Shown here one piece after another: positions 1 to 38,770 of a stretch of DNA of 38,770 nt (position 1 is the first letter of the stretch; each line of letters begins with the position of its first letter). This stretch comes from Bacteroidota bacterium (GTDB lineage: Bacteria; Bacteroidota; Bacteroidia; NS11-12g; UBA955). The stretch is from positions 1 through 38,770 of the forward strand of contig JAGXTF010000030.1 of the NCBI GenBank assembly GCA_018333525.1, read 5' to 3'. Position numbers and translations under genes: made by a program. The notes beneath the pieces are model-generated. The model saw only the letters and a program-made list of their open reading frames with translations, was not told the origin of the DNA and did no database searches.

Positions 1-395
1 GAAGATAAAAATCCCTCCCGATTTTACCAAATTTGGTTAATTGAAAACCTGTTTTTGTAAATCGAAAAACCCTTTTTGTTAAAATTTTTAACCCTTTCAT
101 AGGAATTCAAAACCTATAAAAGCGCTATAAAACAATGATTTAAGCCCAATTTTAAGCCTAAATCATTAATATATTGTCAGTTTAACGAATGCCAGCCTTT
201 AGAGGTTACTTTGCATAACAGAGCGGAATAATGGATTTCTCCCTCCAGATGATATCCATTGCACCATTCTACCCTATCTACCCGGTTGGCAATTAAAGCA
301 GGGAATCCCCATCAAACGTGGTTTCCCGGGCTTCTGAATCAGTGCCTCCCTGTGGATTTGGCAGTATTGTGCCCACCGCTTACAAACCAATAAGG
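1..395. other. AT-rich leader without a recognisable gene
   Basis: No convincing coding region is seen on either strand. The stretch is AT-rich with several T and A runs, and contains a perfect 12-bp palindrome, ACCAAATTTGGT, at 26-37, which could be a regulator site or chance. A near-consensus minus-7 element TTACTTTG lies at 206-213, but no minus-33 element is properly spaced from it (the nearest TTG, 174-176, is too far), so I do not call a promoter. The only in-frame ATG reading (231-296) gives 21 residues and is not supported. Confidence 0.5.
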
Positions 396-1163
396 ATGAA
401 ACACACCAATAAAAGCCTGAGTGTGATGATTGTGGATGGCGACCCTAAGTCGGCCAAAATCCTCAGTAACATCATAGAAAGCAGAAACTCAGAGCTGGAG
501 ATCCTGGGAATCTATAATGAACCCACAAGAGCCATGAAGGTGCTTCGGGAAAAGATTCCGGATATAGTGTTTCTGGACATGGAAACACCTGATATCAACG
601 GGCTGGACATGATCAAACTGCTACCCCCGGGGATTGAACGAAATGTAATCTATGTAACCGCTCATGAAATATTTGCTGTAAAAGCGCTGGGTCTTGGTAT
701 TCAGGATTACATGCTGAAACCTATCAGTGAGCCTATTGTTCATGCTACTGTCGACAATTTTATTGCGAGAAAACAAAGTGAGCAATTCAAACTGCGCCAA
801 AAACTCAGCGATAAATTACTGATCAATAAGCATGACAGAGCCATCATCATTGATGTAAATGATATTGTATACATAGAGGCAGACGGACCATATGCCAATT
901 TTGCCCTGATAGATAACACCCATATTAAAAGCAGCAAAGCCATAGGCTATTACCTCAATCTGCTTTCAGACAAGGGCAGTCTGTTGCGCGTAAACAGAAG
1001 CTACGCCATCAATTTTGACCATATCAAGGAAATTGTTAAGGATGAAAATGGTGACGGTGTGTTAATTCTAAAAAATCAGCATCAGATTGATTTTTCCAGC
1101 AAAATGAAAAATCGACTGATACAGAGCATTCAGGAGATTATCAACGGGTCTGTTCGCGGATAA
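396..1163 (+). CDS. LytTR-family DNA-binding response regulator
   Basis: Two-component response regulator of the LytR/AlgR type, 255 residues. An N-terminal receiver (about 8-125) has the acidic pair D14/D16, phospho-acceptor D61 in the string VFLDMETPDINGLD, T88 and K108 in YMLKPI. A LytTR DNA-binding domain (about 145-250) carries the typical pieces DIVYIEADGPYANF and LLRVNRSYAINFDHI. ATG 396 is preferred over an in-frame GTG at 318 because the receiver fold starts directly after it, it has TAAGG upstream, and the extra 26 residues resemble no domain. No LytS-type kinase is visible nearby, so the partner is encoded elsewhere or upstream of the window. Target genes are unknown. A hairpin terminator follows 38 bp downstream. 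Confidence 0.93.
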   Translation: MKHTNKSLSVMIVDGDPKSAKILSNIIESRNSELEILGIYNEPTRAMKVLREKIPDIVFLDMETPDINGLDMIKLLPPGIERNVIYVTAHEIFAVKALGLGIQDYMLKPISEPIVHATVDNFIARKQSEQFKLRQKLSDKLLINKHDRAIIIDVNDIVYIEADGPYANFALIDNTHIKSSKAIGYYLNLLSDKGSLLRVNRSYAINFDHIKEIVKDENGDGVLILKNQHQIDFSSKMKNRLIQSIQEIINGSVRG

Positions 1164-1201
1164 AAGAGCATTCCTGCTCATGCAGGAGATATTTGGATCA
1201 G

Positions 1202-1230
1202 AAAAACAGGGTTGGTTTACCCTGTTTTTT
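1202..1230. terminator. Bidirectional terminator between convergent genes
   Basis: An A-run, then the stem CAGGGT, loop TGGTTT and ACCCTG, then a T-run. The A-run and T-run on both sides make it a plausible rho-independent terminator in both directions. It serves the LytTR regulator (plus) and the TonB paralogue (minus), whose stop codon lies 3 bp away. Confidence 0.75.
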
Positions 1231-1232
1231 CA

Positions 1233-2048
1233 TTAATACACCAATTTGATGTAATTCGACTTTTTGCATTTTACAGGCAAACCCTTGTCCAGAGCAGCTA
1301 TCCATTTGGGACAACCGAGCAAAACCTTTTGGGTTTCTTCCAGAAATTCGGGGCATGACAAAGAACTTTCCAGTATCCGCACTTCCGTTAAACTACCATC
1401 GGTGTTGATGGAAAACTGAACTTTTACCCAGGCACTCAGGTTGGATTCCAGACAAGAAACAGGAGGTATAAAGTTGTCTTGTATGTAACGTATAAAAGCA
1501 TCCTCACCTCCCGGATAGCTACAACTGCGGGACATCAGTCTGCCGGTATTGCTATTTCCTCCCCCACTACCTGGAAATCCATTTCCATCATCTTTCGGCA
1601 ATCCGTCATTCCCAATTCCGCTAAAGTCCCCGGTACTATTGCCAATGCCATTGGAATTGCCATTGGCATTTCTCACAAATTTGAGGATTTCTGGTGCATG
1701 GAGATCAATTAGAGGAATTAGATCTGCTTCCCCTCCCTTTTCCTGGTCTCTGTTGTTTGGGGTTCTGTCTTCCTCTCCCTTATTATCAGGAGTTACACCC
1801 AAAGTATCTATAGGAATAACAGGTCCTGAATTTTTGAAATGAAATGGTGAATCTTCCCGGTGAATCTTAAATGCAGAAAACATTAAAGCTACGGCAAAAG
1901 CCGAAACGAACATGGCAATTAGCTTATTTCGGTGGTACTGCCTTCGAATGGCGTAAGCACCATAATTTTTAAATCTGTGTTGAAATACGATCTCCAGACG
2001 ATCGTTACCGGTAGGGTCTTCCCATGGTTGAATGAATTGCAGTGACAT
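1233..2048 (-). CDS. Energy transducer TonB paralogue with Gly/Asn-rich linker
   Basis: Inner-membrane TonB-like protein, 271 residues, expected to pass proton-motive energy to outer-membrane receptors or to act in a related trans-envelope process. Start 2048 is chosen because the N-terminus then aligns with the neighbouring TonB: both have W-E, then DRLE-(I/M)-VF, RFK-YGAY and a Lys-rich edge before one membrane segment (about 43-60). An upstream in-frame start at 2135 adds residues without similarity. The linker (about 129-169) is Gly/Asn/Ser-rich instead of proline-rich. The C-terminal domain (about 178-271) starts with YPGGEDAFIRYIQ like TonB. It has more cysteines than its neighbour (176, 199, 232, 246 and 261). 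It lies after the operon terminator and probably has its own promoter. Confidence 0.8.
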   Translation of the reverse strand: MSLQFIQPWEDPTGNDRLEIVFQHRFKNYGAYAIRRQYHRNKLIAMFVSAFAVALMFSAFKIHREDSPFHFKNSGPVIPIDTLGVTPDNKGEEDRTPNNRDQEKGGEADLIPLIDLHAPEILKFVRNANGNSNGIGNSTGDFSGIGNDGLPKDDGNGFPGSGGGNSNTGRLMSRSCSYPGGEDAFIRYIQDNFIPPVSCLESNLSAWVKVQFSINTDGSLTEVRILESSLSCPEFLEETQKVLLGCPKWIAALDKGLPVKCKKSNYIKLVY

Positions 2049-2168
2049 AATTTTGGTTTTAGTTAGTTGTTGTAAAGTCTCTGCATCTTTATACCATAAC
2101 GGCATTCCAGGTAACTGCTTATCAGGGCATTGCAATCAAATTATTGCCAAAAACAAACATTTGAAAGC

Positions 2169-2195
2169 AAAAAAAAAGACCGGATAACCGGTCTT
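2169..2195 (-). terminator. Rho-independent terminator of the exbB-exbD-exbD-tonB operon
   Basis: On the minus strand the stem AAGACCGG, loop TTAT and CCGGTCTT is followed by a run of T. It sits just after the stop codon of the main tonB gene and separates it from the second tonB paralogue. Confidence 0.85.
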
Positions 2196-2218
2196 CGTAT
2201 TTCATTTTTATTGGATTC

Positions 2219-3037
2219 TTATTCCACAGACAACCTAATAGGTATCTGTCTCCACGCTTTTACAAATTTTCCGTTGTACTGGGCAGGTACCCAACGCGGT
2301 GAAGCTTTTAATACGCGTATTGCTTCGGTAGTAAATTCCGGGCAACTTGGTGTTCCTTCCAAGGAAGTTACCTGACTGATTGCACCTCTGGTGTCCACTA
2401 CAAAACGCAACATTACATATCCATTGATTCCTTCTTCCCAGCATCTCGGTGGATACTGGAAATTCTGGGTCACATACTGGATAAAAGCCTCTTCACCACC
2501 GGGAAAATCCGCAACCTTATCCACTTTGGCTTTGATTTCGTCATCATTGCCATCGTTAAAAGGCGTACCCGAACTGGATCCATCATCGCCATAAATGTCA
2601 TTGCTTCCTTCCTGTGTGCGCTGACCAGGGGTGGTAACTGCACTTGCCGGTAAAACGATATCATCATGGGCTGCATCCTGATCGATGGTTGGAGCCACAT
2701 ATTGCTGAGTTGCAACCGGTTCCGGTGGTTCCGGTGGTGGTGGTTCCTTTTCTTTTTGCTCCTCTTTCTCCTCTTCAATATCATCCAAAGTTTTCGCTTC
2801 CACGCGCATGGTGGTAGCGCCACTTTGTGCCTTTGGCTTAAACTTCGCAAGAATTACAGGAGCGGCTGAAAACAAAGTGACAGCGCCACACGCAATAAGC
2901 GTAGCGATGAATTTAGACTTTCGATAATTTGCACGGACAAAATAAGCACCGTATGCTTTGAATCTGTCTGCAAAAACCATTTCCAGTCTGTCTTCGGATT
3001 CGGGACTCTCCCATTTATTCAAAAATGAATCTGCCAT
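2219..3037 (-). CDS. tonB: Energy transducer TonB
   Basis: TonB protein, 272 residues, last gene of the ExbB-ExbD-ExbD-TonB operon. It spans the periplasm and couples the ExbB/ExbD proton channel to TonB-dependent outer-membrane transporters. Seen: a short cytoplasmic N-terminus with the Bacteroidota-type DRLEMVFADRFKAYGAYFVR stretch, one membrane segment (about 43-63), an acidic/Lys then Pro-rich linker (about 85-108, many PP and PEPP units), and a C-terminal TonB domain (about 178-272) with FPGGEEAFIQYV, YPPRCWEEGI-GYV and PRWVPAQYNGK. The start has a good Shine-Dalgarno, AAAGGAGT, which overlaps the stop codon of the preceding exbD gene, suggesting translational coupling. A strong terminator follows. 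Confidence 0.92.
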   Translation of the reverse strand: MADSFLNKWESPESEDRLEMVFADRFKAYGAYFVRANYRKSKFIATLIACGAVTLFSAAPVILAKFKPKAQSGATTMRVEAKTLDDIEEEKEEQKEKEPPPPEPPEPVATQQYVAPTIDQDAAHDDIVLPASAVTTPGQRTQEGSNDIYGDDGSSSGTPFNDGNDDEIKAKVDKVADFPGGEEAFIQYVTQNFQYPPRCWEEGINGYVMLRFVVDTRGAISQVTSLEGTPSCPEFTTEAIRVLKASPRWVPAQYNGKFVKAWRQIPIRLSVE

Positions 3038-3041
3038 GGTT

Positions 3042-3677
3042 TTACTCCTTTAATTTTTTGTCTAACAACATTTGTTCTTTTTTGCCCAATGGCTCATCTA
3101 CTACAAAATATTTACCAACCTGGGTTATGAGAAATTCATCCACCACGTCAATCATGTTTTTATAAGTAGCATCGCTGGTATGTTTCACCAAAACCACAAA
3201 CTTGCTTTCCGCTTGTGCCTTTTCCAACTTTGTTTTGATTTTCCTTTCAAAGGCAGTGTCATTTCTCGGGCCTTTATCGGATTCTATCTGGACTTTTTCT
3301 ATCTGATTTATCAGCCATTTGTTGCGCTCTTTCAAAATGGTGCGCAATCCTTCTTTCGAAAAATCAGTTGCTTCCAATGCTGTAGCTTTATCTGTGCTTC
3401 CGGAGTAATAATAAATCTTATCAGATCCATTCAGAATTAGGGTAAGTCCATCTTTTACTTTTGGCAAATCCTTCAAAGGCACATCTTTGTTTTTCTCAGG
3501 GAATATCATGCGAAGCACCTTGGGTTTACTAAATGTAGAAGTAAGTACAAAGAAGGTAAGCAACAGAAATGCCAAATCCACCATTGGAGTCATATCAATT
3601 CTGGTGCTGAGTTTCTTAGCGCGTTTCTTGTCGTGTTTGCCATGACCGCCACCGCCGCCGGTTTCTATTTGTGCCAT
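3042..3677 (-). CDS. exbD: Biopolymer transporter ExbD (second copy)
   Basis: ExbD/TolR family protein, 211 residues. A Gly/His/Lys-rich cytoplasmic start is followed by the family signature RIDMTPMVDLAFLLLTFFVL, in which D34 is the conserved membrane aspartate of the proton path, then a periplasmic domain. It is longer than classical ExbD (about 140 residues) because of a charged periplasmic insert (about 80-160), common in Bacteroidota paralogues. Its stop is 4 bp from the tonB start and it follows the first exbD by 12 bp. Two different ExbD copies could form a heteromeric pair in one ExbB pentamer; this is inference. Confidence 0.92.
   Translation of the reverse strand: MAQIETGGGGGHGKHDKKRAKKLSTRIDMTPMVDLAFLLLTFFVLTSTFSKPKVLRMIFPEKNKDVPLKDLPKVKDGLTLILNGSDKIYYYSGSTDKATALEATDFSKEGLRTILKERNKWLINQIEKVQIESDKGPRNDTAFERKIKTKLEKAQAESKFVVLVKHTSDATYKNMIDVVDEFLITQVGKYFVVDEPLGKKEQMLLDKKLKE
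3044..3051 (-). promoter_or_regulatory. Shine-Dalgarno site of tonB overlapping the exbD stop
   Basis: AAAGGAGT on the minus strand, 6 bases before the tonB ATG. Its last base is the first base of the TAA stop of the upstream exbD gene. Few other genes here have such a clear site, so it fixes the start and points to coupling. Confidence 0.7.
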
Positions 3678-3689
3678 TTCTTCTTTTTA

Positions 3690-4361
3690 TTAATTGGCTG
3701 GTTTGTCCTCCAGCCCGGTGATCATTTCAAAATTCTTAATTTTCACATCTCTGAAAACCTGTATCACACTTTGCACCACATCATATTTGGTTCTGGAATC
3801 TGCCTTCACAGAAAACTTCAATGCAGAAGTCATATCAAATTCCAGTTTGCGTTTTTCTGCTTCGGCTTTGCGGTCTTCAAAATCATTTTTAGCCGCTATT
3901 CGCGCATAATATGCCCACCAATACAGTTGGCCTTTTTTGGTATCTGCAGTATCATAAGGAATACCGGTCATTGGGTACCCCGCCCTATCGGCAGGTTCCT
4001 TTTCCAGGTAATCCATAATACCGCTCATTTTTAAGCCAATAGAAGCAGTTCCAACAAATTTCAAAGAATCCTGCTTCGTAATTTTAATGTTGTATTTCTC
4101 GCACATATCAAAAAACACTTTGCCTTTTATGGCAGGATTGGTAATATCAACAAAGGTTCTGCCATCCTTATCAATGGTAATCAGAAACACCTGTTTTGGA
4201 ATTTGTTCTATCGTAGTACTGGTAGGAGGATCTACCGTAACAGGTTCCGGCTGGCGGAAACTGGAAGTGAGTATGAAAAAGGTAACCAACAGAAATGCCA
4301 GATCCACCAGTGGAGTCATATCCAGCGATGGGGCGGAACGGGGCATTTTTACTTTTGGCAT
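3690..4361 (-). CDS. exbD: Biopolymer transporter ExbD (first copy)
   Basis: ExbD/TolR family protein, 223 residues. The N-terminal signature is SLDMTPLVDLAFLLVTFFIL with the conserved membrane aspartate D20, followed by a periplasmic domain. The mid-region (about 95-150) is an insert not present in the short enterobacterial ExbD. It differs from the second copy in the periplasmic part but shares the DMTP-VDLAFLL core, so the pair arose by an old duplication. It lies 55 bp after exbB; the ATG follows an A-rich stretch without a clear Shine-Dalgarno. Confidence 0.92.
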   Translation of the reverse strand: MPKVKMPRSAPSLDMTPLVDLAFLLVTFFILTSSFRQPEPVTVDPPTSTTIEQIPKQVFLITIDKDGRTFVDITNPAIKGKVFFDMCEKYNIKITKQDSLKFVGTASIGLKMSGIMDYLEKEPADRAGYPMTGIPYDTADTKKGQLYWWAYYARIAAKNDFEDRKAEAEKRKLEFDMTSALKFSVKADSRTKYDVVQSVIQVFRDVKIKNFEMITGLEDKPAN

Positions 4362-4416
4362 ATTATATCTTTTTTAATATCGGTGATTTTAAAAAGGTAA
4401 ACGATAATTTTAAAAA

Positions 4417-5229
4417 TTATTCGTGGTGTGCCTGGAAATCGGAAACGATGGAATAGCTCGCTTCATCCATGGCGTAAGTCATGCTGTCAATACGATTGCT
4501 GAAGTAATTATAAATTACTACTGCAAGGGTAGACGCAATAATACCAAATGCAGTATTTACCAGTGCTTCAGAAATACCAGTTGCCAGTGCCGCTGTATCC
4601 GGTGCTCCGGTATTTGCAAGTGCAGCAAATGCGCGAATCATACCAAATACAGTTCCGATAAGACCTACCAATACCCCAATGGAGGAGCAGGTAGAAATAA
4701 TCACCAGATTTTTGCTGAGCATGGGAAGCTCCAGACCTGTAGCCTCTTCCAGTTCTTTCTGGATTGCAGCAACCTTTTCATCTTTGGAAAGAACCTTGTC
4801 CGCAGCGGCCAGTTTATACCTTCCTAAACCGGAGCGTACCACATTTGCCAGAGATCCTTTTTGCATATCACAAACAGCAATAGCTTCGTCTACACGATGG
4901 GCTGCAAGCAGTTCGCGCACACGGCGTATAAATGAAGTGGCGTTGCCTTTACCAGATGCATTGGCCAGGGTAATCAGTCTTTCAATGAAAAACAACAATA
5001 CGGTGATATTAATCGCTACCAGAATTGGCACGATAAATCCACCGCGGTGAATAATTCCAAGGATGTTCTTCGGATGGCCTTTTACGATATCTCCGTTTTC
5101 AAAATTGGATTTATCCCCCATGATGAAGATGTAAATAATAATACCGCAGAGTATGGCAAAAATAATTGCTCCTGCAGCAAACCAGCCCATGAGAGAGGAG
5201 TTACCGGATTGTTTGGATGTATTGTTCAT
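4417..5229 (-). CDS. exbB: MotA/TolQ/ExbB proton channel family protein
   Basis: ExbB, 270 residues, the pentameric inner-membrane channel subunit that with ExbD converts proton-motive force into TonB movement. Predicted membrane segments lie at about 15-37, 64-84, 175-205 and 220-245; the first is an extra N-terminal helix frequent in Bacteroidota homologues. The last two carry the conserved Gly/Thr-rich strings GVLVGLIGTVFGMIRAF and LVNTAFGIIASTLAVVIYN that line the channel. The cytoplasmic loop between TM2 and TM3 is charged and long, as expected. First gene of a four-gene operon with a good promoter candidate 32 bp upstream. Confidence 0.94.
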   Translation of the reverse strand: MNNTSKQSGNSSLMGWFAAGAIIFAILCGIIIYIFIMGDKSNFENGDIVKGHPKNILGIIHRGGFIVPILVAINITVLLFFIERLITLANASGKGNATSFIRRVRELLAAHRVDEAIAVCDMQKGSLANVVRSGLGRYKLAAADKVLSKDEKVAAIQKELEEATGLELPMLSKNLVIISTCSSIGVLVGLIGTVFGMIRAFAALANTGAPDTAALATGISEALVNTAFGIIASTLAVVIYNYFSNRIDSMTYAMDEASYSIVSDFQAHHE

Positions 5230-5260
5230 ATTGAGGTTTCTATACTTTTTTTGGGAGGTG

Positions 5261-5292
5261 CAATATTACTGTGACAAAATGTTAAAACCAAA
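5261..5292 (-). promoter_or_regulatory. Predicted Bacteroidota-type promoter of the exbB operon
   Basis: On the minus strand a TTTG minus-33 element (5289-5292) is followed after 20 bases by TAATATTG (5261-5268), one mismatch from the Bacteroidota primary-sigma minus-7 consensus TAnnTTTG. Spacing fits the known 19-21 bases. The position implies a short 5' leader before the exbB ATG at 5229. Confidence 0.5.
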
Positions 5293-5437
5293 TAACCAAA
5301 TTGTTAAATCGGCTTCGGAACGGGGTTTTACAGTGCTATGATGTTTCTTCATTTTCAAATACTTAGAGTTTGCAATCAAAAACAACATTCCTTTTCTTTT
5401 ATTGTCGCCAAGCCGTAAAATTGAACCCGTATTCAAT

Positions 5438-7429
5438 ATGAAAAGATTCCTGCTCTTTATGCTTATTTTACTGGTGCTCTGCGGTGCCGGGTATTTTACC
5501 TGGAAATGGTATTTTCAAAAATCAGACAGCATGGATGGTTTCCGACTGATTCCTGACAATGCAGTTTTTGTGGTTCAAACCGATGAACCTATTGAAGGAT
5601 GGAAAAAATTCAGTTCCAGCGAAATCTGGCAACATATTAAAAAATATCCTCCACTGGGTGAAGTGGGTAAAGATGCCGACAAGCTCAGCGAAATGGTGGA
5701 TGACCACAACCTCATCTTTCGGGCTTTCGGACATCGCAATGTTCTAATCAGCGCACATGTGGTAAATTCCTTAGACTACGATTTTTTATATGTATGCGAT
5801 ATGGAGGAAGGGGCAAAATTCAGTACCGTAAAAGATGGAATTGTAGACCTTTGCAAAGAGGAAGGGTTTTCTTATACCCAGGCAGAAATCAGCGGAATTC
5901 CAACCCATAGTTTTTTTGATCCAAAAGACAAAAGCACCCTCAATCTGGCATTTGTAGCAAACCAACTGGTGTGCTCTTATAATGCAGATATTTTTAAAAA
6001 TTCATTGCACCAATCTCATGATTCTGCATATACCCCGGATACCAAATTCACAGAAATTGCAGCAACTACGGCTACCAATGGATTATGTCGCATTTTTTTG
6101 AATCATAAGAATATACCCGGTTTTTTGAATGTATATATGGATGACATCAGCGATATGAAAACGCTTTTTGCATCTATGGATTACACAGGAGCCATTGCCG
6201 AAATGGATAAAGATAAACTCTCCTTTCAAGGGTATACCGGCATTCAGGATAGCATGGGAAGTTACCTGCGCGCGCTTTACAGATCGGGGGCCAGTAAAAC
6301 AGGAGCTCCCGCCGTTCTCAGTGAAAAAACTGCATTTATGATGAGTTTGGGTTTTCAGAGTTTTGCGAAATTTTATGAAAATCTAAAAGATGTAATGAAG
6401 GAGGATGAAAAAGCATGGAAAGAATTTAATTCCAATAAAAAATTCCTCGAAAAAATACTTCGTTTTCGTCTGGAAGAAGACCTGATGGGCTGGATAGATG
6501 ATGAAGTATGCCTGGCACAATACCAGCAGGAAAGGGTAATCGGAGCCAAGGTACACACTCTCGCTGCCATACGCGCATTGAGTGAAGAAAAGGCACAAGA
6601 CAAATTGGGAATGCTTAAAAAAAGGCTTTCACTATTAGGTAAATTTAAAACAGAAAAATATAGGGATGTAGAAATTAATTATATTGAAATCAGAGGTTTA
6701 TTTAAATTGCTATTTGGTAAATTATTTGATAAAATTCAAAAACCGTATTACGCTATAATTAATGGATACGTATTGTTTTGTGATGATCCGGCAACTTTGC
6801 TAAAAACAATTGACGATATTAAAGATGGCAAAACACTGAGTCAAAATGAGGAGTATGATAAATTCCAATCCGGATTTAAAAAAGAAAATTCCATGCTCGC
6901 CTATGTGAATATGAAAAAATATTTCCTGAATTTAAAGGGAATACTGGATGCGCCAAGCTATTCCTCCTCTTACAGCAACAGGGAATTTATTATATGTTTC
7001 AAACACATGGGATTTCAATTCAGCAGGGAAGAAAATTATTTCGATACACGGATGCTGGTACAATTTGAAAAACCGGATGAAGCAGCAATGGAAATTGCAG
7101 AAGGACATGCGATGGAACAAGGCGAATTGGAGGCCGGTGACAGCATGAGTGCCGCAGACGTATTCATTTTACAATATATAAATGGATCGGTACGCAAAGA
7201 GGAATATGACAACGGTAAATCCAAAATTCTCGCAGAAATGAAGGATGGTGTAATGCATGGAAAATACCTGGAATATTGGGAAAATGGGAATATCAAATCC
7301 AAAGGTCATTATAAAAACGGAGAGAAATCCGGACTGTGGTTTTATTACACTGAGGTGGGTGATCTGGATAAAAAAGAGCGATTTGGAAAGGCCGGTGTTT
7401 TAGATACCATTCTCGAAAAAACACTTTAA
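5438..7429 (+). CDS. Membrane-anchored DUF3352-like protein with C-terminal MORN-type repeats
   Basis: Large envelope protein, 663 residues, function unknown. One N-terminal membrane segment (about 3-26) is followed by a long extracytoplasmic domain beginning LIPDNAVFVVQTDEP, which resembles DUF3352-type proteins. The C-terminus (about 585-650) has two or three MORN_2/YwqK-like units, seen as (G/N)G repeats such as GVMHGKYLEYWENGNIKSKG and YKNGEKSGLWFYYTEVG. ATG 5438 is preferred over an upstream TTG at 5402 because the hydrophobic segment starts right after it. It stands alone, divergent from exbB, and ends at a hairpin shared with the opposite gene. The domain pairing is visible; the role is not. 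Confidence 0.75.
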   Translation: MKRFLLFMLILLVLCGAGYFTWKWYFQKSDSMDGFRLIPDNAVFVVQTDEPIEGWKKFSSSEIWQHIKKYPPLGEVGKDADKLSEMVDDHNLIFRAFGHRNVLISAHVVNSLDYDFLYVCDMEEGAKFSTVKDGIVDLCKEEGFSYTQAEISGIPTHSFFDPKDKSTLNLAFVANQLVCSYNADIFKNSLHQSHDSAYTPDTKFTEIAATTATNGLCRIFLNHKNIPGFLNVYMDDISDMKTLFASMDYTGAIAEMDKDKLSFQGYTGIQDSMGSYLRALYRSGASKTGAPAVLSEKTAFMMSLGFQSFAKFYENLKDVMKEDEKAWKEFNSNKKFLEKILRFRLEEDLMGWIDDEVCLAQYQQERVIGAKVHTLAAIRALSEEKAQDKLGMLKKRLSLLGKFKTEKYRDVEINYIEIRGLFKLLFGKLFDKIQKPYYAIINGYVLFCDDPATLLKTIDDIKDGKTLSQNEEYDKFQSGFKKENSMLAYVNMKKYFLNLKGILDAPSYSSSYSNREFIICFKHMGFQFSREENYFDTRMLVQFEKPDEAAMEIAEGHAMEQGELEAGDSMSAADVFILQYINGSVRKEEYDNGKSKILAEMKDGVMHGKYLEYWENGNIKSKGHYKNGEKSGLWFYYTEVGDLDKKERFGKAGVLDTILEKTL

Positions 7430-7455
7430 AAAAAAGAACCGTTTTACGCGGTTCT
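7428..7455 (-). terminator. Terminator of the ECF sigma operon
   Basis: The stem AGAACCG and its complement CGGTTCT enclose a 7-base loop. On the minus strand a run of T follows, giving a good intrinsic terminator 15 bp after the LTXXQ-like gene. On the plus strand the following T-run is imperfect, so it may only partly stop the DUF3352-like transcript. Confidence 0.7.
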
Positions 7456-7469
7456 CTCATTTCTGTTTT

Positions 7470-8009
7470 TTATTCCCCTTCCGGTGGAGGTGGTGGTGGC
7501 GGACCATGTTGTCCCCCGCGTGGCGGGCCTTTCCTTTTGCCCCCCGGGCCTTTTCCATCCCTTGCTTTTCCAATTAATTCATGCTGAATTTCTTTTTCTA
7601 CCCGTGGTAACATCACTACTTTTTTAACAGGAATTACTGTTTTTAATTTCTCGCTGTAGGTTTTAAATAATTCCAGTTCCTTGCTCCGCAGATCAATGGC
7701 ATCTTTCAGATATACATTGGCTTCCTCCTCAGTAAGATCCTCTGGTTTTTTGCCTTTCCACTTGTCTTTAAATGCTCTTCTTTCAGTTCGCAATTTCAAT
7801 TGGTATTCATCGTAAATTGGGAAGAATTTTTTGGATTCTTCATCCGTTAAACTCAATTTTTTGATGAACAATTCTCTGCGCGTTTTTTTCAATTCCTCCA
7901 TTTTTGCCTTCCTGGTGCTGTCACCCGGAGGTGGTCCATCTTGCGCATTTGCCGCAGAGGCAATTGCCAATGCGCAAATCCATAATCCGTATTTCAGTTT
8001 CTGCTTCAT
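7470..8009 (-). CDS. LTXXQ/Spy-like periplasmic protein ('sensor of ECF-type sigma factor')
   Basis: Secreted helical protein, 179 residues. A signal peptide (about 1-22) ends with AANAQ. The mature part has the Spy/CpxP-like element KKLSLTDEESKKFFPIYDEY, then charged helices, and a C-terminal tail rich in Gly, Lys and Pro ending in a run of seven prolines. In Bacteroidota such proteins sit beside ECF sigma factors and are annotated as their sensors. Here it is third in a minus-strand operon after the sigma factor and a membrane protein, with a 3-bp gap. It may sense misfolded or damaging envelope ligands, by analogy with Spy/CpxP; this is inferred. An intrinsic terminator follows. Confidence 0.75.
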   Translation of the reverse strand: MKQKLKYGLWICALAIASAANAQDGPPPGDSTRKAKMEELKKTRRELFIKKLSLTDEESKKFFPIYDEYQLKLRTERRAFKDKWKGKKPEDLTEEEANVYLKDAIDLRSKELELFKTYSEKLKTVIPVKKVVMLPRVEKEIQHELIGKARDGKGPGGKRKGPPRGGQHGPPPPPPPEGE

Positions 8010-8012
8010 ATT

Positions 8013-8537
8013 CTATAATTCAAATTGATCAAATATTCCATCTTCCGCATCCATCACTATTAGTCCTTCATTTTCCAATTCAGCGGCTGCGGCAATTTCT
8101 TTTTTATTCAGTTTTTTAACGGTAGTGGAATTGGAAACTGCAGTATTTCCTTCCTCCAGCATCACTGCCAAAACCTGGTCTTCTACCATTTCGGGAGTTA
8201 ATTTTGGTTCTGCTTTAACAGGTGCCGGAGTTTGCATTACAGGCTTTTTCTCCTGGTTTACTGCAATCGGAACTTCTGTTTGCGTTTCCCTATTCATATA
8301 AAAAACAGTACCGCTAATAACCAATACCAACACAGTTGCTGCGATAGCCACCCATTCCATCAATGGTCTTCCGGTTTTAACCGGAGCAGCGACAGGGCTT
8401 GGCTGGTTGCGTTGCACCTTCATCACAGGTTTGCCTTTTGCCGGGCTCATTCTGGCCTCCAAACGGTCTTCGAACCCATCGAAATACCCATCTGGTGCCT
8501 GAAAAGGGGACGGTATTTTATGTTTGTTCACTTCCAT
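8013..8537 (-). CDS. Single-pass membrane protein, putative anti-sigma factor
   Basis: 174 residues with a cytoplasmic N-terminus containing PFQAPDGYFDGFEDRLEARM, a motif seen in Bacteroidota membrane proteins encoded next to ECF sigma factors, then one membrane segment (about 62-80), then a periplasmic Pro/Glu-rich and helical tail ending in an acidic stretch. It has no zinc-binding HxxxCxxC motif of classical ZAS anti-sigma domains. It lies between the sigma factor (36-bp gap) and the Spy-like protein (3-bp gap). Size, topology and position suggest that it holds the sigma factor at the membrane, but there is no direct sequence proof. Confidence 0.65.
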   Translation of the reverse strand: MEVNKHKIPSPFQAPDGYFDGFEDRLEARMSPAKGKPVMKVQRNQPSPVAAPVKTGRPLMEWVAIAATVLVLVISGTVFYMNRETQTEVPIAVNQEKKPVMQTPAPVKAEPKLTPEMVEDQVLAVMLEEGNTAVSNSTTVKKLNKKEIAAAAELENEGLIVMDAEDGIFDQFEL

Positions 8538-8573
8538 GATTTCGTTTATAAGATGTTATTTTTATGAAAAGGT

Positions 8574-9167
8574 TTAAATTTCTCTTTTAAGAAATTCTTC
8601 AATTTTTCGAACTGCATGAAAATAGGAAGCCTTTAACGCACCCACGGATGTACCTGTAATTTCTGAAATTTGTTCATAGTTTAAGTCTTCAAAATATTTG
8701 AGCTGAAATACCAATTTCTGTTTATCCGGAAGGGTAAGCAACATTTTTTGGAGCTTTCGTTCAATCTCATCTCCAGACAAATAAGCACCGGAATCAATAA
8801 GTTTGGACAATTCGACATTAACTGCTTCCAAACTGGTATTGTTGCGTTTTTTACGCAACAGGGTTAACGCTTCGTTTGTGGCGATTCTATATATCCAGGA
8901 ATACAGTGCGCATTCATTTCTAAAACTGCCCAGATTTTCCCAAACACGTATAAATGTGTTTTGCGCAGCGTCGTCGGTATCATCATGATCCAATAAAATT
9001 CTGCGAATGTGGTAATACACTTTTTCTTTGTACCGGTGAACAATTTCCATAAACACTCTATGGCGGTCTGTATTCGCCACAAAGGCAGCTACAAGCGCCG
9101 CTTCCGAAAAGTCGGAATAGGAAGTGTTTCTAACCGGATTTGTCAATTCGCGTAAAATTGGATTCAA
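8574..9167 (-). CDS. ECF-type RNA polymerase sigma factor
   Basis: Sigma-70 family extracytoplasmic-function sigma factor, 197 residues. Region 2 (about 35-105) includes DDTDDAAQNTFIRVWENLGSF and YSWIYRIATNEALTLLRKKR; region 4 (about 135-190) includes LPDKQKLVFQLKYFEDLNYE and a helix-turn-helix with ISEITGTSVGALKASYFHAV. The start appears to be TTG 9167: an in-frame stop lies 6 codons upstream, and the first ATG would remove part of region 2. A second TTG at 9146 is possible. First gene of a three-gene operon with a membrane anti-sigma candidate and a periplasmic sensor; it may activate its own operon. Confidence 0.92.
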   Translation of the reverse strand: MNPILRELTNPVRNTSYSDFSEAALVAAFVANTDRHRVFMEIVHRYKEKVYYHIRRILLDHDDTDDAAQNTFIRVWENLGSFRNECALYSWIYRIATNEALTLLRKKRNNTSLEAVNVELSKLIDSGAYLSGDEIERKLQKMLLTLPDKQKLVFQLKYFEDLNYEQISEITGTSVGALKASYFHAVRKIEEFLKREI

Positions 9168-9204
9168 ATGAACTGCAAAAGTTTAATCTCTTAAAAAAGG
9201 TTTA

Positions 9205-9249
9205 TGCAGATGTCCAATAATTCTATCACCTGAAACAACTTGCAGATGT
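9205..9249. repeat. Direct repeat TGCAGATGT upstream of the ECF sigma gene
   Basis: The 9-mer TGCAGATGT occurs at 9205-9213 and 9241-9249 (36-bp period) in the 89-bp gap upstream of the sigma gene. It could be an operator or part of a sigma-dependent promoter, or chance. No perfect TAnnTTTG element is found in this gap. Confidence 0.35.
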
Positions 9250-9256
9250 TCAGAAA

Positions 9257-10288
9257 TCAACCTTTTATTTCATTGAATTTATTCTCTTCTATTTCTTTTA
9301 TTAGGGAATATTTTTCCAATGCCTGATGCATGGTGGCAAACCACCAGGGCGGAATTAACGCCGGTAATATCATACTGGCATAGCCTCCGGGTAAAACAGG
9401 GCCGTTTTCGGTTGTATTCAGAATATGGTATGGTTTCGATGGATAAAAATGATGATCCGCATGCCTGCTCAAATCAATCAGCATAAATCTGGAGACTTTT
9501 TTATCGCTGTTCCAACTGTGGTTGTATCCCACTTTTTCATCCGCATTTCTTATCAATCCGTAATGCTCGATGTAATTGACATATTCCAGCAGAAAATTAG
9601 CCACTATGATATAGAAAAAATATACCAGGAGTCCGGTTAAACCGCAGAAGGTACCGATTAAACAAAGTATCAGAAATTGAAGCAATAGGTTTAACACAAT
9701 TTCATTTTGAAATGATATAGGTGTTTTTCCGACTTTCTGTAAACGATTCGCTTCTGAATCCCAGGCCTGAACCAATTGTTCCCACACTGTTCTCCACGCA
9801 AATGCATACAGGGATTCCCCTTTTCTTGCCGTTGCGGCATCTCTTGCCATTCCCACATATTTGTGGTGAATGCGCAGGTGGTGTACGTAAAAATAAATAT
9901 TCCCTGAGATGGCGAGCATGTATTTTCCGGCAATCCGACTTTGAACATTCATTTTATGCACCAGTTCATGCGCAATTACAATTGCACCTGATCCGGCTTC
10001 CACCGCCGAACTCAGCGCTGCGGTCAATATAAAATACCCCTGCAGTTTGCCATTAAAAATGCCATAAAACAGGCTTGCAACCACTGCGGTATGTAACAAC
10101 ACATGGCCATAGAGTATGGCAGTGGGAAACGGGTCGGATTTGGCTGTATGTCCATTTGATCTGTCATTTCCTAGAAACACCTCCAGAATCCCAAGGATAA
10201 CCAACGAGAAAATAAAATTTGCGAGTGTGAACCAGCCACCGGAGATGTTGCCTGCCAGCGCAAGAATTCCCGGTATCAGGCTAAACAT
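9257..10288 (-). CDS. alkB: AlkB-type alkane 1-monooxygenase / membrane fatty acid desaturase-like
   Basis: Integral membrane non-haem di-iron hydroxylase expected to hydroxylate a terminal methyl group of alkanes or related hydrophobic compounds. Histidine motifs are in AlkB order: HELVHK, then [20 protein letters not shown] (place of EHxxGHH, followed by the AlkB-like ATARKGES), then NYIEHYGL, then LSRHADHH (place of LQRHSDHHA). The HYG motif separates AlkB from desaturases. About six membrane segments; 343 residues, shorter than Pseudomonas AlkB (about 400). ATG 10288 is used because a predicted promoter ends near 10309; an in-frame TTG at 10309 would add ERNLKY, which resembles the family N-terminus. 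No rubredoxin gene is nearby. The substrate is unproven. Confidence 0.82.
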
Positions 10289-10314
10289 GTATTTCAGATT
10301 TCGCTCCAATTCTA

Positions 10315-10345
10315 CAAATTTACAAGACTCAGGGTTTCACCGAAA
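10315..10345 (-). promoter_or_regulatory. Predicted promoter of the AlkB-like gene
   Basis: A perfect minus-7 element TAAATTTG (10315-10322, minus strand) follows a TTTC minus-33-like element (10342-10345) after 19 bases. The start of transcription would fall close to 10309, which favours translation from ATG 10288 over TTG 10309. Confidence 0.4.
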
Positions 10346-10353
10346 GTAATTCG

Positions 10354-10361
10354 TATTTTTG
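10354..10361 (+). promoter_or_regulatory. Additional minus-7-like element upstream of rplS
   Basis: TATTTTTG, followed by GCAGTCC, is nearly the same as the main rplS minus-7 element 80 bp downstream (TATTTTTG then GCAGCCC). No good minus-33 element precedes it. It is followed at once by the small hairpin TCCTG-TTG-CAGGA (10365-10377). It may be a second start site with a longer leader, or a decayed duplicate. Confidence 0.35.
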
Positions 10362-10410
10362 CAGTCCTGTTGCAGGATTAGCGCTTTCGCTCGAATTCTT
10401 TTCAAGAGAT

Positions 10411-10441
10411 ATTGAACAAACAGGATTTTTTTGTATTTTTG
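10411..10441 (+). promoter_or_regulatory. Predicted promoter of rplS
   Basis: ATTG at 10411-10414, a 19-base spacer, and a perfect TATTTTTG at 10434-10441 match the Bacteroidota primary-sigma promoter. The ATG of rplS is 18 bases downstream, giving a very short leader. Confidence 0.6.
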
Positions 10442-10458
10442 CAGCCCATTTCAAAATC

Positions 10459-10806
10459 ATGAACCCGATCATCAAATCCATAACCCAGGAATATTTGAGA
10501 AACGATTTGCCCGACTTCAAGGCCGGCGACCGCGTTACTGTATTCTACAAAATCAAAGAAGGAAACAAGGAAAGAATCCAGCAGTTCCAGGGCGATGTGA
10601 TTCAACGTCGTAACAGCGGAGTGGATGAAACCTTTACCGTTCGCAAAATCTCCAACGGAGTAGGTGTTGAGCGTATTTTCCCCGTTCACAGCCCTTATAT
10701 CGAGAAGGTAGAAGTGAATCGCCTGGGTAAAGTTCGCCGTGCACGTATTTTTTACCTGCGCAAAACCATCGGCAAAGCTTCCCGTATTAAAGAAAGACGA
10801 TCTTAA
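10459..10806 (+). CDS. rplS: 50S ribosomal protein L19
   Basis: Ribosomal protein bL19, 115 residues, the usual length. It sits at the 30S-50S interface of the ribosome. Recognisable family strings are [53 protein letters not shown] and [10 protein letters not shown]. It is a single-gene transcription unit here, not next to trmD or rimM, with its own strong promoter and a strong intrinsic terminator. Confidence 0.98.
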
Positions 10807-10830
10807 TTTCGGATTATCCGGAAATAGAGA

Positions 10831-10856
10831 ACGCGTGGCAACCCACGCGTTTTTTT
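10831..10856 (+). terminator. Rho-independent terminator of rplS
   Basis: Perfect 8-bp GC-rich stem ACGCGTGG and CCACGCGT with loop CAAC, followed by seven T. It overlaps the stop codon of the opposite glycosyltransferase gene by two bases. Confidence 0.92.
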
Positions 10857-12318
10857 ATGGCTTTTTGGGTCGCAGCTTGTACCAATGAAAAGATCCGACT
10901 TGCTTTTCTTCCATCCATTCCCAGATATCGGAATATTCCTGTAACAATTCGGGGCGATCGGTAATGATACCATTCGCACCCCACTCTGTCCAACGTGCCA
11001 TTTCTGCTTTTGAATCTTTTTCCTGATACCAGGGAAATCCCTTTGCATGCAAATAGTAAAAATAAACACAGCCTGTTTCATCCGGCCCAACTACATAGCG
11101 TCTGGCTGTGTCAGTAGTTTTTTCGGCCTGTTGTATAAATTCCGCATTGGTAAATCCGCGGGGCACTCGCCAGCCTGTTGGTTCCCAATTGCGATGCATT
11201 CGAATCCAGGACCATGTTAATGCACCAATAAACAGAAATGCGAACAGGTAGTTTTTACCTTGCGGAATGACTCTATTCGCTCCTACAGCCGCTGTAAGTA
11301 CAATGAATGGCGCCATAAACAGGATATAATATCCATGTTTCAGAAACTGGCTTTGAAGAAGGAAATAGATAACAAATGCTCCAGCAAAGGTCCCGATTGC
11401 ATAAATTCTGCTCCTTTTGGTCCGGAATAAAATAATCAGGCCCAATAGCAACAAAGGCAGCATCACGTAACCAACCCAGGTTTCAGGCACATCACTCCAT
11501 GCATTCTGAAACCATTGACGAAAAAAAGTTGACACAGAATCCGGAATTCGCACATCATGCACAAATTCGTTCAGCCAGTCTTTGAAAGTCAGGTAACGCG
11601 CCCAGGCATACCATCCGGCGCAGGCTGCAGTTGTTAATAATGCAGTAAGAATGGAAGACCATAACCATCTGCGATTTTGAAAAACTCCCTTTTTAACGAG
11701 TTCTATTCCAAGTGGCACACCTGCTATTAAAAACTGCAATTTTACCATCCCGGCAAGCGTGAGTAAAATCGAAGCAAATAACCAATTAAATAATTCGGCT
11801 TTCGCAATCCAAAACCGAAAAAACAACCAACCCCACAGCATGAATGAAAGTGCCAATAAATCGGGAACAGCATTGATGCTGTGGTAATAAAATTCCGGAA
11901 TTGCAATTAAAAATGCTGCAGAAAATAATGCAATTCGAGTCTCCGAAAAAAAGCTGCGCACCAATAAAAACAATCCGGAAATGGAGAAGAATGAAATGAA
12001 CAAACTCCACCACCTGTGCGCGGTATGCGAAAATCCGGTGAGTTTGTAAATACATGCCAAACCGTATTCATAAAGCGTAAATGAGGGTCCGGTTACACCG
12101 GAAAATTTGTAACGTTTATCAATTCGCGGCAGCCAGATTCGCATATCCTCTTCTGCATAATTCCTCGCTACAGCAAGGGTATTGCATTGTCTCCAGACAT
12201 GGGTTCCAACAGCAGGTAAATGCATGTATGGCAAATGCGAAATTGCCTGTATACAAAGCAACAAAACCAACCATTTCCATGGTTTAACTGCAGATATCCA
12301 TGCACCAGAAAGTCTCAC
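10855..12318 (-). CDS. GT-C family membrane glycosyltransferase (GT39/ArnT-like)
   Basis: Polytopic membrane protein, 487 residues, about ten to twelve membrane segments. It resembles the dolichyl/undecaprenyl-phosphate sugar transferase superfamily (PMT_2/ArnT-like). After TM1, the first periplasmic loop has THVWRQCNTLAVARNYAEED, typical of Bacteroidota members, followed by multiple hydrophobic helices and a C-terminal soluble domain (about 390-487). It would move a sugar from a polyprenyl phosphate to an envelope acceptor; the acceptor is unknown. The GTG start overlaps the stop of the upstream lipoprotein gene as GTGA, so the two are probably translationally coupled. It ends at the rplS terminator. 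Confidence 0.8.
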   Translation of the reverse strand: MRLSGAWISAVKPWKWLVLLLCIQAISHLPYMHLPAVGTHVWRQCNTLAVARNYAEEDMRIWLPRIDKRYKFSGVTGPSFTLYEYGLACIYKLTGFSHTAHRWWSLFISFFSISGLFLLVRSFFSETRIALFSAAFLIAIPEFYYHSINAVPDLLALSFMLWGWLFFRFWIAKAELFNWLFASILLTLAGMVKLQFLIAGVPLGIELVKKGVFQNRRWLWSSILTALLTTAACAGWYAWARYLTFKDWLNEFVHDVRIPDSVSTFFRQWFQNAWSDVPETWVGYVMLPLLLLGLIILFRTKRSRIYAIGTFAGAFVIYFLLQSQFLKHGYYILFMAPFIVLTAAVGANRVIPQGKNYLFAFLFIGALTWSWIRMHRNWEPTGWRVPRGFTNAEFIQQAEKTTDTARRYVVGPDETGCVYFYYLHAKGFPWYQEKDSKAEMARWTEWGANGIITDRPELLQEYSDIWEWMEEKQVGSFHWYKLRPKKP

Positions 12319-12743
12319 CAGGTATGGTCAATACAAATTTTTGGACCCTCTTTTGTTTCTCTTGTAATCAGGCTGAAATATCCCTGTGGGGTATCAGATG
12401 CACGCAACAATTTCCACCTTCCGGTAATATGTCCGTATTCAGAACCAAGCAATTCAGTGCTATCCAGTGTAAATTCCAATCTTCCCATTTTTTCTCTATT
12501 GGGATACGACCTCAGATACCTGGCCAGCGTAGAATCCCAGCCATAAGTGGTCCCTTTTTTGGTTATAAATTTGGTGTTGTTGGTATGTTCATAAGAACCC
12601 ATAAATCCGGGAATATCTCCTTTATTCCATGCATCTTTTGAATCCATAACCATTTTTTGAATTGCCATTTTTCGCGAAGTTTCATGATTAGAACTACAAG
12701 CGAAAGCAATTAAAATAATACCAAATAATATTGCAGTTTTCAT
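12315..12743 (-). CDS. SnoaL/DUF4440-like lipoprotein (NTF2 fold)
   Basis: 142 residues. The N-terminal lipoprotein signal ends in the lipobox-like string IAFACSS. The mature part matches small NTF2-fold (SnoaL/DUF4440) proteins: DAWNKGDIPGFMGSY, then GWDSTLARYLRSYP, then GHITGRWKLLR, and the usual C-terminal end ICIDHTW. Many members have no known enzyme activity and may bind small ligands. It lies 2 bp after the barrel gene and overlaps the glycosyltransferase gene by 4 bp in one operon. Localisation in the cell envelope is inferred from the lipobox. Confidence 0.82.
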   Translation of the reverse strand: MKTAILFGIILIAFACSSNHETSRKMAIQKMVMDSKDAWNKGDIPGFMGSYEHTNNTKFITKKGTTYGWDSTLARYLRSYPNREKMGRLEFTLDSTELLGSEYGHITGRWKLLRASDTPQGYFSLITRETKEGPKICIDHTW

Positions 12744-12745
12744 CC

Positions 12746-13387
12746 TTATTTATTTCCGGTAATTTGCCATTTAGTACCTAAGCTGATCACGTTGTGAAAA
12801 ACACCGGTATTGTAAAAAATATTGGTGTTGTTGTTTGCAATGCGTATGCTGTTTATGCTGTATTGCATTTCCAAAAAAATGCGCCAGTCATCGGCAAGTT
12901 GATAATCTCCTCCAACACAGCCAAGTATGTTCACTTTTCTCATATCCTTCTGAAGATTTAAAATATAGGAATCGCGATCTTCCGCTTTTATCAGATAAGT
13001 AGTACGCATTCCTGCACTTACAGAAAATTTGTCCAGATACCAATGTATAAAAACGGGTATGTCCACCATTTGGTAAATCAGGTGAAATGAAGCATTACCC
13101 GGATTTTCGGGATCAAACGGACGTCGGCTGCCCCTAATGCTGAATGCAGCCCCGGTTTCATATGCAATATCCCCTTTTTTCATGGCACCCAGCCCCTGTC
13201 CTACCATGTAACCGGCTGTAAATCCAAATTTATTATATCCCGAAGCAGCATCGCCATCAATCTGACAGAAATTCGCTGCAGTTACCAGATATCCGAAAAA
13301 TTCACCTTTGGTATGCTGGGAAAATGCACTACTAAAACAAAAAAAGGGAAACAACAGGCAAATTATTTTTTTCAGGATGGAGCGCAT
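12746..13387 (-). CDS. Outer-membrane beta-barrel protein (PorT-like)
   Basis: 213 residues with a signal peptide (about 1-23, ending SSAFSQ) and alternating amphipathic strands with aromatic ends, the pattern of PorT/OMP_b-brl_2 family barrels of about eight strands. Recognisable bits include GFTAGYMVG, ETGAAFSIRGS and a conserved-looking QMVDIPVFIHWYLDKFSV-AG segment typical of this family. First gene of a minus-strand operon with the SnoaL-like lipoprotein and the glycosyltransferase. Divergent from the FAD oxidoreductase gene with only 32 bp between starts. Function unknown. Confidence 0.78.
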   Translation of the reverse strand: MRSILKKIICLLFPFFCFSSAFSQHTKGEFFGYLVTAANFCQIDGDAASGYNKFGFTAGYMVGQGLGAMKKGDIAYETGAAFSIRGSRRPFDPENPGNASFHLIYQMVDIPVFIHWYLDKFSVSAGMRTTYLIKAEDRDSYILNLQKDMRKVNILGCVGGDYQLADDWRIFLEMQYSINSIRIANNNTNIFYNTGVFHNVISLGTKWQITGNK

Positions 13388-13419
13388 GGTATTAATTCGC
13401 CGGCAAGTTAAAGATTAAC

Positions 13420-14472
13420 GTGGAAGTAGACTACATCATTGCCGGTTCCGGAATTGCAGGTTGTACACTGGCAGCAGAATTGCATCTGCGCGGATGCAAG
13501 CTGGCTATGTTTAGTATACAGGATAAAAACAGTTCCAGCAGAATTGCAGCAGGATTGATAAATCCAATTGTACCTAAAAGGGTAATTCCCGCCTGGAACG
13601 CTGAATTTATTTTCCCCGCCATCGAAAATTATTATCGACAACTGGAATTGCTCACAAAAGATACCTTTTACGATTCAATGCCCATGATACAAATTCATGG
13701 CTCGGAAAATGAGTTCCATCAATGGAAAATTCAAAGTGAAAAGAAAGATATGCAGCCTTTTCTCAGGAGTTTTCCGCCGGGGAGAATCCATGGTATAGAA
13801 GCGAGTTTCGGCTATTGCGAAGTGAATTTTTGTGGGCGGCTCGATGTATTAAAATTCTGTGAAAGCATGGAGAATTTGATGATGCAAAGGCATCATTTTC
13901 ATCATTCCCTGGTAGATTATAATCAAATCATTTTTGAATCGAATTTTGTGAAATATGGAAATTTAAAAGCCAAAGGTATGGTGTTTTGTGAAGGCACTTC
14001 CATTGAAAACAATCCCTTCTTTTCCAATATTCCGGTGAATAAAAGTTGGGGAGATATTTTAGAAATATCGGTTTCGCAACATCCGGATCCGGGAATTATT
14101 TTCAAACAAAAACATTGGTGCATTTCAAAAACCAACGGCAATTTCTTGTGTGGAAGTAATTTTCTATTGGAGGAGGGAAACAAGGAAGATGTTGAATTAA
14201 AAAGTGAAGAAATATTGAATTCAGTAACCAAATGGTTTCCGGTTAAATCCCTTATATCATCGGTTCGGGGCGCCAGACCGGTGATGCCGGATCGCAGGCC
14301 TGTAATGGGTCGACATCCGCACTTTCCTGCACTCATGGTGTACAACGGACTGGGGACCCGCGGATGCAGTCTCAGTACCTGGCTTTCACCGTTACTTGCA
14401 GATCATATCACCTTAAATTCTGAATTACCCGAGGAGGTACGGGTAGAACGATTTCCATTCCATTCCAAATAA
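13420..14472 (+). CDS. FAD-dependent oxidoreductase of the DAO family
   Basis: 350 residues. The N-terminal Rossmann FAD motif is AGSGIAGCTLAAEL (GxGxxG at 9-14), with GLINPIVPKR after it, as in the D-amino-acid-oxidase/MnmC C-terminal type family. The C-terminus has VRGARPVMPDRRPVMGRHP and YNGLGTRGCSLSTWLSPLLA, a family-typical FAD-binding end. The start is GTG at 13420; no ATG lies near the FAD motif. The MnmC methyltransferase part is absent, so it is not assigned to tRNA modification. It may oxidise an amine or amino acid substrate. No partner gene is evident. Confidence 0.85.
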   Translation: MEVDYIIAGSGIAGCTLAAELHLRGCKLAMFSIQDKNSSSRIAAGLINPIVPKRVIPAWNAEFIFPAIENYYRQLELLTKDTFYDSMPMIQIHGSENEFHQWKIQSEKKDMQPFLRSFPPGRIHGIEASFGYCEVNFCGRLDVLKFCESMENLMMQRHHFHHSLVDYNQIIFESNFVKYGNLKAKGMVFCEGTSIENNPFFSNIPVNKSWGDILEISVSQHPDPGIIFKQKHWCISKTNGNFLCGSNFLLEEGNKEDVELKSEEILNSVTKWFPVKSLISSVRGARPVMPDRRPVMGRHPHFPALMVYNGLGTRGCSLSTWLSPLLADHITLNSELPEEVRVERFPFHSK

Positions 14473-14500
14473 AAATTCAGGCAGGATATCACAAGCAGGA

Positions 14501-15439
14501 TTATGGCATCCTCTCATCCAAAAATTGTATGAAATTTTCCATATCGCGAACCACTTTGCAATTTGCGGGCAATCGCAATTCCTTTTTCTTCACTATCTGG
14601 CTCCCGCTCAGCCAAACTTTGCTGTCCTGAAAAATTCTGGATAATGTGGTAATTAATACCTCGGTTGGAAGCTGTGGTTGCATGGTAGTTATGGTACAAA
14701 AAACCACATCGGGTTTGTGCAGTTTGAATATCAGATTCAGTTCATCCAAAGGGGTGGATGTACCGAGATATATTACTTTTTGACCGCGTTTCCGCAACAT
14801 GTAATAGGCAAACAATAAACCCATATCATGATTTTCCCCATTTGGAACAAACAACAAATATTTTTCTGAATGAATTTTACGTGGAAAGCCCAATTGCTCA
14901 ATTTCCACATACAGTCTTTGGCGAATGAGATTGGTTATAAAATGTTCGTGCGCAACATGGATAGTACCGGAAAGCCACAACACGCCGACATGGTGCATAA
15001 AAGGGAAAATCACCAGGGTCATGGTGGATTCCATTCCGAATTTCAATACACAAAGGGATAAAATGCGATTAAATTCTTCTTCATCAAATTCAAGCATTGC
15101 TTTTGTTAACGGCTGCAACTGACTTTCATGCGTATATTTTTTCTCGCTTATTTCCAGCGTTTTTGCCTGTACTTCTTTTCTGGACAATTTTGCAATATGG
15201 CTAATTTTAAAACCATGGTCATTCAGAATTGCCACATTCATCATGTACTTCAAATCTTCATCTTCATAATAGCGAATATTGGTATCTGTTCGCTTGGGAA
15301 TCAGCATTTTATATCGCTGTTCCCAAATTCGCAGGGTATAGGCTTTTATTCCCGTTAAATTTTCAACGTCTTTAATAAAATACTTGTCTTTAAAATCTTT
15401 TTTAGAATTTTTCTGTTTATCCGCTGATGTATCTTCCAT
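14501..15439 (-). CDS. MerR-type regulator with cobalamin-binding photoreceptor domain (CarH/LitR class)
   Basis: 312 residues. The N-terminal MerR DNA-binding domain (about 20-90) has IKDVENLTGIKAYTLRIWEQ and a wing with RYYEDEDL. A helical domain (about 105-185) carries the adenosylcobalamin-capping motif W-x9-EH (W155, E165, H166). The Rossmann-like B12 domain (about 190-310) carries E-x-H-x-x-G (E202, H204, G207), where H204 would be the lower axial ligand. Both CarH signatures are thus intact. In CarH/LitR proteins, dark-bound B12 forms a DNA-binding tetramer that light breaks apart. Divergent from a dehydrogenase-photolyase gene pair across 28 bp, so it probably controls them and itself. 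Confidence 0.9.
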   Translation of the reverse strand: MEDTSADKQKNSKKDFKDKYFIKDVENLTGIKAYTLRIWEQRYKMLIPKRTDTNIRYYEDEDLKYMMNVAILNDHGFKISHIAKLSRKEVQAKTLEISEKKYTHESQLQPLTKAMLEFDEEEFNRILSLCVLKFGMESTMTLVIFPFMHHVGVLWLSGTIHVAHEHFITNLIRQRLYVEIEQLGFPRKIHSEKYLLFVPNGENHDMGLLFAYYMLRKRGQKVIYLGTSTPLDELNLIFKLHKPDVVFCTITTMQPQLPTEVLITTLSRIFQDSKVWLSGSQIVKKKELRLPANCKVVRDMENFIQFLDERMP

Positions 15440-15467
15440 TTAATTTTTTCCTTAAATTTAACCACTC

Positions 15468-16370
15468 ATGGCAGTAATAATGGTCACCGGTGCTACAGGT
15501 ATGCTGGGCCGACAATTGGTACAAAATCTCCGGCAATCCGGCAATGATGTTCGCATTCTTACTACTAACATAAACAAGAAAGATGAAAAAGGAGCTGCTT
15601 TTTTGTGGAATGTTCGAGATCATTTTGTTCAACAAGGCGCATTGGATGGTGTTGACGTCATTATACACCTAGCCGGATCCAATATTGGCAAAAAACGCTG
15701 GACAGCAAAAAACAGGCAAAATATCATAGAAAGCAGATCGGAATCGGCAGATTTGCTTCGCGAAACCCTGGAGAAGGGTGGCCATAAAATCAGGCATTTT
15801 ATCAGCATTTCAGCAACCGGCTATTATCCGGATCCCGGAAGTAAAATGTATACAGAATCTGATTTACCCGGCGAAGGCTTCTTGTCTAAGGTTTGTATGG
15901 AATGGGAAAAGGCCGCCCTCCGCTTTGAAAACCCCAATACCAAAGTAGCAATAATTCGGATGGCTCCAGTATTTTCCGCAACCGCTGGTTTGCTTCCTAC
16001 CATTTCCATGACGAAAGGAATTCGCATCCTCCCCGTCCTTGGCAGCGGAAAAAACATCTGGGCCTGGATCCATATTCAGGATGCAGTAAATATTTTTCAA
16101 TTTATTCTGGATCACCATTTAAGTGGGATTTACAATGCGAATGCACCTCAAATTACCTCGCAAAAAGAAGTACTTCATGCGATTTCAGGCAATCAATGGA
16201 TATGGCACGCTCCGGTACCTGAATTTCTGTTAAAACTCTTTTTGGGAGAAAGATCCGCCTTACCATTAACTAACCAGAAAGTAAGCTCTGAAAAATTGCA
16301 AAAGCTGGGTTTCATTTATCAATTTCCTGAAATTAATTCTGCTATTTCAAATTTGTTTCATGCCAAATAA
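15468..16370 (+). CDS. TIGR01777 family NAD(P)-dependent epimerase/SDR protein
   Basis: 300 residues of the YfcH/TIGR01777 extended short-chain dehydrogenase group. The nucleotide motif is TGATGMLGRQLV at the N-terminus; family markers are VIIHLAGSNIGKKRW, SISATGYY, ESDLPGEGFLSKVCMEWE, RMAPVFSATAGLLP and the C-terminal DUF1731-like end (about 245-298). The substrate is unknown for the family. ATG 15468 is used; ATG 15480 is possible but would shorten the first strand. Its 3' end overlaps the photolyase start by 11 bp. In several light-responsive gene groups a member of this family is found near photolyases and B12 photoreceptors, so a role in light stress is plausible. Confidence 0.9.
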   Translation: MAVIMVTGATGMLGRQLVQNLRQSGNDVRILTTNINKKDEKGAAFLWNVRDHFVQQGALDGVDVIIHLAGSNIGKKRWTAKNRQNIIESRSESADLLRETLEKGGHKIRHFISISATGYYPDPGSKMYTESDLPGEGFLSKVCMEWEKAALRFENPNTKVAIIRMAPVFSATAGLLPTISMTKGIRILPVLGSGKNIWAWIHIQDAVNIFQFILDHHLSGIYNANAPQITSQKEVLHAISGNQWIWHAPVPEFLLKLFLGERSALPLTNQKVSSEKLQKLGFIYQFPEINSAISNLFHAK

Positions 16371-17673
16371 TACTGCGTATTTTTGGTTTCGAAGGGATTT
16401 GCGAATAGAGGACAATTGTGGCTTTTACCATGCCCTTATATCCGGTAAAAAAGTAATTCCGGTGTTTATCTTAGATACCAATATTCTGGATGATTTGGAA
16501 GATAAAAGGGACAAAAGGCTGGCGTTTATTTTGGAAAAACTTCGGGAATTACAGGCAATTTTCCGCAGCTTTAAATCGGATATGGTTTGGGTTCATGAAT
16601 CGCCTCTAACCGCATGGAAACAAATATTTTCACAATTCGGGGCAGGTGATATTTATGCCAATAGAGATTACGAACCATATGCCATAAAAAGAGATTTGGA
16701 GATTGCAGATTTTGCATATAAAAACAACTCACATTTTTTTGATTATAAAGATCAGGTCATCTTTGAAAAGGATGAAATTGTAAAAGACAACGGTTTGCCG
16801 TATACTGTGTACACCCCGTATAGCAAGAAATGGAAAACCGTATTTCATGCAAAAGATTTTAAAGAATTTCCATCACAATCTGAGTTGCATCAACTTCTCT
16901 CCAATCATTTCGCAGCAGTTCCTGCCATGGAGGATATTGGATTTATTTCCAATGAATCAAATATTCCTAAAATGAATATTTCAAACCATCAAATTCTGAA
17001 TTATGTAGAAACCAGAGATTTTCCTGCAAAAGATGGTACCACAAAAGTGAGTACTGCCCTACGTTTTGGAAGCATCAGCATCCGATCATTATTTCGAAAA
17101 GCATCAGAAGTATCTCATTCTGAAAAATGGATGAATGAATTAATTTGGCGTGAATTTTATTCACAGATTTTATGGCATTTCCCTAATGTGGTCAATCAGT
17201 CATTTAAGCCCAGTTATGATAGAATTGTCTGGAGAAATAACGAAGAAGAATTTCATAAATGGTGCGAAGGGAAAACGGGATATCCCATGGTGGATGCAGG
17301 GATGAGGGAACTCCATGGCACTGGATATATGCACAACAGGGTACGTATGGTAACTGCAAGTTTTCTAACCAAACATTTGCTTATTGACTGGCGTTGGGGG
17401 GAATCTTATTTTGCCAGTAAATTATTGGATTATGATCTTGCCAGCAACAATGGAGGCTGGCAATGGGCCGCCGGCAGTGGCGTAGATGCAGCACCTTATT
17501 TCAGAATATTTAATCCTTCCTTACAGGTAATTAGATTTGATCCGGATAAATTTTATATCCGAAAATGGATTCCTGAGTTAAACAGTCCTGAATATCCGGA
17601 ACCCATTGTCTCCCATGAATTTGCCAGAGAAAGATGTTTGAAAACTTATCAATCTGCATTAAACACCAGGTAA
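16360..17673 (+). CDS. phrB: Deoxyribodipyrimidine photolyase (class I CPD type)
   Basis: 437 residues. Repairs cyclobutane pyrimidine dimers in DNA using blue light and FADH-. An N-terminal antenna domain (about 5-135) begins with FWFRRDLRIEDN; the FAD-binding domain has NELIWREFY, WCEGKTGYPMVDAGMREL, GYMHNRVRMVTASFLTK, DWRWGESYFASKLLDYDL and NNGGWQWAAGSGVDAAPYFR. The electron-transfer tryptophans W291, W344 and W367 keep the same spacing (53 and 23 residues) as E. coli W306, W359 and W382. N326 in MHNR corresponds to the FAD N5-contacting Asn of CPD photolyases. It overlaps the upstream dehydrogenase gene by 11 bp and is probably induced by light through the adjacent B12 regulator. Confidence 0.95.
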   Translation: MPNNTAYFWFRRDLRIEDNCGFYHALISGKKVIPVFILDTNILDDLEDKRDKRLAFILEKLRELQAIFRSFKSDMVWVHESPLTAWKQIFSQFGAGDIYANRDYEPYAIKRDLEIADFAYKNNSHFFDYKDQVIFEKDEIVKDNGLPYTVYTPYSKKWKTVFHAKDFKEFPSQSELHQLLSNHFAAVPAMEDIGFISNESNIPKMNISNHQILNYVETRDFPAKDGTTKVSTALRFGSISIRSLFRKASEVSHSEKWMNELIWREFYSQILWHFPNVVNQSFKPSYDRIVWRNNEEEFHKWCEGKTGYPMVDAGMRELHGTGYMHNRVRMVTASFLTKHLLIDWRWGESYFASKLLDYDLASNNGGWQWAAGSGVDAAPYFRIFNPSLQVIRFDPDKFYIRKWIPELNSPEYPEPIVSHEFARERCLKTYQSALNTR

Positions 17674-17727
17674 CGTATTACCAGGAATTCAACCATTATT
17701 ATTACGGAGTTTTTCATGCCCCAATTT

Positions 17728-18933
17728 TCATTTTTTCCCGGTTACGTACCAAACATTCATCGCACCTTTCCCTTTTATATTTAAGGTTCCATGCGTATGA
17801 CAAATAAAGGATTCGCGAATTAATTCATAGGTTGCTTCACTTATCTGAATCGTTCCCTGATGTCCGTGCGATTCCATTCTGCTCGCAATATTCACTGCAT
17901 CACCCCACAAATCATAACTGAATTTTTTCCTGCCAATAACACCGGCAACAACCGGTCCTGAATTAATTCCAATTCTAAATTCCAATTTATTTCCAAGAAA
18001 TGTATTTGAATTCACATAATCGCGTATTTCCAGCGCCATTTCTGTTAATGCCAATGCATGGTCATTTCTGGAAACCGGCACTCCTGATGCAACCATATAA
18101 CAATCCCCGATTGTTTTTATTTTTTCCAACTGGTATTTTTCAGTAAAGGAATCAAATTTGGAAAATACATCGTTGAGTAATTCTACCAATTGTGCCGGAG
18201 AAAGGGTGGAAGATAATGGTGTGAAATTTACAATATCCGCAAAAAGAATGCTCGCATTTTCGAAATGTTCCGCAATGGTGCGACTTTCTTTCTTCAATAT
18301 CTGCACGATTTCTTTAGGTAGAATATTTAAAAGTAGCGATTCTGAACGGCTCTGAAACTGCTGTTTCTGTCCAACAAAATAATAAACCATAACAAATATA
18401 ATTCCACCGACACCTATCAGGTTAATCATAAAAAACATGATGATTACGTTTTCTGGTAATATTTTTTCTACCTGTATGTAAGGCTGAATCGCAACGCAAA
18501 TCAACAAGGTGACCACAAATCCGGCAAACCATATTCTGGCATGTTTCAGCGTATCAAAAAGCATAGCACCCAGAGGGCAGATTAAGGCCCAAAGAATTAC
18601 TGCGCTTCCGTTAATCATCCCTCCCAATGCCACCATCAGCGCACCGGGCAAGAGTAAAATCAACAATAATTGGCTGAATCTAAAAAATTTGAATTTTTTG
18701 GTAATTCCAAATGCGATGATGCTTATGAGGGAAAAAGCGCAATAACTCAAAGGGATCCAGGCTGCTGTTATTGTGCCATAATAAATATACAAGAGTCCCC
18801 AACAAATGCCTGTAATCAGAAATGGAAATGTGCATAGTACCAGAAGCGCCTTTTGAAGGCGCGTATCCTCATCATCTTCCGGCACCGACCCGATGCGGGC
18901 AATACTGGAAATTATTTTGGTAAATATGTTCAT
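17728..18933 (-). CDS. Membrane class III adenylate cyclase
   Basis: 401 residues: about six membrane helices (about 30-188), a short linker helix with SRSESLLLNILPKEI, then a class III nucleotidyl cyclase domain (about 220-398). Metal-binding aspartates are D233 (FADIVNF) and D277 (KTIGDCYM). The adenine-selecting pair K271 (LEKIKTIGD) and D341 (DLWGD), and the transition-state residues N348 and R352 (VNIASR), are all present, which favours ATP over GTP. The membrane part may sense a signal. No cAMP effector is in the window. It is separated from the histidine kinase gene by about 200 bp, so co-transcription is unclear. Confidence 0.92.
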   Translation of the reverse strand: MNIFTKIISSIARIGSVPEDDEDTRLQKALLVLCTFPFLITGICWGLLYIYYGTITAAWIPLSYCAFSLISIIAFGITKKFKFFRFSQLLLILLLPGALMVALGGMINGSAVILWALICPLGAMLFDTLKHARIWFAGFVVTLLICVAIQPYIQVEKILPENVIIMFFMINLIGVGGIIFVMVYYFVGQKQQFQSRSESLLLNILPKEIVQILKKESRTIAEHFENASILFADIVNFTPLSSTLSPAQLVELLNDVFSKFDSFTEKYQLEKIKTIGDCYMVASGVPVSRNDHALALTEMALEIRDYVNSNTFLGNKLEFRIGINSGPVVAGVIGRKKFSYDLWGDAVNIASRMESHGHQGTIQISEATYELIRESFICHTHGTLNIKGKGAMNVWYVTGKK

Positions 18934-19129
18934 TTGATCAAGCCATTAATGAACAGTATGGAGGATTATTAAAAGACATATAGTATTCATTCAAAAAGTA
19001 AAATTAACCTATACTTTAGAATTGAACAAACAGCAATGCCCTTCTTCTATTTATTTAATGACAAAACCAGCTTCACCATTGATATTCAAGATAAAATAAT
19101 ATCTTAATCCGTAAAGGTTATTTGTACCA

Positions 19130-20590
19130 TTAATTTCCCTGAGGAATCTCAATTCTGAACACCGAACCCTGGTTCGGAATACTTTCCACAGATACTTTTC
19201 CACCCAGTCTTTCCACTTGTGTTTTTACCATAAACAACCCCACCCCTTTTCCGTCTTTTTCAATGTGAAATCTTTTATATAAACCAAAAACTTCATTGCC
19301 ATGGCGGTTTAGATCAATGCCCAATCCATTATCCCTGAATTCTAAAATTACCTGCCCATTCTTTTGATAGGATTGAATTTGAATTACGGGTGCCAAATCC
19401 GGTTTGGAATATTTAATGCTGTTGGAAATAAGATTATAAAATATACTATAAATATAACTTTTAATAGAGCGCAATTCCTTTGCCATTTCAAAGTTACCAC
19501 TGATGCTTGCATTGTTTTCCATTACCAGAGAATGAATACTTTCGGTAATGTCATCCAGCAATACCCTGAAATCCACAAATTCAAATTCACTTTTTAACTC
19601 TTTGTTAAGCTGTAAAATGGTATTTAAATCCTGAATCACGGTATCCAATTTTGCTGCAGCCTCACTAAGTCCAAGTAAAAGATCTGAAGTATCTTCTTCC
19701 GTATTCTCTCCTACCTGCAAAAGATTGGTAGCACCAATGATGTTGGCAACAGGTGCTCGTAAATTATGAGATACAATATATGCAAACTGTTCCAGGTCAT
19801 GATTTCTGTGACTCAGGTCGTCGGTAATTTGCTCTTGCTGCATGTTCATTTCCTTTTGCTCAGTAATGTTCTGAATCGCAATCATAATCCCGTAAATTTC
19901 GCCCTGATTGTTGTCGATTCTGCAAACGCGCACATAATACCAATGCACCCTTCCATCGGGTTGGACATAATCAATTTCGTACTCAAACGGTTCCCCGTTA
20001 AATGCCTGTGGCAGCATTTTTTCCCAATATTCCCGCCCTGCAGGTGTTATGACTTCGAACAAGTTAATTTCTTTATTCTCTTCTAAGTGGTATTCCTGTT
20101 GTCCGAATTTCTTTGCCTCTTTGTTATATGTAATTACTTTTAAATTTTTGTCTAAAAGGATAAACGCAATATTGGTATTGTCCAGTATGGTATTTAAATG
20201 CGCTTCCGAAAGGCGCAACTGATTTCTGGAATGGTACAGATTACTTACATCTCTTGCGATTGCCAGAATCTCTTCGTTGTTCAATTTTTTCACATTGGCT
20301 TCCACATGGATGATTCTTCCATCTTTGGTAATCATCCGCCGCTCACTGAATTGTTGCTCGCCATTCATCAACCGGTCAAATGGAATCGGACGTGCATCCA
20401 GATCTGAGGAATCAATGAGTTCATGTACACTCATTTTTAGCAATTGTTCTTTGGTATAACCGAACAATTTACATAAACTGGAATTAACATCTAAAAAATT
20501 GCCTGTAAAATCCGTAATCATGATGGCGTCTGTGGCCTGCTCAAAAAGACTCTTGTACCGGCCTTCCTCCGCGCTACTGTCTAAATTCAT
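19130..20590 (-). CDS. Soluble PAS-PAS sensor histidine kinase
   Basis: 486 residues with no membrane segment. PAS domain 1 (about 10-115) begins YKSLFEQATDAIMITD; PAS domain 2 (about 128-245) begins LNTILDNTNIAFILLD and ends with a PAC-like stretch AIQNITEQKE. A short coiled coil leads to the phosphoacceptor region EQFAYIVSHNLRAPVANI (H275). The ATPase domain has an N box FYNLISNSIKYSKPD, a G1 box FRDNGLGID and a G2 box KGVGLFMVKTQVERLGG. It is encoded 45 bp after a receiver-only response regulator, so the two probably form a phosphorelay. The input signal may be a cytoplasmic ligand or redox state; no haem or flavin motif is seen. Confidence 0.93.
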   Translation of the reverse strand: MNLDSSAEEGRYKSLFEQATDAIMITDFTGNFLDVNSSLCKLFGYTKEQLLKMSVHELIDSSDLDARPIPFDRLMNGEQQFSERRMITKDGRIIHVEANVKKLNNEEILAIARDVSNLYHSRNQLRLSEAHLNTILDNTNIAFILLDKNLKVITYNKEAKKFGQQEYHLEENKEINLFEVITPAGREYWEKMLPQAFNGEPFEYEIDYVQPDGRVHWYYVRVCRIDNNQGEIYGIMIAIQNITEQKEMNMQQEQITDDLSHRNHDLEQFAYIVSHNLRAPVANIIGATNLLQVGENTEEDTSDLLLGLSEAAAKLDTVIQDLNTILQLNKELKSEFEFVDFRVLLDDITESIHSLVMENNASISGNFEMAKELRSIKSYIYSIFYNLISNSIKYSKPDLAPVIQIQSYQKNGQVILEFRDNGLGIDLNRHGNEVFGLYKRFHIEKDGKGVGLFMVKTQVERLGGKVSVESIPNQGSVFRIEIPQGN

Positions 20591-20635
20591 CTTTGCGAAA
20601 AATAATAAATAAAATTGAAGCTGGCAAACAAAGAA

Positions 20636-21094
20636 TTAATCTCCTGCAGATTGGGCATTGTTGTCCTGCAATTGAAATAAATCCTTCAAAATTTCAAGCG
20701 TTAATGGCTTGCTGATATATCCGGAAGTGATTTCATAAGCGAGCGATCGCAGACTGTCCCGAGGGTCAATGGAAGAAGAAACCAGGTAGATTTTAATCTT
20801 ACGAATGATGGGATTAAAACTTTCCTTTAAAGCGTCCAGTACAGCAAATCCATTGAGCAAAGGCATGTTGATATCCAACAGCAATACAATATCCCGGTTG
20901 GTATATTCTGCTTCATTTAAATTCCGAATAAATTCCAATCCTGCAGCAGGTTTCTCGAAAGTCTGTACATCCGCTTCCCGGAATATTTTGCGTATGGTAA
21001 TTCTGCTGATGTGGTTATATGCAACATCATCATCCATTACAATGAATAACGGGTTAACCGGATTTAGTGGTTCCTTTACCTTAATTTCTTTCAT
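20636..21094 (-). CDS. Receiver-only response regulator
   Basis: 152 residues with a single CheY-like receiver and no output domain. It shows the acidic cluster in LFIVMDDDVAYN, phospho-acceptor Asp in VLLLDINMPLLNGF, Ser/Thr switch in YLVSSSID and the conserved Lys in GYISKPLT. The first ATG (21094) is preferred over an in-frame TTG two codons upstream. The gene precedes the PAS histidine kinase by 45 bp. Without an output domain it may pass phosphate on or act by protein contact. Confidence 0.92.
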   Translation of the reverse strand: MKEIKVKEPLNPVNPLFIVMDDDVAYNHISRITIRKIFREADVQTFEKPAAGLEFIRNLNEAEYTNRDIVLLLDINMPLLNGFAVLDALKESFNPIIRKIKIYLVSSSIDPRDSLRSLAYEITSGYISKPLTLEILKDLFQLQDNNAQSAGD

Positions 21095-21186
21095 CTTCAA
21101 GGGGTATATTGAAGTTGTGCTGCCTGTTTATTTGGATGTGTTGTGACCAATGGTATAACCAATACGGCCCATCCCTCCTTTGGATG

Positions 21187-21194
21187 CAAAAATA
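21187..21194 (-). promoter_or_regulatory. Minus-7-like element upstream of the response regulator-kinase pair
   Basis: Perfect TATTTTTG on the minus strand, but no clear TTTG about 20 bases upstream. The leader would be roughly 85-95 bases. Tentative. Confidence 0.3.
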
Positions 21195-21295
21195 ACGAAA
21201 ATGTTTTAAAAGTTAACTATCATGGTTCAAATCCGAACGGTAATATGAATTCCCGGGCATTTTTCGAATGAAAGATTCAGGAAAATAACCCATTT

Positions 21296-21313
21296 TTGGA
21301 AGGATTTTTCCAA
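21296..21313. promoter_or_regulatory. Inverted repeat upstream of the copper ATPase gene
   Basis: TTGGAA-GGATTT-TTCCAA, a perfect 6-bp inverted repeat with a 6-bp spacer, lies 71 bp before the copB ATG in the 290-bp divergent gap. Size and place fit an operator for a metal-responsive repressor or activator, but no such regulator is encoded nearby. Confidence 0.35.
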
Positions 21314-21384
21314 GGAAGTACATACCTTGCTTACCATTTATATGTGTTCAAGTACATTAAACAAAAATTACCATTTCTGATAAT

Positions 21385-23454
21385 ATGGAACATCAGCATC
21401 ATACAGGCCATCATATGCCGGAAATGAAAGGCCCCGATTCCCCCAATTCCCATTCAGATAAGGCACATACCGGACATAACCACCATGGCATGATCCAGGA
21501 TTTTAAAAAACGATTTTGGATCTCTCTTGCCATCACCATTCCGGTATTATTGTTATCGGAAATGATACAAATGTTCTTTCATTTCCACCTCCATTTCTTT
21601 GGCGATACCTATTTGCTTTTCGCATTATCAACTATTGTTTTCTTTTACGGTGGATGGCCTTTTCTCAAAGGATTGAAGGACGAAATCGGCAATAGAAATC
21701 CGGGAATGATGACCCTGATTGGAATGGCAATTACGGTTGCCTATGTTTATAGTACCGCAGTAGTCTTTGGTTTAACCGGTATGGACTTTTATTGGGAACT
21801 GGCTACACTAATTGTAATCATGCTGTTGGGCCATTGGATTGAAATGAAATCGGTGATGGGTGCTTCACGCTCATTGGAATTACTGGTGGGAATGATGCCC
21901 GCAATTGCGCATAAAATTCATGGGACCCATGTAATGGATATACAGTTAGAAGAATTGGTACACGGTGATATGATTTTAGTAAAACCAGGAGAAAAAATTC
22001 CGGCAGACGGCGTAGTGATGGAAGGAGAAAGCTATGTGAATGAATCCATGCTCACCGGAGAATCCAAACCAAACAAAAAAAATGAAAGTCAGAAGGTAAT
22101 TGGTGGCTCCATTAATGGATCCGGAGCTTTAAAAATACAGGTTTTACATACGGGAAAAGACAGTTATTTAAATAAGGTTATTTCCATGGTACAGGAAGCG
22201 CAACGGAGTAAATCCAGAATGCAAAACCTCAGCAACAGAGCTGCTCGCTGGCTCACTGTTATTGCCCTTTCCGCCGGAATATTAACCCTTGTGGTTTGGC
22301 TTATTTCGGGTAGGGAATTTTCATTTGCACTGGAGCGAATGGTAACTGTAATGGTGATTTCCTGTCCGCACGCACTTGGCCTTGCAGTGCCTTTGGTTGT
22401 GGCAATTTCCACCGCTGTTTCTGCCCAAAACGGATTACTCATTCGCAATAGAACCGCATTCGAAGCCTCCCGTAAAATCACCGCCATTTTATTTGATAAA
22501 ACAGGTACACTCACCAAGGGTGAATTTGAAGTAACCCGTATAGAATCCTATCACCCAACATTCGGGGAGAACGAAATTCTGGAAATGGCAGCAGCACTGG
22601 AACAGAGTTCAGGCCATCCAATTGCATCCGGAATATTGAAGAAAGCGAAAGAATTGGACATTCAAATTCCTGAAATTACCGAATTCAATTCCATTCCGGG
22701 AAAAGGTATTTCTGCTCAAATTCTAAATAAAAAAGTTCAAATTGTTAGTCCGGGATATTTAACGGAATTTCAAATTGCCATTCCAAAAGACATACCATCC
22801 AATGCTGCAGAAACATTGGTATATCTGCTGGAAGACAATAATCTGATAGGAAGAATCGCTTTGGCAGATATTATTCGTCCGGAATCCTTAGCGGCAATTC
22901 AGCAATTTAAAGCAGACGGGATACAAGTGTGGATGGCCACAGGCGACAATCATAAAGTTGCAGAATCTGTAAGCAAAGAATTGGGTTTGGATGGGTTTTA
23001 TGCCGAGGTTTTGCCACACCAGAAAGTGGAAATTGTAAAAAAGATGCAGCAGGCAGGTGAATTTGTGGCTATGACCGGTGACGGCGTAAATGATGCTCCG
23101 GCGCTGGCACAGGCAGATGTAGGCATTGCTGTGGGCAGCGGCACTGATGTTGCAGCAGAGACTGCGGATATCATTTTGGTGAACAGCAATCCGCAAGATA
23201 TCTTAAATCTTATTATCTTTGGAAAAGATACTTACCGCAAAATGGTACAAAATTTATTCTGGGCTACTGCATACAATTCCATTTCCATTCCACTTGGAGC
23301 AGGAGTATTGTACACTTATGGCATTATGATGAGTCCTGCAGTAGGTGCAGTTCTTATGAGCCTGAGCACTATTATTGTAGCTGCAAATGCGCAACTTTTA
23401 CATCGCAAATTCAAAAGGAGAATTGCGGTCCAAAAAAACTTACTTCATTCATGA
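21385..23454 (+). CDS. copB: CopB-like copper P1B-type ATPase (CPH motif)
   Basis: 689 residues. ATP-driven metal exporter of the inner membrane. The N-terminus (1-36) is a His/Met-rich tail with ten histidines in place of an HMA domain. Membrane helices follow, then the actuator TGES (224-227), the transport motif CPH (327-329) in ISCPHALGLA, phosphorylated Asp D371 in FDKTGTLTKG, GHPIA in the nucleotide domain, and MTGDGVNDAPALAQADVGIA in the hinge. CPH instead of CPC places it in the P1B-3/CopB group, for copper or possibly silver. The last four bases overlap the next gene as ATGA, so it is co-translated with a metal-binding lipoprotein. Confidence 0.95.
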   Translation: MEHQHHTGHHMPEMKGPDSPNSHSDKAHTGHNHHGMIQDFKKRFWISLAITIPVLLLSEMIQMFFHFHLHFFGDTYLLFALSTIVFFYGGWPFLKGLKDEIGNRNPGMMTLIGMAITVAYVYSTAVVFGLTGMDFYWELATLIVIMLLGHWIEMKSVMGASRSLELLVGMMPAIAHKIHGTHVMDIQLEELVHGDMILVKPGEKIPADGVVMEGESYVNESMLTGESKPNKKNESQKVIGGSINGSGALKIQVLHTGKDSYLNKVISMVQEAQRSKSRMQNLSNRAARWLTVIALSAGILTLVVWLISGREFSFALERMVTVMVISCPHALGLAVPLVVAISTAVSAQNGLLIRNRTAFEASRKITAILFDKTGTLTKGEFEVTRIESYHPTFGENEILEMAAALEQSSGHPIASGILKKAKELDIQIPEITEFNSIPGKGISAQILNKKVQIVSPGYLTEFQIAIPKDIPSNAAETLVYLLEDNNLIGRIALADIIRPESLAAIQQFKADGIQVWMATGDNHKVAESVSKELGLDGFYAEVLPHQKVEIVKKMQQAGEFVAMTGDGVNDAPALAQADVGIAVGSGTDVAAETADIILVNSNPQDILNLIIFGKDTYRKMVQNLFWATAYNSISIPLGAGVLYTYGIMMSPAVGAVLMSLSTIIVAANAQLLHRKFKRRIAVQKNLLHS

Positions 23455-23672
23455 AAAAAATTGGTTTTGTGTTTTTGTATATTTTTGTGTGTGCAATATT
23501 TTCAGGGTGCACCAGTGGCGGGAATTCTAATCAAATCACTTCCATAGATACAAATAAGCTACAGCCGGGAAATGAATATTATCAATGCGAAATGCACAAA
23601 GAAATTATATCTGATAAAGCAGGTAATTGCAGCAAATGTGATATGAAACTCATTCAAAGAAAGAAACAATGA
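23451..23672 (+). CDS. Small lipoprotein with heavy-metal-binding domain
   Basis: 73 residues. A signal ends in the lipobox FSGC (C20), followed by a short linker and a heavy-metal-binding domain (HMBD-like): YYQCEMHKE and GNCSKCDMKLI, with C46, M48, H49, C60, C63 and M65 as likely ligands. The same domain is seen in CusB/CopB partners and in the barrel protein at 31442-32575 of this window. It overlaps the upstream copB stop (ATGA) and the downstream gene start (ATGA), so three genes are translationally coupled. It may accept copper from the ATPase in the periplasm or hold it for export. Confidence 0.88.
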   Translation: MKKIGFVFLYIFVCAIFSGCTSGGNSNQITSIDTNKLQPGNEYYQCEMHKEIISDKAGNCSKCDMKLIQRKKQ

Positions 23673-24268
23673 AAATAAAATTGAAAATGACAAAATTGGT
23701 ATTTTTAACTGCGCTTTTTGGCTCTGCCGGATTATTTTTATCCATGGTTTTCGGTCCGTCGAGTTCCGGCGCCCCTGCTTCACATACCGGCGCACCAGGA
23801 GAACAAACCTGCGCTGTTTCCGGCTGTCATGACGACAATGCATTAAATTCCGGCACCGCCAAATTGAACATTGATGCAGGAAATATCAGCAATTATATTC
23901 CGGGGAAAACATACCCGATAAAAATTCAAATTCTCGATGCCGGTATCCAGCGTTTTGGTTTTCAGATTACGGCTTTATCGCTTTCCGAAAATAAAAATAT
24001 AGGTAAATTATTGGTTACAGATGTATTGAAAACACAGTATATGAATAACCTTGTCGAATATAAAGACAGGGAATATATCACCTACACATTTAACGGTACA
24101 GATGCATTAGAACCAGGAGTTGGCGAATGGGTGGTCAATTGGAAAGCACCTTCAGAAAATCTGGGACCGGTAATTTTTTATGTGGGTGCTGTTTCTGCAA
24201 ATGACAATGAAAATGACAAAGGTGATTTTACATATACATCTCAATTAACCATTAACGATAGCAAATAA
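23669..24268 (+). CDS. Choice-of-anchor V domain protein with CX4CH motif
   Basis: 199 residues. A signal-like hydrophobic segment (about 8-28) is followed by SGAPASHTGAPGEQTCAVSGCHDD. This is the choice-of-anchor V/Reeler-like start, with C48, C53 and H54 forming C-x4-CH instead of the haem-c standard CxxCH. Then comes a beta-rich domain with YIPGKTYPIKIQI, RFGFQITALS and GVGEWVVNWKAP, ending FTYTSQLTIND. No sorting domain follows, so the anchoring mode is unclear. The start overlaps the HMBD lipoprotein stop (ATGA). A second in-frame ATG at 23687 is possible. The motif may bind haem or a metal; function unproven. Confidence 0.8.
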   Translation: MKIKLKMTKLVFLTALFGSAGLFLSMVFGPSSSGAPASHTGAPGEQTCAVSGCHDDNALNSGTAKLNIDAGNISNYIPGKTYPIKIQILDAGIQRFGFQITALSLSENKNIGKLLVTDVLKTQYMNNLVEYKDREYITYTFNGTDALEPGVGEWVVNWKAPSENLGPVIFYVGAVSANDNENDKGDFTYTSQLTINDSK

Positions 24269-24276
24269 ATATTATC

Positions 24277-25146
24277 ATGAAAAAGATTTATTTTTTATTT
24301 CCGGTATTTATTCTATTCTGTGGTTTCGCAGTTTTAGGAACTTATAAAACTTCCGGCGGGCACCCTTCCAGCACCGGAGCACCCGGAGAAGCTACCTGTG
24401 CAAATGCCCAGGTGGGCTGCCATCAGGGGGCATCCTTTACGCGCGACAGCACAAATTTGGTAAATTCTTTACTTTTTTCAGGCGGGCAAACTTACTCTCC
24501 TGGTAAAACTTATACGATAACCGTAAAGGCCAATAAAAGTGGAATCGAAAAGTTCGGTTTCGAAATTGTCGCCTTAGCTAAAAACGATTTATCCAATGCC
24601 GGAGCATGGACCATTACAGATGCTAATAGAACCCATATCATCAATGGAACCGGTAGTCTTGTCAGCCGCAAGTACGTTACACACAGCACCAATGGCACTC
24701 CGGCTGTTTCCACCGGATTGGGGCAATGGTCTTTCGATTGGACAGCGCCAACAACCAATATGGGTGACATCACATTTTATTACTGCACCAATTGCACCAA
24801 TAACAACAATGCCAGCAATGGAGAACAGTTATTTGTTTCCAATTATACCATTAAAATGGAATGGCCAGCAGGGATTGCGGTAGTGAAAGATAAAAAAATG
24901 CAGGTTCATTATGATAATGAAAATAGAATACTACAAGTTCGTTATCATTTAACCAGCGCATCATCTGCCAGTATTCATGTATTCAATTCAGAAGGAAAAA
25001 CGGTTCAGAAATTTGATGCAACTGCCAAGGAGGCGGGTTATGTAGAAGATGAATTTGAATTAAAAAACACACTTTCCAAGGGTATTTATTTGGTAAATCT
25101 GGAAATTGGTGGAGAGAAGATTACGGAAAAGATTTTGGTAAATTAG
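24277..25146 (+). CDS. Choice-of-anchor V domain protein with T9SS sorting domain
   Basis: 289 residues, a paralogue of the preceding gene, 8 bp downstream. Signal segment at about 1-21, then SSTGAPGEATCANAQVGCHQG with C41, C48 and H49 (C-x6-CH). A beta domain follows with YSPGKTYTITVK, KFGFEIVALAK and GLGQWSFDWTAP, and an extra CTNC segment near 168-171. The C-terminal 85 or so residues form a type A T9SS sorting domain (SASIHVFNSEGKTVQKF, LSKGIYLVNLEIGGEKI), so this copy should be exported across the outer membrane and attached to the surface, unlike its neighbour. It is the last gene of the copB cluster. Confidence 0.82.
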   Translation: MKKIYFLFPVFILFCGFAVLGTYKTSGGHPSSTGAPGEATCANAQVGCHQGASFTRDSTNLVNSLLFSGGQTYSPGKTYTITVKANKSGIEKFGFEIVALAKNDLSNAGAWTITDANRTHIINGTGSLVSRKYVTHSTNGTPAVSTGLGQWSFDWTAPTTNMGDITFYYCTNCTNNNNASNGEQLFVSNYTIKMEWPAGIAVVKDKKMQVHYDNENRILQVRYHLTSASSASIHVFNSEGKTVQKFDATAKEAGYVEDEFELKNTLSKGIYLVNLEIGGEKITEKILVN

Positions 25147-25296
25147 GTTAAGAAGGCTACTGGCCATTGGCTTGGATGCGTTTCTCTGAAAGTTTGAGGT
25201 TCTTCATTTTGAAATGAAAAAATGAAGAAATGAAAATAATGAAGAAATTAATTCAGATAACTGAAGACAAATTGTTCAGCTACAAAATTTAATTGC

Positions 25297-25323
25297 CACG
25301 AATTACACGAATAACACGAATTA
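25297..25323. repeat. Three tandem CACGAATTA-type 9-mers
   Basis: CACGAATTA, CACGAATAA and CACGAATTA follow one another without gaps. Similar CACGAATTA-rich sequences occur between genes in many bacteria, so this is probably a dispersed repeat remnant rather than a specific operator. Confidence 0.6.
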
Positions 25324-25352
25324 AATACAAATCCATTTTTCGTTTATTACGG

Positions 25353-25427
25353 TGAAAACGACAAGTCATGACTTGTCGTTATGGACGACCACTTACATTT
25401 GAAAACGACAAGTCATGACTTGTCGCT
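25353..25427. repeat. Paired palindromic repeat (REP-like)
   Basis: The perfect 20-bp palindrome CGACAAGTCATGACTTGTCG occurs at 25359-25378 and 25406-25425. Identity extends leftwards over TGAAAA, giving two 26-bp copies with a 47-bp period in the same orientation. The arrangement resembles REP or BIME elements moved by RAYT transposases; no transposase is in the window. Each copy could form a strong hairpin in RNA or a cruciform in DNA, and might also dampen read-through between the two metal gene clusters. Confidence 0.75.
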
Positions 25428-25468
25428 ACGTGCAATTAACCTTTGACATTTGTTTTCTCGGTTACTCG

Positions 25469-25490
25469 GTTACTTTGTAAACAAAGTAAC
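25469..25490. repeat. Inverted repeat upstream of the DUF6660-like gene
   Basis: GTTACTTTGT-AA-ACAAAGTAAC is a perfect 10-bp inverted repeat ending 11 bp before the ATG at 25502. It is preceded by another partial GGTTACT copy. The left arm contains the near-consensus minus-7 string TACTTTG. It could be an operator over the promoter of the cus cluster, or an AT-rich hairpin in the leader. Confidence 0.45.
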
Positions 25491-25501
25491 TTTCTATTCC
25501 A

Positions 25502-25840
25502 ATGTTCTTTTGTAACTTCGCCAAGTTGAAGTTTTTCACGGTCATATTCAGTATCTATTTTGTGGCGCTTTCCAGCATCCCATGTACCGATTATGCCGGC
25601 TGTAGCAGCGAAGAAACCACACATTCCGTTTCAGGATCCTGCAATTCCGATGATTCCCACCATGGAGAATGTTCCCCTTTTTGTTTGTGTTCCTGCTGCG
25701 GAATTACCATAGCCTTATTTTACAATTCTTATTTTCCGCCTTTGGAATATAAATTTTCGGATACACCTTACCTTTTAAGGGATGTAACATTTAGCTCAGT
25801 AGAGCCTGCCAATATCTGGCATCCGCCCAAAATTTCCTGA
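25502..25840 (+). CDS. Cys/His-rich small envelope protein (DUF6660-like)
   Basis: Up to 112 residues. An N-terminal hydrophobic signal-like segment (KFFTVIFSIYFVALSSIPC) is followed by a part with eight cysteines in total and a His cluster (DDSHHGEC, then FCLCSCCG), then a short C-terminal tail. This is the layout of DUF6660 proteins found before CusA-type pumps in Bacteroidota. The start is doubtful: TTG at 25526 gives MKFFTVIFSIYF, the more usual beginning, and would make 104 residues. It is likely a copper-binding accessory protein of the periplasm or membrane. A hairpin lies between it and cusA. Confidence 0.7.
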   Translation: MFFCNFAKLKFFTVIFSIYFVALSSIPCTDYAGCSSEETTHSVSGSCNSDDSHHGECSPFCLCSCCGITIALFYNSYFPPLEYKFSDTPYLLRDVTFSSVEPANIWHPPKIS

Positions 25841-25855
25841 TTTTATATTTCAAAA

Positions 25856-25888
25856 AAAACACATCTAGTGCGTGCAGCACTGTGTTTT
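25856..25888 (+). terminator. Hairpin between the DUF6660-like gene and cusA
   Basis: AAAACAC pairs with GTGTTTT and AGTGC with GCACT, separated by a one-sided bulge and a GTGCA loop. The T-run is short, so it is a weak terminator or attenuator that could lower transcription into the pump gene 45 bp downstream. Confidence 0.5.
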
Positions 25889-25933
25889 CCTGTATGGTTT
25901 TATTTCTGCACTTTGTATTTACCGAAATAAAAT

Positions 25934-28900
25934 ATGTTAGAAAAGATCATTGCGTTTAGCATTAAAAACAAACTCTTAATCGGGCTATTTATTATAGCCC
26001 TGGTAATCTATGGCTCGTTTCAATTTACCAAACTGCCCATAGATGCCGTACCGGATATTACAGACAATCAGGTGCAGGTTATTACTACGGCTCCTTCATT
26101 TGGAGCTCCCGATATCGAGCGTCTGATTACGTTTCCCATAGAACAGGCCAATAGCAATATTCCCGGTTTAAAAGAAATACGCAGTTTTTCGCGTTTTGGA
26201 TTGTCTCTTATAACCATTGTTTTTGAAGAGGATGTAAATGTTTACTGGGCACGCCAACAGGTAACCGAACGGTTAAAAATCGCCCAGGAGCAGATTCCCA
26301 AAGGTATTGGTACTCCGGAACTGGCACCAGTAACTACGGGTCTTGGTGAAATATACCAATACGTAATTCGCGCCAAACATGGTTATGAAGCAAAATACGA
26401 TGCAACGGAATTGCGCACCATACAAGATTGGATTGTGCGCCGGCAGTTGCTGGGTGTGCAAGGTGTAGCAGATGTGAGCAGTTTCGGAGGCAAATTAAAG
26501 CAATATGAAATTGCAGTAGATGCCAATGAATTAAAATCGTACAACATCACCATTAACGACGTATTTACGGCATTAGAAAAAAACAATGAAAATACAGGTG
26601 GCGCATACATAGAAAGACGCTCTACCGTTCTGTATATCCGTAGCGAAGGGCTTATAGGGAATGAAGACGACATCCGGAATATTGTTGTAAAAAACACAGA
26701 AAATGGAACACCGTTATTGATTAATGATGTTGCTGAAGTTCGGATTGGAAGCGCTATTCGTTACGGCAGCATGACTTATAACGATGAAGGAGAAGCCGCC
26801 GGCGCTGTGGTAATGATGCTCAAAGGCGGCAATAGCAGTGAAGTAATAAAAAATGTAAAAGACCGAATTATACAGATTGAAAAAACACTGCCTCAGGGGG
26901 TGGAAATTGAACCATTTCTGGATAGAAGTAAAATGGTGAATCAAGCCATTGGAACTGTTTCTAAAAATCTAATGGAAGGTGCATTAATTGTCATATTTGT
27001 TTTGGTATTATTTCTCGGAAATTTCAGGGCAGGAATTCTGGTTGCATCCGTTATTCCTCTTTCCATGCTTTTTGCTATCATTTTGATGAATTTATTTGGC
27101 GTAAGCGGGAATTTAATGAGTTTGGGGGCACTGGATTTCGGACTTATAGTAGACGGTGCGGTAATTATAGTGGAAGCTGTAATGCATGGAATTACACAAA
27201 TTAAAAAATCTTCTTTCGGACAATTAAACCGAAATGAAATGGACCAAGAAGTAAAAACTTCTGCAAGTAAAATGATGAACAGCGCAGTATTCGGTCAAAT
27301 TATTATTTTGATAGTTTATCTGCCTATTTTCTCATTGGAAGGAATTGAGGGTAAAATGTTTAAACCAATGGCTCAAACAGTAGCATTTGCCCTTTTGGGT
27401 GCATTTATACTTTCCCTAACCTATGTGCCGATGATGTCTGCACTTTTTCTAAAAAGAAACAAAACTCATAAACGCAATATCTCCGATAAACTCATGGACT
27501 TTTTCACGAAAATCCATCAAACAAATCTGAAAAAAGTATTGAGATTCCCCAAAATTACCATTGCTGCATCTCTGGGATTGATGGCAATATCCCTGTTCGT
27601 TTTCAGCAAAATGGGAGGTGAGTTTATTCCAACTTTAGAAGAAGGAGATTTTGCAGTAGAAACCAGAGTATTGGCAGGAAGCAATATTGCTACCACTTCT
27701 GAAGCTTGCTTGAAAGCAGCACATATTTTAAAAAATAAATTTCCTGAAATAAATAAAATTATCGGGAAAATTGGAAGTGGTGAAATCCCTACAGATCCAA
27801 TGCCCATGGAAGCCGCAGATATCATGATAATTCTGAAGGACAAAAGCGAATGGACATCCGCAGAAACCTTTCCGGAACTCGCTGAAAAAATGGGTAAAGC
27901 CCTGGAAGATCTTCCCGGTGTAACTTTTGGATTTCAATATCCTGTAGCCATGCGATTCAATGAACTTATGACAGGAGCAAAGCAGGACGTGGTTTGCAAA
28001 ATTTATGGGGAAAATCTGGATTCCCTTTCCAAATATGGAAATATTCTTGGTGATTTGGCCGGAACTATCAACGGGGCCAAAGACATTTATGTGGAAAGTA
28101 TCACAGGACTACCACAGGTAATTATTCAATACAAAAGAAATATCATGGCACAATACGGTTTAAATATATCAGATGTAAACAAGGTAATTAATACTGCATT
28201 TGCAGGACAGAGCAGTGGGCTGGTGTTTGAGGATGAAAAAAGATTTGACCTGGTGGTGAGACTTGCAGGTGAAAACAGACAACAACTGGAAGATGTACAA
28301 AATTTATTAATTCCAACAGCTCAGGGAACTCAAATTCCATTGTATCAGGTTGCAAGCGTCAATATTCAGGAAAGTATCAATCAAATTCAAAGGGATGATG
28401 CAAAACGCAGAATTATTGTCGGCTTCAATGTCCGGGGCAGGGATGTTCAAAGTATCGTCACTGAATTACAACAAAAAGTAGGAACAAACGTGCATCTTCC
28501 ATCGGGGTACTACATCAAATACGGAGGCACTTTCGAGAACCTGAATGCAGCAAAAAAACGTCTCGGAATTGCGGTGCCAATCTCACTAATCCTTATTTTT
28601 ATTTTGCTATATTTTGCATTTAATTCCGTAAAACAGGGATTGTTAATTTATTCCGCAATTCCACTTTCTGCAATAGGAGGTATTCTATTTCTCGCCATGC
28701 GCGGCATGTCATTCAGCATAAGTGCCGGTGTAGGTTTTATTGCACTTTTTGGAGTCGCTGTTTTAAACGGAATAGTATTAATTGCCGAATTTAACCGAAT
28801 TAAAAATGAAGGAGAATCGGATACCATGCAAATAGTATTACAGGGCACCAAAATGCGATTGAGGCCGGTTTTGATGACGGCATTTGTCGCCTCCATGGGA

Positions 28901-30289
28901 TTTTTGCCTATGGCACTCAGCCATGGTGAGGGTGCGGAAGTACAGCGACCCTTAGCCACCGTGGTAATAGGTGGTTTATTAATCGCGACATTTTTAACTT
29001 TATTTGTTTTGCCTGTGTTATACATTCTTTTTGAAAAAGGTTTCAAAGGTAAATTCAATGAAAATGCGAAAGTTATTACTGCGGCCTCTTTGTTAATTAC
29101 CGGTATATTTTATTCCGGCTCTATTCATGCACAACAGGCGATATCCCTGAATGCTGCAATAGATACTGCAATTCAAAACAATCTGTTGGTTCGCAATGAA
29201 AAGTTGAAGTCAGAATACCAGAACAAATTAAAAGAGGCTTCTTTAGATATTCCTCAAACCAATATTACCGGGGAATACGGTCAGATTAACAGCATCTATA
29301 AGGATACGCGTATCGGTATTTCTCAAAACTTCAGTTTTCCTGCTGTTTATACCAGGCAAAGATTATTACAGAATGCAATTTATACAAGCAGTATTCTGGA
29401 TGTAGTATTGCGGGAAAACGAACTAAAAAAACAAGTTAGTAATACCTATTATTTGTTACTGTATGTGATGCAAAAACAAAAATTACTGATGCAAAGCGAC
29501 AGTATTTTCTCTCACTTCCTGGAAAAATCCAATCAACGCTTTGCGAAGGGGGAAAGTAATATTCTCGAAAAAATAACGGCAGAAACTCAACGCGGAGAGA
29601 TACACATCCAACTCAAACAGGTTAAAAACGATTTAGAGACCCTTCAGTTGCAATTTCAACTATTGTTGAATACCAATATTCAATTTACACCAGAAAATGC
29701 GCCCATGCGGCTTCCATTTTTGATTTCCCCCGAATTTCAATCTGAAAATCATCCCTTCATTCATATTCTGGCACAACAAAAACAAATTTCAATGGAGAAT
29801 ACGAGGGTGGAAAAATCCAGAATGTTGCCGAATTTATTTATTGGATTCAGCAATATGAGCATTCAGGGCACAGGTGCCGACAATATATTTTATTCCAGAT
29901 CCTATCGTTTCAGTTCTGTACAGATGGGATTGGGAGTTCCTCTGTTTTATGGATCTCAGAAGGCAAAGATTCATGCTTCCAAAGTTCAGGAATCCATTGC
30001 GCAAAACAATTACAACCAGGGATTAAAAGAGTTAAGAACCGGATATGACATCTACTTTAAAAAATACCAAAACCAATTGCAGGTTGTAAATTATTATGAG
30101 GATACAGCAATAAAAAATGCAGATATCATCATGCAAACTGCACACAAACAATTTGAAAATGGAGATATCAATTATATGGAATGGACCATGTTGGTACTTA
30201 ATGCTACTGCCATACGAAGCAATTATTCAGATGCATTAAGTGAATTAAACCAAATCGCGATACAACTTCAATTTTTCACCAATAATTAA
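25934..30289 (+). CDS. cusA: CusA/CzcA heavy-metal RND efflux pump fused to a TolC-like outer-membrane factor
   Basis: 1451 residues. The first 1040 or so form an HME-type RND transporter: N-terminal FSIKNKLLIG, LPIDAVPDITDNQVQVIT, the TM4 proton-relay region DFGLIVDGAVIIVE (D near 407), GGEFIPTLEEGDFA, and a region with TDPMPMEAADIMI. At about 1043-1067 a hydrophobic stretch ends in SIHAQQ, like a signal peptide. The rest (about 1068-1451) is an outer-membrane efflux protein domain of long helices such as KQVSNTYYLLLYVMQKQKLL and QRFAKGESNILEKITAET. Metal choice between Cu/Ag and Zn/Co is not settled by sequence; neighbours suggest copper. The adaptor gene follows 8 bp downstream. Confidence 0.93.
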   Translation: MLEKIIAFSIKNKLLIGLFIIALVIYGSFQFTKLPIDAVPDITDNQVQVITTAPSFGAPDIERLITFPIEQANSNIPGLKEIRSFSRFGLSLITIVFEEDVNVYWARQQVTERLKIAQEQIPKGIGTPELAPVTTGLGEIYQYVIRAKHGYEAKYDATELRTIQDWIVRRQLLGVQGVADVSSFGGKLKQYEIAVDANELKSYNITINDVFTALEKNNENTGGAYIERRSTVLYIRSEGLIGNEDDIRNIVVKNTENGTPLLINDVAEVRIGSAIRYGSMTYNDEGEAAGAVVMMLKGGNSSEVIKNVKDRIIQIEKTLPQGVEIEPFLDRSKMVNQAIGTVSKNLMEGALIVIFVLVLFLGNFRAGILVASVIPLSMLFAIILMNLFGVSGNLMSLGALDFGLIVDGAVIIVEAVMHGITQIKKSSFGQLNRNEMDQEVKTSASKMMNSAVFGQIIILIVYLPIFSLEGIEGKMFKPMAQTVAFALLGAFILSLTYVPMMSALFLKRNKTHKRNISDKLMDFFTKIHQTNLKKVLRFPKITIAASLGLMAISLFVFSKMGGEFIPTLEEGDFAVETRVLAGSNIATTSEACLKAAHILKNKFPEINKIIGKIGSGEIPTDPMPMEAADIMIILKDKSEWTSAETFPELAEKMGKALEDLPGVTFGFQYPVAMRFNELMTGAKQDVVCKIYGENLDSLSKYGNILGDLAGTINGAKDIYVESITGLPQVIIQYKRNIMAQYGLNISDVNKVINTAFAGQSSGLVFEDEKRFDLVVRLAGENRQQLEDVQNLLIPTAQGTQIPLYQVASVNIQESINQIQRDDAKRRIIVGFNVRGRDVQSIVTELQQKVGTNVHLPSGYYIKYGGTFENLNAAKKRLGIAVPISLILIFILLYFAFNSVKQGLLIYSAIPLSAIGGILFLAMRGMSFSISAGVGFIALFGVAVLNGIVLIAEFNRIKNEGESDTMQIVLQGTKMRLRPVLMTAFVASMGFLPMALSHGEGAEVQRPLATVVIGGLLIATFLTLFVLPVLYILFEKGFKGKFNENAKVITAASLLITGIFYSGSIHAQQAISLNAAIDTAIQNNLLVRNEKLKSEYQNKLKEASLDIPQTNITGEYGQINSIYKDTRIGISQNFSFPAVYTRQRLLQNAIYTSSILDVVLRENELKKQVSNTYYLLLYVMQKQKLLMQSDSIFSHFLEKSNQRFAKGESNILEKITAETQRGEIHIQLKQVKNDLETLQLQFQLLLNTNIQFTPENAPMRLPFLISPEFQSENHPFIHILAQQKQISMENTRVEKSRMLPNLFIGFSNMSIQGTGADNIFYSRSYRFSSVQMGLGVPLFYGSQKAKIHASKVQESIAQNNYNQGLKELRTGYDIYFKKYQNQLQVVNYYEDTAIKNADIIMQTAHKQFENGDINYMEWTMLVLNATAIRSNYSDALSELNQIAIQLQFFTNN

Positions 30290-30297
30290 CAAATACA

Positions 30298-31437
30298 ATG
30301 ATCAAAATAAATATTCTGATTCCATTTATAACCATACTTGCTGCATGCGGGAATCAAACAGCGAAGGAATCTGTAGCCGAAGCTCCGGCTGATGAAACCA
30401 CGGTAGTCCTCACTGCGGCACAACTCAAAAATTCGGATATTCAGGTGGGAAAAATTGAAATGCGAAACATTTCTTCCCTGTTAAAAGTGAATGGCAAAAT
30501 TGAAGTTCCACCACAAAATATGGTTTCAGTAAGTGTGCCTTTGGGCGGATATCTCAAATACACCAAACTCCTGCCGGGCATGCATATTGGCCGCGGAGAA
30601 GTGATAGCAACCATGGAAGACCAGCAGTACATACAACTGCAGCAGGACTACCTGACGGCCAAAGCCCATTTTAGTTCCATTGAAGCCGAATACATCAGGC
30701 AAAAGGAATTAAATGCGAGCAAAGCCAGCAGTGACAAAGTTTTCCAACAGGCCCAAACAGAATATATATCTCAAAAAGTATTAATAAAATCATTAGAAGA
30801 AAAACTCAAACTCATTGGAATTCAAACCAACAACCTGAATGAAAATACTATTTCACGAAGTATTCAGATTCACTCTCCTATTGATGGTTTTGTATCCTCT
30901 GTAAAGCAAAATATTGGAAAATATATTTCGCCAACCGATGTGTTATTTGAATTGGTAAACCCTGCTGACATTCATTTGCAGCTCACCGTATTTGAAAAAG
31001 ATCTGTACAAAATTCTGGTGGGTCAGAAATTGGTTGCGTACAACAATACCCAACCCGAGAAAAAATACAATTGCGAGATCATTCTCATAGGCAAAGATGT
31101 TTCACAGGAGCGAACAGTTCAGGTACAATGCCACTTCGATGCGTATGACAAGGCTCTGATTCCGGGAATGTATATGAATGCTGAAGTGGAAGTTTCTACC
31201 AATTCAGCCCTTGTGATTCCGAATGACGGTCTGGTGAGATTTGAAGGTAAAGAATATGTATTTATTGAAGAATCCAAAGGAAGATATAGCATGCTCGAAG
31301 TGAATACCCAAAATTCAGAAAAAGGATTTACCCAAATTACATTTGTAAATTCAAACGATAATTCTGACAAGAATTTTGTTTTAAAAGGTGCTTATACCCT
31401 ACTCATGAAAATGAAAAATTCCGGGGAAGAGGAATGA
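30298..31437 (+). CDS. cusB: RND efflux periplasmic adaptor lipoprotein (CusB/CzcB-like)
   Basis: 379 residues. Membrane-fusion protein linking the RND pump to the outer-membrane factor. The lipobox TILAAC sets C17 as the lipid anchor. Order of parts: beta-barrel start, lipoyl half (SVPLGGYLKYTKLLPGMHIG, GEVIATMED), an alpha-helical hairpin (about 113-178) with a coiled-coil pattern, second lipoyl half (IHSPIDGFVSSVKQNIGKYI), beta-barrel (ALIPGMYMNAEVEV) and a membrane-proximal end. No CusB N-terminal metal-binding Met cluster is obvious. It follows the pump gene by 8 bp and ends 4 bp from the convergent barrel gene, so the transcripts probably overlap. Confidence 0.92.
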   Translation: MIKINILIPFITILAACGNQTAKESVAEAPADETTVVLTAAQLKNSDIQVGKIEMRNISSLLKVNGKIEVPPQNMVSVSVPLGGYLKYTKLLPGMHIGRGEVIATMEDQQYIQLQQDYLTAKAHFSSIEAEYIRQKELNASKASSDKVFQQAQTEYISQKVLIKSLEEKLKLIGIQTNNLNENTISRSIQIHSPIDGFVSSVKQNIGKYISPTDVLFELVNPADIHLQLTVFEKDLYKILVGQKLVAYNNTQPEKKYNCEIILIGKDVSQERTVQVQCHFDAYDKALIPGMYMNAEVEVSTNSALVIPNDGLVRFEGKEYVFIEESKGRYSMLEVNTQNSEKGFTQITFVNSNDNSDKNFVLKGAYTLLMKMKNSGEEE

Positions 31438-31441
31438 GCAT

Positions 31442-32575
31442 TTATTTCACTTTATCCAGTTGCATTCCACAAACGGAACAAATCCCCGGAGAATTGCTTC
31501 CCCCGCCTTTGCACTTCATCGGGCACATATAAGTAAAGTCATTTCCAGCGTCATCACATTTCAAATCTTTTTTTGTAAAAAAACGATAGGATAAACCCAT
31601 GGTAAATTGCTGTTGAATTCCAATTTGCGTTCCTTGTACTTTTTGATACAGGGGAACTTCAGCAAGGCCATAAATGGTGCAGGTTTTGTAGGAATAACTA
31701 AATTGCGGAATCAGCGATATTTTTTTACTTCCGGTTGAATTCACATCCACATTATACAATGCGAGCACATCCACATTTTCATTATACCTCATTTTTTGAA
31801 CCCATTCCGCATTGCACTGCAGCGTAATTCCCAGTGAATGCATAAATGTTCTGCTCACAAATACATTCACTGCAGTAAAATCACCAAACTTCTCCCCCAG
31901 TGCGTTCCAGCCTTTTTTTATGTACATGGAATTTGCAAAAAAACGAATATTTTTTGGCCAGCCACTATGCATATAAAACAAATAAAACAGTACATCCTGA
32001 GATCCATTGGTGGGCTGAACCAAGGGAGGTGAGATGGTAAAATATTGCCTGCCTGTTGTGGGATTAGTGAATACTACATGTGAATCATTGTACTTTCCCA
32101 ACGGAATCTTATAGCCCAATCCAATAGTAAGTTCATCGTGCTTGTCAAGACGTTTCCGGTTCAAAATATCATAACGCGGAAAAATAATCATATCCCCGAA
32201 TCCCGAAGATTGTATTTTACCAGCGGCATTTAATTCTGTTTGGGTTTTATTCAAATAATAACCACCTTCGAGGGAAATGGTAAGGTCTTTGGTTATACCA
32301 TACGCAACCCGATTATATAGATATTTGCTTGAAAAACTTTGAAATAATGGTGAAGATTCGCCGTTTCCTGTAAGAAATTTATCGCTGTAAATATATTGTA
32401 AACTGCTGGCCAATTCCATTTGATGTTGAGCCAATACGCCCTGAGAAGCGTTGCCGGCAATGGGACTTCCACTCCCCCCTGAGCAACAGCCCTGAGAATG
32501 CAATAATGGATAATTTGCTAAAAAACAGAAATGAATAGCGAAGAATTTCAAACACCTCAATCTCATTTTCACCAT
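31442..32575 (-). CDS. Outer-membrane barrel protein with C-terminal heavy-metal-binding domain
   Basis: 377 residues. A signal peptide (ending near LLHSQG) is followed at once by a CC pair and a Gly/Ser-rich stretch (GCCSGGSGS), then a long run of amphipathic strands with aromatic ends that looks like a transporter-type beta-barrel (about 50-340), and finally an HMBD domain (about 346-377) with YMCPMKCKGGG and GICSVCGMQL. The ligand pattern (C, M, C, then CxxC and M) matches the small lipoprotein of the copB cluster. It lies 29 bp after a T9SS thioredoxin-fold gene and is convergent with the adaptor gene. An outer-membrane metal uptake or sensing role is inferred. A second start at ATG 32566 is possible. 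Confidence 0.8.
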   Translation of the reverse strand: MVKMRLRCLKFFAIHFCFLANYPLLHSQGCCSGGSGSPIAGNASQGVLAQHQMELASSLQYIYSDKFLTGNGESSPLFQSFSSKYLYNRVAYGITKDLTISLEGGYYLNKTQTELNAAGKIQSSGFGDMIIFPRYDILNRKRLDKHDELTIGLGYKIPLGKYNDSHVVFTNPTTGRQYFTISPPLVQPTNGSQDVLFYLFYMHSGWPKNIRFFANSMYIKKGWNALGEKFGDFTAVNVFVSRTFMHSLGITLQCNAEWVQKMRYNENVDVLALYNVDVNSTGSKKISLIPQFSYSYKTCTIYGLAEVPLYQKVQGTQIGIQQQFTMGLSYRFFTKKDLKCDDAGNDFTYMCPMKCKGGGSNSPGICSVCGMQLDKVK

Positions 32576-32604
32576 TGCTAATATTTAAAAATGATCCGGC
32601 TTCA

Positions 32605-33378
32605 TCATGGAACTACAAGTCTGACTTGATTTTTACGGGTACCTGATTCAACATATACGGTATATAATCCCGGAGAAAGGTCCGACAAGTTTAATTCATA
32701 TTTTAACGTACCAGAATACTGCTGTAACAATTGAATATTCTTTTGCATATTTCCGGTTAAATTGTAAATAGAGATAGATACATCTGAACTTTCATCCAAA
32801 TTGCATTCCATACAGGTTTTTCCTGAAATAGCAGGATTTGGATACAAAATGAATTCCGATTTTGTCCGTAAATCTTTAGTACCAGCAACTGCAAGTGCAT
32901 TGTCGATGGCAGTATTTAAAGTGGTGGTAGAAAGGCTGCCATTGTTGTTTAAAAAAACTTTATGGCCGTGTCCGCCAACTACGATGGTTTTGGGCATCCC
33001 TGCACTTCCGTAATCCGACATTTTTACATCTGTTCCAGAAAATGAAGCAGTGTAGTTGATGCCATTGGAAGAAGCCCAGGTATTCAATGTATTGCAGGTT
33101 GTATTTCCATAATCATCAACCAGATAAAATTTTACTTTATCCGGATGCGATGACGCATAGTCTGCAAGCGCAGTTGAGGCGGCCAATGCCGGTGCAATAC
33201 AGGTTCCACAAGGCATTACCCAGCAGATGATAACTACTTTACCATCATTGAGATCTTCAAAAAGGACATGGCTTTTGCCAGCGCAGTCGTTAGCGGTAAA
33301 ATCGGTTGCGGTAGTTTGCCCTGTAAGCGGCAATACAGCGGCTAACAGGCATAAAATTGAAAGTAAAATCTTTCTCAT
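32605..33378 (-). CDS. Secreted thioredoxin-fold protein with T9SS sorting domain
   Basis: 257 residues. A signal peptide (1-20) precedes a thioredoxin-like domain (about 22-165) with the redox motif CGTC (C57-C60) after WVMP and cis-Pro region GMPKTIVVGG. The C-terminal 85 or so residues form a T9SS type A sorting domain with LYPNPAISGKT, VSISIYNLTGN and LSPGLYTVYVESG. It is thus expected on the cell surface or in the medium, carrying a dithiol site. Extra cysteines (32, 105, and the CMEC pair) could add disulfides or metal ligands. Together with the barrel-HMBD gene 29 bp downstream it forms a minus-strand pair in the metal island. Confidence 0.85.
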   Translation of the reverse strand: MRKILLSILCLLAAVLPLTGQTTATDFTANDCAGKSHVLFEDLNDGKVVIICWVMPCGTCIAPALAASTALADYASSHPDKVKFYLVDDYGNTTCNTLNTWASSNGINYTASFSGTDVKMSDYGSAGMPKTIVVGGHGHKVFLNNNGSLSTTTLNTAIDNALAVAGTKDLRTKSEFILYPNPAISGKTCMECNLDESSDVSISIYNLTGNMQKNIQLLQQYSGTLKYELNLSDLSPGLYTVYVESGTRKNQVRLVVP

Positions 33379-33600
33379 ATGAATGGAATGGTAAAGTTAG
33401 CAAAAATCCGCCAGTTTCAGAAATGACCAGAGACATATAAAAAAATGCAATTTGTTTTACTTCACACTATCCAACTATCGCGTTGTGGCTTGAAATAGCC
33501 GTATATATACTAAAACACTTAAAGGAAGCTAACCCACTGTTTATCAGAGCATTATATTTTTAATTCCATCATTCATTCACCCTTCATTTACACTATTCCA

Positions 33601-34797
33601 TCACTTTGCCGATTGATATTCTTCCTCCGGTATTATAGTTTTTTCACGCTTCATGATACCATAAGTCATGGTCAAAATGGAAATCACTATTACTTGAATT
33701 ACAAGGGATTTGTTTACAAGTGGAAGATTTTGACTTGCGGGTATGGACAAGAATAAAAGTATGGTAATTAGTCCCTTTGGTGAAAGAAACAAAAGTGGGT
33801 TTACCGGCATTTTCATCCACCTGAGAATGCCCCATCGTATCAGCAATCCAACCACTACGATCATCACAGCCCATGGTAAAGTATTCAAATTCATAATTTC
33901 ATTTAAATTCATCATAAATCCGAACATCATAAAAAACAAAGTGCGTATCAGAAAAGTGGCTTCAATAGTAATTCTCTTAAATTTTTGAACTTCCACATCC
34001 AACTTATGCGGTCGCAAACGCTTAATCCAGTTGAACTTTTTGAATACCTCCAGGTTTCCCAGAAAAAGACCAAATACAAGAATAAAAACCAAACCAGGCA
34101 GGTGGTATAATTTAGATAAATAATAAATCAGAATAACCAATAATATTATTGGAGTGAATGTTACATGGTGCTTAATCCGACTCAAAATAAAAGCCAGACC
34201 AGCTACGGCCAGAAATGAAATGACGATGATTAACAACAATTGAATAAAGAAATTACCAAATGATCCTGCATCTATGGTTTCATTGAGAACAATAAAATTG
34301 AAAAATAAAACACCCAATATATCAGACAAACTACTTTCATAAATAACAGTTTGCCTGTTTTCAGATTGTAGCCCGCGTGAGCTGGGAATGGCGATAGCGC
34401 TGCTGACCACACATAATGGAATTGCATTGGCCAGGGCAATTTTGAACTCCACGTTTTGGGTAAAATGAAGTAAATACGCCAGAAATAATGACATAACCAA
34501 CAAAGAAATAACCGCAATAATCGCTGACTTTCCAATCATTGGAAGTTTCGATTTATGCAGTTCCAACTCCAGAGAACCTTCCAGAACAATCAAAATCAAC
34601 CCTATGGTACCAAATACTGACAGCAAAGAGGATAAGTCAGGCACAGCAATATGCATCATCCCCATACTTTGACGCACCAACCAACCCAGTAACAACAGAA
34701 AAAGAACAGTGGGAACTTTGGTAATGGCCGAAGTAATTTCAAACAGGTATGCCAATAACAACAGCACACAAATAAAAATGATAATGGTCGTGGTCAT
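33601..34797 (-). CDS. Cation:proton antiporter (CPA family, NhaP-like)
   Basis: 398 residues, about eleven or twelve membrane helices, with a short charged tail. Family features are VPTVLFLLLLGWLVRQ in helix 2, LILIVLEGSLELELHK, the ion-site region PLCVVSSAIAIPSS and YESSLSDILGVLFFNF, and the late SPKGLITILLFLSIP. It would exchange Na+ or K+ for protons at the inner membrane. The canonical ND or DD pair is not obvious (SLSD carries one Asp), so ion preference cannot be assigned. No cytoplasmic RCK or CBS domain is present. The gene is separated by about 220 bp on each side and looks monocistronic. Confidence 0.85.
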   Translation of the reverse strand: MTTTIIIFICVLLLLAYLFEITSAITKVPTVLFLLLLGWLVRQSMGMMHIAVPDLSSLLSVFGTIGLILIVLEGSLELELHKSKLPMIGKSAIIAVISLLVMSLFLAYLLHFTQNVEFKIALANAIPLCVVSSAIAIPSSRGLQSENRQTVIYESSLSDILGVLFFNFIVLNETIDAGSFGNFFIQLLLIIVISFLAVAGLAFILSRIKHHVTFTPIILLVILIYYLSKLYHLPGLVFILVFGLFLGNLEVFKKFNWIKRLRPHKLDVEVQKFKRITIEATFLIRTLFFMMFGFMMNLNEIMNLNTLPWAVMIVVVGLLIRWGILRWMKMPVNPLLFLSPKGLITILLFLSIPASQNLPLVNKSLVIQVIVISILTMTYGIMKREKTIIPEEEYQSAK

Positions 34798-35008
34798 ATT
34801 TTATGCAAAACTTTTACGAAACATAATACAGCAAATTTCATGCATAACTCTAAAATTCATTTTTAGATTTTGCTTTTTACAAAATAATCATTTATGCAAA
34901 TTACTATATTTCAACTATTTAGTACAATAATCAAGATACTTATTAATAAATTATTCAAGAATATTTAATTAAGCACTTACTCAAATCGTGCGTATTTAAG
35001 AAATAATT

Positions 35009-36304
35009 CTATACCGAATGAAGTAATTCTGCCTGAATAAATCGAATGACTTCATTTTCCAACTTTAAGATGGTAATTTGATAATTATTTACTTTAATTA
35101 TTTCTTTTTCTTTTGGTAATCTGCCAATTTTATTTAGAATCAAACCGCTCATGGTATTGTACAAATCACTCACCGGGAAAGGGTCAGGTACAATATCATT
35201 GATATCATAAATGGAAGCATTGGCATCAATTTTAAAAATATTTTCACCTAATTTTTCTACCAATGGCAATTCGGAATCAGATTCATCCTGGATCTCTCCC
35301 ACCAATTCTTCCAATACATCTTCCAGTGTAACTAATCCTTCTGTGCCGCCATATTCATTTACAACAATGGCCATTTGGCTGTGTGTGCGTTGAAATTCCT
35401 TTAATAAAGTCCCCAGGTTTTTAGTCTTGGGTATAAATGAAACCGGTTTTATGATTGTTCGAATATCAGTTGTGGTATTCTTTCTCCCGACTAACAACAA
35501 TTCCTTGAGAAAAATAACGCCAATAATATTATCCATAGAATTTTCATAACAGGGAATTCTGGAAAAATTCTCTTCTATTATTTTATCCAACATCAAATCA
35601 TTATAATTTAATACGTCAATTGCAATTATTTTGGTTCTGGGCACCATAACCTGAAAGACTTTGCTTTCCGAAAATTGAAAAGCATTTTTAATAATATCAT
35701 AATCGGTCTCACGTATTTCCCCCGATTCTTTTCCTTGCTGGATCAGATACTTTAATTCATCCGAACTATGTATTTCAGAGTGATTCGCTCCATGTAAGCC
35801 AAAAATGCGTAAAACAAAGTTTGAAACCCCATTGAGTATCCAAATGAAAGGCCGGCATATTTTGTAAAAGAAATGTAAAGGATAAGCAATTCCCATGGTT
35901 GTTTTTTCTGCATATTGAATTGCCAAAGACTTAGGTGCCAATTCGCCAAAAATAATATGAAGAAAGGTGATAATGGCAAAAGCAACGGGTACCGCAATAG
36001 AATGGGAAAGTTCAGGGCTCAACTCAGAACCCATGGAAGCAGCGGCACTGATCAATATTTTTGAAACCACCGGTTCACCAATCCATCCTAATCCCAAGCT
36101 GGCCAGGGTAATTCCAAACTGGGTGGCAGCAAGATAACCGTCGAGGTGGTTCACAATATGCTTTGCAATTATTGCAAAACGATTCCCTTCGCGTATTTTA
36201 AGTTCCAATTGCGATTCGCGCACCTTGACAATGGCAAATTCCGCTGCTACAAAAAATCCATTGAGCAGCACCAGTAGTAAAGTTATGAGCAGTCCTGTTA
36301 GCAT
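35009..36304 (-). CDS. CNNM/CorC-type transporter (hemolysin family, DUF21-CBS-CorC_HlyC)
   Basis: 431 residues. The N-terminal DUF21 membrane domain (about 1-190) has LLNGFFVAAEFAIVKVRESQ and GITLASLGLGWIGEP. A CBS pair (about 205-335) carries QVMVPRTKIIAID and MAIVVNEYGGTEGLVTLEDV. The C-terminal CorC_HlyC domain (about 345-425) carries YDINDIVPDPFP and MSGLILNKIGRLPKEKEI. Such proteins move Mg2+ (and perhaps Co2+) under nucleotide control through the CBS domains; the hemolysin name is historical. Its position after the antiporter suggests an ion homeostasis block, but spacing (211 bp) argues against one operon. Confidence 0.93.
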   Translation of the reverse strand: MLTGLLITLLLVLLNGFFVAAEFAIVKVRESQLELKIREGNRFAIIAKHIVNHLDGYLAATQFGITLASLGLGWIGEPVVSKILISAAASMGSELSPELSHSIAVPVAFAIITFLHIIFGELAPKSLAIQYAEKTTMGIAYPLHFFYKICRPFIWILNGVSNFVLRIFGLHGANHSEIHSSDELKYLIQQGKESGEIRETDYDIIKNAFQFSESKVFQVMVPRTKIIAIDVLNYNDLMLDKIIEENFSRIPCYENSMDNIIGVIFLKELLLVGRKNTTTDIRTIIKPVSFIPKTKNLGTLLKEFQRTHSQMAIVVNEYGGTEGLVTLEDVLEELVGEIQDESDSELPLVEKLGENIFKIDANASIYDINDIVPDPFPVSDLYNTMSGLILNKIGRLPKEKEIIKVNNYQITILKLENEVIRFIQAELLHSV

Positions 36305-36572
36305 TGATTTGAGTTAAGGCAAATTTAATTTAAATGTGCCTTCTCCTGAAATAACTTTTTTTATTAAATACCATCAAGTGTGGCTTGGTTTGAATCCACT
36401 TTTCCTGATGTTTTTCAATGATTCATTGCGCGATGTAACCATTGAGGTGGAACGAAACTGCCAGGTTTGATCCGGCAAAGTATTCAACATTTGTAATATG
36501 TTATAAATTCCAAATAAACATGGATTGAAAGAATTTGGTATCAATTCAAAGACAAAGAAATTGTAAGGAATT

Positions 36573-37085
36573 ATGGTATTCTGCGACTACATGGTTATTA
36601 ACTTCATGAATTCACCAAAAACAAGCAATACCAGAAAAATTTTCCTTGCGCTTTTATCCATGATTATAATAGGTGTATCCGCAGGATTATACATATACAA
36701 CATGCCCCCGAGAGATGTTGTAAATTCAGGTGCTGATTTATCTATTCATGCCGGCAAACTGGTAAATGAATTTCTAATGGATGGGGAGGCTGCCAATGGC
36801 AGGTATTTAGCAGAAGACGGAGATAGCAAAATACTGCAGATTTCAGGAAACGTTTACGAAATATCAGAAGATTTGGAAGGTATGAAGGTAGTAGTACTTC
36901 GTGACCAAAGTGATAAGGCTGGTGTGTCCTGCACATTTACAAAGGCTACGAATTCAGAATTAGCAGGTTTAAAACCAGGTATGAAAGTTACCATTAAAGG
37001 TGTAATTCGTTCCGGTGCCAGTTATGATTCTGATTTGGAAATGTACGAAAACGTGATTCTTGAAAAATGTAACCTAATAAAATAA
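36573..37085 (+). CDS. Membrane-anchored OB-fold protein (tRNA_anti-like)
   Basis: 170 residues. A membrane anchor (about 23-43) is followed by PRDVVNSGADLSIHAGKLVNEF and an OB-fold domain (about 82-168) with ILQISGNVYEISED, VSCTFTKATNSELAGLKPGMKVTIKGV and a last strand VILEKCNL, as in the tRNA_anti-like family of Bacteroidota. RNA binding is not shown for this family; the name reflects fold only. ATG 36573 is supported by TAAGGA 4 bases upstream; ATG 36606 is an alternative with a more usual length of N-terminus. First gene of a tight operon (gaps 6, 2 and 16 bp) with YceI, a thioredoxin-fold protein and a DUF4833 protein. Confidence 0.8.
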   Translation: MVFCDYMVINFMNSPKTSNTRKIFLALLSMIIIGVSAGLYIYNMPPRDVVNSGADLSIHAGKLVNEFLMDGEAANGRYLAEDGDSKILQISGNVYEISEDLEGMKVVVLRDQSDKAGVSCTFTKATNSELAGLKPGMKVTIKGVIRSGASYDSDLEMYENVILEKCNLIK

Positions 37086-37091
37086 ATATAA

Positions 37092-37649
37092 ATGAAAAAA
37101 ACAGTTCCAATCCTTGCATTATTGATTCTTTCAGGTGCCATTTTTTCTTTTACCACATTTCAGGAAAAACGAACAAGCACCAAAAATCATATCTATTTTT
37201 TTTCACACACGGATCTCGAAGACATCCAGGCTAACAATTACAAAGCAATAAGTACACTGGATACAAAAACGGGTGAAATCGTCTATTCCATCCCGATGCA
37301 GAGTTTTGAGTTCAAGAAAGCTCTGATGCAGAAGCACTTTAATTCCAAAGATTTTCTTAACACCAAAACTTATCCCAAGGCCAAATTCGTTGGAGGAATA
37401 ACGAGCCCGGAAAATATCCATTTCTCCAAGAACGGCATTTATCAGGTTTCAGTTACCGGAACTATGACGATAAAAGGTATCAGCAAAAGTATAACAGAAA
37501 CCGGCAGCATTGAAGTTAAGGGAAATTCAATTTTGGTAACCAGCAAATTCAAACTGGTACTTGCCGATTATGGAATTACTTTCAGTAAAGGCAAACCTTC
37601 AACCAATGTGGCAAAAACCGTAGATGTTAGCATAACATCGGAATATTAA
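37092..37649 (+). CDS. YceI family periplasmic protein
   Basis: 185 residues with a signal peptide (about 1-23). The lipocalin-like YceI domain is seen in FEFKKALMQKHFNSKDFLNT, YPKAKFVGGI, GIYQVSVTGTMTIKGISKSI and ITFSKGKPSTNVAKTVDVSI. YceI proteins bind polyisoprenoid or other amphipathic molecules in the periplasm. The early strand normally containing FSA.H differs here (IYFFSHTDLEDI). It follows the OB-fold gene by 6 bp and precedes a thioredoxin-fold gene by 2 bp, so they are surely co-transcribed. Confidence 0.92.
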   Translation: MKKTVPILALLILSGAIFSFTTFQEKRTSTKNHIYFFSHTDLEDIQANNYKAISTLDTKTGEIVYSIPMQSFEFKKALMQKHFNSKDFLNTKTYPKAKFVGGITSPENIHFSKNGIYQVSVTGTMTIKGISKSITETGSIEVKGNSILVTSKFKLVLADYGITFSKGKPSTNVAKTVDVSITSEY

Positions 37650-37651
37650 GC

Positions 37652-38323
37652 ATGACGAACATCCCAAAACCAATTAAAATATACGGCCCCATTTTTGACT
37701 ATATGTCATTTCTGGTTTATATGCATGATTTAGCAGAAAAGCATCAAACCTCGGGGAACCTCACGAGCGCTGCACGTGTGGATTTCACAAAACTGAATTA
37801 TTCGCGAATTAAAAGAATGGATCAACACCTGGATATTTCTGATGCATTAATAACTGAAACAATGTCAATTAATCGCATACAGAAATGGTATGTAATTACG
37901 GAATCCTGGTGTGGAGATAGCGCTCAGGTATTACCAGTAATTGGAAAGTTATCTCTGTACAATAATGCGATGATAGAACTCCATATACTTTTACGCGATG
38001 AAAATCCGGAATGGATGAATTTTTACCATACGAAAGGAGCACTTTCCATTCCAAAGCTGATCATAAGAGACTATAAAGGAAACGACCTTGCCACCTGGGG
38101 ACCAAGGCCTTTACCCGCTCAAGAAATTCTGTTAAACTGGAAAGCGAAACCAGAAGAAATGAATCACGAGGAATTTGAAATTAAACTACACACCTGGTAT
38201 GCCCGGGATAAAACAATAACGGCTCAGCAAGAACTGTTAAACACTATCATTTCCATTAAGTCTTTAGATAATGAACGGCAAAATGAACGCGAAATTGAGA
38301 ATAAAAAAACATTTATTGTTTAA
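37652..38323 (+). CDS. Thioredoxin-family protein with CGDS site
   Basis: 223 residues without a signal peptide, so probably cytoplasmic. After an N-terminal helical part, the thioredoxin fold begins with YVITESWCGDSAQVLP, where W86-C87-G88-D89 replaces the usual WCGPC, leaving only one cysteine at the site. LHILLRDENPEWMNFYHTKG, ALSIPKLII (cis-Pro) and TWGPRPLPAQ are typical of a Bacteroidota thioredoxin-like group with a WCGD site. A single cysteine argues against a classical dithiol reductase; a monothiol or peroxidatic role is possible. It lies 2 bp after yceI and 16 bp before the DUF4833 gene. Confidence 0.88.
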   Translation: MTNIPKPIKIYGPIFDYMSFLVYMHDLAEKHQTSGNLTSAARVDFTKLNYSRIKRMDQHLDISDALITETMSINRIQKWYVITESWCGDSAQVLPVIGKLSLYNNAMIELHILLRDENPEWMNFYHTKGALSIPKLIIRDYKGNDLATWGPRPLPAQEILLNWKAKPEEMNHEEFEIKLHTWYARDKTITAQQELLNTIISIKSLDNERQNEREIENKKTFIV

Positions 38324-38339
38324 TTCCATAAGCAGGCAT

Positions 38340-38770
38340 GTGAAAACTTTAACCGCCTGCTTCCTTGCTTGGTTTCTATTCTCATTCTCAAATTCATCTC
38401 TCGTATCTGAAAATGAATGTTTACTTTTCAAAGTCTCGCGGAGTAAGGACAAAAACCAGATTTTATATTCGGTTAATCAAGATCGGAAAGGAAAGATACA
38501 AATTGCAAACCCTATTGATATTTATTGGATAAAATATGATAATGGCGGAAAACGTGAGGCTTTAACCTGGATACAGGAAAAATATGCATACGGGTTAACG
38601 TACCTAAAAAAAGATAAAGAAATGGTCAAATTTAAATTCGTATCCTACCCAAAACGAGAGTTGACATTAAAAAGAATAGGCAAATCAGGGTTTCGCATAT
38701 TATGTCAAATTAATGGTTCTATTGCAGAATTAAAGAAGATATATGTAAAAATTACCGGAGGAACTTTTTG
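38340..38770 (+). CDS. DUF4833 family secreted protein, 3' end beyond window
   Basis: Partial gene; 143 codons are visible and the frame is open to the window edge. GTG 38340 is the likely start: an overlapping ATG (38338) is at once followed by TGA. A signal peptide (about 1-19: KTLTACFLAWFLFSFSNSS) is followed by LLFKVSRSKDKNQILYSVNQ, IDIYWIKYDNGGKREALTWI and EKYAYGLTYLKKDKE, the layout of DUF4833 proteins. The family has about 170-185 residues, so some 30-40 are missing. Function unknown. It is the fourth gene of the OB-fold/YceI/thioredoxin operon, 16 bp after the third. Confidence 0.75.
   Translation, partial: MKTLTACFLAWFLFSFSNSSLVSENECLLFKVSRSKDKNQILYSVNQDRKGKIQIANPIDIYWIKYDNGGKREALTWIQEKYAYGLTYLKKDKEMVKFKFVSYPKRELTLKRIGKSGFRILCQINGSIAELKKIYVKITGGTF

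Follow-up and report, generated by a model that had tools for sequence, protein, structure and literature searches.

To our knowledge, the passage of copper across the outer membrane is poorly understood. A described system with a genetic form like that of the one analyzed here is that of the PcoB/CopB barrels with the multicopper oxidase PcoA. PcoB, a barrel of 12 strands whose ends are both periplasmic, always occurs with PcoA, PcoA sometimes being found alone, and it has been argued to import copper (PMC9210255, available in part). It carries a disordered, His/Met-rich N-terminal extension that is needed for copper resistance, and it has also been argued to serve efflux (PMC12509749, available in part). 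In the COG4313 channel Pput2725 (4rl8), the pore is plugged by the N-terminus, whose first 14 residues are folded into the lumen on the periplasmic side; the authors think that the cargo of these channels is hydrophobic molecules and hardly ions, the channels being poor for hydrophilic solutes (PMC4493636, available in part). No published account of the pair of a barrel and a thioredoxin-fold partner described below turned up in our literature searches, as far as texts were accessible, and the accessible part of PMC11213822, which deals with copper in a flavobacterium, does not mention it.

The DNA analyzed here, hereafter the window, is a stretch of 38,770 nt from a Bacteroidota bacterium (assembly GCA_018333525.1, contig JAGXTF010000030.1, positions 1 to 38,770). 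Its minus strand carries at 31442-32575 an outer-membrane barrel gene, one ORF of 377 residues laid out as a signal peptide (1 to about 27), a segment containing Cys30-Cys31 (28-50), 12 predicted strands (52-333), a linker (about 334-350), and a C-terminal heavy-metal-binding domain (HMBD; 349-373). The original prediction that these parts form a single protein was borne out by the ORF, Pfam, and an AlphaFold model. Residues 349-374 of the tail (31454-31531, minus strand) include C351, M353, C355, C366, C369, and M371, as numbered from the sequence, and PF19335 (HMBD) matched residues 349-373 at 24.7 bits (cut-off 23.6; E 2.2e-5), a match that is weak when taken singly. Pfam found no other domain in the protein, with no PF13557 match at E values up to 1; NCBIfam held no family for it, and a sequence search of the PDB with the barrel part, alone or as a profile, returned no match at E values up to 1.

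Like PcoB with PcoA, this locus combines 12 strands, ends that are periplasmic by prediction, a metal-binding extension, and a partner that also occurs alone. Unlike PcoB, the window protein lacks a His/Met-rich disordered N-terminal domain; it is extended at the C-terminus by an HMBD, and it is partnered by a thioredoxin-fold protein of the type 9 secretion system (T9SS) instead of a multicopper oxidase. Given the same genetic form but another end, another metal domain, another partner, and no match to a CopB-type family among 50 members in Pfam, the barrel would work like PcoB without being a member of that family. We see an even chance that barrel and partner together form an outer-membrane module of two proteins that handles copper, PcoB/PcoA-like in action and distinct from that family.

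The AlphaFold model of the barrel protein, built from seven sequences, contains 12 strands between residues 52 and 333 with a mean pLDDT of 65.4, values falling below 50 for residues 26-41 and several loops. Its fold matches were outer-membrane barrels. VIA placed the COG4313 channel 4rl8 first (Z 23.0, rmsd 2.6, 248 residues) and FapF second, whereas Foldseek placed FapF first and 4rl8 at ranks 21-22, with a TM-score for 4rl8 (0.77-0.78 on target) above that of FapF; PcoB was absent among the 50 fold matches listed by Foldseek and VIA. The barrel predicted for the middle region was thereby recovered, with 4rl8 as its best match by VIA. Among 50 members run through Pfam at E values up to 0.01, the hits were HMBD, Phenol_MetA_deg, and HMA only, Phenol_MetA_deg (PF13557) being weakly matched by 10 of the 50 (best 1.2e-4). 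The window barrel thus resembles Pput2725 in having 12 strands and a similar size, and differs from the COG4313 family in having no PF13557 match and from 4rl8 in its metal domain, a feature that, like cysteines, goes unmentioned for that channel in the accessible part of PMC4493636. Since the number of strands is even, both ends of the protein, tail included, should lie in the periplasm.

About 24 residues of the mature N-terminus, glycine-rich and containing the Cys-Cys pair, precede strand 1. The codons for Cys30-Cys31 lie at 32483-32488 (minus strand). Both cysteines are present throughout an alignment of 50 members, the distant paralogues among them, and a second alignment had Cys-Cys in all 53 rows covering that place. 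The residue ahead of it was Q in 26 rows, G in 26, and S in 1. We considered whether the barrel might be a lipoprotein and ruled this out, as a lipobox-like triplet precedes Cys-Cys in none of the 53 rows; an ordinary signal-peptidase cut directly ahead of Gln is therefore likely. The N-terminal segment that is our candidate for a plug has low confidence in the model (pLDDT 36-48); the VIA alignment begins at residue 1 of 4rl8 and residue 37 of the model.

A first scan of genome contigs, in which one of six seed peptides lay within the tail, returned five full-length relatives (L002-L006), all tailed and 43-50% identical over the best segment. With a family profile of seven rows, six of them tailed, 46 of the 395 class genomes searched gave a barrel match at E values up to 1e-30 (43 at 1e-60 or better), and the family was also found in 7 of 108 genomes of the order. 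These 7 are the window's genome and six belonging to another family; by these counts, the distribution of the barrel is patchy among near kin. Fifty neighborhoods were fetched; L070 and L072 were dropped as carrying the same proteins as L004 and L003, as were two HMBD-only ORFs, and the final barrel set comprised 54 proteins, 49 orthologues plus the 5 distant paralogues L112-L116.

The original prediction had called for a search for the same architecture, and barrel plus HMBD recurred in 29 of the 49 orthologues, across many genomes; of the others, 1 has an HMA-like tail, 18 have none, and 1 is cut by a contig end. The HMBD label was assigned by the pattern C-x-M ... C-x-x-C-x-M, so those letters are built in; independently, Pfam found HMBD in 26 of 50 members (best 8.5e-16), a set that omits the four contig-end rows L079, L084, L097, and L110. 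The tail as a product of a frameshift or an assembly artifact is ruled out by its presence in 29 orthologues, and by the same comparison of sequences the union of barrel and HMBD is no chance fusion.

The tails nevertheless vary. In a tree built from the barrel part, 7 changes of tail state are required where 2 is the minimum possible, the starred branches forcing, for a given label, no more than 2 to 3; on this reading tails seem to have been gained or lost several times. In tail-less genes, no tail remnants were found 3′ of the stop, with three frames read for up to 240 bases in the 24 rows that continue past it. The 29 HMBD tails fall into two subtypes, of 20 residues in 16 and 21 residues in 13, which may reflect several acquisitions, there being only 20 residues to compare. 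In a single case (L111:8770-10137, minus strand) the same barrel bears an HMA-like domain where the HMBD normally sits; this tail scored 18.5 bits, under the Pfam cut-off of 24.8, and local comparison also linked it to HMA proteins of other loci. That one metal domain has been exchanged for another in this position suggests metal binding as the property of the tail that is kept.

The partner gene lies 29 bases upstream of the barrel gene on the same strand (32605-33378, minus) and encodes a T9SS-exported, ResA/TlpA-like thioredoxin-fold protein with C57-G-T-C60 as well as C32, C95, and M128. Its model (pLDDT 81) matched ResA in Foldseek, with a TM-score of 0.82 on 1st9 and up to 0.84 (target length), while Pfam hits of thioredoxin type were few (AhpC-TSA in 2 of 44 partners, Redoxin in 2 of 44). 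The C-terminal T9SS sorting domain (type A) was found with 42.7 against 27 bits, and all 44 members matched it. When 44 partners were aligned (all of the 46 except L075 and L076), D31, C32, C57, C60, C95, W101, and M128 proved invariant. The partner thus has the thioredoxin fold and CxxC in common with ResA/TlpA proteins and differs from them in its T9SS tail and in the extra invariant C32, C95, and M128.

The pairing noted in the window proved far tighter than one genome could show. The partner is found upstream on the barrel's strand at 46 of 49 orthologue loci, directly adjoining in 45 (including L076, where it is split into two ORFs) and with one gene between in L095. The remaining three loci (L079, L084, and L110) are cut by contig ends, and in their genomes the partner stands at a contig end (G410, G630) or beside the barrel's other piece (G684). 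No partner was found at the five distant paralogues L112-L116. Across the 395 genomes searched, it was present in all 43 with a barrel match at 1e-60 or better and, at E values up to 1e-25, in 29 further genomes (72 in total) without a strong barrel match, hits that are partly lower-scoring relatives and include G656, whose contig stops too soon after the partner to judge whether a barrel is there.

So close a pairing could also arise if the barrel were a docking or export partner specific to its T9SS thioredoxin-fold cargo, with the tail as an accessory metal buffer. SprF-type barrels serve their cargo in this way. The presence of the cargo in 43 of 43 barrel genomes, its occurrence also without the barrel, and FapF among the first two fold matches, an exporter of a protein (PMC5137466, available in part), agree with such a role. 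We nonetheless consider it unlikely: with 29 of the 72 cargo genomes (in part lower-scoring relatives) having no strong barrel match, export seems independent of the barrel, none of the 50 members matched the PorP/SprF family in Pfam, and the Cys-Cys, HMBD, and HMA features would be left unexplained.

The window's neighborhood provides a metal context. A CusB/CzcB-type periplasmic adaptor of an RND metal pump, identified by family searches, is encoded at 30298-31437 on the plus strand, after a single ORF of 1451 residues (25934-30289, plus) in which Pfam finds both the RND pump (ACR_tran) and the outer-membrane factor (OEP); a signal-peptide-like stretch can be seen by eye between these two parts, and a 1400-residue ORF at L002:447-4649 matches the CusA part. 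The barrel had been said to face the pump genes, which is right in the sense of tail to tail: the adaptor ends at 31437 (plus) and the barrel at 31442 (minus), and this convergence means that they share no common transcript. Farther away, the ORF at 21385-23454 (plus), with a His/Met-rich N-terminus, is what we take to be a P-type metal ATPase. As previously claimed, the same small domain also makes up a free-standing HMBD lipoprotein of 73 residues (23451-23672, plus; HMBD at 43-69, lipoprotein signal read from the sequence by eye), which found no match in a PDB sequence search.

Beyond the window, CusA/CusB-type genes occur in 13 of 49 barrel flanks and in none of 20 control stretches (Fisher p 0.014), controls that are few and hand-picked on the same contigs, with flanks unequal in length and some short; without the window the counts are 12 of 48 and 0 of 20 (p 0.013), and at the distant paralogues 0 of 5. 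The other 36 loci have no CusA/CusB-type gene within the fetched flank. Any copper marker, counted strictly, is present at 18 of 49 loci, the remaining 31 having none in the fetched flank; a looser count of 20 was tightened because some matches came via T9SS tails or shared domains. Markers beyond CusA/CusB are small HMA proteins (L084, L118), an HMA ATPase (L079), and oxidases (L004, L097). The HMA protein of L118 is free and comes ahead of partner and barrel, and L111 has the HMA-like domain fused. The C-P-M ... C-x-x-C-G-M motif of the barrel tail is shared with the HMBD of CusB-type adaptors and lipoproteins, and Pfam finds HMBD in the CusB-type adaptors at barrel loci L078 and L100; in the barrel protein the domain differs by sitting at the end of an outer-membrane barrel. 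We do not claim that the metal domain is supplied either in cis or in trans, Cus-type genes standing at 7 of 18 tail-less and 6 of 29 HMBD-tailed loci (p 0.20).

The metal context that had been proposed for the barrel is supported by Cus-type neighbors above controls, in about a quarter of loci, which would favor homeostasis or detoxification over nutrition. As judged from gene content, pump context cannot tell copper from other soft metals, and the HMBD could bind others.

Partner relatives were followed in 20 extra stretches, hand-picked from barrel-less genomes and second copies elsewhere. A multicopper oxidase lies within one gene of the partner relative in 7 of these 20 (L125, L127, L128, L130, L136, L138, and L139), and all six of the oxidases run through Pfam (all but that of L130) carry a T9SS tail. 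L128 belongs to the window's own genome and also has a CusA-type pump. One further stretch, L129, has one Cu-oxidase_2 match, and the other 12 have no oxidase, so that 13 of 20 are without a full multicopper oxidase. At the barrel locus L097, a partner relative and an oxidase are followed by partner and barrel.

These neighbors bear on a reading in which the barrel is a small-molecule channel of the COG4313 kind, for hydrophobic or sulfur compounds, with HMBD and Cys-Cys buffering metal or holding structure and the copper genes incidental. The fold, the Phenol_MetA_deg hits in 10 of 50 members, and the absence of a tail in 18 and of a copper marker in 31 of the 49 loci would all fit it. Copper neighbors above controls, partner relatives beside multicopper oxidases, and an HMA-like domain in place of the HMBD speak against it, and we hold it to be improbable.

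For the copper-handling module that we prefer, a mechanism can be proposed, its plug and gating being modeled on a single crystal structure, that of a distant relative (4rl8). The barrel, by prediction COG4313-like and 12-stranded with both ends periplasmic, would be a passive channel. By analogy with the COG4313 structure, the glycine-rich Cys-Cys N-terminus would enter the lumen from the periplasmic side and narrow it, thereby equipping the conduction path with a soft-metal or thiol site. The HMBD, on a linker of 13-19 residues after the last strand, would hang below the periplasmic mouth, where it, or the HMA-like domain in one relative, would take up or offer Cu(I), so that copper from the channel might be handed over and not released. 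On the outer face, the ResA-like partner would act as a thiol reductant or copper carrier, a role that its relatives may have beside multicopper oxidases. Copper as the substrate, as well as the direction and gating of the barrel, is what we infer.

In the original prediction it was suggested that the barrel could be a metal-gated pore or a receptor. A barrel with an HMBD is indeed conserved, and it may be a metal-gated pore or a receptor; the tail cannot be an obligatory gate, however, since 18 of 49 orthologues lack the metal-binding tail, and the constant feature across barrels is the N-terminal Cys-Cys. A channel gated by redox state and metal strikes us as a long shot. In it, either the partner would toggle the plug Cys-Cys so as to shut or free the lumen, or copper bound to Cys-Cys would shift the plug, the ion then being passed to the tail; if true, an outer-membrane pore would have a thiol gate operated by a secreted redox protein.

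The same parts could alternatively serve copper acquisition, the surface partner capturing or reducing copper, the channel admitting it, and the tail catching it for cuproenzymes. PcoB has a precedent as a proposed importer (PMC9210255, available in part), and at L123 and L124 partner relatives adjoin, by eye, cytochrome oxidase subunit-like and Sco-like genes, Pfam finding nothing in the one ORF tried (L123:9275-9925). With Cus-type neighbors, and with no cuproenzyme family recurring beside the barrel among the clusters listed, acquisition appears rather doubtful to us. The findings as a whole suggest that the pair is a so far undescribed Bacteroidota way of handling copper at the cell surface. 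Bacteroidota would thereby gain a distinct, genetically well-defined pair that links T9SS cargo with copper at the cell surface and lends itself to testing, since two cysteines are constant, the tail can be removed, and nature provides relatives without a tail as well as one whose tail has been swapped.

Several further proteins accompany these loci. Recurring near the barrel at L084, L091, L093, L095, L102, and L107 are two families of small cytochrome c-like proteins and, as a third, a protein of about 410 residues; all three occur in four of these loci and two each in L093 and L102, and Pfam names the cytochromes only. In the window, 25502-25840 (plus) encodes a small secreted Cys/His-bearing protein (DUF6660 in Pfam); another small Cys-rich family, of which a single member was tried without a Pfam hit, recurs in 8 barrel loci. 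The genes at 23669-24268 and 24277-25146 (both plus) encode secreted proteins that are related to each other; the product of the second gene has Reeler and T9SS domains, and a homologue of it (E 2e-72) opens L097, where it is followed by the partner relative, the multicopper oxidase, the partner, and the barrel.
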